This document shows positions 1 through 64,000 of a DNA stretch of 64,000 bases, piece by piece. The stretch is from Gemmatimonadaceae bacterium. Its GTDB lineage: Bacteria; Gemmatimonadota; Gemmatimonadetes; Gemmatimonadales; Gemmatimonadaceae. The stretch lies in contig JALHNZ010000003.1 of assembly GCA_022843265.1 (NCBI GenBank), forward strand, positions 1 to 64,000, given 5' to 3'. The position numbers and the translations under genes are program-made. The notes under the pieces are model-generated. The model ran no database searches, was not told the origin of the DNA, and saw only the letters and a list, made by a program, of their open reading frames with translations. How positions within the stretch are numbered: position 1 is the first letter of the stretch; every line of letters begins with the position of its first letter.

Positions 1-1
1 C

Positions 2-307
2 ACGAAAATGGGATTCGATGTGGCGACCGCGTGCGACGGACGCGAGGCCGTACAAATATTTCGGCAGATGCAGGACACGAATCCGCTCGTACTGCTCGAC
101 CTCACCATGCCACATCTCGATGGCGCGGCGGCGTTCGCGCAGCTGAAGCGGATTCGCCCTGATGTGCGCGTGATCCTGATGAGCGGCTACAACGAACACT
201 CGATTGCCGGGCAGTTCGCGGGGAAGGGACCACTTGGCTTCATTCAGAAACCGTTTCGGCTCAGCGAGTTGCGGCAGCTGATTCAGTCAAAGTTGGAGCC
301 GGTGTAA
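2..307 (+). CDS. Response regulator receiver (REC) domain, C-terminal part of a longer protein (probably hybrid histidine kinase); 5' truncated by window edge
   Basis: Phospho-acceptor motif VLLDLTMPHLDG, MSGY and QKPF motifs; frame open to window start. Confidence 0.8.
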   Translation, partial: TKMGFDVATACDGREAVQIFRQMQDTNPLVLLDLTMPHLDGAAAFAQLKRIRPDVRVILMSGYNEHSIAGQFAGKGPLGFIQKPFRLSELRQLIQSKLEPV

Positions 308-359
308 GCTCTCGCTTGATCGCTCGAAACTTGCGGAGCACCGTTGGTCGGGAAACCGA

Positions 360-2219
360 CTAGGTGCTTCGCAGCGCGTCGAGCGCGGCAATCGCATCGG
401 GCATGTGCTGTTGCAGTGTAAAGTACCCGGGCCATGGATCGTAGCCGGACTGCGCAAGTTGGGCCGCCGAGTGCACGGAGAACTGACCCGCGCTCTCATA
501 CGAGTTAAGCAGGCTCCACGTGACGGGAACCGCTACGGTTGCGCCGGCTCTCGCGCGCGTTGACCATGGCGCGATGGCGGTAGCGCCGCGTTCATTACGC
601 AGATAGTCAACGAAAATCCTGCCTTTGCGACGCGCTTTGGACATCGAGGCCACAAAACGCGCTGGCTCGCGGCCTGCCAGTTCGTCTGCAATATCTCGAC
701 AGAACTGTTTGATCACCGGCCAGTCAGCGCCTGCAACGATGGGTACAATCACGTGCACACCCTTGCCGCCGCTCAACAACGGGAAGCTCAAAAGCCCGAC
801 ATCCTCAAGCAGCGATGCCACCGTGCGTGCGGCGTCGCGTACGTCGGCGAAACCAAGCGCCTCATCGGGATCCAGATCAAACACAAGGCGCTCGGGATAT
901 TCCACCGCATCAACGCACGAGCCCCACAGGTGCCATTCGAGCACGTTCATATGCACGCCCGCGAGCAGCCCCGCGAGATCGTGCACAAAAAAATACTGTT
1001 CGATGTCGCCGTCCTTCTCCGCAATGGCGACGCGCTCCATCGCCTCGGGAAATCCGCCGCTGTCGTGCTTCTGAAAGAAGCAGTGTTTGGCCCGACCTTG
1101 TGGACAGCGCAACAAGCTGAGCGGACGATTGGCAACGAACGGCAGCATGAGATCAGCGACCGCGTCGTAGTAGCCGGCCAGGTCGGCTTTGGAAACACCC
1201 TGTTCCGGAAACACAACGCGCTCCGGGCTGGTGAGCCGTTGACCCACACGCGCCGCTGCGTCGATACCTCGCGCTGCGAGATCTGGCGTGTCGAAAGACA
1301 CAGCGCTCGCGGGCTTGTCATGGCGGAGTGCAATGAACGACGGGTGACGTAACCGACCGTCGGGCGTTTGCTCGGTGAACGCAATTTCCGCCACGAGATC
1401 GGGCGCCACCCATCGTGCGCCTCGCGCAATTTCTCGAGGCACGTCAACAAACGGACTTGTTTTCCGCGCGCGCGCGTCGAGTTGCTGTTGCATGGCGTGC
1501 GACTCGTCAACCGTGAAGCCAGTTCCAACACGCCCGCGGTACACCAGCTGTTCCGCTTCCCACGTGCCAAGCAGCAGCGACGCGAACGTGTGCTTGCGTG
1601 ACGACGGTGTCCACCCGGCGATGACGAACTCTTGCCGCTTCCCGCACTTGATCTTGAGCCAACTTCTGGTGCGTGTGTGCCGATATCGATCGGTGGTGCG
1701 CTTGGCGATCACCCCTTCATGTCCGTCCTTGCATACGGCGTCAAACACCGCCTGTCCATTGCCGAGCACATGGCTGGAGAATCGGATGGGCGCGGAGTCC
1801 GAGATGTCACCGAGCAGTGCTTCCAGTCGTTCTTTGCGATCAACCAGCGGCAGCCCGGTAAGATCTTCACCGTCTGCTTCAAGCAGATCGAAGGCGAAGA
1901 ACACCAGCGGCGCACCGGTCTTCAATGCGCTGGTGAGCGTAGAAAAATCAGCCCGGCCATCAGCCGTGAGCGCACACACTTCACCGTCAATCAGCGCGGT
2001 ACCCTCGGTGAGCGCCGCAAGCGGGGCGACGAGCGACACAAACGTGTCTGTCCAATCGTGACCGTTGCGCGTGTAGAACCGCACGTCGCTTCCGCTTACC
2101 GACGCAATACAGCGATAGCCGTCGTACTTCATCTCAAAGATCCATTCCGAGCCGGTGGGAATGGAATCAGCGAGCGTCGCGAGTTGCGGGGCGCGAAACG
2201 CTGGCAAAGAGCCTGGCAT
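360..2219 (-). CDS. ligD: ATP-dependent DNA ligase LigD: N-terminal ligase domain + C-terminal primase/polymerase domain, no phosphoesterase domain
   Basis: Ligase motif EMKYDGYR, then LigD polymerase-type segment LTSPERVVFPEQGVSKADLAGYYDAV...LLRCPQGRAKHCFFQKH; start chosen at MPGSLPAF next to the Ku stop. Confidence 0.93.
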   Translation of the reverse strand: MPGSLPAFRAPQLATLADSIPTGSEWIFEMKYDGYRCIASVSGSDVRFYTRNGHDWTDTFVSLVAPLAALTEGTALIDGEVCALTADGRADFSTLTSALKTGAPLVFFAFDLLEADGEDLTGLPLVDRKERLEALLGDISDSAPIRFSSHVLGNGQAVFDAVCKDGHEGVIAKRTTDRYRHTRTRSWLKIKCGKRQEFVIAGWTPSSRKHTFASLLLGTWEAEQLVYRGRVGTGFTVDESHAMQQQLDARARKTSPFVDVPREIARGARWVAPDLVAEIAFTEQTPDGRLRHPSFIALRHDKPASAVSFDTPDLAARGIDAAARVGQRLTSPERVVFPEQGVSKADLAGYYDAVADLMLPFVANRPLSLLRCPQGRAKHCFFQKHDSGGFPEAMERVAIAEKDGDIEQYFFVHDLAGLLAGVHMNVLEWHLWGSCVDAVEYPERLVFDLDPDEALGFADVRDAARTVASLLEDVGLLSFPLLSGGKGVHVIVPIVAGADWPVIKQFCRDIADELAGREPARFVASMSKARRKGRIFVDYLRNERGATAIAPWSTRARAGATVAVPVTWSLLNSYESAGQFSVHSAAQLAQSGYDPWPGYFTLQQHMPDAIAALDALRST

Positions 2220-2220
2220 A

Positions 2221-3111
2221 TCAGCCGACCTTTCGAGCCGCACTTGCCTTGCGCGCCGTTTTCTTCGCCGGCTTCGCTATGGTCTTCGCGGACGATTTCC
2301 GGGCGGACTTCGGGGCGCCGGTCTCCAGACTTTGTTTGAGCGCCGCCATGAGATCCAGCACCTTCGTCTCACCACGCGGCTGGGCCGCTTCGCCGCCAGA
2401 TACGCTCACGCGGTTCTCCTTGGACGCCAGCTTCTCGTCGATCAGTTCGCGCAAAGCCGTCTGGTAGTTGTCCTTGAACGCCGCCGCATCAAAGGGCGCA
2501 GTCTTCTTCTTGATGAGGGCCGTCGCCACGTCAATCATGTCCTCATCGGCCTTCGCCGATGAAATCTGCGCAAAAAACGGATCTGCCTTTCGTATCTCCG
2601 ATTCGTAATGCAGTGTCTCGAGCATGATACCCGTACCCGTGGGCTTGAGCGCCACGAGATACTCCTTGCCGCGCAATGCGAGCTGTCCGAGTCCGACCTT
2701 CTCCGACTCGCGCAGCGCATCACGGATCACGCGGAACGCGTCTTCAGCCAGATCATCGGACGGTACCACAAAATACGATTTGTCATAGTAAATAGGGTCG
2801 ATCTCGCAGGCCCCCACAAACTGCGTCAGCTCCAGCGTTTTGCGTGTCTCAAGCTTCACCGCATTGATTTCTTCTTCGGTGAGCAGCACGTAGTCGCCCT
2901 TTTCGTACTCAAAGCCCTTCATGATTTCATCCCGATCAACGGGCCCGATACCTGCCACTACTTTTTCGTAGTTGATGGGCTTGCCGGACGGTTCGTGGAT
3001 CTGACGAAACGAGGGCTTCGCGTTGGATTTCGTGGCGGTGAACAGCTCCACTGCGATCGAGACGAGTGAGAGACGAAGTTGTCCTTTCCAGATCGGTCGT
3101 GTGGGGGGCAT
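2221..3111 (-). CDS. ku: Non-homologous end joining protein Ku
   Basis: IWKGQLRLSLVSIAVELFTAT, YEKGDYVLLTEEEINAVKLETRKTLEL and LALRGKEYLVAL are Ku hallmarks; adjacent to ligD; Lys/Ala-rich tail. Confidence 0.95.
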   Translation of the reverse strand: MPPTRPIWKGQLRLSLVSIAVELFTATKSNAKPSFRQIHEPSGKPINYEKVVAGIGPVDRDEIMKGFEYEKGDYVLLTEEEINAVKLETRKTLELTQFVGACEIDPIYYDKSYFVVPSDDLAEDAFRVIRDALRESEKVGLGQLALRGKEYLVALKPTGTGIMLETLHYESEIRKADPFFAQISSAKADEDMIDVATALIKKKTAPFDAAAFKDNYQTALRELIDEKLASKENRVSVSGGEAAQPRGETKVLDLMAALKQSLETGAPKSARKSSAKTIAKPAKKTARKASAARKVG

Positions 3112-3157
3112 ATAAAGCTCTCGCAGGTCAAGGGGCATCAGGCGTTACGAAGCACGC

Positions 3158-4204
3158 TTACAGCATTGAAATCACAGTGCTCTCTGAAGCGCGACGGTAG
3201 TTGCGTGCGTACGCCACCTTGCGCTCAATGGCTTCAATCACGGTGCGGGTGAAATCGACTTTCTCAAAACCTTCCGCTGACCCAAGTCCGCCGGGGCTGA
3301 ACACGTTGATCTCCATCAGCTTGTCGCCCACGATGTCGAGCCCTACGAGGAACATGCCGTCCATGACCAGCTTGGGCCGCACCAGCTCCGCAATGCCGAG
3401 TGCAACGTCATCAATCTTTGCACGCTTCACCGCACCGCCTGCTGAGATATTGCTGCGCATGTCGCCTTCTGATCGCGTGCGACGGAATGCGGCGTACTTG
3501 CCCTCCGTCATAAGCGGCACACCGTTCATAAGAAACATTCGCGTGTCCCCCTGTTCCGCCGCAGGCAAGTACTCCTGGGCCACGATGTAACCATCGCGAC
3601 TGACGGCATCGATCATCTGATTCAGGTTAGACGCGTCTTCCGGTCGCACAAGAAATACACTTTGACCGCCAGAGCCTTGTAGCGGCTTCAGCACGATCTT
3701 TCCGCCTTCGCTCTTGGCAAACGCCTTGATATCGGCGCGGTCACGCGTGATGATCGTTCGAGGGCGCACAGCTTCCGGGAAGTCCTGGAAGTACATCTTG
3801 TTGAGCGCGCCGAGCAATCCATCGGGGTGATTCAAGACCACGAGTCCCTGGCGCATGGCGCGTCGGCAGAACACCACGCCCGCTTGCGCCGCCCATGGAC
3901 GCTCGATGGCATCGTCGGAGGGATCGCTGCGCAGCATCACCACGTCGAGGTCTGACAACTTGATGCGTTCGACCTCAGCTTTGGGTCCGCGAAGTGCGGA
4001 CAGATACGACTCGCCCGACGCGTACTTCTTTCCGGGTGCGGTATGCGCGCGCGCCATGATGGTGGCGTCCTGGTCATATCCAAAATCGGCCACGTTGATG
4101 TAATACGCCTGATGACCCATACTGAGCGCGGCCATCGCCAGGCGGGTCGTGGTGTAGTTGTCGCCTTCCGTTTCCAGTGCGTTCACAACAAAGCCGATCT
4201 TCAT
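3158..4204 (-). CDS. Glutathione-synthetase-like ATP-grasp ligase
   Basis: ATP-grasp signatures KIVLKPLQGSGGQSVFLV and GLDIVGDKLMEINVFSPGGLG. Confidence 0.85.
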   Translation of the reverse strand: MKIGFVVNALETEGDNYTTTRLAMAALSMGHQAYYINVADFGYDQDATIMARAHTAPGKKYASGESYLSALRGPKAEVERIKLSDLDVVMLRSDPSDDAIERPWAAQAGVVFCRRAMRQGLVVLNHPDGLLGALNKMYFQDFPEAVRPRTIITRDRADIKAFAKSEGGKIVLKPLQGSGGQSVFLVRPEDASNLNQMIDAVSRDGYIVAQEYLPAAEQGDTRMFLMNGVPLMTEGKYAAFRRTRSEGDMRSNISAGGAVKRAKIDDVALGIAELVRPKLVMDGMFLVGLDIVGDKLMEINVFSPGGLGSAEGFEKVDFTRTVIEAIERKVAYARNYRRASESTVISML

Positions 4205-6156
4205 GGTGCGGTCTCTGAAAGAATTTGTAGCAGGGAGTGGCTTTGTCGCAGGCGCTGCAGCCTCGGCGCTGCGCCGAACGCCGTGAGAAAGCGCGGGGTG
4301 ATGCGTGGTGGTTGCAGATACTCGCGCCAGCGCAGTTCCTGAATGGCCGGCACGTCGGAGAGCGCGAGCTTGCCCAGCAACAACGGGTCGAGTTCACCGC
4401 CCCCGCGCAGGTAAGCAAGAAAATCCTGTAACCCTCGCAGATAGATCACATCTTTGGTGAGTCCACCGCTGCGATACACGCGCATGCAAATCGTAAATGC
4501 GGTGGTCGGCGCGAAGTCGTAGTCGTTGGTGAGCAGTCGATAGCAGTCAACAAATGGCGCGCCGTCTACCAGCGCGCGGACGGCAATCACACGTCCGGCC
4601 AGCACACGAACGCGACTACCCGTGAGCGCTCCAATCAGATACTCCGACGTCACCGCAAGCCCCTCCTGCGTTTCTTCGTATCCGGCCAGGCCGCTCGCAA
4701 GCTGGTGCAGCGGCTGCGCGAGTCCGTTGGAATGGGTGACGACATGTGTGCCGATCTCGTGTTGCACCAAGGCGCGTGCTCGGGTCGGCGTGACGCGCAG
4801 CGTGCTGCTGATCAACAAGTCACCGTCGGACACAAGCACACCGGCAACATCCGTGCGTATGTAGACCTTCGCGCCAAGACCAGGGTGCACCTGTCGGTAG
4901 TGCGTCAACTCCTCCTCCGCCATGGCGGCAAAGTCTGTCGCGGTCACAACACCTTGCGAGTCGGGCGCGTCATCGTCGTCATCCTCGGCCGCGCTGCGTG
5001 AGGTCACGCTGAGCAGCTTCACCGCCAACGCGTGCAGCGCTTCACTGACCTCGCCATACACGGACAGACTGCCGTACAGAAAGCGGGCGGTGTTGCGGTC
5101 GCCGAGCATGGTAAGCTTGCGCGACATTTCGATCCGGCAGGCCGACAGGAGCGTGGACAGCGTCGGGTCTTCCAGTTGCTCGAGCGGCAGGTTGTAGAGT
5201 TGGCGCTTCAGCGCCGCGACATCCACGATCAGTGGACGGTAGTCAAACTCGGGATCTCGGTCAGCGCCATCACGCATGAACTGCACGCGAGCGCGGTCGG
5301 CATTGACCGGCGTGACTTGCAACAAAAAGTCGAACGATCGCGAAATGTGCGTGAGCGCCTCGTCGGCGTCCTGTACAGCGCGCACAGCGGTTCGCCGGCC
5401 GAGCGCGTGAAAGTGCGACGGCTCGAGCGCGGTATGCAACTGTGCAAAGTGATAGGCGGTCTGTCGGATGGCCAGCGACATGCCGCGTCGAAGTGTTTCA
5501 AACAGCACGGGATACGGCGTGCCCGTACGCGCCTGGCGATACACGGGTTGCACTTCAATACCAATGGCGCTGCACCCCTGCGCTCGACCGGGCACGCACG
5601 ACAGCAACTCGGCGAGGTTCGGCGGGGACGGTGAGCCGCTTGTTTCTACTTCAACATCCAGCGGCGGCGGCCGCAGCGGAATGTTGCTCAGCGCGTTCCG
5701 CAATGCACGAACCGTCGGATCGCCAATCGGAAGCAGCGGCGAGACGATCCGGAAGGTTGGATCGGGCACTTTCCGTGCGACGTCCATACCTTCGCGACGC
5801 GGTTCCGCCGTCCAGACTTCAAGCAGCAGGAACTCCCCAAATTTCTCAACCATCACATTGGCAATGCCGCTCACCAACTGCTGCAGGCGAGGGTGCAGCT
5901 CGGCTGTGCCCGGCGCGATGAGATGCGACGCTTCACCAATCACCAGCTGGGCGGTTGGTCCAACGGTGTCTTGCGCCGGCTCGCGATAGATGCAGAGAAA
6001 CGGCAACGCACGATCGATGTGCAGGCGACCCCCTCCCGGGAGCGAACGACGTACACCGTGCCCCAGACGCAATCGTTCGCACACCTGTGTGATAAAGCCA
6101 GGTGTGATGCGTTGTCGGGCCGAAAGGGATGCGTTTTCCGCGGCAGTCTTCGGCAT
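4201..6156 (-). CDS. DUF1704 / QEGLA-motif zinc metallopeptidase (flavohemoglobin expression-modulating QEGLA motif family; MATCAP-like)
   Basis: HEIGTHVVTHSNG (HExxxH-type) followed by GYEETQEGLAVTSEYL; 4-nt overlap with the ATP-grasp gene. Confidence 0.87.
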   Translation of the reverse strand: MPKTAAENASLSARQRITPGFITQVCERLRLGHGVRRSLPGGGRLHIDRALPFLCIYREPAQDTVGPTAQLVIGEASHLIAPGTAELHPRLQQLVSGIANVMVEKFGEFLLLEVWTAEPRREGMDVARKVPDPTFRIVSPLLPIGDPTVRALRNALSNIPLRPPPLDVEVETSGSPSPPNLAELLSCVPGRAQGCSAIGIEVQPVYRQARTGTPYPVLFETLRRGMSLAIRQTAYHFAQLHTALEPSHFHALGRRTAVRAVQDADEALTHISRSFDFLLQVTPVNADRARVQFMRDGADRDPEFDYRPLIVDVAALKRQLYNLPLEQLEDPTLSTLLSACRIEMSRKLTMLGDRNTARFLYGSLSVYGEVSEALHALAVKLLSVTSRSAAEDDDDDAPDSQGVVTATDFAAMAEEELTHYRQVHPGLGAKVYIRTDVAGVLVSDGDLLISSTLRVTPTRARALVQHEIGTHVVTHSNGLAQPLHQLASGLAGYEETQEGLAVTSEYLIGALTGSRVRVLAGRVIAVRALVDGAPFVDCYRLLTNDYDFAPTTAFTICMRVYRSGGLTKDVIYLRGLQDFLAYLRGGGELDPLLLGKLALSDVPAIQELRWREYLQPPRITPRFLTAFGAAPRLQRLRQSHSLLQILSETAP

Positions 6157-6948
6157 TCAGTCGCCTACCTGATGCAGCGCCTGTTCAAGCTTCGGGACCA
6201 TCAGTGCCAGGACGTTTCGTATGGCGTATACGTGCGCCGGGTTTGCTTCGCCAGTCCATTCATCCATAAATGATTTGCGAAACTCAATGGAGAGCGAGCA
6301 CGCATGTTCGGGAAACTCATTGTGCACCCACTGGGAAAAGTGCCCGCCTTTGAACTTGACGTTCTCTCGCACATCGAGCGTGCGTCCGAGCACATCTGTC
6401 GAACGCAGGTGATTCACGACACAGTCCACCACTGGCGCCCAACGTTCGCGGTCCATGCTGCCCGTGCCCACATTGACTTCCGGGTTCAACGCTTCGGCCG
6501 CCGGCGGCGCATCCGAACCATCGCGTCGATGGTTGTAGCTGTGCAGGTCAAGCACTACAAAATGCCCCCACTGCTTACGCATGTGCTCAAGCGTAGTGCT
6601 TGCAGCGGCATAAAACGCATCGTATTGCGCGAGCGATGCGCTGATCATTTCCGGCGTTGTCGGATGGCGCCAAACGTTCAACCCCCATGCGTCATCCGGC
6701 GTCTGGTACACCGCTTTCTCACGTGGCCGATTGAGGTCGACCTCAAAACGTGAACGAAGGCCGATCAGGCGCGTTTCAACGACGTTGGTCCACTGTGCCG
6801 TGAACGGATCCTCTTCCCGAAGGCGCTCCGCATCGCTCAGGGCAATTGCCGAACGCACATCGTCACGCAACGCGTGACCGTCATGAATGGCGGCCGCGCA
6901 CACGGGAGCGTCATATCCGATCTGCGTTGAGAAGCTTGGCGGCACCAC
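6157..6948 (-). CDS. N-formylglutamate amidohydrolase family protein
   Basis: FEVDLNRPREKAVY, VVLDLHSYNHRRDG, CSLSIEFRKSFMDEWTG; immediately abuts the DUF1704 gene. Confidence 0.85.
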   Translation of the reverse strand: MVPPSFSTQIGYDAPVCAAAIHDGHALRDDVRSAIALSDAERLREEDPFTAQWTNVVETRLIGLRSRFEVDLNRPREKAVYQTPDDAWGLNVWRHPTTPEMISASLAQYDAFYAAASTTLEHMRKQWGHFVVLDLHSYNHRRDGSDAPPAAEALNPEVNVGTGSMDRERWAPVVDCVVNHLRSTDVLGRTLDVRENVKFKGGHFSQWVHNEFPEHACSLSIEFRKSFMDEWTGEANPAHVYAIRNVLALMVPKLEQALHQVGD

Positions 6949-7127
6949 TGCATCGACACCGGGCGCACGGACGTGTTCCGTAGGCTGTGAGCAATATCAC
7001 GAATGAACTTCCGCAGCAGGCTCAGCAATATCCGAGTGAGGGACGTCACCGCCCTCCACGCGCCCCCCGAAAGGACGATTGTTGCGGTGAGCGTCGTACA
7101 CCACGATTCGAGTATGCCATACCCAAC

Positions 7128-8966
7128 ATGCCAATGAGCAATGCCACGACCGAGCCGCATTCCACAGCGCTCCCAGCAGGCGTCGAAGATGATGCGTATC
7201 CGAGGCCACAACTGGTACGTTCGCATTGGGAGAGTCTCAATGGACCGTGGCGTTTCTGCAAGGATGACGACAAGCAATTCGGACATCCACGCGACGTCGA
7301 TGAGTGGCCGCAGGAAATTCGCGTGCCGTTTCCGTTGGAGTCGAAAGCGAGTGGCATTGGCGACCGCGGCTTTCATCTCGCGTGCTGGTATCAGCGCGAC
7401 TTCAGCATGCGCGCGGATGGCCAACGTGTGCTCCTGCATTTCGGCGCGGTGGACTACCGGGCGCGTGTGTGGGTGAATGACAAACACGTGGTGAGTCATG
7501 AAGGTGGGCACACCCCGTTCTCCGTGGACATCACGAGCGTTCTGCAGGCATCTGGCGAGCAGGTTGTGACGGTGTTTGTCGAAGACGATCCCCATGAACT
7601 CACAAAGCCGCGCGGCAAACAGGATTGGCAGCTTGAGCCGCACTCGATCTGGTATCCACGAACGACGGGCATCTGGCAGACCGTCTGGCTCGAACGTGTG
7701 GCGCGCACGTACATCGAAAAGATTCGCTGGACACCGTACGTGGAAAACTTCGCGCTACATTTTGAAGCGCGTGTCATTGGCGATCCACAAGACGACCTCT
7801 GGCTGGACCTGGAGCTGCATCACAACGGGCGCCTGCTCGCCAGCGATAGCTACCGCGTAATCGATCGCGAGGCGGACCGACGCATCATCCTCTCTGATCC
7901 GGGCATCGACGACTACCGGAATGAGCTCTTGTGGAGTCCGGAGAATCCGAAGCTGATTGGCGCGCGCATCCGACTGCGCAGTGGAGATCAGGTACTCGAC
8001 GAGTTTACGTCGTACACGGCCCTGCGGTCGGTCGCGATTTCACGTGATCGGTTCATGCTCAACGGCCGTCCGTACCCGCTCCGCATGGTGCTTGATCAGG
8101 GCTATTGGCCCGACACGCTGCTGGCCGCACCCAATGATGCGGCGCTGCGGCGAGACGTAGAGTTGGCCAAAGCCATGGGCTTTAACGGTGTGCGCAAACA
8201 CCAGAAGGTGGAGAACCCACGCTATCTCTACTGGGCCGACCGACTCGGACTCCTCGTTTGGGAAGAAATGCCGTCGGCATATCGATTCACGCGCACGGCG
8301 ATTAAACGGCTGATTCGCGAATGGAGCGATGTGATTGAGCGCGATTACAGCCATCCCTGCGTGGTCGTGTGGGTGCCTTTCAATGAGTCGTGGGGCGTTC
8401 CCGAGCTCACCTCGGTGGGTGCCCATCGCAACGCCGTGGAGGCGTTGTATCATCTGACGAAAACGCTCGATCCCACGCGGCCGGTGATCGGCAATGACGG
8501 CTGGGAGAGCAGTGCCACCGACATTATTGGCATTCACGATTATGATGACAATCTTGAGCACCTGCGCCAACGGTACGGCCCCGAAGTAAGCGCGCAGCAA
8601 CTGTTTGATCGGCGTCGTCCCGGTGGTCGCATTCTGACCCTTGATGGGTATCCGCATCGCGGGCAACCGATCATGCTCACGGAGTTCGGCGGCATTGCGT
8701 ACGATACGAACAAGAGTGAAAAATCGCCCGCCACCTGGGGCTACTCGGTGGCGGCGGAAGAGGAAGAGTTCACACGAAAGTTCACGGAACTGCTGGAGGT
8801 CATTACGCACACCGCGCTGTTCAGCGGCTATTGCTACACACAGTTCGCCGACACCTTTCAGGAAGCAAACGGCCTGTTGACGGCAGAACGCGTGCCCAAG
8901 ATTCCCCTCGAGAAAATCGCGGCGGCAACGCGTATTTCTCGCAATCGCATTGCGGGTGGTGTGTAA
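7128..8966 (+). CDS. Glycoside hydrolase family 2 (beta-galactosidase/beta-glucuronidase-like)
   Basis: SLNGPWRF, sugar-binding jelly-roll, MGFNGVRKHQKVENPRYLYWADRLGLLVWEEMPS, WVPFNESWG; the upstream ORF extension looks non-coding, so start set at 7128. Confidence 0.9.
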   Translation: MPMSNATTEPHSTALPAGVEDDAYPRPQLVRSHWESLNGPWRFCKDDDKQFGHPRDVDEWPQEIRVPFPLESKASGIGDRGFHLACWYQRDFSMRADGQRVLLHFGAVDYRARVWVNDKHVVSHEGGHTPFSVDITSVLQASGEQVVTVFVEDDPHELTKPRGKQDWQLEPHSIWYPRTTGIWQTVWLERVARTYIEKIRWTPYVENFALHFEARVIGDPQDDLWLDLELHHNGRLLASDSYRVIDREADRRIILSDPGIDDYRNELLWSPENPKLIGARIRLRSGDQVLDEFTSYTALRSVAISRDRFMLNGRPYPLRMVLDQGYWPDTLLAAPNDAALRRDVELAKAMGFNGVRKHQKVENPRYLYWADRLGLLVWEEMPSAYRFTRTAIKRLIREWSDVIERDYSHPCVVVWVPFNESWGVPELTSVGAHRNAVEALYHLTKTLDPTRPVIGNDGWESSATDIIGIHDYDDNLEHLRQRYGPEVSAQQLFDRRRPGGRILTLDGYPHRGQPIMLTEFGGIAYDTNKSEKSPATWGYSVAAEEEEFTRKFTELLEVITHTALFSGYCYTQFADTFQEANGLLTAERVPKIPLEKIAAATRISRNRIAGGV

Positions 8967-8967
8967 C

Positions 8968-10086
8968 GTGCGCTTGTCGCAGGAATTTCAGCGGGTCTTT
9001 GGCGCAACACCCGATACGGAGTCCAGCGCGCCGGGGCGTGTGAACCTGCTCGGTGAGCACACTGACTACAACGACGGCTATGTGTTGCCCACGGCGATTC
9101 CGCAACGCACCTGGGTGGCTCTACGTGCGAACGGTGGCACTGAACACGTGGTGCATGCTCTCTCCCTGAGCCAGACGTCGCGGTTCAGTCGCGCGCAACC
9201 GCCGGTGGAGCGTTTCGCGACGTACGTGTTTGGATGCTTCGAAACACTGCGCGACTGGGGGGCGGACATCCCGTATTGCGACGTGCTGGTCGATTCGGAT
9301 GTACCGATCGGCGTTGGCCTCTCGTCGAGTGCGGCGCTGGAAGTGGCCACGCTGCGCGCGGCGCGCGATCTGCTTTCCCTACATGCCCTCGATGATGTGA
9401 CGATCGCGCAACTTGCGCAGCGCGCTGAAATAGAATTCGCCGGCGTGCGCTGCGGCATCATGGACCAGATGGCGTCGAGCCTCGCCGACACCGGACGCAT
9501 GCTGTTTCTCGACACGCGCACACTTGACCGTGCGTTGTTACCCCTGCCTGCGCAGGCGCGCATTCTGGTGCTGGATTCCGGGGTCAGTCGCTCACTCACG
9601 GACACCGCGTACAACCAGCGACGCGCCGAGTGCGAAGAGGCGGCGCGATTGCTTGACGTGCGTGCGCTTCGTGACGTTACAGAGCTCGGCATGCTTGACG
9701 CGTTGCCCGAGCTACTCCGGCGTCGGGCTCGCCATGTAGTTACGGAAAACATGCGCGTGTTGCAGGCGCGTGGCAGCGATGATTCAGCATCGGTCAGCGC
9801 CGAAGAGTTTGGCCGGCTCATGAATGCATCGCACGACAGTCTGCGCGATGACTTTGAGGTGTCGGTGCGGGAACTCGATATTCTTGTGGCGCTCTTGCAG
9901 GCGCACGAATCCGTGTACGGCGCGCGCCTGACAGGCGCCGGGTTCGGCGGCGCCTGCGTGGCACTGTGCCGCGATGATCCAACGCTGATCGCGCAGGACA
10001 TTCTGCCAGACTATAATCGCGATGGGCGACAGGGACGCGTGTTGGTGCCCGCCTCTGCGCACGTTTTGTCTGCGACATGTCGGTAG
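8968..10086 (+). CDS. galK: Galactokinase
   Basis: APGRVNLLGEHTDYNDGYVLPTAI, GVGLSSSAALEVA, GAGFGGACVAL; GTG start right after the GH2 stop. Confidence 0.95.
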   Translation: MRLSQEFQRVFGATPDTESSAPGRVNLLGEHTDYNDGYVLPTAIPQRTWVALRANGGTEHVVHALSLSQTSRFSRAQPPVERFATYVFGCFETLRDWGADIPYCDVLVDSDVPIGVGLSSSAALEVATLRAARDLLSLHALDDVTIAQLAQRAEIEFAGVRCGIMDQMASSLADTGRMLFLDTRTLDRALLPLPAQARILVLDSGVSRSLTDTAYNQRRAECEEAARLLDVRALRDVTELGMLDALPELLRRRARHVVTENMRVLQARGSDDSASVSAEEFGRLMNASHDSLRDDFEVSVRELDILVALLQAHESVYGARLTGAGFGGACVALCRDDPTLIAQDILPDYNRDGRQGRVLVPASAHVLSATCR

Positions 10087-10988
10087 ACACTGGAAACGTC
10101 ACGCTCCGCACGGAGACGCTTGACGTCGCGTTCCGCGTATCACCACATCTGCTAGGAGTGTCGCTCCGCCACCGTGGCGTCGAGCTGTTGCGCGAGACAG
10201 ACAACATTGAACGCTCGGCAAGGCTTGGGCACCCGTGTGGTATTCCGCTGCTGCATCCGTGGGCCAATCGCCTTGAGCGGCCCGACTATGTCGCGGCAGG
10301 TACACACGTGCAACTCGACATGCGTGCACCGCTGCTGCGAAGCGATGACGCGGGGCTTCCGTTGCATGGAGTGCCGTGGTCCCTGCTACGCGCGGTGCCG
10401 GAGGCGCACACCGATCGCGCCTGTACCATGCGCATCGATTGGGACAACGATGAACTCTTGCGGCTGTTTCCGTTTAAGCATGCGCTGCACATTCGGGCGT
10501 CGGTGCACGGTTCTGCGCTCACGATCACCACGGAGATGCGCGCGACTGGCACCGATCACGTGCCCGTCAGTTTCGGTTTCCATCCGTATTTCGGATTGCC
10601 GGGACGCTCGCGAGCAGCGTGGCGCCTCGGCATGCCCACGCGAGTGCAGTTGCTGCTCGATGATCGAGGAATCCCGTCTGGTGCATCATGCCTGCGCGCT
10701 GCGTCGAACAACTCGCTGGGCATCAAATCGTTCGACGATGCCTTTGCCCTTATCGATTCGTACGCCGAGTTTTCAATCAGTGATCATACGCGCCGGATTC
10801 GCGTGCAGTGTGTAGACGGATACACGCACGCGCAGGTATACGCGCCGGCAGATCAGGCGTTTGTGTGCGTTGAGCCTATGACCGCAGCGGTGAATGCGCT
10901 GTGTAGCGGGCGTGGGCTGCGCACGGTCGCGCCGGGCGAACGGTTCCGCGCCACATTTCAGATCGCTGTTGAGGACGTCACCGGCTGA
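10077..10988 (+). CDS. galM: Aldose 1-epimerase (mutarotase-like)
   Basis: GIPLLHPWANRLERPDY, LPLHGVPW, VSFGFHPYFGLPG; overlaps the galK end. Confidence 0.82.
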   Translation: MSVDTGNVTLRTETLDVAFRVSPHLLGVSLRHRGVELLRETDNIERSARLGHPCGIPLLHPWANRLERPDYVAAGTHVQLDMRAPLLRSDDAGLPLHGVPWSLLRAVPEAHTDRACTMRIDWDNDELLRLFPFKHALHIRASVHGSALTITTEMRATGTDHVPVSFGFHPYFGLPGRSRAAWRLGMPTRVQLLLDDRGIPSGASCLRAASNNSLGIKSFDDAFALIDSYAEFSISDHTRRIRVQCVDGYTHAQVYAPADQAFVCVEPMTAAVNALCSGRGLRTVAPGERFRATFQIAVEDVTG

Positions 10989-11064
10989 TTTGTGACGCAG
11001 CCGAACGCGTACCGCTGAGCAGGCGGACTCTTGCGGCCGTGAGCGGTGATCCAGATGTTAGGGA

Positions 11065-12816
11065 ATGACCAGATTACCACTGTTGCCTCGTGCGCGAATC
11101 GCGCTGCTCGTACCGCTGCTAACTGCGCTGCTCGTCTCTCTGCCGGTACAGGGACACGCGCAAACACCGCGGCGCATTGACGTATCGCTCCCGGGAAACA
11201 AAGCCAACTCGCCACTGGACGGTCGGCTGCTGTTGCTGGTGTCCACAGACAGCACGCGTGAGCCGCGCTTCCAGATCAGCGACGGCGCGGAAACGCAGCT
11301 TGTGTTTGGCACCGATGTGCAAGGATGGATGCCCGGATCCACGCGTGTGGTAAATGAGCAAGCCGATGCCTATCCGCTTTCATCGCTGCGTGCGCTGCCA
11401 GATGGTCGGTACTGGGTGCAAGCGTTTCTCAATCGCTACGAAACGTTCAACTTGAGCACCGGACACACCGTCAAGTTGCCGCCCGACAAGGGCGAGGGAC
11501 AGCAGTGGGCCCGCAAACCCGGCAATCTTTACAGTGCGCCGCGCTGGATTACCATCAACGCGCAACGGCGCCCCGCGATCATCCTGGACCAAGAAATACC
11601 ACCCATCGCGCCGCCCGTAGATTCCAAGTGGATTAAACACATCACGATTCGCAGTGAACGCCTGTCGAAGTTCTGGGGGCGTGACATGTACATCGGTGCC
11701 AATGTGCTGTTGCCCGCAGGCTTTGATGCGCATCCGAACGCGCGTTATCCGCTCGTTGTGTATCACGGCCACTTTCCGGCGACCTTCGAAGGCTTTCGGG
11801 AAGCCGCGCCCGATGCGAATCTGACCCCCGATTTCTCCGCACGTTTTAATCTCGCCGGATACAATCGCATTCAGCAGGAATTGCAGCACAAGTTCTACAA
11901 GGATTGGACTGGCCCCGCGTTCCCGCGCGTATTGCTCATGGAAGTTCGTCATGCTACGCCGTATTACGACGACTCGTACGCGGTGAACTCGGCGTCTCAA
12001 GGCCCTTGGGGCGATGCGATCATGTACGAGCTCATTCCGGCTGTCGAGAAAGCCTTTCGGGGATTGGGGCAAGGCTGGGCGCGCATCACGTACGGCGGCA
12101 GTACCGGCGGTTGGGAAGCGATGGCCGTGCAGATGTTCTATCCCGACGAGTTCAATGGTGCGTATGTCGCATGTCCGGATCCCATCGACTTTCGCGCGAA
12201 CACAGTGTTCAACTTGTACGAAGACAACAACGCGTATTACGTCGACGGTCAGTGGTTACGCACACCGCGACCTGGCCGCCGCAACTATCTCGGACAGGTG
12301 CAGACCACCATTGCCGCTGCCAATCGTCGCGAAGCCGCGCTCGGGAGCAACGGACGCAGCGGCGACCAATGGGATATCTGGCAGGCCGTGTACTCACCCA
12401 TGGGTGAGAACGGCTATCCCAAACCGATCTGGGACAAAGCCACCGGTGTCATTGACAAGCAGGTTGCGGCGTATTGGCGTGAGAACTACGACCTCTCGCA
12501 CATCCTGCAACGTGACTGGGCAACGCTCGGGCCCAAGGTGTTCGACAAGCTGAACATCTACGTCGGTGATATGGACAACTACTATCTCAACAACGCGGTG
12601 TATCTCGTTGAAGATTTTCTCAAGAGCACAACGAATCCGAAGTGGACGGGCGAAATCACGTACGGTGATCGCGCCGAACATTGCTGGAACGGTGATCCCA
12701 CGCGAAGCAACGCGTATTCACGTCTGCGCTATCATCAAATGTATATTCCGCGGATCCTTGATCGCATGCGCGCGCGTGCGCCGAGTGGAGCAGATACCAT
12801 CAGTTGGCGGTATTGA
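11065..12816 (+). CDS. Secreted esterase-like alpha/beta-hydrolase
   Basis: Sec-type signal peptide (PRARIALLVPLLTALLVSLPVQGHAQ), nucleophile-elbow-like GGSTGGWEAM, C-terminal EHCWNGD. Confidence 0.55.
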   Translation: MTRLPLLPRARIALLVPLLTALLVSLPVQGHAQTPRRIDVSLPGNKANSPLDGRLLLLVSTDSTREPRFQISDGAETQLVFGTDVQGWMPGSTRVVNEQADAYPLSSLRALPDGRYWVQAFLNRYETFNLSTGHTVKLPPDKGEGQQWARKPGNLYSAPRWITINAQRRPAIILDQEIPPIAPPVDSKWIKHITIRSERLSKFWGRDMYIGANVLLPAGFDAHPNARYPLVVYHGHFPATFEGFREAAPDANLTPDFSARFNLAGYNRIQQELQHKFYKDWTGPAFPRVLLMEVRHATPYYDDSYAVNSASQGPWGDAIMYELIPAVEKAFRGLGQGWARITYGGSTGGWEAMAVQMFYPDEFNGAYVACPDPIDFRANTVFNLYEDNNAYYVDGQWLRTPRPGRRNYLGQVQTTIAAANRREAALGSNGRSGDQWDIWQAVYSPMGENGYPKPIWDKATGVIDKQVAAYWRENYDLSHILQRDWATLGPKVFDKLNIYVGDMDNYYLNNAVYLVEDFLKSTTNPKWTGEITYGDRAEHCWNGDPTRSNAYSRLRYHQMYIPRILDRMRARAPSGADTISWRY

Positions 12817-12879
12817 TTTGCGGGGCTCGTTCGCTCGAGTCGCTACGCCCGTTCTACTTCGCCCTTTGCCCCTCGCCCA

Positions 12880-13773
12880 ATGTCAGCTCTTCGTCAGCTC
12901 GTTGCCGCCACCGACTTCACCGATGCCGCGGGCCACGCCGTGAATCGTGCGTTCGACCTCGCGTCCATGCACGGCGCGTCGCTTACTCTTGCCCATGGCC
13001 TTGGACTGGATGGGCTGACCCTGCTGCAAGGCATGCTTGGCCCGCGCTTGCCGGAGGTGGCCGCATCGCTACGAGATGCAGCACTCGGTCGCCTGCGAGC
13101 GCTGGCCGACGATCGGGGGCGGCCGAAAGACGTCTCGGTGGACGTGGCCGTGGACGTGGGTTCCGCGAGCCATTTCGTGGACCAACTGGTGCGTTCGAAA
13201 CCGGCGGACCTGCTGCTGGTGGGGGCGCGCAATGGTGATGTGCTGCATCGCGTCCTGATGGGTTCCACCGCCTCACGCTTGCTTCGCACGAGCCCATGCC
13301 CGGTGCTGTCCGTGAAACGTCCGGTCGAGGGGCCGTACCAGCAACTGCTGATCGGCGTGGGCGAGGGCCCCGACACCGAACGGCACGTACGCATTGCTCG
13401 GAGCCTCGCGCCGAATGCCAGCGTCACACTGCTGCATGCCCTCGTGCTACCAGCGTCCGACGCACTGCGTGACGCAGGAATCACCGCCGACATGTACGAC
13501 GCCTTTCGCGCCGAACACATCGCAGCCGCTGAGGAGCGCATCCGCACGTTTGCTCAGCGTATCGGTTTGCCGCAGGAGGCGACGCGCGTGCTCGTGGTCG
13601 TGGGCGATCCGGCTCGCGCTCTGCTCGAGCATGAGGAGTCGGCGGGGTGCGATCTCATCGTCATGGGCCGCATCGACCGGCACTCAGACGAACCGCTGCC
13701 GGTGGGTAGCGCCACGCGACAGGTACTGGCCGGCTCCAGTGCCGACGTGCTGGTGATTGCGGACGCGGCGTAA
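12880..13773 (+). CDS. Universal stress protein with two tandem UspA domains
   Basis: LLVGARNGDVLHRVLMGSTASRLLRTSPCPVLSVK and LIVMGRIDRHSDEPLPVGSATRQVLAGSSADVLVI. Confidence 0.9.
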   Translation: MSALRQLVAATDFTDAAGHAVNRAFDLASMHGASLTLAHGLGLDGLTLLQGMLGPRLPEVAASLRDAALGRLRALADDRGRPKDVSVDVAVDVGSASHFVDQLVRSKPADLLLVGARNGDVLHRVLMGSTASRLLRTSPCPVLSVKRPVEGPYQQLLIGVGEGPDTERHVRIARSLAPNASVTLLHALVLPASDALRDAGITADMYDAFRAEHIAAAEERIRTFAQRIGLPQEATRVLVVVGDPARALLEHEESAGCDLIVMGRIDRHSDEPLPVGSATRQVLAGSSADVLVIADAA

Positions 13774-13797
13774 ATACAATCCAACGCGTCCGCAATC
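13755..13797 (+). terminator. Perfect 13-bp inverted repeat spanning the usp stop codon, between convergent genes
   Basis: gattgcggacgcg - 17 nt - cgcgtccgcaatc; no strong U-tract. Confidence 0.5.
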
Positions 13798-13811
13798 GTC
13801 GGTGTCTGTAC

Positions 13812-14591
13812 TCAGCGCCGGATCTGTCGCCGCCGGGCCGCGCCAAGCAGCGTGAGAGCGCCAACCGTCAGCAACCCCAGCGCACTCGGCTCCGGCACCG
13901 CCACGGCGCCACCGTCAAGCAGGTCGGTGTCTGCCGTAAACGAAAAGCTGTCCCCGCCTTCGAGTCCGCCGCCGCCAGAGCGGCTGAAGGTGATGGTGAG
14001 CTGCTCGTACAGGTCACCCACCGGGTTGGCGCCGCCAAGTCCAAAGGCGTTGGTGTACGCGGCCCTGGCGGTCGCATCCGTGTCGCTAAAATCGCCCTGG
14101 AACGAGTAGCCTAACCCGGAGCCAGCGCTGCCTTCGCTGCCTTCGTTGCCTCCGTCGCCGGTGGTGGCACAGCCGCGCAGCGGTACCCATCCGCAGTCGA
14201 ACGCCACGCCCACACTGCCGCCGTTCAGGCGAATCCATGAGAGGTCCGGGGTCGTTGAGGCGGGACCGGCCAGAAAGACCGACCAGCGGCCCGTATTTGT
14301 GGTCACGTTCGGCGTGCTCTCGAAGAGCAGCGTCATGCGGTCGTCGCGTACTGCGTAGTAGCCGGCCTGAGTCAGGGACCAGCTGCCGGCGCCGGTGCTA
14401 CCGTTCGCGTAACCCCAGCTCACCGCCATGCCCGCCATGTCGGCACCGGTCACGTTCGCCTTGGTCACACTACCGGCGTCGCGCGTGGTTCCGTTGCTGA
14501 AGTCGCTCTGCGCCGCAGCAGGTGCGGCGAGGACCAGTGTGAACAGTGCAGTAGCGCAGCGTGCGAGCAATGCGGAGCGAAGCGAAGACAT
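13812..14591 (-). CDS. PEP-CTERM sorting-domain exported protein
   Basis: N-terminal signal peptide (ATALFTLVLAAPAAAQ), C-terminal VPEPSALGLLTVGALTLLGAARRRQIRR. Confidence 0.88.
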   Translation of the reverse strand: MSSLRSALLARCATALFTLVLAAPAAAQSDFSNGTTRDAGSVTKANVTGADMAGMAVSWGYANGSTGAGSWSLTQAGYYAVRDDRMTLLFESTPNVTTNTGRWSVFLAGPASTTPDLSWIRLNGGSVGVAFDCGWVPLRGCATTGDGGNEGSEGSAGSGLGYSFQGDFSDTDATARAAYTNAFGLGGANPVGDLYEQLTITFSRSGGGGLEGGDSFSFTADTDLLDGGAVAVPEPSALGLLTVGALTLLGAARRRQIRR

Positions 14592-14597
14592 GGCAGG

Positions 14598-14652
14598 ACT
14601 CCTGAGGTTGGGAGAGGCCGTCGGCGTGGCGCGCGACAGCCCGTTCAGGAGT
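14598..14652 (-). promoter_or_regulatory. Structured 5'UTR predicted to sequester the Shine-Dalgarno of the PEP-CTERM gene
   Basis: Minus strand: ACTCCTGA..GGCTGTCG..CGACGGCC..TCAGGAGT-CCTGCC-ATG; outer 8-bp perfect stem covers AGGAGT, inner 8-bp stem with one G-U. Confidence 0.45.
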
Positions 14653-14709
14653 AAGGCGCAGGAATCCCGTGCAAGCGGACACGAGCGCTGCGATTTCTCA
14701 CGCCGTTCG

Positions 14710-17373
14710 TTACCTCACGGCCGCGCGCTCGTTGAGTCCCAGTCGGATCTGTTTTTCAATCTCAACCAGTGCGAAGAACGCAATGCCAACGGCCACGATC
14801 AACACGCCATCGGTCAGTTTTACAGACTCGGTGCCGAGCAGCCTCTGGAGCGGGGGCACATAGGTGACCGCGAACTGGGCCGCTGTCACAACGACCGCCA
14901 CGGTCCAGACCACCTTCGTACCTTTGACGGTATCCCAGGTGAGCGACGCCCCGTGGATATTACGAATGAAGAACAAGTGAAAGATTTCCAGCACGACCAG
15001 CGTGTTCATGGCCATCGTTTGCGCGAGTGCCACGGAGTATCCCCGGTCCATGGCGTACGTGAAGATTCCGAACACGCCAGCGAGGAAAAGCAGGGCGACA
15101 AGCACCACGTGCCACACCAATGCGCCCGAAAGAATTGGCGCGTCCCGGGGACGCGGCGGGCGCGTCATCGTGTTCGCCTCGGTTGGCTCGAACGCCAGCG
15201 CGAGGCCGAGTGTGGATGCCGTGATCAGATTGATCCACAGGATCTGCACCGCCGTGACCGGCAGCGACAACCCAGCGAGCAGGGCAACGATAATCACCAG
15301 CGACTCGCCCGCGTTCGTGGGCAGCGTCCAGCTGATCACCTTGGTCAGATTATCGTTGACCGTTCGCCCTTCGCGCACGGCGGCCGCGATGGTTGCAAAG
15401 TTGTCGTCGGCGAGCACAAGATCTGCCGCTTCCTTGGCGGCTTCGGAGCCCTTGAGCCCCATCGCGATGCCAGCGTCGGCCCGTTTGAGCGCGGGTGCGT
15501 CGTTCACGCCGTCGCCCGTCATTGCCACCGACAGGCCGTTCGCCTGCAGCGCCGTCACGAGGCGCAACTTGTGTTCGGGGCTGGTACGCGCAAACACATC
15601 CACGTTCGCCACTTCGAGTGCGAGTTGCGCATCGTCGAGCCGATCGAGATCGGTACCTGTCAGCACGCGAGACGTGTTCTGCAGTCCGATTTGTTGAGCA
15701 ATTGCTGCGGCGGTGCCGGCGTGATCGCCCGTGATCATCTTGACGCGGATACCCGCGGCACGGCAGGCAGCCACTGCGGCAACAGCTTCGGGGCGCGGCG
15801 GGTCGATCAGTCCCACGAGGCCGAGGAACGTGAGACTGCCAGCGAGTGAGTGTTGTGCAATGCGGTCGCTCGATTCCGCGCGCTGCGCCAGCGCGAGGAC
15901 ACGCAAACCCTTGCGGGCCATGGCCTCCGCTCGCTCGTGCCAGAGTGACTCGTTCACGTCGCGACACATGCGCACGATGCGCTCGGGTGCGCCCTTCACG
16001 TATGTTGTGTTGCCTTCCGGCTCTGCGCTCAACACCGCCATGAATCGATGACGACTGTCGAACGGGATGGCGTCGAGTCGTCGCGACGTGCGCTCGCCGC
16101 CGATCTCAACGCCGACCTTGCCGGCGAACGCAAGCAGTGCGCCTTCCATCGGGTCGCCTTCAACAGACCATGATCCATCACGCTCGGTCAGCGCCGCATC
16201 ATTGCACTGCGCCGCCGCGAGGGCGAGCGGTACAAGATCGCCGACCGGTGTGATGCTGCCGAGTGGCGCATAATCGTCACCACCAACGGTGAAGCTTCCG
16301 TCGGGTGTTTCGGCCGCCGACACCACCATCTGATTGCGCGTGAGCGTTCCCGTTTTGTCTGTGCAAATCACGGAAACCGAACCGATCGACTCGATTGCCG
16401 GAAGGCGACGCACGATGGCGTGACGACGTGCCATTGCCTGCACACCAATCGCCAGCGTGATCGTCATGACCGCCGGCAGCCCTTCGGGAATCGCGGCCAC
16501 CGCGATGCCCACCACGACCATCAGCATCTCGCTGAATTCGAAGTGGTCCACGAAGTAGCCGTATACAAGCAGCAGTGCGGCGACGAGCAGAATCAGGAAC
16601 GACAGCCAGCGTGCGAAGTGATTGATCTTCGCCACGAGTGGCGTGGTGAGCTGTTCGACGCCCTCAAGCAAGCCACCGATGCGACCGATTTCTGTGGCCT
16701 GACCTGTCGCCACCACAACGCCGAGCGCGGTGCCCTGCGTGAGCAAGGTGCCGGACCAGAGCATGGATTTGCGGTCGCCCAGCGGCGCGTCTTCCGCAAC
16801 GACGTCCACAGTTTTTTCCACGGGCACTGACTCGCCCGTGAGGATCGCCTCCTGTGCACCCGCACCGCGTGCTTCGAAAACACGCAAGTCGGCTGGGACC
16901 TTGTCGCCTGCCTCCAGCAGCACGATGTCTCCGGGCACGAGCTCGGCGCCGTCAATCGTGGTTCGCTGCCCATCACGCCGCACGGCCGCGCGCGGTGCGA
17001 GCATGCCGCGAATGGCCGCCATGGCCGACTCCGCTTTGCCCTCCTGCACGAAACCGATGATGGCATTAGCCAGCACGACGGCGAGAATGACGCCCGTGTC
17101 GACCCAATGCTGCAGCGTCGCGGTGACAACGGCCGCGCCGATCAACACATAGATCAGCACATTGTTGAACTGCGCGAACAATCGGCGCAGTGGTCCGCGT
17201 GTTGGTACGTCTGGCAGGCGGTTGGGGCCGTGCTGTGCCAGTCGCCGCGCGGCTTCGGCGGTGGTTAGCCCCTCAGGGCTTGTGGCGAGCGCGGCGAGGC
17301 AGCTGGCCGCGGGGAGCGCGTGCGGGTTGGCTAAGGGCATCGGCGTGGCGCCCAGCGCGCTGTGCTTGATCAT
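14710..17373 (-). CDS. Cation-transporting P-type ATPase (P2-type, Ca2+/monovalent-cation-like)
   Basis: ILTGESVPVEK, CTDKTGTLTRNQM, MTGDGVNDAPALKRADAGIAMG; ORF extension upstream of MIKHSALG overlaps the kinase gene and is not credible. Confidence 0.92.
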   Translation of the reverse strand: MIKHSALGATPMPLANPHALPAASCLAALATSPEGLTTAEAARRLAQHGPNRLPDVPTRGPLRRLFAQFNNVLIYVLIGAAVVTATLQHWVDTGVILAVVLANAIIGFVQEGKAESAMAAIRGMLAPRAAVRRDGQRTTIDGAELVPGDIVLLEAGDKVPADLRVFEARGAGAQEAILTGESVPVEKTVDVVAEDAPLGDRKSMLWSGTLLTQGTALGVVVATGQATEIGRIGGLLEGVEQLTTPLVAKINHFARWLSFLILLVAALLLVYGYFVDHFEFSEMLMVVVGIAVAAIPEGLPAVMTITLAIGVQAMARRHAIVRRLPAIESIGSVSVICTDKTGTLTRNQMVVSAAETPDGSFTVGGDDYAPLGSITPVGDLVPLALAAAQCNDAALTERDGSWSVEGDPMEGALLAFAGKVGVEIGGERTSRRLDAIPFDSRHRFMAVLSAEPEGNTTYVKGAPERIVRMCRDVNESLWHERAEAMARKGLRVLALAQRAESSDRIAQHSLAGSLTFLGLVGLIDPPRPEAVAAVAACRAAGIRVKMITGDHAGTAAAIAQQIGLQNTSRVLTGTDLDRLDDAQLALEVANVDVFARTSPEHKLRLVTALQANGLSVAMTGDGVNDAPALKRADAGIAMGLKGSEAAKEAADLVLADDNFATIAAAVREGRTVNDNLTKVISWTLPTNAGESLVIIVALLAGLSLPVTAVQILWINLITASTLGLALAFEPTEANTMTRPPRPRDAPILSGALVWHVVLVALLFLAGVFGIFTYAMDRGYSVALAQTMAMNTLVVLEIFHLFFIRNIHGASLTWDTVKGTKVVWTVAVVVTAAQFAVTYVPPLQRLLGTESVKLTDGVLIVAVGIAFFALVEIEKQIRLGLNERAAVR

Positions 17374-17377
17374 CGCG

Positions 17378-20026
17378 TCACGGTGCGCCGCGTGCGAGTC
17401 GCTCCCGAAACTCGCGCACCCAGTTGTGCACAATGATGGCCTTGTCTTCGCCATCCGTGGTGCGCAGCACGAGGAACCGTTTGCCATCCGGCATGACATC
17501 GTACGACGGATGCGTCGCGTCCGGTGGATCGTTGCCTGGCAGCACGAGGCGGCGATCCCCCATCGTGAACTCTGCACCCGTTGTGACGTCGCTCGCCATG
17601 ATTCCTCGCGGCGAGCGGAAGTAGAGTGTGCGCCCCGCTCGATCCCACAACGGTTCGGCACCGCCATCGGTGCTTACCTGCACGCGCGCACCTTCGTTCG
17701 GGAAAGGGCGCACGTAGATCTCCATTCGACCGCTCTCGTCGGCCATGTAGGTGAGCCAGCGCCCGTCGGGGGACAGGCGAGGCATCTGTTCGGAGAAGGG
17801 CCCGGACGCGAGGGGCCGAAATGTGCGATCCCCGGTCAGATCTACGGCCAAAATGTCCCGAGGGTACGTGCCGCCGGGCGCCGTGCGCACAACGAGCCAC
17901 CGACCGTCCGGGGACATGATCGCCTCGTTCAGCAGCAAGGCGCTCTCAAAAAGCACGTCCGGCCGACCGCTACCGTCGGCCGGCACCCACATGATGGTCG
18001 TGCCTCCCACGCCGCTCGACGACAGTCCCCGGTCTCGCACCGCCTTGTAGATCACGCGACGTCCGTCTGGTGACCACTCCGGCGCCGTATTGATGCCTTC
18101 GGTGGTCAGGCGCCGAAAGGTGCGCGCGGTGCGGTCATAGATCCAGATATCGGTGCCTTCGATGCCCACGAGTGCGACCGCGATCCGTTCACCGTCGGGA
18201 GAAAGTCGCGGGTTGCGGTAGTTCCCGATTTCATCCCGTACCGGTACCTCGCTCCCCTCGCCCGCAACAACGAGCCGCACCTGCCGCGTGTCCGGCATGA
18301 AGGCCAGCGTCCCGGTGCCGGAGAGTCCCGCGCCGTCCACGCCCGAGGCGATGGTGATGACATCGCCGGTCACGCGTAGTGACTTCGCGTCAAATGGCAC
18401 GGCGGCGATGTTGAAGGTCGGTGTGACGTGGATGAGATGGCCATCCACGAGGCCGAGCGCACGCTCGGCATTCACCTCAAGCGGCGTCACCTCACCGGTT
18501 TCGAGCGACACGGCAACCATGGCGCCGCCCTGCGCAATGTCAGTGGTTCGGACCAGCACCGTCTTGCCGTCTGAGAGCACCAACGGGTTCAGGAATCGCT
18601 GTCGAGAAGACGAGTCGGTCACGACGCGTGGAGTTCCGCCGCGGGACGGCAACTCGAGCAGCGCCGACTCGGTGCCGATCAGGATCATGTCTTCTGCCGT
18701 CCACGCCAACCCGACGATTACCCGATTTCCCGTGCTGCCGAGCCGCTCGCTTTGACCACCATCGCTCGGGATGCGTCGGATTTCGTTTCCGTTCGCATAG
18801 GCGAGCCAGCGACCGTCAGGCGAAAAGGTGAGCGAGCGCAGGGACTCCCGCGCCAGGGTGACCTCTTGTCCGATTTCGCTGACGCGGCGCGCCACGGTCC
18901 GGTATCCGGTGGCCCCCTGCAACACGTAGGCGAGCCGATCGCCTTGCGGAGAGATCGTGATCGGGTACCCGCCAACCATCGGGTTCTCGCCCACGGGGGT
19001 GTCGATCGTCATGCGGATGACGGGCCCGTCAGGGGCGGAGCCCGGACGCGCGATGAGGACCCACGCCAACCCTGCGATCGCGACAGCCGAGAGTGTCCAG
19101 GCCGCCCGCTCGCGCCATCGCGGCGTGCGTTCCTCGGCCGTCGTGTTGCCTGCACGCGCCGCGTACCGAGCCAGTGTGGCCGCATCGCCCCGGCCGAGCA
19201 GCGCCTGCGCAAAATCGTTGGCCGTTGCGAATCGGTCTGCGGCCAGCTTTTCAAGCGCGTGACGCACCGCTGCATCCACGTGCGCCGGTACACTGCGGCG
19301 CAGCACCGTAAGCGGCCGCACATCTTCCGTCATGAGTTTGGCGATGATCGCCTGCGCCGACGCGCCGCTATGTGGCGGCTCGCCGGTGAGCATCTCGTAC
19401 GTCATCGCGCCGAGCGAGTAGATGTCGGTGCGCGCGTCCACGGTGCGGTCGCCCGTGGCCTGTTCGGGGCTCATGTACTGCGGTGTGCCGAGGGAGAGCC
19501 CGGTCTGCGTAACCCGCTGTCCACCCGCCTTGCTCACCGCGAGGGCGATACCGAAGTCGGCCACGAGCGGCTGCCCGTCGGGCAGGAGAATATTTTCGGG
19601 CTTGAGATCGCGGTGGATCACGCCGCGCCGATGTGCGTAGTCGAGCGCCTGAGCAATCGCGACTGAGAGTCGCACCGCCTCGTCTACGGGAAGCTGCTGC
19701 TCGCGCTCGAGCCGCGCGCGCAGCGTTTCGCCTTCCACAAACGGCATCACGTAGAAAAGCAGCCCGCCCGCTTCTCCGCTGTCGAAGAGAGGCAGCAGAT
19801 GCGGATGCTGCAGATTCGCGGTGACCTTGATTTCGGAGAGGAACCGCTCGACGCCGAGCACGGCGCCCAGCTCCGGCTTGAGCACTTTGATCGCGACCTG
19901 CCGGTCGTGCTTGAGGTCGTGCGCGAGATAGACGGTGGCCATACCGCCCGCGCCGATCTCGCGTTCAACGCGGTAGCGGTCGGCGAGCGCAGCGGTCAGC
20001 GGGGCGGGAGGGTTCTGCGTGTTCAT
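17378..20026 (-). CDS. Ser/Thr protein kinase (PknB type) with C-terminal TolB/PD40 beta-propeller
   Basis: GAGGMATVYLAHDLKHDRQVAIKVL, HRDLKPENIL, DFGIA; repeated LSPDGRWL-type blades; start at MNTQNPPAP. Confidence 0.93.
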   Translation of the reverse strand: MNTQNPPAPLTAALADRYRVEREIGAGGMATVYLAHDLKHDRQVAIKVLKPELGAVLGVERFLSEIKVTANLQHPHLLPLFDSGEAGGLLFYVMPFVEGETLRARLEREQQLPVDEAVRLSVAIAQALDYAHRRGVIHRDLKPENILLPDGQPLVADFGIALAVSKAGGQRVTQTGLSLGTPQYMSPEQATGDRTVDARTDIYSLGAMTYEMLTGEPPHSGASAQAIIAKLMTEDVRPLTVLRRSVPAHVDAAVRHALEKLAADRFATANDFAQALLGRGDAATLARYAARAGNTTAEERTPRWRERAAWTLSAVAIAGLAWVLIARPGSAPDGPVIRMTIDTPVGENPMVGGYPITISPQGDRLAYVLQGATGYRTVARRVSEIGQEVTLARESLRSLTFSPDGRWLAYANGNEIRRIPSDGGQSERLGSTGNRVIVGLAWTAEDMILIGTESALLELPSRGGTPRVVTDSSSRQRFLNPLVLSDGKTVLVRTTDIAQGGAMVAVSLETGEVTPLEVNAERALGLVDGHLIHVTPTFNIAAVPFDAKSLRVTGDVITIASGVDGAGLSGTGTLAFMPDTRQVRLVVAGEGSEVPVRDEIGNYRNPRLSPDGERIAVALVGIEGTDIWIYDRTARTFRRLTTEGINTAPEWSPDGRRVIYKAVRDRGLSSSGVGGTTIMWVPADGSGRPDVLFESALLLNEAIMSPDGRWLVVRTAPGGTYPRDILAVDLTGDRTFRPLASGPFSEQMPRLSPDGRWLTYMADESGRMEIYVRPFPNEGARVQVSTDGGAEPLWDRAGRTLYFRSPRGIMASDVTTGAEFTMGDRRLVLPGNDPPDATHPSYDVMPDGKRFLVLRTTDGEDKAIIVHNWVREFRERLARGAP

Positions 20027-20289
20027 CGCGGCACAAAGTCGCGCTTTGCTGCGGGACACGCCAGCGGCAGCAACATTCTCACAGTTCGCTGCGCACCGCG
20101 TCGCCGACTGGCCATGCTGCCTGCTTTTGAAATTTGGTGTTGCTGTGCATCGGACGGTCAGTGGCTGGCCTTCACGTCCTGTCAGGATGGCCGAGACGAA
20201 GTATTCGAGACGTCGCAGCTGCACGCGCTGTGCGGGAAGTGAACGCGCATACTGCCTTGGCGCTGCCGGCGCACCTCAGGCGTCGTCGG

Positions 20290-20712
20290 TCAGGATTGCT
20301 TCACAAACGGCGTGAGCTCGGCCAGCCGCAACCCAGACACGCGACCGAACTCGTGCACGTTGAGCGTCGCCACCTGGCTTCCCGCCGCCATTGCCGTCGC
20401 CGCAATCTGCAAATCATGCGCGCCGATCAGGTTGCCGGCTCCTGCCAGCTCGGCCCAGATCCGCGCGTGAACGCGCGCTTCTGCGAGACCAAACGGGACG
20501 ACCGGCACGTTCGCCAGCACGCCTTCTACGAACTCGCTTCGACGCTGGCGAATGGCCCCGTCACGCGCACGTTCCACTCCGTGCAGCAACTCGGAAGCGG
20601 AGATGGCGGCGAGTGCAACGGGCGAATCACCGAGCGCCTCCAGAAAGCCGGGTATGTCGAATGTGCCTCGCTCCGCAGCGATAAGAACCGCGGTGTCCAG
20701 GATCACGCCCAT
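20290..20712 (-). CDS. vapC: PIN-domain toxin, VapC family
   Basis: MGVILDTAVLIAAERG, SASELLHGVERA, GAHDLQIAATAMAAGSQVATLNVHEFGRV. Confidence 0.87.
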   Translation of the reverse strand: MGVILDTAVLIAAERGTFDIPGFLEALGDSPVALAAISASELLHGVERARDGAIRQRRSEFVEGVLANVPVVPFGLAEARVHARIWAELAGAGNLIGAHDLQIAATAMAAGSQVATLNVHEFGRVSGLRLAELTPFVKQS

Positions 20713-20716
20713 GCGA

Positions 20717-20998
20717 TCACGACCACGGGTCGACGGGCGGTGCGAGATTCGCACGCGCTACGGCGACGTCCTCCGCGAAGGCCGCCGCGTCCGAGGGGGA
20801 CAGGCGGGGCAGCAATGCCCACCGGTGTGCTAGCTCGCTCGCCGGAACGCCGGTTGGCGCCATCGGTGCGACGAAGGCCACAGCGACGCCATTTTTGAGC
20901 AGAACGGTCGTTTCGTGACGATAAAACGCCCGATTGACAACGTCGGCGAATCGGCGTGCGGCGTCGGTGACGGACAGGGTACGAGTCGGCTTGGGCAT
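20717..20998 (-). CDS. Phd/YefM-type antitoxin partner of the PIN toxin
   Basis: SVTDAARRFADVVNRAFYRHETTVLLKNGVAVAFVAPM; directly upstream of vapC. Confidence 0.78.
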   Translation of the reverse strand: MPKPTRTLSVTDAARRFADVVNRAFYRHETTVLLKNGVAVAFVAPMAPTGVPASELAHRWALLPRLSPSDAAAFAEDVAVARANLAPPVDPWS

Positions 20999-20999
20999 G

Positions 21000-21018
21000 C
21001 GTATAATCTGATTTTACG
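21000..21018 (-). promoter_or_regulatory. Candidate antitoxin operator: 9-bp inverted repeat (1 mismatch) just upstream of the antitoxin start
   Basis: CGTATAATC-t-GATTTTACG, ends 1 nt before the start codon. Confidence 0.5.
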
Positions 21019-21086
21019 GATTTAGCCGCGCAAGTGCGGCGAAGTAGACGCCTTCCGCTCCACGCGCGACTTCCACAAATCGGGAG

Positions 21087-23762
21087 CTATGGTTCCCGCG
21101 TGCCCGCCCTCCGCACCACCCAAATGTTCGACTCAACCTGCTGCGCGCCGTAGTACAACGTGCGGCCATCGGGCGACGCGACGATGCTGCGCGGCCGGTC
21201 GGCCGGATACGGCAGCGAGTCGGCGATGACCCACTGTTGCAGTGACTCGATGTCCTGCATGACCAGCGCGCCACGGCTGTTGAAGTACACCACCTGCCGA
21301 TAGCCGGGCAGGAACGCGAGCTCGCCGGAACTTGCGGCGGTATCCAGTTGACGCATCGTTCCCGTGGCGATGTCGTAGAGCACGTGGCCAAGCGCACTCG
21401 CGGAGCCTTCCATGTTGCCGGACAACCAGCGTCCGTCGCGCGACCAATTGTACGCGCTGAACACACGATTGCCGACGCTCACGCCCGAAAGCTTCCTCGC
21501 GGTTGCGCGTGTCATCGGCCAAGGCGCAGTACTGATCGCGACCATCCGGGGTTGCGAATCGACCGGAAAGGTCGAGATGGCCAGTTGCTTCCCATCGGGC
21601 GAGAACGCGGCACCGAACACGCCTTCGATGATGTTCGTGAGGCGGGTGCGCTCGCTGCCATCGCGGCGCATTGAGTACGCGTCGTACGTGCCACTCACGT
21701 TCGACCGGAAGACAATCGAGTCGCCGCGGCCGATGAATCGTGGCTCCCAATTGCGCGCTTTGTCGTCAGTGATCCGCGACAGATCGCGGCCATCGGATCG
21801 CATCAGGAAGACGTCCTGGTGGCGGTCCGGCGTATTGTTGAGCAGCATCCACTGGCCGTCGGCGGAGACATCACTCGGCGTCAGCATGCCGGTACGATGT
21901 TGCAGCAAGCGGGGCGCCCCCAACTGTCGCGTGACCGGATCGAACGGCAGGGCCGCCGGATTCACCGACTCCACCGTCGAACGGAAGATCACCGTGCGAC
22001 CATCGGCCGAGAGTCGCGCCAGCTCCATGCGGAGATCGGTGCCCATCGCCACCAGCTCTGCACTTGCCTGTGGTGCACCCGATGCTTCATCGACCGCAAT
22101 GCGCCAGATGCCCATCGCGCCGCCGCGGTCACTGCTGAAGTAGACGAACTTGCCGTCGGGCGACCAGGAAGGCGCGAAGTCGGCGGGCGCGTCGTTCGTC
22201 AACGCCACCGCCACTCCGCCGGTGGCCGCGACCGTGTAGATGTCGCGCACGCCACCCACCACCGACCAGAAGGCGATCCGTGCGCCCGATGGCGACCATG
22301 AGGGCTGGAGCTTGCTCGTCGCACGGGGGATCGTGGCCTCGAGCGGGCGCGGGGCGCCGCCGCTACTGCTCACGATGCTCAGCGTGCTTCCGCCCTGCGT
22401 GTAGTACGCCGAGTTGCCCTCGCCGGAGCCGAAAACGATCTGCGTGCCATCGGGCGACCACGACGGCTGCGTGCCGGTCGAGGTGACGCGTCTGGGCGAC
22501 TCGCCGGTCGCGCCCACCACGAAGATCCCGCCGCCTTCGACGTTGTACGCGATCTGCTTGCCGTCAGGCGAGTAGGCCGGCCACACTTCGTCGATGGTGG
22601 AGTCGCCCACCACGAGCGTGGGATTGCGACCACCGACGCGCTGCGAATAGATGTCCGCGGTGCCACGTGCGTGACTCACGTAGACGAACGACTCGCCGTC
22701 GGGCGAGATGCTGGGGCTAGTCTCCACCCCCGACGCATCGGTGAGTTGCGTGAAGGCCGACCACGCAGGCTCCGGTTCATGCGCCCGCCAGCCGAGCCAC
22801 GCCGTTGCCGCGCTCAACGCCACGGCACCTGCAATGCCCAACACGGCGCGTCGGCGTCCGTAGGCGTTCGTGCGCTCGCTCGGCGGCGTTCCCCGTGTGG
22901 CGCTTCCGCGTGTCGGGCGCTCGGCGAAATCAGTTCGCGTGAGCGCCTCGGCAAAGGCCGTGGTCGACGACCAGCGATCAGCGGGCAACTTGGCCAGCGC
23001 CTTGAGCACCGCCGTCTCGATGCCAGGCGTCACCGTGTCGCGAACGGCACTGGGTGCCATCGGCTTTTCCGTGAGCACCTTGGCCACGATCGACTGCACC
23101 GTGCTGCCGGTGAATGGCGGATCACCCGTGAGCATTTCGTACGTCACGGCGCCGAGTGCGTAGATGTCGCTGCGCGCATCGACGGTGCGTTCACCCATCG
23201 CCTGCTCAGGCGACATGTACTGCGGCGTGCCGAGGCTCAAACCCGTCTGCGTCATGCGCTGGCCGCCGGCGCTCTGCACCGCGAGCGCGATGCCGAAGTC
23301 GGCCACAAGCGCATGGCCACCTTGCAGCAGAATGTTTTCCGGCTTGATGTCGCGGTGAATCACCCCGAGCGAATGCGCGTAGCCCAGCGCGTCGGCTACT
23401 TCGCGCGCGATGAGTATGGCCACATCGATCGGCAGTTGTTTCTCGCGTTCGAGACGTGCGCGCAACGTTTCGCCCGTCACAAGTGGCATCACGTAATACA
23501 GCAAGCCGTCGGCGTCGCCGCTGTCGAGTAGCGGCAAAATGTGCGGATGCTGCAAGCGCGCAGTGGTGCGGATCTCGCTGAGAAAACGTTCGCCGCCAAG
23601 CGCCGCGCCGAGATCGGGATGCAACACTTTGATCGCGACGTCGCGCTCGTGCTTGATGTCGTGCGCGAGGTACACGGTGGCCATGCCGCCGGCGCCGAGC
23701 TCACGCTCGAGGCGGTAGCGATCAGACAGGACGGCGGTCAGTCGGGCGAGCACATTACTCAT
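21087..23762 (-). CDS. Ser/Thr protein kinase (PknB type) with C-terminal TolB/PD40 beta-propeller
   Basis: GAGGMATVYLAHDIKHERDVAIKVLHPDLGAALGGERFL, HRDIKPENILL; PSWSPDGTQIVF-type blades. Confidence 0.93.
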   Translation of the reverse strand: MSNVLARLTAVLSDRYRLERELGAGGMATVYLAHDIKHERDVAIKVLHPDLGAALGGERFLSEIRTTARLQHPHILPLLDSGDADGLLYYVMPLVTGETLRARLEREKQLPIDVAILIAREVADALGYAHSLGVIHRDIKPENILLQGGHALVADFGIALAVQSAGGQRMTQTGLSLGTPQYMSPEQAMGERTVDARSDIYALGAVTYEMLTGDPPFTGSTVQSIVAKVLTEKPMAPSAVRDTVTPGIETAVLKALAKLPADRWSSTTAFAEALTRTDFAERPTRGSATRGTPPSERTNAYGRRRAVLGIAGAVALSAATAWLGWRAHEPEPAWSAFTQLTDASGVETSPSISPDGESFVYVSHARGTADIYSQRVGGRNPTLVVGDSTIDEVWPAYSPDGKQIAYNVEGGGIFVVGATGESPRRVTSTGTQPSWSPDGTQIVFGSGEGNSAYYTQGGSTLSIVSSSGGAPRPLEATIPRATSKLQPSWSPSGARIAFWSVVGGVRDIYTVAATGGVAVALTNDAPADFAPSWSPDGKFVYFSSDRGGAMGIWRIAVDEASGAPQASAELVAMGTDLRMELARLSADGRTVIFRSTVESVNPAALPFDPVTRQLGAPRLLQHRTGMLTPSDVSADGQWMLLNNTPDRHQDVFLMRSDGRDLSRITDDKARNWEPRFIGRGDSIVFRSNVSGTYDAYSMRRDGSERTRLTNIIEGVFGAAFSPDGKQLAISTFPVDSQPRMVAISTAPWPMTRATARKLSGVSVGNRVFSAYNWSRDGRWLSGNMEGSASALGHVLYDIATGTMRQLDTAASSGELAFLPGYRQVVYFNSRGALVMQDIESLQQWVIADSLPYPADRPRSIVASPDGRTLYYGAQQVESNIWVVRRAGTREP

Positions 23763-23790
23763 GCAGACTCGTGTGCAAAGGCGACGCGGA

Positions 23791-24387
23791 TCATCGCACG
23801 CCCGCACCCTCTTTGAGCTGGCGCGCGTACGCCGCTTCGTCGAAGTGCCCGAGTGACGCGGCGATCAGGCCGTCGGCGCCGATCGTCCACTCTTCGTATC
23901 CGTGGATGCGTACCGTCTTGCCCGTCCCGCCGGGGCCGGTGTTGGTGCCGGTGAGCGTCCAGTGATACACGGGATGCGCACCGGTCGTGACGAGCGAGTC
24001 CATCGCCACCACCATGTCGGGAAACGCGCTCATGAACGCCTGCGCCGACGCGGTGATGGCCTCGCGACCCACCGCCGGTTCACCCGCGTTGATCTTCAAC
24101 GAGCCCTGCTCGGCGAAGTGCGCCGCCACGCTCGCGGCCTGCTGGCTGCACCACGCTTCGGTGTAGCGCACGGCGAATGTCTGGAGAGCGGATGCGCTCA
24201 TGACGGCGTCACTTGTGGCAGAATCACTTGTGGCAGCATCACTCACAGCGGACTGCTCCTTGGGTGCACACGCGGTGATGACGAGAAACGGCGCGAACGC
24301 AAACGTGAACGCAAACGTGAATGCGACCGTGGATGCACATCTGGAGGCGGGATGACGGGGCATGGTTGGTGCCTGAGGGAATCGCAC
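23791..24387 (-). CDS. SnoaL/NTF2-like exported lipoprotein
   Basis: Lipobox-like VITAC; AVGREAITASAQAFMSAFPDMVVAMDSLVTTG and TGKTVRIHGYEEWTIGADGLIAASLGHFDEAAYARQL. Confidence 0.75.
   Translation of the reverse strand: MRFPQAPTMPRHPASRCASTVAFTFAFTFAFAPFLVITACAPKEQSAVSDAATSDSATSDAVMSASALQTFAVRYTEAWCSQQAASVAAHFAEQGSLKINAGEPAVGREAITASAQAFMSAFPDMVVAMDSLVTTGAHPVYHWTLTGTNTGPGGTGKTVRIHGYEEWTIGADGLIAASLGHFDEAAYARQLKEGAGVR
24209..24244. repeat. 15-bp tandem repeat, about 2.4 copies, within the lipoprotein gene
   Basis: TCACTTGTGGCAGAA / TCACTTGTGGCAGCA / TCACTC. Confidence 0.8.
24295..24330. repeat. 12-bp tandem repeat, 3 copies (third degenerate), within the signal peptide of the lipoprotein gene
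   Basis: GAACGCAAACGT x2 then GAATGCGACCGT; encodes TVAF-TFAF-TFAF. Confidence 0.85.
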
Positions 24388-24508
24388 ACGAAATAGCGCG
24401 CCCTAAAATGCGTGCTTCGCAGGCCGGCCGTTAGGAGCAGGTGCGCTGTGCCACCGGAATCGAAGCTCGGCAGCGGCACCAGCGCCAACTGTGCCGGAGC
24501 GGTTCCTC

Positions 24509-24985
24509 TTACGGCTGCCGTCGCAACGCAAGAATCGCTTCGAGCTCAATCAGATGCTCAAGATCTTTCTTGCGTCGCGCCGCCTTTTTCGAGGCGATCA
24601 GTGCATCGAGCGTGAGCGCGCGGAACTCGGTAGCGCCGATGCAGACCGTTTCCGAGCCTTTGATTGCGTCGGCATAGTCACCGACGCCTGGCACGTGATC
24701 GAGCAGGTCGATCGCGCCTACCGTGCTTGTGAGCGTGAGCAGGGGCGTGGTAAGAAACGTGCGCCGATCGAGAACGAACGGGAGTCCGGGCTCGACGCCG
24801 CGGAGAGAAGCCTGCCACTCCTTCAAAAGCACCACAAGGCGATCGACGTTGTCTGGCGCCGTGTCGTAGCAGATGTCGATGTCATTCGTGAAGCGTGCCG
24901 ACCCGTGAATCGTGGCGGCCACACCGCCAACGAGCACGAAGCGGATGTCGCGCGCCACCAACGTCGACAAGATGATTTCAAACAT
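24509..24985 (-). CDS. Nucleotidyltransferase-fold protein (MNT/AbiEii-like), candidate toxin or effector of a two-gene module
   Basis: FVLVGGVAATIHGSARFTNDIDICYD (GG..S..DxD) and LIASKKAARRKKDLEHLIELEAI. Confidence 0.72.
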   Translation of the reverse strand: MFEIILSTLVARDIRFVLVGGVAATIHGSARFTNDIDICYDTAPDNVDRLVVLLKEWQASLRGVEPGLPFVLDRRTFLTTPLLTLTSTVGAIDLLDHVPGVGDYADAIKGSETVCIGATEFRALTLDALIASKKAARRKKDLEHLIELEAILALRRQP

Positions 24986-25499
24986 GGCGTGGCCGTGGGC
25001 CAGAGGCGGTACGCGTGACGTTGTTCGAGAACGCCCGCATCGCATCCAGCTGTCGGAGTCGGGCGAGCGGGGTCTTGCGCAGGTTATCGCGCACGAGGGA
25101 GAGGTCGAGTCCCCATGCCGTCGCGGCGTCAAGCGCGCTGACGCGGGTGGCGCGCGGTCGTCCGCGCACCATCGGCGCGTAAGACTCGCGCACCTCAGCC
25201 AGCCGTACGTTCAATGACGACAACAAACGATACACATCGAGCGTCAACGCCACGTCTTCACTGGCCGTCGTATACAGCGTGACGCACGCCGTTCCTCCGC
25301 TCCATGCGCGGAGCGCCTGACCCGCGATTGCATAGGCTGCCGGCAGCGGCATACCAGCGCCCTCGTGCACCGCCCGCGTGATGGTGAGCCGCTGCGCCAG
25401 CGGAAGCGTGTAACGAGGTGCCAGCGCGAGCGCGCGCATCGTATTGATCACCCATTTGGGCGGCGCACCAAGCAGTCGGGCGAAGGCGCTGAGCGTCAT
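24978..25499 (-). CDS. Uncharacterised protein with possible N-terminal HTH, partner of the nucleotidyltransferase gene
   Basis: 8-nt overlap with the NTase gene; N-terminus LSAFARLLGAPPKWVINTMRAL resembles an HTH; palindrome just upstream of start. Confidence 0.6.
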   Translation of the reverse strand: MTLSAFARLLGAPPKWVINTMRALALAPRYTLPLAQRLTITRAVHEGAGMPLPAAYAIAGQALRAWSGGTACVTLYTTASEDVALTLDVYRLLSSLNVRLAEVRESYAPMVRGRPRATRVSALDAATAWGLDLSLVRDNLRKTPLARLRQLDAMRAFSNNVTRTASGPRPRHV

Positions 25500-25503
25500 A
25501 AAT

Positions 25504-25522
25504 AAGTCTAACCATTAGACTT
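25504..25522 (-). promoter_or_regulatory. Candidate autoregulatory operator: perfect 8-bp inverted repeat
   Basis: AAGTCTAA-cca-TTAGACTT, 4 nt upstream of the start codon at 25499. Confidence 0.55.
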
Positions 25523-25577
25523 GTTTTTTGCGCTCGCTGCTGTGTGCCGCCCGCCGCACCATCTTCGCGATCAGCCG

Positions 25578-26168
25578 CTACTCGTCACCCGCGCCGTACG
25601 AGCGCACGAAGTCCACTTCGAGCCGAAAGGGCCCGTCCTGCCCATCGGCCATGTACAGCCCCAGCCCCATGATGCGCGCCACGTCGATCGCCGGGGCGTT
25701 CACCGCCTGCCCGAAGACGGTGCTTCGGAGCGCGCTGAATGGCACACGCACCGTGGTCCACTCGGCCGACGTGGCAAACGGGGCGCGCCGCGAGACCATG
25801 CGGCCGTACGTGCGCACGCCGTCGCTCAGCTCCACCTCAAACTGACGACCACTGCCGCGCACCCGGAGCTCGATACCGACTTGACCCGAGAGGTCCACGG
25901 CGCGCCGAGCCCGCACCGAGGTGAAGCCGCCCCCCTGTGTGACCAGCGTGCCGGTAAAGCGCAGCGTGCCTTCATCGACCGCCACGAACCCCGCCGAACG
26001 GCCGCCCATGACCCCGTCGTTGACCACGTCCCACTCGGCCTCGTCGGCGCGGTCGAAGCTGAAGAGTGTTACGGGAGCAGACATGGGCACGGTTTCCGTG
26101 ACGGGACGATGAAGCCCGGCGTATGCGCCAAGCACCACGATCAGAGAGGGCAAGAGCAGGAGGCGCAT
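25578..26168 (-). CDS. CIA30-domain (NADH:ubiquinone oxidoreductase intermediate-associated 30-like) exported protein
   Basis: WDVVNDGVMGGRSAGFVAVDEGTLRFTGTLVTQGGGFTSVRARR and IDVARIMGLGLYMADGQDGPFRLEVDFVRSY. Confidence 0.85.
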   Translation of the reverse strand: MRLLLLPSLIVVLGAYAGLHRPVTETVPMSAPVTLFSFDRADEAEWDVVNDGVMGGRSAGFVAVDEGTLRFTGTLVTQGGGFTSVRARRAVDLSGQVGIELRVRGSGRQFEVELSDGVRTYGRMVSRRAPFATSAEWTTVRVPFSALRSTVFGQAVNAPAIDVARIMGLGLYMADGQDGPFRLEVDFVRSYGAGDE

Positions 26169-26298
26169 CGCGGTATGCATATGGCGAGGAAGCTGCGCCA
26201 GGCTCGTCGGGTTCCCACGACGCACATGCGCAGGTCTCTCTCGAGAAGTTGCGCAGCTCCACCTTCACTAGGCCAAGGCGCCAGTGTGCCTTCTGCGA

Positions 26299-28965
26299 TT
26301 ACCGCGCCGGCTGCGCCCGCTGCGCCCGCCCGATCTCCGCCGCGAAGTTGCGCACCACCACCACCCTCGGGAATCGCGTCGGCCGCACGAACACCACCGT
26401 GCCATCGGGGCCCACATCGAAGGGCGCGTGCGTCGGATCGTCAGACACGAACTCGGGGCCGAGCAGCGCTTGTGTGCTGCCCACCTTCACCCCCGCCGAG
26501 AGATCGATGGTCGTGGCCACCAGGCCGCTCGGCGTAACGTAGTAGAGGCTGCGACCGTCGCGCGCCCACACGGGAACGCCGCCACCGGCCCGGTCGATAC
26601 GCACTTGGGGGCCTGGGCCGGGGAATGGCGCGACGTACACGTGCCTGTCGCTGCCGGCGCTCAGGGCGATCCATCGCCCATCGGGCGAAAATCGCGCACC
26701 GGTCATCGTCCCGCCATCCGTTGTCACATGTGGCAAGGGACGTAGCGTGCTGTCACCGCGAGTCCACCAAAGCAAACCCTGCGCGCGATCGAACGCCTCG
26801 TTCTGCACACGGCCTAGCACAGTCTTGGCGTCGGGCGACATCACCACTTCGTACACGACACGTCCGGCTTTTAAGAGCACGGTATCGGCACCACTGCCGT
26901 CGGCCGAGCGCAGTACCGCGCTCCGCAAGGAGTCGGTGATCGACCGGAAGAGGATGCTCCGACCGTCGGGTGTCCACTCGGCGCGATCACGCCCAGCCCG
27001 TTGGTCCTGTCCGGCAAGTGGCGCGAAGAATCCGTCGGAACGGTCGAGCAGACTGAGCGTGCCGCGACGCGTGGCACTGTCGCTCACCGTCACCACGAGG
27101 CGACGAGCGTCGGGTGAGAAGCGCGGGTGCTCAAAGGCCAGCGTATCCGGCAATGCCGGTGAGAGTCGGCCCTGCGGATCGCGATACGTCAGCAGCCCGG
27201 CGGACTTCTCATTGATGTACACCAAGTCACCCGACGGTGACATCACCGCGTAACCCAGTCCTGTGCCACCCGCGGTCATCTTCACGCCGCCGCCCATCAG
27301 TTCGCCGGGGCCCGTAACGGTGTGAGTACGCACGTTGAATGGCGCCGCAAAGATGTCCCCGGTGCGATTCAGGTAGACCATATGACCGCGGGCGACCCCC
27401 ACCACCATATAGGCATCGGTTCCAACGTCGGTAACTGTTCCATCCGCGAGGGACAGCGCGAGCACGCGCACCGAGTCGCCGGTGCGCTGGTTGGCGGCGA
27501 AGAGCACCACGTTCGACTGTGCCAGCGCCACGGGCCAGCGTGCCACGGCGCCCGCCGGTGCCGCAGCGATCGCGCGGGGCACACCGCCCGTTTCCTTCAC
27601 CGCGAACAGCGAGTCTGATTGCACGGCGTACACGATGTCGCCCCCAGACGTCCACGTGATGCCCTGAGGCTGCACCGGCAGCGTGGCAAGGCGGATCGGA
27701 TCGCCGCCGGACACGGCGACTTTAAAGAGCTGGCGTTCTCCCACGAACGCGATCCAACGACCGTCGGGTGAGAACGTCGGATCCACTGCGCCGGCACTCC
27801 CGGTAAGGGGCGTCATCTCCAGCTGGTCGAGCTGGCGCACGACTAGTCGGCCTTTGAGGTTGGCGGCGAACTGCCACATCACCAAGGTGCGGCCATCGGG
27901 GGAAAGCGCCAGGAGGCGGTTCTGCAATACCACATTGCTCTTGCCCTCGATGGTAAAGCGCGTCACGACATCAGTGGGCGATGGCCCGTTGGCGCCCTGC
28001 CGCGCCAGCATCCACGTCGCAGCGGCGGTGGTGGCCACGAGCGCGACCGCGCCCAGTAGCATCGCGGCCATCGTACGCCGCTTGCTGCCGGGTGCCGGCG
28101 CTGTCGTGGCGCCGCTGACCTGCGCCCCATTCACCGTTGCCAGTGCCGCCGCAAACTCCGCCGCGCTGGCCTGTCGATCGGCCGGCAGTTTCGCCAACGC
28201 GGTGAGCACCGCCGCTTCGACGTGCGGAGGAATCGTCTTCCGCAGCATCGTCAACCGTTCGGGCTCGCTGTTGATCACCTTGGCGACGATGGCCTGCACG
28301 CTGCTGCCGGTGAACGGCGCATCGCCGGCGAGCATCTCGTACGTCATCGCGCCGAGCGCGTAGATGTCGCTGCGCGCGTCGATGGTGCGTTCGCCCATCG
28401 CCTGTTCGGGGCTCATGTACTGCGGCGTGCCGAGACTCAGGCCGGTTTGCGTCATCCGTGCGCCACCGGCGCTTTGCACCGCGAGCGCAATGCCGAAGTC
28501 AGCCACAAGCGCACTGCCATCATGCAGGAGAATGTTCTCCGGTTTGATGTCGCGGTGAATCACATTCTGCCGGTGCGCATAGTCGAGCGCACTCGCGACT
28601 TCACGTGCAATGCGCACCGCATCATTGATCGGTAGCTGCGTCTCGCGTTCGAGGCGCGCACGCAGCGTTTCGCCCGTCACGAGTGGCATCACGTAGTACA
28701 GCAAGCCGTCGGCCTCACCGCTGTCGAGCAGCGGCAAGATATGCGGATGCTGCAACCGCGCGGTGGTGCGAATTTCGCTCAGGAAGCGCTCGCCGCCGAG
28801 CGCCGCGCCGAGGTCCGGGTGCAGCACCTTGATGGCGACATCCCGCTCATGCTTGAGATCGTGCGCGAGATACACGGTGGCCATGCCGCCGGCGCCGAGT
28901 TCACGCTCGACGCGGTAGCGGTCGGCGAGTGCGGCACCGAGGCGAGACACGACGTCGGTCATCAA
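26299..28965 (-). CDS. Ser/Thr protein kinase (PknB type) with C-terminal TolB/PD40 beta-propeller
   Basis: GAGGMATVYLAHDLKHERDVAIKVL, HRDIKPENIL, TM segment, FSPDGRWI blades. Confidence 0.93.
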   Translation of the reverse strand: MMTDVVSRLGAALADRYRVERELGAGGMATVYLAHDLKHERDVAIKVLHPDLGAALGGERFLSEIRTTARLQHPHILPLLDSGEADGLLYYVMPLVTGETLRARLERETQLPINDAVRIAREVASALDYAHRQNVIHRDIKPENILLHDGSALVADFGIALAVQSAGGARMTQTGLSLGTPQYMSPEQAMGERTIDARSDIYALGAMTYEMLAGDAPFTGSSVQAIVAKVINSEPERLTMLRKTIPPHVEAAVLTALAKLPADRQASAAEFAAALATVNGAQVSGATTAPAPGSKRRTMAAMLLGAVALVATTAAATWMLARQGANGPSPTDVVTRFTIEGKSNVVLQNRLLALSPDGRTLVMWQFAANLKGRLVVRQLDQLEMTPLTGSAGAVDPTFSPDGRWIAFVGERQLFKVAVSGGDPIRLATLPVQPQGITWTSGGDIVYAVQSDSLFAVKETGGVPRAIAAAPAGAVARWPVALAQSNVVLFAANQRTGDSVRVLALSLADGTVTDVGTDAYMVVGVARGHMVYLNRTGDIFAAPFNVRTHTVTGPGELMGGGVKMTAGGTGLGYAVMSPSGDLVYINEKSAGLLTYRDPQGRLSPALPDTLAFEHPRFSPDARRLVVTVSDSATRRGTLSLLDRSDGFFAPLAGQDQRAGRDRAEWTPDGRSILFRSITDSLRSAVLRSADGSGADTVLLKAGRVVYEVVMSPDAKTVLGRVQNEAFDRAQGLLWWTRGDSTLRPLPHVTTDGGTMTGARFSPDGRWIALSAGSDRHVYVAPFPGPGPQVRIDRAGGGVPVWARDGRSLYYVTPSGLVATTIDLSAGVKVGSTQALLGPEFVSDDPTHAPFDVGPDGTVVFVRPTRFPRVVVVRNFAAEIGRAQRAQPAR

Positions 28966-29099
28966 GGGCTGGCCGTGGCGAGAGGGCGGGCGATCACCAT
29001 TCGAGCACGTCGAGTCCGGGGATCATGACGACGTCGTCGAGGTTCATGGCTGTTTGCAGCGGCGGCTGCACGGTGGGCGAGGGCAGAGAGTGGCGCTGA

Positions 29100-29516
29100 C
29101 TATGCGAAGGGATTCGTGATCTTCACGCCGTCGATCACTTGCCCGGCATTCAGATCTTCGCTGTAGATCGTGGTACATCCACTGGCGACCGACGCGGCGA
29201 CGATGAGCGCATCCCAGAACGAGAGCTGGCTCAGCACCGACCGATCGATGGCCTGGTCGATCAGATCGGGAGAGAGCTGCACGACCTCAAAAATCCGGAA
29301 CGATTGCACCACGGACTTCGCAGCCAGCGGAGGCACACCCATTTTGCGCGTGGCCGTGACATAGAATTCCTGCAGGACTTGCGTGGAGATCACTCCGGAG
29401 CCGGACGCCACCACCTCGGCAATCAGCTCGCGACTACGCTGACGTTTGTGCGGGGCATCCAGATCCTGCGCGTACGCCAGCACGTTCGTATCGAGAAATA
29501 CTTTACCGCCGCTCAT
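29100..29516 (-). CDS. vapC: PIN-domain toxin, VapC family
   Basis: KVFLDTNVLAYAQDLDAPHKRQRSREL, STQVLQEFYVTATRKM, SFWDALIVAASVASGCTTIYSEDLNAGQVIDGVKITNPF. Confidence 0.92.
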   Translation of the reverse strand: MSGGKVFLDTNVLAYAQDLDAPHKRQRSRELIAEVVASGSGVISTQVLQEFYVTATRKMGVPPLAAKSVVQSFRIFEVVQLSPDLIDQAIDRSVLSQLSFWDALIVAASVASGCTTIYSEDLNAGQVIDGVKITNPFA

Positions 29517-29730
29517 ACAACTCGTCTCGCGTCCACCGTGTGCCGCCAGAATGGCCCGGCGCGCGATCCATCAACCGGAACATTTCCTCAACCGCAGCCG
29601 TGCGATCGACGTGAACGGTGCGTGCCAGCAGATCACGCACCAAGGCATTCAGGGTGGTGTTATGCCGCTCCGCATATGCCCGTCCCGCCGCGAGCGTTTC
29701 TTCGTCGAGCGCCAGGGTGATGTTCTTCAT
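29503..29730 (-). CDS. vapB: Antitoxin of the VapB/ribbon-helix-helix type
   Basis: MKNITLALDEETLAAGRAYAERHNTTLNALVRDLL; overlaps vapC by 14 nt. Confidence 0.87.
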   Translation of the reverse strand: MKNITLALDEETLAAGRAYAERHNTTLNALVRDLLARTVHVDRTAAVEEMFRLMDRAPGHSGGTRWTRDELYERR

Positions 29731-29735
29731 TACAC

Positions 29736-29764
29736 ATATTACGTGTACACTGTTAATGTGTCAA
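29736..29764 (-). promoter_or_regulatory. Sigma70-like promoter for vapBC
   Basis: Minus strand TTGACA - 17 nt - TAATAT - GTGTA - ATG. Confidence 0.7.
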
Positions 29765-29858
29765 TAGCCTGCGCGAGGTTACTGGTGGCCGTGCGGCCGG
29801 CGCCGAGTTCGCGAATGAGGCGGTAGCTACGGCTGAATGCCGACGTGAGACGCGTCGC
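29765..29858 (-). pseudogene. 5' relic of a PknB-type kinase gene
   Basis: Minus-strand frame reads ATRLTSAFSRSYRLIRELGAGRTATSNLAQAI, matching paralogue N-terminus SRLTAALADRYRVTRELGQGGMATVYLAHDL; homology stops at the vapBC promoter. Confidence 0.75.
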
Positions 29859-32507
<2,649 letters not shown>

Positions 32508-32764
32508 TGCCGAGCTGTCGCGCCAGGGGCGCGCGCCGGTGCGGGTGTTTTCATGGGCAGCAAGATGGGGCTTGCTTACAGACGTCACAAGACGATTACC
32601 ATCGAGGTACCGGCCGCAGCTGAGGCATCGCCGGTTATCAGGAAGCATCCAGCGAAGCCGTCTATCCGCAGCGCATTGCGCCCCGGGCAGGACGGACGCC
32701 AATTAGGCGCGATTGATGGCCCTTATCGCACGCCGCTCGTCCCCCACCTCAAGACGGAGCCGCC

Positions 32765-33931
32765 ATGCCCGTTCGTGCCTCGCGTTGGATCCAGTGCTCC
32801 GCACTTGTGGCGCTGGCGCTTGTCGGACTGGCGCCAGGAGAAGGAACGCTGCTCCAGGCGCAGAACCCCCCGGCGGCCGCGACAGCGCCCGCGCAGCCCG
32901 CGGAGCCACCACTGCAATGGCACGATGTGTCCCAGTGGGGTGTGGAAGGACGCGCGTGGCCGACGCTGGGGCGCACGCGGTGGTTTGACCGCTTTCCGGC
33001 CGTGGCGGAAGCCACCGTGACGCCGACGGTGTGGTCACTGAGCCGTCATAGCGCCGGCATGCTCGTGCGGTTCACCACAAACGCCGATGCCATCTGGGCC
33101 AACTACACGTTGTTCAGCGAGCGGCTGTCCCAGCCCAATATGACGGCGATCGCGATGAGCGGCCTCGACCTCTACGCGCGCGACAATGCCGGTAAATGGC
33201 GTTGGGTCGGCGTGACACGCCCCACGGCCAAGGTGGTTCGCCAGAGCCTGATCCGGCGACTGGCGCCGGGCACGCGCGAGTACGCGATCTACCTGCCGCT
33301 GTACAATGGCATCGACAGCTTGTCGATCGGTGTGCCGGTCGGCGCCACGTTCGAGCGGCTGGCACCGCGCGCCGAGCAGCCGATCGTGTTCTACGGTACG
33401 TCGATCACCCACGGCGCCAGCGCGTCCCGCCCCGGCATGACACACGTGGCCATCCTTGGGCGTCGCCTCGACCGCCCCGTGGTGAATCTCGGGTTCTCGG
33501 GCAACGGCCGGATGGACGCCGCCGTGGGCGACCTGCTGGTAAAGATCGACGCGGCGGTGTACGTGATCGACTGCTTGCCGAACATGGACGCCGCGGCGGT
33601 GACGCTCAAATGCGTGCCGCTGGTGAAGCAGATCCGCGCCGCGCGCCCCAACACCCCGATCGTGCTGGTGGAGGATCGTCGGCAGACCAACGCGTGGATT
33701 CTGCCGGCGCTCACCCAGTTTCACACCGACAATCACGCGGCGCTGCGCGCCTGTCTCACTGCGCTCGAGAAAGAAGGCATCACCGGTCTCTACTACCTCA
33801 CGGGTGATGAGCTGCTTGGCGACGATGCTGAGGCCGCGACCGATGGCTCGCATCCGAGCGACCTCGGCATGGTGCGTCAAGCCGACCGGTTCGAACCCGT
33901 GCTGCGGAAGGCGCTCGCCGGCGCGCGCTGA
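32765..33931 (+). CDS. Exported SGNH/GDSL-family hydrolase
   Basis: Signal peptide; IVFYGTSITHGASASRPGMTH (GDS-like block), NLGFSGNGRMD, DGSHPSDLG catalytic Asp-His block. Confidence 0.87.
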   Translation: MPVRASRWIQCSALVALALVGLAPGEGTLLQAQNPPAAATAPAQPAEPPLQWHDVSQWGVEGRAWPTLGRTRWFDRFPAVAEATVTPTVWSLSRHSAGMLVRFTTNADAIWANYTLFSERLSQPNMTAIAMSGLDLYARDNAGKWRWVGVTRPTAKVVRQSLIRRLAPGTREYAIYLPLYNGIDSLSIGVPVGATFERLAPRAEQPIVFYGTSITHGASASRPGMTHVAILGRRLDRPVVNLGFSGNGRMDAAVGDLLVKIDAAVYVIDCLPNMDAAAVTLKCVPLVKQIRAARPNTPIVLVEDRRQTNAWILPALTQFHTDNHAALRACLTALEKEGITGLYYLTGDELLGDDAEAATDGSHPSDLGMVRQADRFEPVLRKALAGAR

Positions 33932-34051
33932 CGGCGCATGAGCGGCGCGGGCGGTGGCGGCGATGCCACCGTCGTACGCGCGCGTCGCCCCAAGACTATG
34001 GCTCCTTCGGTACCTCCTCCATGCCGACCCCGAACGCGCCGTCAAGGCGCA

Positions 34052-36601
34052 TCAGCGCGGCACAGCTCCAATCGGCCACGACGACGGGTACGGACATTCC
34101 TTGAGCCCGTGTCGCTGCAGGAAAGCCTTCCACGCCGGTTCCGCGCGCGCGGCGTCGAAGGGGAGCGAGCAGACGGAGAACCCCGTGTTTGCCAACGCCC
34201 CACCGTTCTCGAAGGCGTCGACGAAGAATCGAGCCGCCTCCGCACGGTTGCCGAACACCGCGGCCGCGATCGCTCTGTCATAGGCGCTCACCCCAGCGGC
34301 GCCGGAAGCGATTTGATCACGCAGCGTGCGTGCAACAGCCCATTCTTGCGCCGCCGCGGCTGCCAGCACGGCCGTGCCGAATCTCCCCCGCGCCTGCGTG
34401 TTCAGACTACGCTGGCTCACGCGATAGGCGCTGTCGACCATCCCGCTCCACACCAGTGCGGTGATGCTATTGTTCGGGAAGGCGGGATTGAGCGCTTGCA
34501 CGCGGTCGTGGTTCTCCATGGACCGCGCAAACTGTCGTCGCTCGGAGAGGAAGGCGCCGCGCGTATTGAACGTGGTCGCCGACAATGGATCGAGCGTGAG
34601 CGCCAGTTCGATCTGCCGGTCGGCCTCCACCGTATCAAGGACGGCCTGATAGTAGATGGCCGACCAATGCGCAGCGATGGCGCTCCCCGGCTCCAGCCGT
34701 CTGGCGGCTGCGAACGCCTCTGAAGCCTCGGTAAACTCGAGACGCCGCACGGCGCGAAAGCCAAGCGCGACGTACGCATCGGCGATCGTGGAGTCGAGTG
34801 CCAGCGCCCGACTCGCTGCATCCTTGGCGCTGGCGTCGGACGCCGCAAAATCGACGGCTGAGTTGTAGTTGGGCCGGATGACGTGCGCGAGGGCGAGCCC
34901 CGCCCACCCACGGGCAAAGGCACTGTCGCGCTGCACCGCGGCTTGCAGGTATTTGACGGAGCTGTCACCGGGACCGGCGCCGCGCTGCGCCCAGAAATAC
35001 CGCCCCTTGAGGTACAAGTCGTAGGCCTCGGCGTCGTTCGTGCCGCGCGTCGCCACGCCCGTTGATATTGGCGCGCTCGCGCCCGGTGCCTGACCCAATC
35101 GCGGCGTGAGGGCCGACACGATGGCGCTCGTGAAGGCATCCTGTACCGCGAACACATCGGACCCGCTGCGTTCGAACGCATCACTCCAGAGCACCTGCCC
35201 ATCGCGCGTGCTGGTGAGTTGCGCAGTGAGTCGGATGCGATCGCCCGCGCGTCGCACGGTGCCTTCGACAATTGCACCTACGCCGAGCGCCTTCCCAACA
35301 TCGGGAGCAAGGATCGTCTTGCCTTTAAATGAAAAGCTCGACGAGCGACCGGCCAGACGCAGCCCGGGCAACTTGGAGAGCGCATGCGCAAGTTCGTCGG
35401 TGAGTCCATCGCTGAAGTATTCGTCTTTCGGATCACCGCCGGTGTTCACGAACGGCAGCACGGCGAGCGAGGACAACACGGTGGAATCGCCGGCGCTGCT
35501 ACCGGATGCCGACACGGCGGGGTTTTCCGCTGTATCGGTTGCGGTGCCACCGCTGCGGACGAGGTAGACACCAGCCAGCACGGCGACGACGACAGCCGCG
35601 CCGGCCCACACGCGCCATGTGGTGCCGCGCGTTGCAATTGCATTCCCGTCGATCACTCGCGTTGCGTTCCCCACGTGCGACGCACGTGACGCATTTGACG
35701 CATCTGACTCATTTAACGCATGCGGCGCGTTCAACGCATCCGCACTCGGCGTGACGACGTTGGCAAGGCGCACGAGCAGCGCGTCCGCACTCTGCACCCG
35801 TTGCGCCGGATCCTTTGCCAGACACTGCATCACCACATCGCACACGGTCGCCGAGATGTCCGGTCGCACGTCACGCAGTGCACGCGGCGACTCGCTGATG
35901 TGCGCGGCCACCATCGCATGCGGCGTTGTCGCCTTCGCGAACGGATGAACGCCCGACAACACTTCGTACGCCACCACGCCCCACGCATACAAATCAGCGC
36001 GCGCATCAGTGCGCGCGTCACCCACCGCCTGCTCTGGCGCCATGTAGGCCGGCGTGCCGATGGACATCCCGATCGACGTGAGCGCCTGATCCGGCACGCT
36101 CGTGGTGGACGCCGAGAGCGCTTTCGCAATGCCGAAATCGGTAACCACCGCCGTACCGCGCGACAACAGCACATTCTCCGGCTTGATGTCGCGATGCACA
36201 ATGCCGCGTTCATGCGCGTAGGCCAGCGCCTGCGCAATGTTGCGTAACAACCCGAGCGCTTCCGCTGCGGGAACGGGGCCGGCCACCAACCGCGCGCGCA
36301 ACGAATCACCGCGTACATACGGCATCGTGTAGTACGGCAGCCCTTCGGCGGTGAGGCCGGCCGTGAGCACCGGCACGATGTGCGGCTCCTGCAACGCGGC
36401 CGCGAGCTTGATTTCGCGCGTGAACCGTTCGGCACTCAGTGACGCCGACAGCTCCGGCGACAACAGCTTCACCACCACATCACGCGCGAGCGACTCGTCG
36501 CGCGCCACGAACACGCGCGACATGCCGCCACCGCCGAGCTCGCGCTCAAGGGTGTAGGCGCTGCCGAGCGCGGATTGCAGCTGCGCTCGGAGGTCCGTCA
36601 C
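34052..36601 (-). CDS. Ser/Thr protein kinase with TM, FlgO/TolB-N-like domain and TPR region
   Basis: GGGGMSRVFVARDESLARDVVVKLL, HRDIKPENVLL; SLAVLPFVNTGGDPKDEYFSDGLTDELAHALSKLPGLRLAGRSSSFSFKGK; TPR-like repeats. Confidence 0.92.
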   Translation of the reverse strand: MTDLRAQLQSALGSAYTLERELGGGGMSRVFVARDESLARDVVVKLLSPELSASLSAERFTREIKLAAALQEPHIVPVLTAGLTAEGLPYYTMPYVRGDSLRARLVAGPVPAAEALGLLRNIAQALAYAHERGIVHRDIKPENVLLSRGTAVVTDFGIAKALSASTTSVPDQALTSIGMSIGTPAYMAPEQAVGDARTDARADLYAWGVVAYEVLSGVHPFAKATTPHAMVAAHISESPRALRDVRPDISATVCDVVMQCLAKDPAQRVQSADALLVRLANVVTPSADALNAPHALNESDASNASRASHVGNATRVIDGNAIATRGTTWRVWAGAAVVVAVLAGVYLVRSGGTATDTAENPAVSASGSSAGDSTVLSSLAVLPFVNTGGDPKDEYFSDGLTDELAHALSKLPGLRLAGRSSSFSFKGKTILAPDVGKALGVGAIVEGTVRRAGDRIRLTAQLTSTRDGQVLWSDAFERSGSDVFAVQDAFTSAIVSALTPRLGQAPGASAPISTGVATRGTNDAEAYDLYLKGRYFWAQRGAGPGDSSVKYLQAAVQRDSAFARGWAGLALAHVIRPNYNSAVDFAASDASAKDAASRALALDSTIADAYVALGFRAVRRLEFTEASEAFAAARRLEPGSAIAAHWSAIYYQAVLDTVEADRQIELALTLDPLSATTFNTRGAFLSERRQFARSMENHDRVQALNPAFPNNSITALVWSGMVDSAYRVSQRSLNTQARGRFGTAVLAAAAAQEWAVARTLRDQIASGAAGVSAYDRAIAAAVFGNRAEAARFFVDAFENGGALANTGFSVCSLPFDAARAEPAWKAFLQRHGLKECPYPSSWPIGAVPR
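35681..35743. repeat. Degenerate 9-bp tandem repeat, 7 units, encoding the linker between kinase domain and TM segment
   Basis: cgcacgtga cgcatttga cgcatctga ctcatttaa cgcatgcgg cgcgttcaa cgcatccgc. Confidence 0.75.
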
Positions 36602-36812
36602 TCAGGTGACATCAGGCAGACGGGCGGCGGGGAGGGGTTGAAGACGGACGCACCGTTCAGCCCCCGGACGATTCGACGGAAGTTCATGTCGTCCGCAAAT
36701 CTACCGGTGCGCGGAAGTCGCGGAAGTCGGGTAGGTCGGGCAATGTCGGTACTCCATCCGTCCGGAGCGTGCCTTGGCGCGGCCGATGTGCAGCGCGTAC
36801 CTTCTCGCGCTC

Positions 36813-39512
36813 ATGAACCTCATTCTTGATCGCCTCGCTACCGCCCTTGCCGACCGCTACCGCCTCGACCGCGAGCTCGGCGCCGGCGGCATGGCCACCG
36901 TGTACCTTGCCCGCGATCTCAAGCACGATCGTGATGTCGCGATCAAGGTGCTGCATCCCGATCTTGGTGCAGCGCTCGGCGGTGATCGTTTCCTGACCGA
37001 GATTCGCACCACGGCGCGGTTGCAGCATCCGCACATTCTCCCGCTGCTCGACAGCGGTGACGCCGACGGTTTGCTGTACTACGTGATGCCGCTGGTAACG
37101 GGCGAAACGTTGCGCGCGCGTTTGGAACGCGAGCAACAGTTGCCGATTGCCGATGCGGTGCGCATCGCACGCGAAGTCGCGAGTGCACTCGATTATGCGC
37201 ATCGACAGACCGTGATTCACCGTGACATCAAGCCTGAGAACATTCTGTTGCACGACGGGCAGGCGATCGTGGCTGATTTCGGCATCGCGCTCGCCGTGCA
37301 ACAAGCTGGCGGGCAGCGCATGACGCAAACGGGGCTCAGCCTCGGCACGCCGCAGTACATGAGCCCCGAACAGGCCATGGGCGAACGCACCATCGATGCG
37401 CGCAGTGATGTGTACGCTCTCGGTGCCGTGTTGTACGAAATGCTGGCCGGTGATGCGCCGTTCATGGGCAGCAGTGTGCAGGCCATTGTGGCGAAGGTGT
37501 TGAGCGAACGACCCACGCCTCTGCACATGCTGCGCGATACCGTGCCTGAGCACATCGAAGCGGCGGTGCTCACGGCGCTCGCCAAGTTGCCGGCCGATCG
37601 TTTCGCGAGTGCCGCGGAGTTTGCGAGCGCGCTCGGCGCATCGCCAACGGTGAGCACCGTGTCAGGTGCACGACGTGCTGCGGCGTCGTCGCGTGCAGAT
37701 CGCCTCATGCGCATTGTGCCGTGGGCACTGGCGCTGGCGCTCGCGGCGGTGCTCGCGGTGGTGCTGGTGCGGCCACCGCGCACCAGCGCGGAAAGCGCGC
37801 TGCCGAGCCGTCAGCAGGTCACGCTCTGGCAGTACCAGATGCCCTCGCCACTCGATGCCGGCGCGACGCGCCTCGGCAACGAAGCAGCCATCGCGCCCGA
37901 CGGCTCGGCCATCGTGTTCACCGACTCGACGCCGGAGGGCCGTATCCTGATGCGCAAGACGCGCGACGCCACCGAGGCGTCGCCGATTCCGGGAACGGAC
38001 GGGGGCATTGCGCCCTTCTACTCGCCCGATGGCAAGTGGATTGCGTTCCTGACGCTCAACGGACAGCTCCGGAAAGTCCCGGCGACCGGTGGTGGAGCGG
38101 TCACTCTGGTGGAATCGAACACGGCCAGCGCATTTGGCGGGAGCGCCTGGCTGGCCGACGGCAGCATTGTCTACAACATGGGTCGCGACCTCAAGCGCGT
38201 GTCGGCCGATGGCGCGGCGATGCCCGCGCTGAACATCACCGCGGCAGGCACGAGTGCGGGCGGCCAGAACGACGTGGTCTCCATTGGCGCCCTCCCCGAG
38301 TCGCGCGGATTCCTGTTCACCGTCTGCCGGAGCGCGTGCTCCGTGGGTTCGGACACGTGGGTGTACGATGCGGCGGCCGACAGTGCCCGCCTGGTGTTGC
38401 CGCAGGCGCTGGGCGCATGGTACTCCCCAACGGGACACGTGCTGTATACGAGCCGGGAGAATGGTCTCTATGCCGCGCCCTTCGACCTCGCGTCGCTCAC
38501 GATTACCGGCGGCGCCTTCAGTGTTATCGAGGGCGTGCTTCCGACCAAGTTCACGTTCTCGCCGACCGGCGCAGCGCTCTACACGATCGATCGGACCGGC
38601 GCCTCCGCGTCGGGGCTGGTATGGGTCTCGCGGGACGGGCGAACGGAGCCGGTCGATTCCGGATGGCGGGCGCGCTTCGATTATCCGGCCATCGCTCCCG
38701 ATGGACGCGCGCTCGCGGTGAGCGTGCGCGACAAGACGACGGATCTGTGGATGTGGCGACCCAACGGCACCCGCACGAAGGTGCAGAGCGCCGCGTCCAC
38801 CAACTGGCGTCCGTCGTGGAGCGGCGACGGGCAATCGCTGGCCTTCGTCACGCTCCGCGATGTGAGCGGCAGCGACTCGCTCGCCGTGATCCCCGTCATC
38901 TCCCGCACCGATGGAACCGGCGCCGCAACGCCGTTGGTGGGCGGCCGAGTCAACTACTTCGAAGTGGAGCTGTCACGTGACGGAGAGTGGATGGTGCTGC
39001 GTGCCGATGAGGCGGGCAGCGCCTCGGCGCGCCTATCGCGGCTGTATGCGCGCCGGCTTTCGGGGGACACGACATTGCGTCCGTTGCCCACCGGTGACGT
39101 GTCGGCGTTGCAGCCCGCGCTCTCTCCCGATGGCCGGTGGTTGGCCTACGGCTCCGGAGCGGTGGTCGGCAGTCGTGAAATCATCGTGCAGTCGTTTCCG
39201 GATGCGCAGCAGCGCGTGGTGGTGTCGCGCGCCGGGGGCTCTGAGCCGCGTTGGTCTGGCGACGGCCGCGAACTCTTCTACCGGCTCGGGGGGCAGATGA
39301 TGGCGGTCTCCGTGCCCCCTGGGCCCGTCTTTTCTCCGGGTCCGCCGCGCGCCCTCTTCTCGGTCGTGGGGTACGTCGCCGCGCGCAACCGGCCGCAGTA
39401 CGACGTGACGCCGGATGGGCAGCGCTTTCTGATGATTCGCGAGAACTCAGCCACGCAGGTGGTCTACGTGGAGAACTGGTTTTCCGAGCTGCTGGCGAAG
39501 GCGAGGCAGTGA
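36813..39512 (+). CDS. Ser/Thr protein kinase (PknB type) with C-terminal TolB/PD40 beta-propeller
   Basis: GAGGMATVYLARDLKHDRDVAIKVL, HRDIKPENILL, YSPDGKWIAF, LSPDGRWLAY; only array kinase on the plus strand. Confidence 0.93.
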   Translation: MNLILDRLATALADRYRLDRELGAGGMATVYLARDLKHDRDVAIKVLHPDLGAALGGDRFLTEIRTTARLQHPHILPLLDSGDADGLLYYVMPLVTGETLRARLEREQQLPIADAVRIAREVASALDYAHRQTVIHRDIKPENILLHDGQAIVADFGIALAVQQAGGQRMTQTGLSLGTPQYMSPEQAMGERTIDARSDVYALGAVLYEMLAGDAPFMGSSVQAIVAKVLSERPTPLHMLRDTVPEHIEAAVLTALAKLPADRFASAAEFASALGASPTVSTVSGARRAAASSRADRLMRIVPWALALALAAVLAVVLVRPPRTSAESALPSRQQVTLWQYQMPSPLDAGATRLGNEAAIAPDGSAIVFTDSTPEGRILMRKTRDATEASPIPGTDGGIAPFYSPDGKWIAFLTLNGQLRKVPATGGGAVTLVESNTASAFGGSAWLADGSIVYNMGRDLKRVSADGAAMPALNITAAGTSAGGQNDVVSIGALPESRGFLFTVCRSACSVGSDTWVYDAAADSARLVLPQALGAWYSPTGHVLYTSRENGLYAAPFDLASLTITGGAFSVIEGVLPTKFTFSPTGAALYTIDRTGASASGLVWVSRDGRTEPVDSGWRARFDYPAIAPDGRALAVSVRDKTTDLWMWRPNGTRTKVQSAASTNWRPSWSGDGQSLAFVTLRDVSGSDSLAVIPVISRTDGTGAATPLVGGRVNYFEVELSRDGEWMVLRADEAGSASARLSRLYARRLSGDTTLRPLPTGDVSALQPALSPDGRWLAYGSGAVVGSREIIVQSFPDAQQRVVVSRAGGSEPRWSGDGRELFYRLGGQMMAVSVPPGPVFSPGPPRALFSVVGYVAARNRPQYDVTPDGQRFLMIRENSATQVVYVENWFSELLAKARQ

Positions 39513-39594
39513 TGCGGGGGGCCGAGGATAGATCCGTGTTCGAGCCTGTCCAGGGTCACTCCGTGCGGGGGGGAGGGAACAGTCGTTCGCGTCG

Positions 39595-40068
39595 TCAGCC
39601 TTCGGTAAGGCGCAGTTTCATTCCCACGTGTGTCGCCTCAAAGCCAAGTCGCTCGTAAAAGCGTTTGGCATCGGCGCGCGTGGCGTCGGTGGTCAGCTGC
39701 ACGATCGCACAGCTCGCGTCTTTCGCGCGTAGGATTGCGTCGTGTACAAGCGCTTCTCCAATGCGTGCGCCCCGATGCGTGGCAGCGACTCGCACGCCTT
39801 CGATCTGTGCACGCGACGCGCCCAGGCGACTGATCCCAGGAATTATCGTCAACTGCAGACATCCGACGACTTCGGTATTGATGATGGCCACCAGCAGGTC
39901 ATTGCCTGTCTGCGCTTCCATGGCGGCGAACGCTGTACGGTACGCAGCTGGAAGTGGATCAGCGTACTGTTCGCGCGTTGCACCGAGTGGATCATCGGCG
40001 AGCAGACGGACAATAGCCGAAAGATCGGACTCGGTTGCGCGACGGATGTGCACCGCATTCGACATCAC
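39595..40068 (-). CDS. GNAT family N-acetyltransferase
   Basis: IRRATESDLSAIVRLLADD, IEGVRVAATHRGARIGEALVHDAI, KRFYERLGFEATHVGMKL. Confidence 0.92.
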   Translation of the reverse strand: MMSNAVHIRRATESDLSAIVRLLADDPLGATREQYADPLPAAYRTAFAAMEAQTGNDLLVAIINTEVVGCLQLTIIPGISRLGASRAQIEGVRVAATHRGARIGEALVHDAILRAKDASCAIVQLTTDATRADAKRFYERLGFEATHVGMKLRLTEG

Positions 40069-40084
40069 TTCAACTCCGTGTGCA

Positions 40085-42979
40085 TCAACGTCGATTTACC
40101 GGACCAAGCTGTTTATCGAGCCATTTGGTAGACTCCGCCACCCACATCGGTCGCGGCAGAAAGTGCCCGCCTTCAAACATCACCTGCACCTTCGAACCGG
40201 GCGGCGAACCAAGCAGTTCATAAAACGGACGCTGCGATGATTCATATGGAAACACACTGTCGTAACGACCGCTGAGCATGAGCACTGGAATGCGAATGCG
40301 AGGCAGAAAGTTGACGGGATCCTCCTCGGGGCGCATCGAGGCAGCATTAAAACCCGGCACGTTGAGGATCGCCGTGCGAATACGCGGTTCGATCGCAAGC
40401 ACGGTGCCGCCGATGCGCGCGCCCCAGCTTGTGCCGACATATGCCAATCGGGTGGTGTCCACGTCGTCGCGCGTAAACGCATAGTCAATCGAGCGTCGCA
40501 TCTCCGTTGTCCATCGCACCATCTGATCGCGATGTTCGATCGTTGGTGTCGGCACATCGAACTGCAACTTCGTGCCGCGCCCGTAGCTGTGTTCGTAAAT
40601 TGGATACACCACGGCACGTCCACTACGTACCAGAAAGTCAGCGTAGCTCATGGACATGGTGCGGGTGTCGCGCATCGAGAACACATCAGATGCCGGCCAG
40701 ATAATGATGGTCTGATACGGCGGCGTCGCCCGCTTTGGCAAGAAGAGAACGGCGGACATGCGCATGGCACTTCCCGGCACGTCAAAGGACACATCTTCGC
40801 GCACCCAATCGACGTGCGTCGTGTCTCGCGCCGTCACCGCCGCCTTCAGCGGCAGCGGATCGTAGTCGTACAGCGCCCTATAGCCGAGAAAGGTGGCGTC
40901 ATCGACTGGCTTGATGCGTGAGACATCGCGCGCGGATCGTGGAATGGCTGCGAGCGCGCGGAGCAGGTCCGGCGCGTCTGCGACACGACGCACAAGTCGG
41001 ATGCCGTTGATCGCCGAGCGGTCGAACTCCCGCGCGGAGTAGGCCTCAGAGAACAGGTACGCGGGATCGGACCATCCACCGCCGAGAATGTATCGACTGC
41101 CGGGTTCACGTGCGTTCACCGCCCATTCGCGCACGTTGCCGGCCATGTCAAAAATTCCTCGAGGACTCACGCCACCGGCGTTCCCGCCGCGTACCGGGCT
41201 GTCGGCGTTGTAGCGACCGTTGGGTACGACCCAGCGCGCAGCCTCCGGAATGGCCGCTGCATTCCACTCGAGTACCGTGGGCAGGTCCTTCCCTACAAAC
41301 CGCGCGTATGCGCGCGCTTCGTACCAACTCACGCCACCAACTGGAAAATCTTCGGTGCCCGGCGAAGGAGTCGAGCCCTCCCAAGCGGCTGGACCGGGCT
41401 GACCTGTCTTGTCGGTGAGTCGCGCGATGGCGTCGCGCCACGCAATCTGCTGTCCCTCGTGCACGATCGTGGAATCCCACCAGCGTGGGTCAGTATAACC
41501 GCCGGCATCCACGAACGTTTTGTATTCGCGGTTGGTCACCTCAAGCTTGTCCATCAGAAAATCAGAGAGATCAAGCGATTCCGCAGATGGTATGCTGTAC
41601 AGCGTGCTCATCAGCGCGGCGCCGCGCAGCAGTACCATACCGGAATCCGGATCGCTGACTTTTTGCAATGCCACGGGACTCGGAATTGGAGCGTAACTTC
41701 CGCCGAGTCGCGCGCCCATCACGGTGAGCGGGCGATGTCCAGCCAGTTCGTAACGATAGAACCACGCGTTGCGCGGAATACGCACGGGCTCTGTTGGTGT
41801 CACGCCTACCCTGAACCACTGTGTCGTGTCATTCACCGCGGCGCGTGTAACCGTTGCGCCCGCTGGTTCACTCAGGAACGTTTGCGTCAGTGCGATGTTA
41901 TTCCACACGAGCGCCAGTGCGGTATCGCCGGGAGAGCGCAACTCGGCGCGCTCGGCGAGGGCATACGCCGAATCAAGTTTGTCCTCGTCCACAAGTCGCG
42001 CAATTTCTGGCAGCGCGGTGTCGCGCACCCACCGGTCTCGCCGATCGCGCACGAATACAAGTCCAATAATTGCAACGGCGGTCAGCGCCGCGACCATTGC
42101 GAAGGCCATCCATCGCGCGCGCCCACGCTGCACCACCGGCTGCGGTTGCTGCAGGGCGCGCAGCGATGCCAGCAGTTGTTCGGAGTTTGTTGGTCGCGCC
42201 GCCGGATCTCGTGCAAGACAGTGAGCGACGAGCTGAGCGAGTGCCGGTGACACGTTCGCCGGAAGCGCCGGCGCGTCCTTCGTCATCTTGGCAGCAATGA
42301 CCTGCTGAAATGTGCCCGAAAACGGCGCGCGTCCCGCGAGCATCTCATACAGCATGGCGCCCACGGCGTAGATGTCAGCGCGATGATCAACATCGTTTTC
42401 CCCCACTGCCTGCTCTGGCGCCATGTACGCGGGCGTGCCGAGCGACATGCCTTCACTCGTGAGCGTTGCTGTGTCTCGCGCCGATCCAAGTGCCTTCGCA
42501 ATGCCGAAATCCACGAGGATTGCGTGTCCTTCCGAAAGCAGAACGTTGTCAGGCTTGATGTCGCGATGTACAACATCGTTCGCGTGGGCATGCACGAGCG
42601 CCTCCACCACGTCACAGGCGATGCGCAGTGCGTTCGTTTCGGTGAGCGCACCGCTCGCGCTCAGGTGTTCACGCAGCGACTGGCCGGTGGCTACGGGCAT
42701 CACGTAGTACAACAGCTGCGCATCGGCCGCGCTGCCAGAATCGAGCAGGGCGAGAATATGCGGATGATTCAGTCGCGCGGTCACCGCGATCTCCCGCAGG
42801 AATCGTTCGCCGGTCAGTGACTGCGCCAGCTCAGGCTTTAATACCTTGATCGCGACGGCGCGATCGTGTCGGAGATCGGTGGCGAGGTAGACGGTCGCCA
42901 TGCCGCCGTGGCCGAGTTCGCGCTCGACGTGATAGCGGTCAGCCAGGGCGGTGCGCAGCAGGGCAAGAGCGGCGGTCAT
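40085..42979 (-). CDS. Multidomain protein: Ser/Thr kinase + TM + FGE-sulfatase (SUMF1-like) domain + alpha/beta-hydrolase
   Basis: GHGGMATVYLATDLRHDRAVAIKVL, HRDIKPDNVLL; GGVSWYEARAYARFVGKDLPTVLEWNAAA...IFDMAGNVREWAVN; GTSWGARIG, GRYDSVFP, GGHFLP triad motifs. Confidence 0.9.
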   Translation of the reverse strand: MTAALALLRTALADRYHVERELGHGGMATVYLATDLRHDRAVAIKVLKPELAQSLTGERFLREIAVTARLNHPHILALLDSGSAADAQLLYYVMPVATGQSLREHLSASGALTETNALRIACDVVEALVHAHANDVVHRDIKPDNVLLSEGHAILVDFGIAKALGSARDTATLTSEGMSLGTPAYMAPEQAVGENDVDHRADIYAVGAMLYEMLAGRAPFSGTFQQVIAAKMTKDAPALPANVSPALAQLVAHCLARDPAARPTNSEQLLASLRALQQPQPVVQRGRARWMAFAMVAALTAVAIIGLVFVRDRRDRWVRDTALPEIARLVDEDKLDSAYALAERAELRSPGDTALALVWNNIALTQTFLSEPAGATVTRAAVNDTTQWFRVGVTPTEPVRIPRNAWFYRYELAGHRPLTVMGARLGGSYAPIPSPVALQKVSDPDSGMVLLRGAALMSTLYSIPSAESLDLSDFLMDKLEVTNREYKTFVDAGGYTDPRWWDSTIVHEGQQIAWRDAIARLTDKTGQPGPAAWEGSTPSPGTEDFPVGGVSWYEARAYARFVGKDLPTVLEWNAAAIPEAARWVVPNGRYNADSPVRGGNAGGVSPRGIFDMAGNVREWAVNAREPGSRYILGGGWSDPAYLFSEAYSAREFDRSAINGIRLVRRVADAPDLLRALAAIPRSARDVSRIKPVDDATFLGYRALYDYDPLPLKAAVTARDTTHVDWVREDVSFDVPGSAMRMSAVLFLPKRATPPYQTIIIWPASDVFSMRDTRTMSMSYADFLVRSGRAVVYPIYEHSYGRGTKLQFDVPTPTIEHRDQMVRWTTEMRRSIDYAFTRDDVDTTRLAYVGTSWGARIGGTVLAIEPRIRTAILNVPGFNAASMRPEEDPVNFLPRIRIPVLMLSGRYDSVFPYESSQRPFYELLGSPPGSKVQVMFEGGHFLPRPMWVAESTKWLDKQLGPVNRR

Positions 42980-43073
42980 GGGGCAGAAGTTCGCACCAGG
43001 AGTACCGATACGCGAGCGAGCGGGGGTGCCTGGTCGACACACCCGCTCGCGATCTGGGGCAATCGCCGGAACC

Positions 43074-43649
43074 CTACTTGGGCAGCACGACCGCGTCGAT
43101 CACGTGCACCATGCCGTTCGATCCTCTAACCGAGGCGATGATTTTCGCGTCACCGAAGAACACACCGTCGGCGGTCTTGCGAATGGTCTCATTGGTGCCG
43201 TCCACCATGCCGAGCACGGTGCCGTCTTCGAAATCGTCGACAGTGCGAGTCGAGGTCGTCACGTGGTGATGCAGGATGGTCTTGAGCTTCGCGCGGTTCT
43301 CCGGCTTGAGTAGATCGTCGACCGTGCCCGGCGGAAGCTTGTCGAACGCCGCGTTGGTGGGTGCGAATACGGTGAAGGGTCCGGGATTGGCCAGTGGATC
43401 CACAAGATTCGCCGCCTTCAGCGCAGCCACGAGCGTGGTGTGATCGGCCGAACCGACGGCAATGCGAACAACATTAGGCACCGACGATTCATCCGCGACG
43501 GCCGCCTGACCGGCCGAGGCGGCCTCGCCTGTTTCACCAGCGGCGTTCGCATTCGCTGAAAGATTCGCGGCGCTGTCGGCGTCACCGCCGCAAGCCGCCA
43601 GAAGAGCCAACGTAGAACAGGACAGGAGCAAGCGCGCAGATCGCAGCAT
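43074..43649 (-). CDS. Fasciclin (FAS1)-domain lipoprotein
   Basis: Lipobox LLAAC; LVAALKAANLVDPLANPGPFTVFAPTNAAFDKLPPGTV and GMVHVIDAVVLPK. Confidence 0.94.
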   Translation of the reverse strand: MLRSARLLLSCSTLALLAACGGDADSAANLSANANAAGETGEAASAGQAAVADESSVPNVVRIAVGSADHTTLVAALKAANLVDPLANPGPFTVFAPTNAAFDKLPPGTVDDLLKPENRAKLKTILHHHVTTSTRTVDDFEDGTVLGMVDGTNETIRKTADGVFFGDAKIIASVRGSNGMVHVIDAVVLPK

Positions 43650-43925
43650 CGACGGAGCCTCGTAAGGGGGAGACGAAGGGAGTGATTCCGTGAAGATGCA
43701 GATTACATACCGATTATTGGTCAGGAGAAGCCGGACGGCGGCGCTCCGTTTACCCGACCGACGGCCGCGGCTCAAGCCAGCTGTCCCCCGCCGCGCTTCC
43801 CAAGCCAATGCAGGCGGGCAGATACTATTGATTGGTCAGAGTGGGCGTGCAGCACTTTTCTCGCTGCGATGCCGACAATTCCGTATCGTGTGCCAGGCTT
43901 CATTCCACGGGGACCAGGCGCATAC

Positions 43926-44564
43926 TCAACCGTCACCCTTCAGTGCGGCGAGCATTTCCGCGGAGAGCAGATGTTGATCGCGGGCATGCAGTTCGTGCGC
44001 CGCGTTGGTGAGGTCCCGCGCTTCCTTGTTCTGACCCAGCTTCCACTTACCCACGATTGCATCAATGCTGATTTCGATACCGACAATGGCGGCGAGCATC
44101 TGATCGATGAACTCCTTTGACGAGTCGCCCATGCGCCACGGTCGCGCTTCGCCCACCCGCGTCTCGTGCGTTTTTGTCTGACGGCCGACGACCATGCGCA
44201 CAAACTTTTCGTCGTCGCGAACACGGATCGTCCCATGCACATGCACGGCTTGATAGTTCCACGTGGGAACCTGTTGGTGAAAATCGTGCTTGCTCGGGTA
44301 CCAGTTGGGCGAGATGTACGAGTCGGCTGCGCGAAAGACGACCATCGCCTGATCACCGTCGTTCGATTCCTGCCACACACTGTTCGCGCGCGCCACGTGC
44401 GCGAGCAGCACGTGTTTCCCATTCTGCTCGTGTAGCTCAAACGGAATGTGATTCGCGTCAAGTCCGCTCGGACCATTCACTACCAGAACGCCAAGCGGGA
44501 ACTCACGAATCACTCGATGCAATTCGTCGAGACGATGCTCTGCAAAGTGTTTGGGTACGTACAT
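43926..44564 (-). CDS. paiB: FMN-binding negative transcriptional regulator, PaiB family
   Basis: MYVPKHFAEHRLDELHRVIREFPLGVLV, YISPNWYPSKHDFHQQVPTWNYQAVHVHGTI. Confidence 0.92.
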   Translation of the reverse strand: MYVPKHFAEHRLDELHRVIREFPLGVLVVNGPSGLDANHIPFELHEQNGKHVLLAHVARANSVWQESNDGDQAMVVFRAADSYISPNWYPSKHDFHQQVPTWNYQAVHVHGTIRVRDDEKFVRMVVGRQTKTHETRVGEARPWRMGDSSKEFIDQMLAAIVGIEISIDAIVGKWKLGQNKEARDLTNAAHELHARDQHLLSAEMLAALKGDG

Positions 44565-44643
44565 GTCTCCTCACAGCACTGTGTGCTTAGTTGGTTTGCA
44601 GTGCCAGTCTCGCTAAGAGCGCCCGGAATCGCGGCTGGACGTG

Positions 44644-45147
44644 CTATTTCTGCTTACTCTGGCGGTCCCATGGGGACGTCACTCGACCGAGCAACACGTC
44701 TTCAACGTTCGCCACGCGTGCGGCGATCGTCTCCGCACGCTTTGCCGAAGCCACCATATGTGCAAGTCCGCGCTGTTTACCCGGGCTCAGCGCTTCCCAG
44801 GCTTTGCGCACGCGCGCCTTTTTCGCGAGCACTGCCGCGAGTTCATCAGGAATGTCTACATCATCCTGCTGAAGAAAACGAAACCATACTTCCACAGTGC
44901 TTCCGATCTTCAGCCCGGCCGCTTTGAGTGGGGCTTTCGGCAACATCAGATACCACCGGCCCTTCGATGGCTGCCACGCGCCCTTTACCGGCACGCCCGA
45001 CACATCGGCCTCAATGCGCAAGCGTGCGTGTTGGTCAAGCGGCAGTTCACAGCGCAGCGCAGGGTCAAGATACACAACCGTATAGAAGTACGTGCCGACA
45101 GCGTGCCGGGCGACGCGGGTTTCAAAGTGATGTGTGAAATACGTCAA
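44644..45147 (-). CDS. DUF1905 + YdeI/OmpD-associated-like domain protein
   Basis: VSGVPVKGAWQPSKGRWYLMLPKAPLKAAGLKIGSTVEVWFRF; AWEALSPGKQRGLAHMVASAKRAETIAARV. Confidence 0.8.
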   Translation of the reverse strand: MTYFTHHFETRVARHAVGTYFYTVVYLDPALRCELPLDQHARLRIEADVSGVPVKGAWQPSKGRWYLMLPKAPLKAAGLKIGSTVEVWFRFLQQDDVDIPDELAAVLAKKARVRKAWEALSPGKQRGLAHMVASAKRAETIAARVANVEDVLLGRVTSPWDRQSKQK

Positions 45148-46430
45148 GGCGACCGCCGGGTTTCAGCCTCCGCGGGGAGCTCACGCACCCGCCACGCCCG
45201 CACATGCGGCACATCATCGTCGTCCCGCCACACGCCGAGCACACGCTCCAGGCTCACCACGTGCGGTGTCACGCGCTCCGGCAATTGCACGCGCGCAACG
45301 GCGCGCCCCTCTGCGTCAAACACGAGATACCGCTGCGCGTCCGTTGGCCACACGCTGGGTGCCTCCGCCCAGAGTGTACCGTCGGTGCCCGTCAACAGCC
45401 GGTCGTGAAACGGAAACACCGTGGCGAATCGCCACGCCGCAAGCATTCGTTCGAAATCAGCCTTCGCGGATGCCGGAAACGGCCGACGGTTCATGTCGGC
45501 CGCGACGATCGCACGTACGCGATCGCCGGCATCTGCTGGCACGCGCTCCGCCGCTTGTTCGACGCGCACTATTCGTGAAAGCGAATCTCGGCGATACTCA
45601 CGGAGCTCAAACCGCTGTTCATTGGTGCCGAGAACCACGCGCGAGCCGTTTGTACTGACGTTCGTGGTCGGGCCAAACCGGATGACATCGGTGTCAGGCC
45701 AGCTCTCGCCGTTCTCGGTGGTCACCAGGTCAAAGACTTCGGCGTCAGGGACCAGCGCAATCGTGTCCACACGGGGCGACGCCTCGCTCGCACTATCACG
45801 CGCCATGTGTACGGCGACGATCGCAAACGTGTCGCGCCGCGTGGCACCGTCGAACACGGTGGGTTCGACGCGCGGCGGTCTCACACTCGCCAGCAGCCGC
45901 GCATCGTCGAGCAACGCGATTGCCCCAACTCTGCCGCCACTCTCAAAGCGCGGGTACGCGAGCTGCTCCACGTAGACGCCGTTGCGATCAAAGATCGAAA
46001 TCCGACGCTGGTTGCCGTCGAACACGGCAAATCGATCGTCTGCCAGCAGCTGAATGCGGCTGACATAGTCGACTTCACCCGGACCGCGTCCGTTCGGCAT
46101 CAACACCCGAACGAACGCACCCTGTGCCGAATACTCCCGCACCTCTCGATGGCGCACATCGTAGAGCAGGACGCGACCGTCTGGTAGCTGCGCGACCACT
46201 AAAATGTCGGTGAACGCATTCGCTGTGTCGGCGCCGTCGATGCTGAACTCAGGCACCGTGTCGAGCGTCAGCGTCGGGAGCGCCGCGAGATGCGCTGCGG
46301 ATTGCTCAACGATAGACACGCCGGCGCTGTCACGTATCGCGACGCCGCGGATGACATCCGTGGCATCCGTGCTGCACGAAGCCAATCCAATCAGGCATAC
46401 CGCGGATACCGCCAGCGCGAATCTCTTCAT
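45144..46430 (-). CDS. Exported 6-bladed beta-propeller/NHL-like lipoprotein
   Basis: Lipobox LASCS; LPDGRVLLYDVRHREVREYSAQGAFVRVLMPNGRGPGEVDYVSRIQLLADDRFAVFDGNQRRISIFDRNG. Confidence 0.75.
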   Translation of the reverse strand: MKRFALAVSAVCLIGLASCSTDATDVIRGVAIRDSAGVSIVEQSAAHLAALPTLTLDTVPEFSIDGADTANAFTDILVVAQLPDGRVLLYDVRHREVREYSAQGAFVRVLMPNGRGPGEVDYVSRIQLLADDRFAVFDGNQRRISIFDRNGVYVEQLAYPRFESGGRVGAIALLDDARLLASVRPPRVEPTVFDGATRRDTFAIVAVHMARDSASEASPRVDTIALVPDAEVFDLVTTENGESWPDTDVIRFGPTTNVSTNGSRVVLGTNEQRFELREYRRDSLSRIVRVEQAAERVPADAGDRVRAIVAADMNRRPFPASAKADFERMLAAWRFATVFPFHDRLLTGTDGTLWAEAPSVWPTDAQRYLVFDAEGRAVARVQLPERVTPHVVSLERVLGVWRDDDDVPHVRAWRVRELPAEAETRRSP

Positions 46431-46451
46431 TGTTTTCCGAAAGGGGCGAGT

Positions 46452-46574
46452 CAACAGCAACAGATCGTTCAAAAAGCTGCATGCGATTGCAGTTCCCCGT
46501 CAAATCCGTTGCTGTTGCAGTTTTCGCGTTTTTCGCGCCTTTCGCGCTTTGGCCTGGCGGCGCACCGCGCCGCC
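46452..46574. other. Highly structured intergenic segment: long-range 10-bp inverted repeat, TTCGCG triplet repeats and an 8-bp GC hairpin
   Basis: caacagcaac (46452-46461)/gttgctgttg (46508-46517); ttttcgcgtttttcgcgcctttcgcg; GGCGGCGC-acc-GCGCCGCC (46556-46574). Confidence 0.6.
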
Positions 46575-46599
46575 GGGCCCCATCAGTTGCAGTACGATC

Positions 46600-47271
46600 C
46601 TAGTTGCACGAGGGCGGCGGCAACGAATCCGACCGAAACCGCCCGAGACATGTTCTGATGTCCATCGCAACCCGTCCAAGCCCTTCATTGAGCTGCGCCA
46701 CCATCGCGCTGTAGTCGTTCACCGGAAAACGTCCTTCGCGGTATTCGGTACTCCCTCGCACCAACAGCGCGCCGTCGAGCGGGCGAATGATGTCCCACGA
46801 CGTCACGATGTGCACACCACCGGTCGTGGCCGCGGAATCAGCCACGCCCTCGAACCGCATCACGTGCAACTGCACCAGGTAGTTGTGCTTCGCGCGAGCC
46901 GCCCACGGCGCAATGTCCACCAGCTTGACCGGCGCCACGTTGGTCAAATGGGCCGCCACGCTGTGATTGATCCCCTCACCGAGCGCTTCGCCCCACCGGT
47001 GGAACTCCGACGCCTCGATCCCGTGCGTTCCGCGGCGGATCACAATGGAGGGCGTCGCGAGATACGGCGCGAGATCCAGTCGACGAAGGCCCACGGCGAG
47101 GCCCATCGAATCGGAGCCAGACGCAGCGATGGGAGTTCGCGCGCCGCTCAGCACGTAGTGCTGAACGGACGGCGGATTACGCGAGAGCTTGAAGCAACCC
47201 GAAAGCGCAAGCAGGGCCAGAGGAACGAGGAGACGTGTGCGTCGCATAGGTCGAGGTATTGGATGTTGCAT
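46600..47271 (-). CDS. ABC-type transport auxiliary lipoprotein (PqiC-like) of the MCE system
   Basis: Lipobox LSGC; QHYVLSGA, VGLRRLDLAPYLATPSIVIRRGTHGIEASEFHRWGEALGEGI. Confidence 0.8.
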   Translation of the reverse strand: MQHPIPRPMRRTRLLVPLALLALSGCFKLSRNPPSVQHYVLSGARTPIAASGSDSMGLAVGLRRLDLAPYLATPSIVIRRGTHGIEASEFHRWGEALGEGINHSVAAHLTNVAPVKLVDIAPWAARAKHNYLVQLHVMRFEGVADSAATTGGVHIVTSWDIIRPLDGALLVRGSTEYREGRFPVNDYSAMVAQLNEGLGRVAMDIRTCLGRFRSDSLPPPSCN

Positions 47272-47272
47272 G

Positions 47273-48259
47273 TTACTTCTGCGGCGGCTTCTTGCCGCGC
47301 AACAACATGTCCGGATTCTGTTCGAGCGATGAGATCAACACCTTCAACGCATCGGCCGCTTCTTTCATACTGGTCAGCGCACCTTGCAACGCGTAGCCCG
47401 GACCGGCATCAGCCGACAACAGCCCGTGTGTTTCATCAAGCGTTTTCCGCAGCGCTTGTAGCGTTGCGATCGCCTCGGTGGATGCCCCGGTGATCTGGGT
47501 TTGCATCGGATCGATCGCTGCTTCAGCACGAGTGGCCAGGCGCTGCACTTCAGCCATGGTGGAGTTCAGCTGTTTGGTCACGCCTGGCATGTCGCGCAGC
47601 ACCGCCTTGATTTCCGGCGAGCTGACCAGCTGCTCAATGGCGTTCGCAGACTGCACCACCGCACGATTGATTTCTTCGCTGTTGAAGTCGGCGAGCATAT
47701 CGTTAACGCGGTTGAGAATTCTCATGACCTCTGAGAGTACGCTACCCGCTCCGCCACCGATGGCTGCCATCAGCGAGGGCGACGTGGGAATCTCCGGGAA
47801 CTCGTCCTTCACGTTGGCGAGACGCGGTGGCGTGGAGTCGCTACGATACGCGAGCTCTACATACAGCAATCCCGTCACAATGCTTTCCATCTGCAGTTGC
47901 GCTCGCAAGCCGTTCTCAATCTGCTGTCGCAGCACGACAGAATCTGCGAGATTCACGTAGGTGCCAAGATGCGTGGTCAGACGTGGCAGGTCGATATCAA
48001 ACTTGATCGGTACCTGAAACGTCTTGTCCTGCTGATTGATCTCAATCATGATCTCGGTGACCGAGCCCACCGGCACACCCTGAAACTTGACCGGCGCTCC
48101 GTTCTCGAGCCCATTCACCGATTCGGGGAAGTACGAAATAAATGACGTACGACGCTCGAACCAGGCGTTGGACGCCAGCATCGCGACCGCCAACACGGCG
48201 AGTGCAATTGCACCAACCAGAAACAATCCGATTTTTGTAGGATTGGCACGCATGCTCAT
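47273..48259 (-). CDS. mlaD: MlaD/MCE-family substrate-binding protein
   Basis: TM then FPESVNGLENGAPVKFQGVPVGSVTEIMIE. Confidence 0.92.
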   Translation of the reverse strand: MSMRANPTKIGLFLVGAIALAVLAVAMLASNAWFERRTSFISYFPESVNGLENGAPVKFQGVPVGSVTEIMIEINQQDKTFQVPIKFDIDLPRLTTHLGTYVNLADSVVLRQQIENGLRAQLQMESIVTGLLYVELAYRSDSTPPRLANVKDEFPEIPTSPSLMAAIGGGAGSVLSEVMRILNRVNDMLADFNSEEINRAVVQSANAIEQLVSSPEIKAVLRDMPGVTKQLNSTMAEVQRLATRAEAAIDPMQTQITGASTEAIATLQALRKTLDETHGLLSADAGPGYALQGALTSMKEAADALKVLISSLEQNPDMLLRGKKPPQK

Positions 48260-49023
48260 GTCAGGCCTTCGCTGCTGCGAGTGAGGAACCGATGCACTTC
48301 GTCGCTCGGTGGATTGTCGCGTAACTCCGCGGGATTGCCGAGCGCCGTCATTGTTTTTTCGTTGATATCAAGGAACAACGCGCGGTCGGCAATCCGGAAA
48401 ATGCTTTCCAAGTCGTGCGTGACCACGACAATCGTGGTGCCAAAGCTCGCTTTGAGCTCCACGATGAGATCATCCAGTCGACTGGCGCTGATTGGGTCGA
48501 GACCTGACGACGGCTCGTCGAAGAACAACACCTCGGGATCGAGCGCAAGGGCGCGTGCCAGCGCAGCGCGCTTGCGCATGCCGCCGCTGATCGCGGAGGG
48601 ATAGAACTCCTCGAAACCACGCAGGCCCACCAGCGCCAGCTTGAGCGACACGATCTCCGCGATCGCTCGCTCATCCAGCGACGTAAACTCCGCCAGCGGC
48701 AGCGCCACATTCTCCGCGAGTGTCAACCCGCTCCAGAGCGCGCCATTCTGGTAGAGCACGCCCATGCGTCGCAGCACCTCTTTGCGATGGGTGTCATCCT
48801 CGATATCAAATTCTTTGCCATCGAAGAAGATGGTACCCTCGGCCGGAGCCTTCAGACCAATGAGATGCTTGAGGAGCGTACTTTTGCCGCTGCCGCTGCC
48901 ACCCATGATCACAAACACCTCCCCGCGCTTGATGGAGAAGTTGAGATCTTTCATGATCACAAGATCTCCATAGCGCATGGTGAGATTGCGCACTTCAATG
49001 GCCGGCGTGTCGGAGGTCGTCAT
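48256..49023 (-). CDS. mlaF: ABC transporter ATP-binding protein, MlaF-like
   Basis: Walker A GGSGSGKSTLL, signature SGGMRKRAALARALAL, Walker B VLFFDEPSSGLDP. Confidence 0.95.
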   Translation of the reverse strand: MTTSDTPAIEVRNLTMRYGDLVIMKDLNFSIKRGEVFVIMGGSGSGKSTLLKHLIGLKAPAEGTIFFDGKEFDIEDDTHRKEVLRRMGVLYQNGALWSGLTLAENVALPLAEFTSLDERAIAEIVSLKLALVGLRGFEEFYPSAISGGMRKRAALARALALDPEVLFFDEPSSGLDPISASRLDDLIVELKASFGTTIVVVTHDLESIFRIADRALFLDINEKTMTALGNPAELRDNPPSDEVHRFLTRSSEGLT

Positions 49024-50141
49024 ATGTTGAGCAGCGCGGCCAGCCAGTCAATGACGGCATTGGCGAGGATAATCAGTGTGATCCCGAGCACCACGGCAGA
49101 CGTCGCGGCGCGTCCGACCGCACCGGCGTCACTTCCGGTTTGCAGACCCTTCAGGCATCCCGAAAAGCCAATCACCAATCCGAACACCAGCCCTTTGAAC
49201 ACACCAAGCAGTGCGTCAGAGAGCGTCATGACGTACAACAAACCGCCAATGAACTGCTTGGCCGACAGATCCACCATGGACACCGACACCGCCATTCCGC
49301 CAAGGATGCCCACAAAATCTGCGTACAAGGTGAGCAGCGGCATCATGAAGAGAATGCCAAGCATGCGAGGCAGCACCAGGTGTTCAACGGGTGAAATGCC
49401 AAGCGTCACAAAGGCATCGATCTCCTCGGTGATTTTCATGCTGCCGAGCTCGGCGGCAAATCCCGCGCCAGTGCGCCCGGCCATGATAATCCCGGTCATC
49501 AGCGCACCCATTTCACGCAACATGCCAAAGCCGACGAGATACGAGGTGTAGTAGCCGGCCCCAAAACGTTCGAGTACCACGACGCCGAGAAAAGCGATAA
49601 TCACACCCACGAGGAGTGCGATCAGCGTGACAATCGGGAGCGCTCCGGAACTGTTCGATTGGACCACCACCCAGAACTCGCGCCATCGCATGCGAACGCC
49701 GCGGCCCGGAAGCTGAGCGGCAGCAATTGCCACTTCGCCCGCGAAGGTGATGGTCGCTCTGACATTCGTCCACGTGTCGATGCCCTTGCTGCCGAGACGA
49801 TCGACGAAGTTTGCCTTCGCCGGTTCGTCGGCTTTGGCCTCCCGCTCAGGTACTGCGCGCGAGAGCGTCAGCAGTCGCATAACCTGTTCGGGCAGTCCAG
49901 ACGGATCCATCTCAATCTTCTTTGCGTCGCAGTAGGCTTGTGCCTGCTCTAGAAACACGAGCAGGCTACTGTCCCACGAACCGAGTTGTGCGGCCTCGAA
50001 CGTCAGCAAACGCGAAGCGCCCGAATGAGCCGCGACAAGCGATTCAAAACGCGGCGTTTCCTGCTCGAGCGACCAATCGCCCGAGAGTGTGGTAATCAGC
50101 GTGTCATCTTCAGAGCGGAGCTCTGCGAGACTCTTCGTCAC
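49020..50141 (-). CDS. mlaE: MlaE-family permease with N-terminal STAS-like domain
   Basis: FGMLREMGALMTGIIMAGRTGAGFAAELGSMKITEEIDAFVTLGISPVEHLVLPR; N-terminal segment resembles STAS. Confidence 0.92.
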   Translation of the reverse strand: MTKSLAELRSEDDTLITTLSGDWSLEQETPRFESLVAAHSGASRLLTFEAAQLGSWDSSLLVFLEQAQAYCDAKKIEMDPSGLPEQVMRLLTLSRAVPEREAKADEPAKANFVDRLGSKGIDTWTNVRATITFAGEVAIAAAQLPGRGVRMRWREFWVVVQSNSSGALPIVTLIALLVGVIIAFLGVVVLERFGAGYYTSYLVGFGMLREMGALMTGIIMAGRTGAGFAAELGSMKITEEIDAFVTLGISPVEHLVLPRMLGILFMMPLLTLYADFVGILGGMAVSVSMVDLSAKQFIGGLLYVMTLSDALLGVFKGLVFGLVIGFSGCLKGLQTGSDAGAVGRAATSAVVLGITLIILANAVIDWLAALLNI

Positions 50142-50440
50142 TGCGAGATACGGTGAAGCAGACGTAATACCTACGGATCGGGTAACAAAAAAGCGACGGC
50201 GCCTATTTCATCTCGGCGTTGCGGAACGGCGTCGCCCTGCGACCGCTGGGCGCGACATTGTAAGTTCGTACCCCAACTGGTCGAAACGTGTGCCAACGTA
50301 CGCGCAAATCACAGTGGTATCTCACAAGAGTGATATCGCGCTACTTCTCCGTAAGGATGTTCACATACATCCAACGATTGACGCGTAGCCGCGGTCGCTT
50401 GTTTGGCCGCTCGAATCGGATCGCGATCATCGCAGGAAAG

Positions 50441-51325
50441 CTACGACGAGGCACCGCGTGTGTCGTTCAACCGATTCCACACGCGCTCCTTCACATCGTC
50501 AACAAAGAGCTGCAGGTGCGGGAACGGGATCTCGATGCCGGCCGCGTCGAGTGCTTTCTTGCTTGCTTCGACAACGCGAAATCTCACGGCGACCTCATCG
50601 ACCGCCTGGCCAACCCAGACTCGCACCGAAAGATTCACACTGGAATCTCCAAGGGAATCCACGACAACCGTCGGCGATGGCGCCGTCAGCACGCCGTCAA
50701 GCCCGCGCACGGCATCCAGAATCACCTCGCGCGCGTCGTTGATCGATTCCTTGTACGCAATTCCCACGGGCACGCTCACACGGGACTCGCCAAACATCGA
50801 GTGATTTACCAGCAACTCGCCGATCACCTGTTTGTTGGGGATTACAACAAAGGTGTTGTCATGCGTTCGTAGTCGGGTCGTGCGAAGCGTGATATCGCGC
50901 ACTTCACCGTAGCGGCCCTGCGTGGAGATCCAATCGCCTACTTTGAATGGTCGATCCCAGAAAATCAGGAAGCCAGCAATCATATTGGCTATCGTTTCCT
51001 GTGCGGCGAAGCCAACGGCAATACCCACTACGCCAAGACCGGCCAGAGCTGCGGCCACGTTAATGCCCAGCTGACTTGCCGCCATGACGAGAGCCACAAC
51101 CCATACGGCGCCGCGCACCACGCCATCCACCAGGAGATGAATCAGCGCGCCGGCGATACCCGCGCGACCGAGCACATTGCGAAGCGCCGGCTGTAAAACG
51201 CGCAGCAGCAGGTAGAACGCCAGCAGCACCAGCAAGGCGGCCAGCACTCGCGGCACGATCGCGACGGCGAGCGCAATCAGCGCGTCGGCGCTAAGCCAAT
51301 CGATGGAATCGAACGAAACGTTCAT
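50441..51325 (-). CDS. Small-conductance mechanosensitive channel (MscS family)
   Basis: ALAGLGVVGIAVGFAAQETIANMIAGFLIFWDRPFKVGDWI. Confidence 0.94.
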   Translation of the reverse strand: MNVSFDSIDWLSADALIALAVAIVPRVLAALLVLLAFYLLLRVLQPALRNVLGRAGIAGALIHLLVDGVVRGAVWVVALVMAASQLGINVAAALAGLGVVGIAVGFAAQETIANMIAGFLIFWDRPFKVGDWISTQGRYGEVRDITLRTTRLRTHDNTFVVIPNKQVIGELLVNHSMFGESRVSVPVGIAYKESINDAREVILDAVRGLDGVLTAPSPTVVVDSLGDSSVNLSVRVWVGQAVDEVAVRFRVVEASKKALDAAGIEIPFPHLQLFVDDVKERVWNRLNDTRGASS

Positions 51326-51467
51326 CAGATTGATAACCTACAACTCGTGGCCACAGGCGGCAAACGACGGTCTACACGTGTGGGCTCTGCCGTCCTGAAG
51401 GTAACTTTATCCTGTTCCACGCTCGCAACGCGTCCCGCAATTCGCTCCTCGATTCCCCTCCTGAACG

Positions 51468-54287
51468 ATGAACGCTGAAACGCCGCGCAACACCATCGCG
51501 TCCCCCACTGACGACCTCGACCAACCGCTGCGCGACGATATTCGCTGGCTCGGGCGATTGCTCGGCGACACGGTACGCGAACAAGAGGGGGAGCATGTAT
51601 TCAATCTTGTGGAGTCGGTGCGGCGTATCGCGGTGCGGTTCGAGCGTGAAGGAAGGGAGGAGGATCGCCGCGAGCTCAACACCATGCTCAACGAGTTGCC
51701 CGAAGGCACGATGCTCTCCGTGGTACGCGCCTTCACGTATTTTCTGCAACTCGCGAATATCGCCGAGGACGCGCATCAGATTCGCCAGCAGCGAAGCGCA
51801 GACCTCGCTGGCGCGCCACGCGGTGAAGGCAGCATCACTCACGCCTTGCGGGCCGTGCAACGTGATGCGCGCTATCGCGGGGACGCCGAGCAGATGGCGC
51901 AGGCGCTCGATGACTTTTTTCGAACGGCGCACATCTCGCCTGTCCTCACGGCGCATCCAACGGAAGTGCAGCGGCAGAGCACGCAGCGCGCCCTGCAAGG
52001 AATCCTGACGCTGATGGATCGGCGTGATCGGGTGAAACAAACGCCCAGTGAGTTGCGCGAAAGCGATGCCAAGCTGGAGCGGCTGGTACTGACGCTCTGG
52101 TACACACGCATGGTGCGTCCCAATCGTCTGCATGTGATCGATGAAGTCAAAAATGGAGTGCACTACTTCGAGCAGACGTTCCTGCAGGAGCTGCCGAGGC
52201 TGTACGGACACATCGAAGACCTGATGCGTACCGAAATGCCGAACCGGGAGTGGGCCCTGCCAAGTTTTTTCCGTGTGGGCAGCTGGATTGGCGGGGATCG
52301 CGACGGCAATCCGTTTGTGAACGCGTCCGTGCTCACGGACACCCTTCGTTTACAGAGCGGTGCGGCCTTCGCGCACTATCTCCACGAGGTCCATTTGCTG
52401 GGCGAACAGCTCCCACTCTCCGGGAATCTGTTGCCCGTGTCGGCCGAACTCATGGCGCTCTCGGACGCATCACCGGACCGTCAGCCGCAGCGCAGTGACG
52501 AACCGTACCGACGCGCGCTGATTGGCATCTACGCACGGCTGGTCGCCACGGCCCGTTCGCTGGATGTGGTCGCGTCCCCGCGCTCCTCGGTCGCAAACGC
52601 TGAGCCGTACCGGAGTGCCGCGGATTTTGCGCGTGACCTGCACATTCTTCGCGATTCACTGTCACAACACCGCGTGGTACGTCTTACGGTGGGACGGCTG
52701 CGCCGGCTGATTCGAGCCGTGGATGTGTTCGGCTTTCATCTCGCGCCGGTGGACCTTCGGCAGAACGCCGACGTGCACGAGCGTGTGGTTGGAGAGCTGT
52801 TGCGTCGTGCCGGCGTGTGCGAGACGTACTCTGCCCTCGACGAGGCGCAACGAATCACCTTGCTTGAGCGAGAGCTTCGGGGAACGCGACCGCTCTACGC
52901 CAGTTATCTCACGTATAGCGACGAAACACGCAGTGAACTGGACATTGTGTTCGCGGCCGCCGCGCTACGCAAGCAGTTTGGGAGCGTGGCGCTGCCGCAC
53001 TACATCATCTCCAAGTGCGACGGTGTCTCCGATCTGCTGGAAGTCGCGGTGCTGCTCAAGGAAGCAGCGCTCATGACGAGCGGTGATTCACCGTCACTGC
53101 GCATGGCCATTATTCCGTTGTTCGAAACGATTGACGATCTGCGCAATGCCGCACGGACCATGCGCGCGGCGTTTGCACTTCCGATCTACCGAGCGCTCGT
53201 TGCATCACTCGGCGATGTGCACGAGGTCATGCTTGGGTACTCGGACAGCAACAAGGACGGCGGATTTCTGACCTCCGGCTGGGAGTTGTATCAGGCGGAA
53301 CTCGCCTTGATGAAACTGTTCAAGGAAGAAGGCGTGCAGCTGCGTCTGTTTCACGGCCGCGGTGGTTCGGTTGGGCGAGGCGGTGGACCAAGCTACCAAG
53401 CGGTGCTCGCGCAGCCTGCGGGCGTAGTGAATGGACAGATCCGCATTACCGAACAAGGCGAGGTCATCACGTCCAAGTATTCCACGCCGGAAGTTGGACG
53501 CCGCAATCTTGAACGACTCATGGCGGCAACCATTGAAGCCACACTCACTGACCACGAATCGGCAGTTGAGCCGGCAGAAGTCTTTCATCCGGTCATGGAC
53601 CGCTTGTCGGCACTTGCGTTTGTGGCGTATCGCGCGCTCGTGTACGAAACGCCGGGATTCACCCAGTACTTTCACGAGTCAACGCCACTCTCGGAGATTG
53701 CCACCCTCAACATTGGCAGTCGGCCGTCCTCGCGCGCCTCGTCAGGACGAATTGAAGATCTGCGCGCTATTCCGTGGGTGTTTTCATGGGCGCAGTGTCG
53801 CGTGTTGCTGCCTGGCTGGTACGGCTTTGGCAGCGCGGTGGACGCATGGCTGGATGAGAACCCCGACGGCATGGAGACGCTGCAACGCATGGCGCGTACG
53901 TGGCCATTCTTTCGGATGCTGCTGTCGAACATGGACATGGTGCTCGGCAAATCTGACATGGCAGTCGCGTCGCGGTACGCCGAGCTGGTCACCGATGTCG
54001 CGCTGCGTGAACAGATTTTTGGCACCATTGAAGCGGAGTGGCATCGCACACGTCGCGTGCTGCTCGCGATCACCGGGCAACCACGATTGTTCGGTGACAA
54101 CGCCGACCTCGAACGCTCGTTCGCGAATCGCGTGCCGTACATGGATCCGCTCAACCACTTGCAGATCGCGTTGCTGCGCCGACACCGGGCGGCGGCGGCG
54201 GGTGAAGCGAGCCCCGAGCACCGCATCGAACGGGGCATTCACCTCACAATCAATGGCATCTCAGCGGGACTGCGGAACAGCGGGTGA
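51468..54287 (+). CDS. ppc: Phosphoenolpyruvate carboxylase
   Basis: LTAHPTEVQRQS, VMLGYSDSNKDGGFLTSGWELY, RLFHGRGGSVGRGGGPSYQAVLAQP; C-terminal GLRNSG. Confidence 0.97.
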   Translation: MNAETPRNTIASPTDDLDQPLRDDIRWLGRLLGDTVREQEGEHVFNLVESVRRIAVRFEREGREEDRRELNTMLNELPEGTMLSVVRAFTYFLQLANIAEDAHQIRQQRSADLAGAPRGEGSITHALRAVQRDARYRGDAEQMAQALDDFFRTAHISPVLTAHPTEVQRQSTQRALQGILTLMDRRDRVKQTPSELRESDAKLERLVLTLWYTRMVRPNRLHVIDEVKNGVHYFEQTFLQELPRLYGHIEDLMRTEMPNREWALPSFFRVGSWIGGDRDGNPFVNASVLTDTLRLQSGAAFAHYLHEVHLLGEQLPLSGNLLPVSAELMALSDASPDRQPQRSDEPYRRALIGIYARLVATARSLDVVASPRSSVANAEPYRSAADFARDLHILRDSLSQHRVVRLTVGRLRRLIRAVDVFGFHLAPVDLRQNADVHERVVGELLRRAGVCETYSALDEAQRITLLERELRGTRPLYASYLTYSDETRSELDIVFAAAALRKQFGSVALPHYIISKCDGVSDLLEVAVLLKEAALMTSGDSPSLRMAIIPLFETIDDLRNAARTMRAAFALPIYRALVASLGDVHEVMLGYSDSNKDGGFLTSGWELYQAELALMKLFKEEGVQLRLFHGRGGSVGRGGGPSYQAVLAQPAGVVNGQIRITEQGEVITSKYSTPEVGRRNLERLMAATIEATLTDHESAVEPAEVFHPVMDRLSALAFVAYRALVYETPGFTQYFHESTPLSEIATLNIGSRPSSRASSGRIEDLRAIPWVFSWAQCRVLLPGWYGFGSAVDAWLDENPDGMETLQRMARTWPFFRMLLSNMDMVLGKSDMAVASRYAELVTDVALREQIFGTIEAEWHRTRRVLLAITGQPRLFGDNADLERSFANRVPYMDPLNHLQIALLRRHRAAAAGEASPEHRIERGIHLTINGISAGLRNSG

Positions 54288-54288
54288 G

Positions 54289-54858
54289 CTACGGCGCCTC
54301 TTCGTGCGCTCCGAGCGCCTCCACAAAGAACGCCTTCACATTGATGCGCAGCGTGTCAGGTGTGCGGTGCGGTTGCCATTCCAACATTGTTTCTGCGACC
54401 ACGTCTGCTGTGTCGGGGCGCACCACGCGAATGTTTCGACTCCAGCGGTCCACGATCCAGTATTCCTGAACGCCGATGCGCAGATAAAACGCGCGTTTCT
54501 GTTCGGTATCGCGGCGGCGTGTTGTACCTGAGAGAATTTCCACGACCAACGATGGCGTCGGCATCTCCGCCCACGACGTAGGTAGTATTGCAGTTGCCGG
54601 ACGCACCATCAAATCGGGTTCCACTTCCGAGCCGCCAATGCGGATCACCGCACGTGGTGTGTACACGTGACCAAGCCCGTTTTTCCGTACGTAGGGTGAC
54701 AGCATCGCGTGTAACACGGCCGAGAGTTGCTCATGCGCCGTCGACGGGGCCGGCGTCACGAACAGCGCTCCGTCGACAAGCTCGTATTTGTTGCCGTCGT
54801 CTGGCAACCGATCGAGCTCGGCCAGTGTCCACGCACTCGTTGAACGCGCCATGAGCAT
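54289..54858 (-). CDS. Uma2-family (DUF820) putative restriction endonuclease-fold protein
   Basis: WTLAELDRLPDDGNKYELVDGALFVTPAPSTAHEQLSAVL and PSLVVEILSGTTRRRDTEQKRAFYLRIGVQEYWIVD. Confidence 0.93.
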   Translation of the reverse strand: MLMARSTSAWTLAELDRLPDDGNKYELVDGALFVTPAPSTAHEQLSAVLHAMLSPYVRKNGLGHVYTPRAVIRIGGSEVEPDLMVRPATAILPTSWAEMPTPSLVVEILSGTTRRRDTEQKRAFYLRIGVQEYWIVDRWSRNIRVVRPDTADVVAETMLEWQPHRTPDTLRINVKAFFVEALGAHEEAP

Positions 54859-55120
54859 GTTCCGTATATCCTCGGCGTTTGGGGTCGCGTGCGCATTGGG
54901 GCAACATGCGCGCCGCCGCCGATTGGTCCGTCATCATTTCTTCTCACCCCAACGCAGCAGATTTCCCAATACCTGAGCCTACGCTCGGCAGGCGCGCCGA
55001 GTCAATACGACATGACGGGAAGGTGGCGGCACGCCGCTTGCCGCGACGCCCTGATGGCCACAGCTTCTACTGCGTTACCTCCCACTGGTTCGTTGGACCT
55101 TTCTTCCACTCCCATCGCTC

Positions 55121-56275
55121 ATGACCGACTCCCGACGCGATTTTCTCCGCACCAGCGCGGTGCTCGGCGCAGCGCTCGCACTCAATCCCTCGCTCGCGGG
55201 AGCGACCCAGCGAGCGCCTGTTACCGCTCGCCACGAACCGTCACGGGCCGGCTCTGCAAAGAAGCTGCTGATCCTCGGCGGCACCGGTTTCATCGGACCC
55301 AACACAGTGAAATACGCGCTCGCGCGCGGACACGAAGTCACGATTCTCACGCGTGGTCGCAGCGCAACGAAGGTGGACGGTGTTGAACATATCATTGCCG
55401 ACCGTGAAGGAGATCTCAGCATGCTCTCCGCACGCAAGTGGGATGTCGTGCTCGACAACAACGCCCGTGATTATCGCTGGGTGCAGCGCAGCACCAAGGC
55501 GCTAAAGAACTCCACGGACCAGTATCTCTTTGTCTCGTCCATCTCAGCGTACCGCACGCCGTCCATGAGTTACAACTCGGCGAGCGATGTGCGCATGCAG
55601 CCCGTGAGCGAATCGTATGAGCGTTTCACGCCGCCGGCGAACTGGAAGGACGGTGACGAAGCGCCGTACGGTCTCACAAAAGCGATTTCTGAAAACATTG
55701 TGCACGAGGCATTTCCCGGTCGTGCAACGGTGGTGCGGCCCGGTCTCATTGTTGGTCCCACTGATCCTACGGATCGCTGGACGTACTGGCCGGTGCGTGT
55801 GGACGAAGGGGGCGAAGTGCTCGCGCCCGGCAATCCGAATCACTCATCGCAGGTCATCGATCAGCGCGATCTTACCGAGTGGCTTGTTCGCCTCGCGGAA
55901 TCAGGCACGATGGGAGACTTTAACGCGACGGGTCCCGCCACTCGTTTGACGTTCGCCGAGATGCTCGCCGGATGTCGCGCGGTGACGTCGTCGGCGGCGC
56001 GCTTCACATGGGTTTCCGAGGAGTTCCTTGCGGCACAGAAAGTGGCGATCTGGAGCGAGATGCCGGCGTGGGCGCCCGGTGATCCACTCATGTACGTAGA
56101 CGTGTCGCGTGCGGTGGCGAACGGTCTGACGTATCGTCCGCTCGCCGACACCGCGCGCGATACGATCGAGTGGGACAAAGCTCGGCCAACGGCCGAACGG
56201 GAGAAGCGCGCTGCGGGAATCTCTCGGGCGCGCGAAAAGGAGTTGCTCGCGCTCTGGCATCAGCAGAAAGGCTAA
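55121..56275 (+). CDS. Tat-exported NAD-dependent epimerase/dehydratase family protein
   Basis: Twin-arginine signal SRRDFLRTSAVLGAALALNPSLAGA; GGTGFIGPNTVKYALARGHEVTILTRG. Confidence 0.88.
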   Translation: MTDSRRDFLRTSAVLGAALALNPSLAGATQRAPVTARHEPSRAGSAKKLLILGGTGFIGPNTVKYALARGHEVTILTRGRSATKVDGVEHIIADREGDLSMLSARKWDVVLDNNARDYRWVQRSTKALKNSTDQYLFVSSISAYRTPSMSYNSASDVRMQPVSESYERFTPPANWKDGDEAPYGLTKAISENIVHEAFPGRATVVRPGLIVGPTDPTDRWTYWPVRVDEGGEVLAPGNPNHSSQVIDQRDLTEWLVRLAESGTMGDFNATGPATRLTFAEMLAGCRAVTSSAARFTWVSEEFLAAQKVAIWSEMPAWAPGDPLMYVDVSRAVANGLTYRPLADTARDTIEWDKARPTAEREKRAAGISRAREKELLALWHQQKG

Positions 56276-56290
56276 CGTCTCGGCATCAAA

Positions 56291-56318
56291 GCCGTGCGCT
56301 CTTGCGGGAGCGCACGGC
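56291..56318 (+). terminator. Hairpin terminator downstream of the epimerase gene
   Basis: GCCGTGCGCTC-ttgcgg-GAGCGCACGGC, perfect 11-bp stem 16 nt after the stop; weak T-tract. Confidence 0.6.
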
Positions 56319-56368
56319 CGGAGTTATTTCCCGCGCGCCTCGGTTCAACTTCCCCACGCCCAGGAGTC

Positions 56369-56764
56369 ATGATGTCGAATTGCACCACGATTCAGGCGGC
56401 CTACGCCGCCTTCGCGAACAACGATCCTTCCGTACTGTTCGGTGCGATGTCGCCCGACATCCAGTGGTACGAGGCGGAGGGCAACCCGTTGGCCGATCGC
56501 AATCCGTATGCTGGTGCGCAAGCGATTGGCGAAGGCGTGTTCGGACGGTTGCTCGCGGCCATCGACAACTTTACGGTCGTTCCTGATCGCTACGTGGACG
56601 GCGGTGACGACGTGATTGTGCTTGGCCGATACGGTGGCACGATGAAGCACAGCGGCAGCACGCTGGATGCGGAGTTCTGCCATGTGTACCAGTTCAAAGG
56701 CGGCCAGATTGTAACGATGCATCAGTACACCGACACGGAGGAGTGGGCGCGGTTGATGCCGTAA
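56369..56764 (+). CDS. SnoaL-like/NTF2-fold protein
   Basis: IQAAYAAFANNDPSVLFGAMSPDIQWYEAEGNPLADRNPYAGAQAIGEGVFGRL. Confidence 0.87.
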   Translation: MMSNCTTIQAAYAAFANNDPSVLFGAMSPDIQWYEAEGNPLADRNPYAGAQAIGEGVFGRLLAAIDNFTVVPDRYVDGGDDVIVLGRYGGTMKHSGSTLDAEFCHVYQFKGGQIVTMHQYTDTEEWARLMP

Positions 56765-56873
56765 TGCTCGTGGCAACCGCCGCGTTCTGCCATCATGTCC
56801 GCTTTGGGTTCGGTGTTGCGCCTCTGGAGTACGCGCAACGCACGAACCTTCACGGAATGAGGAACGCTCTGTC

Positions 56874-58097
56874 ATGCCGCATCACACATCTCTTCGCGCC
56901 GTTCTCCTGGCTTTCGGTGTTGCACTCGCCGTCACAGTCCCGCAAGCGACGGCCTCCGCCCAGAAGGCACCGCTGATTGATCAGGATATTCGGCAGTCTG
57001 CCTCGTACCTCCGTTACTGGGCGTCACCGACCCCATTCGTCCGCAGCCTCGTCGGTGTGTCGTGGGATCGGACGGTTTACAAGATTGATCCGACGGCATT
57101 CGTCTCGGGAATTCCCTGCGTGTCGTTTGCGGTCTTGTGGTCGCAGTGCGTGAACAACCCGAACGCCCCAGCGGTCGATCAGCTGGAACACGGGTCCGCC
57201 GGCGCGGAAACGAATACAGCGGGCGAGTTGGTGGCCCGACAAATCCAGACCACGCCATTCAGCGGGGCGAATCGGCCCACCGAAGGCTCGGCGTCGGCCA
57301 AGGCGGAGACGGAGATTGGCAGCAACAAAGTGTACGCGGCGGCGCGCGGTGGCTTCGAACGCGAAGTCTTCTTCCCGTCATATATCAGTTATCAGAGTGG
57401 CGGCTCTGGTGGCAGTGAAAAAGACGAACACCTCTGGTTGACGGGCGCGGCGACCAGCATCTGGTCTGACACCTTCACGCCCGACTTCACCGGCAAGATG
57501 ACGATCGGTCTCAGCTCCTATCTGCACGGGAGTGCGGCGGAAGAGACGGCCTACCTCGGACCACTGCCGGGTGGAGCGAACCGCGGGATCGAAACGTCGC
57601 TGCAATTTGGCGTGTTCGACCCCACGCAGACGACGTATTACGGCAACGAGTTCAGCTACGAGTTTGACTACGGCACCTTCTTCGAAGGACCAAGGTGGGT
57701 GACTGGCCTCAACAAGGATCTCAGCGGATTCCGCTACGGCTTGTCGCCGTATGCGGTAAGCTTTGATGTGGTTGCCGGCCGCAGCTACACCATGGTGATG
57801 AGCCTCGATGCGTACGCCCGGCAGAACGGGTTGATCGACATGTTTGGAACCTCAAAGGTGGACTATTTCGAGGTCCCGGACGGCGGGTCGGTGAGCTTCG
57901 GCGGTGGCAACTTCGTGGTGCGTTCGCCGGGCGACGCAGGTCCAGTGGACGACGGGCCGGGGAACGGAGGCCCCGGGGATAACGGACCAATCGGCGGCGG
58001 GCCGGTCTCCAGCGTACCGGAGCCCGCGATCGCGATGCTGCTGATCCCTGCGTTGTTGGTGCTTCTCATGCGACGCAGGGCTGTCCGAAGCGCCTGA
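56874..58097 (+). CDS. PEP-CTERM sorting-domain exported protein
   Basis: Signal peptide; Gly/Pro/Asp-rich linker; C-terminal VPEPAIAMLLIPALLVLLMRRRAVRSA. Confidence 0.85.
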   Translation: MPHHTSLRAVLLAFGVALAVTVPQATASAQKAPLIDQDIRQSASYLRYWASPTPFVRSLVGVSWDRTVYKIDPTAFVSGIPCVSFAVLWSQCVNNPNAPAVDQLEHGSAGAETNTAGELVARQIQTTPFSGANRPTEGSASAKAETEIGSNKVYAAARGGFEREVFFPSYISYQSGGSGGSEKDEHLWLTGAATSIWSDTFTPDFTGKMTIGLSSYLHGSAAEETAYLGPLPGGANRGIETSLQFGVFDPTQTTYYGNEFSYEFDYGTFFEGPRWVTGLNKDLSGFRYGLSPYAVSFDVVAGRSYTMVMSLDAYARQNGLIDMFGTSKVDYFEVPDGGSVSFGGGNFVVRSPGDAGPVDDGPGNGGPGDNGPIGGGPVSSVPEPAIAMLLIPALLVLLMRRRAVRSA

Positions 58098-58135
58098 GCG
58101 GTAGACAACGCGGCCGTCTTCGCCGACATTCGGCG

Positions 58136-59491
58136 ATGCACATTCATCGTCGTCAGTTCGCCAGCACACTGCTCGGCGCGAGCGCCGCCATGCTCGTGCC
58201 GCGACCGCTGCTTGCGTTGTCGCGGCACGTGTCGGCCACACGGGGGCTCTCCTCGGTTGCACCGATCATTGACGGCGTTCGTTTGAACGCTCGCCTCGCG
58301 GAGCTCGCTACCATTGGTGCGCGCACGGATGGCGGTGTAGATCGCGTCGGCTATTCGGATCACGACATTGCGGCCCGCTCGTGGATTGAACCGCTGCTGC
58401 AGCAAGCCGGTTTAACGGTGCGACGCGACACGGCCGGCAACATCATTGCGCGCCGCGAAGGCAGTGATGCCTCGCTGAAACCACTCGTGATTGGTTCGCA
58501 CATTGATTCCGTACCGGCCGGTGGGCGATATGACGGTACGGTGGGCGTGCTGGCGTCGATCGAAGTGGCGGACGCACTGCGCGTGTCACGCACCGCGCTG
58601 CGACATCCGCTTGAGGTCGTGATCTGGATGAACGAAGAAGGTGGTTTGATCGGGAGTCGCATTGTGGCCGGCGATTTCCGCGAGGAAGATTTGAATGCCA
58701 AAGCAGTGGCCGGCATGACACACCGCGAAGGCATCACGCGACTGGGCGGCGATCCATCACGCCTCGATAGTGCACGCTGGCAACCCGGACGCATCGCAGC
58801 GTACGTCGAGCTGCACATTGAACAGGGTGGCTCACTCGACCGCGATGCCTTGGAGATCGGCGTCGTCGAAGGAATTGTTGGCATTTACGCGTGGGATGTC
58901 ACGATCACTGGGCAACAGAACCATTCCGGCGCGACCGCCATGGTGGATCGGAAAGACGCCCTGCTGGCCGCGTCGCGTTATGTCGCGGCAGTTGATCGTA
59001 TTGTGCGCGCGGAAGGGCAGGCGGTTGGTACCGTTGGACGACTCGCGGTGGCGCCTGGAGCACGCAACGTGATTCCTGGGCGCGTCGATGCATCGCTCGA
59101 GCTGCGCTCGCTCGACGAGACGCGTATTACTCGATTGTTCGATGCGATTCAGCGCGAGTGCACGCAGATTGCCGAAGCAAACGGCACGGCGTTTGAGTTC
59201 ACGCTTGCGCAGTCACGTGGTCCGTCCATGTGCGTGCCGGCCATTCGCGATGTGGTGCGTACGCAAGCGCGCGCATTAGGTCGCAGCACGAATGATGTGC
59301 CGAGCGGTGCGGGTCACGATGCGCAGAGCATGGCGCCCATCGGTCCCATGGGCATGCTGTTCGTGCCAAGTGTGGGTGGCATCAGTCATTCGCCGTGGGA
59401 GTTCACGCAGCCCGCGCAGGTGACGCACGGCGCGGAAGTGCTGCTGCAGACGGTGCTTGCGCTCGACGCAAATCCGCCGGCCGCGTCCTAA
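58136..59491 (+). CDS. M20-family Zn-dependent amidohydrolase (allantoate amidohydrolase / N-carbamoyl-amino-acid hydrolase-like), exported
   Basis: VIGSHIDSVPAGGRYDGTVGVLASIEV, NEEGGLIGSR, ELHIEQGGSLD, PSGAGHDAQSMA; N-terminal RRQFASTLLGASAAMLVP Tat-like signal. Confidence 0.92.
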   Translation: MHIHRRQFASTLLGASAAMLVPRPLLALSRHVSATRGLSSVAPIIDGVRLNARLAELATIGARTDGGVDRVGYSDHDIAARSWIEPLLQQAGLTVRRDTAGNIIARREGSDASLKPLVIGSHIDSVPAGGRYDGTVGVLASIEVADALRVSRTALRHPLEVVIWMNEEGGLIGSRIVAGDFREEDLNAKAVAGMTHREGITRLGGDPSRLDSARWQPGRIAAYVELHIEQGGSLDRDALEIGVVEGIVGIYAWDVTITGQQNHSGATAMVDRKDALLAASRYVAAVDRIVRAEGQAVGTVGRLAVAPGARNVIPGRVDASLELRSLDETRITRLFDAIQRECTQIAEANGTAFEFTLAQSRGPSMCVPAIRDVVRTQARALGRSTNDVPSGAGHDAQSMAPIGPMGMLFVPSVGGISHSPWEFTQPAQVTHGAEVLLQTVLALDANPPAAS

Positions 59492-59529
59492 GCGGTCGCT
59501 TCGATAGCGGGCAAAAAGGAACTTCACTT

Positions 59530-59545
59530 CATACCGATCAGTATG
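59530..59545. promoter_or_regulatory. Near-palindromic 16-bp site upstream of the DsbA-family gene, possible TetR-type operator
   Basis: CATACCGATCAGTATG. Confidence 0.3.
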
Positions 59546-59598
59546 TCTTGTGTGCGTCGCATCGGCGCGGCGATACACTAAATCGTTTGGAGGGGAAG

Positions 59599-60255
59599 AT
59601 GCAGGTCGAAATCTGGTCGGATATTGCGTGTCCCTGGTGTTACGTTGGCAAGCGCCGTTTCGAGTCGGCGCTTGCCAGCTTCGCACATCGTGATGCAATC
59701 ACGGTCACGTGGCGCAGCTTTGAACTTGATCCGCACGCGCCGCCAACGCACGAGGAAGCACAGCCCGTGTTGCTGGCGCGCAAATATGGAACGTCAGTTG
59801 ACGAGGCGCGGGCGATGAACGCGCGCATGACGGAAGCCGCGGCGAGTGAAGGACTCGAGTTCCATCTCGACGATGTCAAGGTTGGCAACACATTTAACGC
59901 GCACCGGTTGCTGCACTTCGCTGCACAATACGACCTGCGCGCGGTACTCGCCGAACGGTTGTTCGCCGCGTATCTCGGTGAAGGGGCGTCGCTGAGTGAT
60001 ATCGAAACCCTCGTCGCGCTTGCCACAACCGTTGGACTCGATGCGGCTGCGGTACGCACAATGCTCGCGAGTGATCAGTTCGCGGACGCGGTCCGCGCTG
60101 ACGAAGCAGAAGCGCAATCCATCGGTGTGACCGGCGTGCCGTTCTTCGTGCTTGATCGACGCTACGGGGTGTCGGGTGCCCAAAGTCCGGCGACACTGCT
60201 AAGCGCACTACAGCAGGCGTGGGACGAGCGCGAAATCACCGCCCCAACAACTTGA
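59599..60255 (+). CDS. DsbA-family oxidoreductase (FrnE-like)
   Basis: MQVEIWSDIACPWCYVGKRRFESAL (CPWC), GVTGVPFFVLDRRYGVSGAQSP. Confidence 0.94.
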   Translation: MQVEIWSDIACPWCYVGKRRFESALASFAHRDAITVTWRSFELDPHAPPTHEEAQPVLLARKYGTSVDEARAMNARMTEAAASEGLEFHLDDVKVGNTFNAHRLLHFAAQYDLRAVLAERLFAAYLGEGASLSDIETLVALATTVGLDAAAVRTMLASDQFADAVRADEAEAQSIGVTGVPFFVLDRRYGVSGAQSPATLLSALQQAWDEREITAPTT

Positions 60256-61906
60256 GGATCAGCGGTGTCACATCCAGCTGGGATGGTGTGTCGCCGATCG
60301 CCGCAGTCATCGTGGCGCGCAGTTCCGATCCTGACGACGCAGGACGCATGAGGGCGAACAGGATTTCACTATCCTGACGGCTGGGACTGCCGTGCCACGA
60401 GCGATAGCGCGCCGAGAAGTAGTAGCGCTCCGACTCCGGGTCACTCTCTCTGTAGCGTGAGAGCAGGAGCACATCGCCACTTCGGTGCCCGTAACGACCC
60501 ACTCCGAGCGCGGTGAGTCGCTTCTCAAGATCGAGCAGGTCGGAACGGGGGTTGGCGGCAAGGTACGTGCCTACGGACACCAGCGAATCACCGTTCCATA
60601 CTTTAAACGGTCCGGCGGGTTCCGCACCGTGCGATTCGCGCGCAAAGATCAAATCGATTGCGCCATCAAGTTTTGCACCACCCGCACCGGAGCGTCCGGC
60701 CGCGTCGAACGCGCGCACGACCGACATCACGTCTTCCTCATAGCGCGGCGGCGAGCGCCAGTCGCAGCGGTCTTCTGCGCGTGGACACGTTGATCGGTTG
60801 GCGAGGTGCACGTACGCGATCGCGCCCTGATATGCCAACACGGCCTGAAACGTTGAGTCGTCGCTTTCGAGTTCGAGGGGCCGCACGCGAAACCCAACCG
60901 AGGCGAGGACATCCGTTGGTTCCCCCTCACCTCCCGCGCCAAGCGCGTGTCGCTCGTCGGCAAGTGACGGCGTGTGCCCATGATCCGACACCAGCACCAC
61001 ATACGTCGAATCAAGTGCGCCTTGGGCTTGATATGCGGCGACCAATCGACCGATTGACGAATCCACAATCGTGGTCAGGTATCGTTGCTGCGCGTGCATT
61101 GCCGAATCTGCAACGTGTGTAAACAGATCAACACCGGGGAAGTACACGACCTGCAGGTCGGCAACACCATGCTCCGCAATGGCCTCGAGCGTCTGATCAA
61201 TCGCAGCCTGATCGAGCGCGCTGTATGTCTCCCAGTTCGAGTCGCCCTGTACCACACCGGCCGCAAAAGACGCGGCGAGTTTTGCGAACGATCCGGCGTT
61301 TGGGCGCACCAGCAAGTCAGCACCACGGTACTGTGCCGCGAGCGTCACGTACGACCGCACATTGGCGCGTTCAAACAACGTTGGCACGGCAATCCACTGG
61401 TGCATCAGACTGTCTGAGTACACGCGCACGGCATCATCGTGTTCCGGGACCGAAACGGGTGCGGGAGCAACAAACGTCATCGTGGCGCGATCAAACCATT
61501 CGTTGCCCGCTACGCCATGCTCGGCAACGCCAACGCCGGTATATACCGACGTCCAGGCCGCATACGTGGTGGACGGCAGAATGCTCAGCACGCCCTCCAG
61601 TGCTAGCCCGTGTTCGAAGAGGCCACGGTCAAGCTCCGCTCCCAGCAGCGCCGCCACGTGGGGCATGCCGCCGCTGCGCAGCGCATCGCCGAACTCATTC
61701 GCCCCCACGCCGTCCAGCGCGATGAGCAGCACGCGAGGCCCGTTGCGTCGCGCCGGGCGCATTGGCTCGCGCAACTCCACCACCGCATCGGACGTGATGA
61801 GGGTGGCGATTCCCGACAGGGGCGTACCCGTGTACAACAGGAGCCCGCCGATACCCAGCAGGCTCACTCCAACTAGCGTGACGACAACACGAAGCCAACG
61901 CGGCAT
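60236..61906 (-). CDS. Membrane-anchored alkaline phosphatase superfamily / type I phosphodiesterase-nucleotide pyrophosphatase
   Basis: LLIALDGVGANEFGDAL, LPSTTYAAWTSVYTG, VVLVSDHGHTPS; N-terminal TM. Confidence 0.87.
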   Translation of the reverse strand: MPRWLRVVVTLVGVSLLGIGGLLLYTGTPLSGIATLITSDAVVELREPMRPARRNGPRVLLIALDGVGANEFGDALRSGGMPHVAALLGAELDRGLFEHGLALEGVLSILPSTTYAAWTSVYTGVGVAEHGVAGNEWFDRATMTFVAPAPVSVPEHDDAVRVYSDSLMHQWIAVPTLFERANVRSYVTLAAQYRGADLLVRPNAGSFAKLAASFAAGVVQGDSNWETYSALDQAAIDQTLEAIAEHGVADLQVVYFPGVDLFTHVADSAMHAQQRYLTTIVDSSIGRLVAAYQAQGALDSTYVVLVSDHGHTPSLADERHALGAGGEGEPTDVLASVGFRVRPLELESDDSTFQAVLAYQGAIAYVHLANRSTCPRAEDRCDWRSPPRYEEDVMSVVRAFDAAGRSGAGGAKLDGAIDLIFARESHGAEPAGPFKVWNGDSLVSVGTYLAANPRSDLLDLEKRLTALGVGRYGHRSGDVLLLSRYRESDPESERYYFSARYRSWHGSPSRQDSEILFALMRPASSGSELRATMTAAIGDTPSQLDVTPLILKLLGR

Positions 61907-61921
61907 GTGTAATCCGCGCGA

Positions 61922-62638
61922 TCAATACACGCGAATCGGCACGAGCTGCGGCAGATCAATCACACGCTTTGTTGTGCGATCACGCTGTGCTTCCTGCACG
62001 ACTTCAGCGGCGCGGTCAACACCGGTGCGTCGCAGCAAGAGTTCCGCCAACGCAAGTACGGACTCATTCGTCGCACGAATCGAACCGTGCGACACAGCCT
62101 TGCCGATTGATGCCGGCGCGTTCGTACCGTGGATGCTGCGCGGCAAATCATACACAAGCTGTGCCTGCCCCAGCGGGTTGTCCGGGTCACCGGGCTGGCT
62201 GTTCTTTTCTTCTTTTGCCCAAGACTCGTCGGTGGGTGGAATCCATTCCGGATTGAGCACCACCTGACTGATCGTCCACTCGCCCGGACGTGTCGGCCAT
62301 TCTTTTGAACCAACAGCAATACCGTACTGCGCCAGGGTGTCGGAGAAGGCATCGAGCACACGCACGCGACGCGCCGTGATGTCGACTTCAACACGAAGGT
62401 CGAGGGAGTCGCGCGCTGCCAGATCGTCGACCGTCGGCTGAAGCGTGCGCAGTCGCGAGAGTCGCGTTTCGCGAGCAACGGAGTCGGCCGTTACTGTTGC
62501 GCGCGCCGTGTTGGCAGCGATCGACGCGGAATCACCGTTTGCCGCCGTGCTCCTGCGCTCCGCGTCGGATGGGGAGCACGCAACGCACGCGAGGAGAACT
62601 ACGAAACATTGCACAACGGGTCGGCGAGCAGTCATCAA
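61922..62638 (-). CDS. L,D-transpeptidase (YkuD)-family protein with Ser at the expected catalytic Cys position
   Basis: SIHGTNAPASIGKAVSHGSIRATNESVLALAELLL; lipoprotein-like N-terminus. Confidence 0.8.
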   Translation of the reverse strand: MMTARRPVVQCFVVLLACVACSPSDAERRSTAANGDSASIAANTARATVTADSVARETRLSRLRTLQPTVDDLAARDSLDLRVEVDITARRVRVLDAFSDTLAQYGIAVGSKEWPTRPGEWTISQVVLNPEWIPPTDESWAKEEKNSQPGDPDNPLGQAQLVYDLPRSIHGTNAPASIGKAVSHGSIRATNESVLALAELLLRRTGVDRAAEVVQEAQRDRTTKRVIDLPQLVPIRVY

Positions 62639-62794
62639 CAGTCTCAGACAAAGGCGACGTGATCAATCAATCGTCTCTTCGATACCCGTTGTTTGCCGTC
62701 GTGGTCCACGGCTCACGCTCAGCGTGTGCGCTTGATCACACTTGTTTTATACCCGCGATTGGAGACGCATGAACGGTAACGCGCGCGCGGGTGA

Positions 62795-63448
62795 TCAGCC
62801 GGCAGAGAACTCCGATGCGATGGTGATCCTGATTTCCTGTTCCACACGGATTGCGCCGAATGCTCGCGACAGTCCCTTTGTAATGTTGTGATCAGCGAGC
62901 TTGACGGGAAAGCTGGCATTCAGTCGCCACGCATTGGGTGACGCCTGGTAAATCGTTCCCGTCGCTACCACGGCTCGCCACACGCCGTGTACGCGGAAAC
63001 GGCCGTGCAGTCGCACAGCAATCGTCACGTTGTCCGCAAACACGTCGCTGTCTGTATCTTCCAGCCGCAGTGAATCCAGCTCAAATCGGGCGGTTGGGAA
63101 CTGGGTTGTTTCGAGCGCCTCGCGCATGTGGCGGTCGCGCGTGCCTTGCCCCGTACGCAACGAATCGAGCATGACCTCCATCCACCCCGTTGCCTCGGCG
63201 GGCCCTCGCACCGTTGATACGGCGCCCATCACCGCTCGCGTTCGCCCAGTGAATGCACCAAAGGTCGCCTGTGCGGCGAATGTCGCCACGCCCTCGCTAC
63301 CGTTGAGCGTGCGCGCACGCTCCGTTGACTGGGCGCCCAGAACGGCCTCGGTGAGGGAGCAAAGCGGCGTCAGTATCACGAGCAGCACCCCGAACAGCGC
63401 CGGTGCAACGCGAGCGATACGCGCCGTTCGCTTCAGCGTACGCGCCAC
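62795..63448 (-). CDS. YceI-like family protein
   Basis: TRDRHMREALETTQFPTARFELDSL, HGRFRVHGVWRAV, FPVKLADHNI. Confidence 0.75.
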   Translation of the reverse strand: MARTLKRTARIARVAPALFGVLLVILTPLCSLTEAVLGAQSTERARTLNGSEGVATFAAQATFGAFTGRTRAVMGAVSTVRGPAEATGWMEVMLDSLRTGQGTRDRHMREALETTQFPTARFELDSLRLEDTDSDVFADNVTIAVRLHGRFRVHGVWRAVVATGTIYQASPNAWRLNASFPVKLADHNITKGLSRAFGAIRVEQEIRITIASEFSAG

Positions 63449-63996
63449 TGGCCGGTTACACGCACCGTGGCAGTTTGTCCTGGTACCGCGTACGCCACCA
63501 GACCAATCGCCGTGCGTTCACTCAGGGTACGCGACACGCCAGCCGTCACACTCGCGGCCGTCTCATCGTAGCGGACGCGTGTGTTGTCACGTAGGTCAAA
63601 GCGATTGGTGAAGTTGACCTGAAAGCGCGGCCGCGCGTGTACGGCGCCAACACCAAGCAGGCCGGACCACGGTCCGCGCAGCTGCCAGTCGAGCAGCAAC
63701 TCGCCGCCATACACATTCGGTGCATAGCGATCATTTGATGGTGTATCGCCAAAGCAGGGCCGCGTCGGGTCGTTCTGGAGGGCGCTTCGCGAGCACGTGA
63801 CCGGACCATCCACGTAGCCGAGGGTACCGTGCGCACGCGCGTACAGCGTGCCCTTCGTGTTGATCGTGGTCGCGTATGACAGCGCCACCCCTAGCAAGAA
63901 GGGCGTCGCGTCAGCCACCGTGACTGGCGGCAGCAGACTCGCCTCGATCATCAAACCTGCCGGAAGGCCAACGGCGATTCGCGGTCTCGGCAGCAC
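63433..63996 (-). CDS. Probable outer-membrane beta-barrel/hypothetical protein, 5' end likely beyond the window
   Basis: Alternating beta-strand pattern, no signal peptide at ORF start, overlaps the YceI-like gene by 16 nt. Confidence 0.5.
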   Translation of the reverse strand: MLPRPRIAVGLPAGLMIEASLLPPVTVADATPFLLGVALSYATTINTKGTLYARAHGTLGYVDGPVTCSRSALQNDPTRPCFGDTPSNDRYAPNVYGGELLLDWQLRGPWSGLLGVGAVHARPRFQVNFTNRFDLRDNTRVRYDETAASVTAGVSRTLSERTAIGLVAYAVPGQTATVRVTGQWRVR

Positions 63997-64000
63997 CGGA

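Follow-up and report, generated by a model that had tools for sequence, protein, structure and literature searches.

What do an N-formylglutamate-amidohydrolase-like enzyme (FGase), a DUF1704 metallopeptidase and an ATP-grasp ligase accomplish together when their genes stand in one tightly packed row? The row occupies positions 3158-6948, on the minus strand, of the window analysed here, a 64,000-nt stretch of contig JALHNZ010000003.1 from a Gemmatimonadaceae bacterium (Table 1); the FGase and DUF1704 genes are separated by a gap of 0 nt, and the DUF1704 and ATP-grasp genes overlap by 4 nt. An initial annotation of this DNA had given the same coordinates, strands and junctions, had assigned the three products to these families, and had placed HEIGTH and QEGLA motifs in the DUF1704 protein, all of which agree with our recheck and with the family scores and motif positions in Table 1. 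In the reading that we consider most likely, the trio makes and breaks down a small acidic (N-acyl or gamma-glutamyl) peptide under osmotic or ionic stress.

Table 1. Features of the gene row in the window.
Feature	Position	Strand	Evidence or remark
FGase (N-formylglutamate-amidohydrolase-like)	6157..6948	-	PF05013, 75.7 bits; first gene of row
DUF1704/QEGLA/MATCAP-family metallopeptidase, long form, 651 aa	4201..6156	-	PF08014, 285 bits
DUF1704 protein N-terminal domain, residues 1-255, divergent FGase	5392..6156	-	hhalign, Foldseek
MATCAP-like catalytic domain, residues about 265-640	4237..5364	-	PF08014 match
HEIGTH zinc-binding/catalytic motif (predicted)	4744..4761	-	motif in DUF1704 protein
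QEGLA motif, E498 likely third zinc ligand	4654..4668	-	invariant in alignment
GshB-like ATP-grasp ligase, PRK12458 subfamily, 348 aa	3158..4204	-	PF02955, 166 bits; PRK12458
Ku (NHEJ)	2221..3138	-	TIGR02772, 292.5 bits; 19 nt downstream of ligase
LigD, ligase and polymerase domains	360..2243	-	TIGR02776, 619 bits; overlaps Ku by 23 nt

The range in the initial annotation is correct for the trio but ends too early, missing the continuation of the same-strand row past the ligase into Ku and then LigD. The packing of these two genes immediately behind the trio raises the hypothesis of a shared operon for DNA damage or dormancy in which the trio, Ku and LigD cooperate, and the hypothesis gains from an Algoriphagus locus (L103) with Ku/LigD 3 kb away and a Mesorhizobium locus (L018) with Ku 5 kb away. 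However, these are the only 2 of about 90 other loci with Ku nearby, and the closest relative operon (L022; ligase 85% identical) is without Ku, making a DNA-damage function very improbable. Ku is probably co-transcribed with the trio in the window, yet outside the conserved module.

The linkage of the trio was counted over 73 DUF1704 loci from many phyla that have enough flanking sequence, with manual correction of L029 and L090. ORF picking yields antisense artefacts in very GC-rich loci, and L025 and L026 were likewise corrected manually. The ligase gene is adjacent in 70 of the 73 loci and the FGase gene in 58, a clustering that, at these rates, is far beyond chance. Actinomycetes keep the trio with the gene order reshuffled; in Vibrionaceae the FGase and the MATCAP-type enzyme are fused as one protein, and in Photobacterium the ligase gene overlaps the gene for this fusion. 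Sinorhizobium meliloti 1021 carries a copy of the trio on pSymB, from position 1,122,999 onwards. Co-occurrence and synteny had been proposed in the initial annotation as the check on its reading, to be abandoned if the three genes were not conserved together elsewhere; they are conserved together, across phyla. We found no description of the trio in the literature searched, which did not include the 2009 Iyer/Aravind amidoligase survey, so that a prior mention is possible. ABC transporters were considered as a further partner and rejected, the cluster in question (19 loci) being mostly Pontibacter synteny together with mixed, unrelated ABC proteins.

The DUF1704 protein exceeds the gathering cut-off (27 bits) of PF08014, now named MATCAP, and falls below the cut-off of TIGR02421 (312.6 vs. 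338.65 bits). Its HExxxH motif and downstream glutamate (H466, E467, H471, E498) are invariant among 57 sequences, and its AlphaFold model has a mean pLDDT of 90.9. The N-terminal segment of about 255 residues matches FGase in hhalign comparisons with a probability of 95.5-95.8% (E about 1e-8; shuffled profiles at most 5.2%), and its best PDB match by Foldseek is the FGase 2q7s (E 4.3e-5, probability 1.00); the alignment columns of this domain contain no conserved H/E triad. We conclude that the N-terminal domain is a divergent, degenerate FGase that has lost the likely metal ligands, a point new to this analysis. With the full-length model, the best 50 Foldseek matches are dominated by the FGase-like domain and by M32/M14 peptidases at E > 0.001 and do not include MATCAP (7z5g), so the link to MATCAP comes from the Pfam profile and the motif and not from the fold search. 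The bacterial protein shares with the eukaryotic MATCAP/TMCP enzymes (KIAA0895L, KIAA0895) PF08014, HEIGTH, the QEGLA-type glutamate and a common segment before the motif; however, phmmer similarity amounts to just about 15 bits, and the FGase-derived domain stands where MATCAP/TMCP has its microtubule-binding part. Bacteria are not known to have an alpha-tubulin tail. The family is currently annotated 'flavohemoglobin expression-modulating', an uninformative name. A viral origin was considered and set aside, as the DUF1704 protein has no relative in the viral contigs scanned.

The FGase clears the PF05013 gathering cut-off (28.9 bits) and thus belongs to the superfamily, but with 31.4 bits against a cut-off of 278.75 for TIGR02017, the model of true HutG, it is not a HutG equivalog; nor were histidine-degradation genes seen adjoining. 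It resembles HutG/FGase (2q7s) in PF05013, in the conserved H/E/H set and in the NR and E222-K motifs. The likely metal ligands H22, E45/E46 and H136 and the N73-R74 pair are retained; in the alignment H22, E45, E46, D134 and E222 are invariant and H136 is conserved at 96%. Direct sequence search found no solved-structure relative. No member of the FGase family was detected genome-wide in two Gemmatimonadota lineages, and the FGase is therefore not essential. At loci without FGase an aspartoacylase/succinylglutamate-desuccinylase gene often takes its place, an AstE/AspA gene being adjacent in L103, L105, L107, L108 and L096. The FGase, AstE and AspA families hydrolyse N-acyl-Glu/Asp.

The ligase matches PF02951 in addition to PF02955, and its best solved relative is E. 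coli GshB (1gsa; E 3e-36), with which it shares the ATP-grasp fold, the metal ligands (D290, E298 and N300, aligned with the D, E and N of VGLDI...EIN) and the R.N..AGG loop. It passes the cut-off of the NCBIfam 'glutathione synthetase' subfamily PRK12458 (443.8 vs. 408 bits) and lies below both GshB equivalog cut-offs (TIGR01380, 183.9 vs. 299.05 bits; PRK05246, 202.9 vs. 272 bits). The substrate-facing segments of GshB differ, RKDPPFD..YIYAT and SPT being R.DPS.D..RPWA and SPGG in the ligase, which, unlike GshB, is nearly always accompanied by a peptidase and is without a GshA from either family tested. In its 95%-complete genome the ligase is the sole PF02955 protein, and a GshA search covering PF04107 (GCS2) and PF04262 (E. 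coli-type), with PF08886-type enzymes outside it, was negative. An ordinary GshB working with a gshA elsewhere in the genome, which the initial annotation had named as fatal to its reading, is thus rejected for this genome within the two GshA families tested. Where a genome has no GshA, the annotation of a PRK12458 protein as 'glutathione synthase' is probably mistaken. The retained fold and Mg/ATP residues, and the GCS2 genes that adjoin two trios (immediately upstream in L024, together with a C26 gamma-glutamyl hydrolase; divergent in L025), would also suit a GshB paralogue that makes a glutathione-like or gamma-glutamyl tripeptide redox compound recycled by the two hydrolases; the altered substrate-facing segments and the missing partners (PF04107, PF04262, a second PF02955) make such a thiol pathway rather unlikely.

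The ligase also bears on a different hypothesis, in which the trio reversibly modifies a protein C-terminus as in tubulin tyrosination, the ATP-grasp enzyme adding a residue that the MATCAP-type enzyme removes. RimK and TTL are ATP-grasp protein ligases, and the catalytic motif is invariant in the bacterial DUF1704 proteins. MATCAP/TMCP enzymes act on tubulin tails and also deglutamylate (PMC10499314). However, the ligase is nearest to GshB, a small-molecule ligase, and not to RimK or TTL, the neighbourhood holds no conserved protein target, and the AspA-type replacement of FGase and the nearby gamma-glutamyl enzymes better suit a small molecule; we regard modification of a protein C-terminus as unlikely. 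The ligate-and-remove cycle of the initial annotation agrees with the enzyme families and with the fusion, but its tubulin-like version found no positive support. That reading, supported in part, had missed the FGase-derived domain, the stress context and a duplication of the ligase: judged by phylogeny, first- and second-position copies form separate supported clades that each span Gemmatimonadota and Planctomycetota, a further new point, as are the replacement of FGase by AstE/AspA and the stress context.

The stress context appears in the neighbours and promoters of the trio. Genes for MscS, CorA and MgtE are strongly enriched around DUF1704 loci: there are 18 MscS genes, in 15 of 59 loci, vs. 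0.97 expected, and 6 CorA genes vs. 0.21 expected, and in L040 MgtE lies between DUF1704 and the ligase; MscS, CorA, MgtE or CorC is nearby in a minority of loci (21/93), and none of them stands beside the window's copy. In 8 of 10 rhizobial operons an EcfG-like GGAAC-N18/19-TT motif stands no more than about 100 nt from the start, against 0.054 expected per search window, and by this motif the rhizobial copies would fit an EcfG general-stress regulon. In RNA-seq of P. damselae, one organism with the fused form whose locus tags are tied to the module through a related Photobacterium, GshB was 38.4x higher, and QEGLA 27.5x higher, in 1% NaCl compared with 3% (PMC10308900). That salinity study appears to read a gene of the trio's ligase kind as GshB. 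A scavenging operon, in which two amidohydrolases degrade N-acyl amino acids from hosts or plants and the ligase recovers what they release, would account for trios in rhizosphere bacteria, for AA_permease or AbgT-type transporters close to some copies and for the excess of hydrolases over ligases in single-ligase copies; nevertheless, with a dedicated transporter missing at most loci, and with duplicated, diverged ligases and EcfG-type control fitting poorly, it is improbable.

Since the trio travels together across phyla, often near salt- and osmotic-balance genes, it probably makes and degrades a small peptide, and the AspA-type replacement of FGase, the adjacent gamma-glutamyl enzymes and the osmotic and ionic neighbours point towards an N-acyl amino acid or a small peptide of acidic character. 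We put at roughly 0.45 the probability that the trio is a module spread by horizontal transfer whose enzymes assemble a small, acidic, peptide-like metabolite, and take it apart again, when cells meet osmotic, ionic or general stress. According to this hypothesis, the GshB-like ligase would spend ATP on attaching an amino acid to the carboxylate of an acidic substrate, either N-acyl or gamma-glutamyl, and duplicated ligases would repeat the addition as specialised copies; the MATCAP-type zinc enzyme would strip residues off the C-terminal end, and the FGase, kept beside the DUF1704 protein through the latter's FGase-derived domain, possibly in physical contact, would cleave the N-acyl or amide bond and free the acidic amino acid. 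The metabolite would serve turgor or ion balance. The N-acetylglutaminylglutamine amide (NAGGN) osmolyte operon of Sinorhizobium and Pseudomonas, in which an ATP-grasp enzyme ligates an N-acyl Gln/Glu peptide under osmotic stress, offers an analogy to the trio in its manner of working, not a membership; its markers (AsnO-like amidotransferase, GNAT-ATP-grasp protein) are absent among the sampled, Pfam-scanned neighbours. RimK with its peptidase partners, and TTLL polyglutamylases with CCP, likewise pair an ATP-grasp ligase with a metallocarboxypeptidase, but the trio has another ligase subfamily and another peptidase fold.

A broader version, which we hold to be doubtful, is a phylum-crossing peptide-solute system in which GshB-like ligases would build a new class of acidic (N-acyl/gamma-glutamyl) peptides to balance turgor or divalent cations, a complex of MATCAP and FGase would dismantle them when osmolarity drops, acting alongside MscS and Mg2+ transporters, and the eukaryotic tubulin detyrosinase would derive from the bacterial family. 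If the proposed function is true, bacteria of many phyla would share an uncharacterised peptide metabolite, linked to osmotic or ionic stress, together with the enzymes for its synthesis and removal; the DUF1704/QEGLA family would have a function, and the role of the bacterial proteins related to MATCAP, the tubulin detyrosinase, would be explained.

The three minus-strand genes meet at one 0-nt junction and one 4-nt overlap, as the initial annotation had claimed, and Pfam/NCBIfam matches and motif positions (table) bear out its families and both motifs, so that its observation of the trio is confirmed. Ku starts 19 nt past the ligase gene, and LigD, for which ligase and polymerase domains were matched and a nuclease domain was not, overlaps Ku; the gene row in the window therefore comprises at least five genes. 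Outside the window, Ku/LigD seldom lie near the trio (other cases, loci L103 and L018).

Features of the window at and around the trio
Feature	Position	Strand	Remarks
FGase-family gene	first of trio, block 6948 down to 3158	minus	PF05013
DUF1704 gene, 651 aa	between FGase and ligase genes	minus	PF08014, renamed MATCAP
GshB-like ATP-grasp gene, 348 aa	last of trio, ends 3158	minus	PF02955/PRK12458
HEIGTH motif	4744-4761	minus	in DUF1704 gene
QEGLA motif	4654-4668	minus	in DUF1704 gene
Ku + LigD	360-3138	minus	same strand as trio
Galactose-type genes	6987-10988	divergent	glycoside hydrolase family 2, galactokinase, aldose epimerase
Universal stress protein gene	12880-13773		two Usp stretches; 6 kb from trio
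MscS-family gene	50798-50995		44 kb from trio

Loci in other genomes were ranked by similarity to the window DUF1704 protein, and the sample is therefore of the long form, with the short-form family outside it. (A Pseudoalteromonas short-form gene, L118:6512-7792, lies near AbgT-type transporter and arginine succinyltransferase genes, a context unlike that of the long form.) One genome scan gave 80 loci, in phyla including Planctomycetota, Verrucomicrobiota, Kiritimatiellota, Calditrichota, Bacteroidota, Poribacteria, Acidobacteriota, Actinomycetota, Myxococcota, Pseudomonadota, Thermodesulfobacteriota and Campylobacterota; extra loci came from plasmid records of Sinorhizobium, Shinella, Aminobacter, Mesorhizobium and Pararhizobium. 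Where DUF1704 is of the long form and no less than 1.5 kb of flank is available on each side (73 loci), the ligase gene adjoins it in 70 and the FGase gene in 58 (the script counted 69 and 57; manual correction at L029 and L090, whose long overlapping ORFs masked the gene, raised each count by one). Actinomycete copies (L067, L058, L099) have FGase-ligase convergent to DUF1704, the order reshuffled and the clustering kept. We conclude that the neighbourhood is a genuine system, conserved widely.

None of the 59 nearest relatives of the window genome has PF08014, which is present in 14 of 395 Gemmatimonadota genomes. The closest relative operon, L022 (= L032), is also from this phylum, and its genome carries a second FGase beside a GCS2 gene (G125:C118:13260-15127). 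Because the best relatives of the ligase (85%) and DUF1704 (73%) sit in a different family, f5, and the ligase tree intermixes phyla, the simplest reading is horizontal transfer of the module. Some operons contain two or three ligase genes, and in some DUF1704 is duplicated also (L035, L074, L033). In the tree a single clade (100/100) unites the first-position ligases of Gemmatimonadota and Planctomycetota, and second-position copies are placed elsewhere, which marks the copies as old specialisations that have been kept and not as recent duplications. Such operons may carry out more than one ligation step.

The window DUF1704 protein has 255 additional N-terminal residues with no Pfam name. 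When a profile of this domain was built from 57 relatives and compared with that of FGase, the match had a probability of 95.8% (E 8e-9; 95.5% on repetition, 88.0% in reverse), against no more than 5.2% for 30 column-shuffled profiles and 2.0% and 0.2% for two controls, the ligase and the catalytic domain. AlphaFold models have high confidence (pLDDT 90.9 and 88.8), and Foldseek with the N-domain alone returns FGase 2q7s as top match (E 4.3e-5, prob 1.00, TM about 0.42). Conserved counterparts of FGase residues H22, E45/E46 and H136 were sought in the N-domain and none was found. We conclude that DUF1704 combines a pseudo-FGase with a MATCAP enzyme in one protein that works beside a catalytic FGase, and we infer a pairing of the two FGase-type units. 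Vibrio sp. HDW18 encodes a single 663-aa protein with FGase (42-223) and MATCAP (324-644) parts, and a fusion gene of this type in Photobacterium sp. DA100 overlaps the ligase gene. In the Vibrio fusion L116:6878-8869, Y replaces conserved H136, so that its FGase half may be inactive.

The ligase keeps the metal and ATP residues of GshB and not its substrate-facing segments, in an alignment whose E. coli row agrees with the phmmer alignment to 1gsa over the overlapping part. The initial annotation saw no gshA beside the trio. For the two GshA families searched, PF04107 and PF04262, the window genome as a whole gave no match, and the trio ligase is its sole PF02955 protein. An AstE/AspA gene adjoins ligase or DUF1704 in FGase-less Bacteroidota loci (L103, L105, L107, L108) and in a Magnetococcales locus (L096). 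Since FGase, AstE and AspA are all known to hydrolyse N-acyl-Glu or N-acyl-Asp to the free amino acid, the third slot of the trio looks like that of an N-acyl acidic amino-acid hydrolase. GCS2 and gamma-glutamyl hydrolase genes lie upstream of the locus in one genome of family f6, and in a genome of family f4 a GCS2 gene is divergent to the locus. MATCAP/TMCP enzymes take Tyr and Glu off acidic tails (PMC10499314). Together, these observations point to a Glu/Asp-containing peptide. Of the targets first proposed, a small molecule or a protein C-terminus, the protein C-terminus is the less likely and has less support than a small acidic peptide.

For the 59 genomes in which MscS genes were counted, genome frequency predicts 0.97 of them at the loci; 18 are present, in 15 loci (P about 2e-13 by loci). 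CorA genes number 6, against 0.21 expected. Both clusters were chosen among many and stay significant after thousand-fold correction, with kinship among loci ignored. In L040 an MgtE gene separates DUF1704 from the ligase gene, and genes for CorC, K+-channel-like proteins and antiporters are found repeatedly as neighbours. GGAAC-N18/19-TT, the pattern of EcfG/RpoE2 promoters, stands no more than about 100 nt from the first gene in 8 of 10 rhizobial operons, where chance would give 0.054 occurrences per window. In P. damselae, the genes named 'GshB' and 'QEGLA' in the study, which have neighbouring locus tags, are 38.4-fold and 27.5-fold higher at 1% than at 3% NaCl (PMC10308900); by analogy with the Photobacterium DA100 arrangement, they are taken to be a ligase-fusion pair. 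The best reading, to which we give a probability of about 0.45, is that the system would make and remove a small acidic peptide in osmotic, ionic or general stress.
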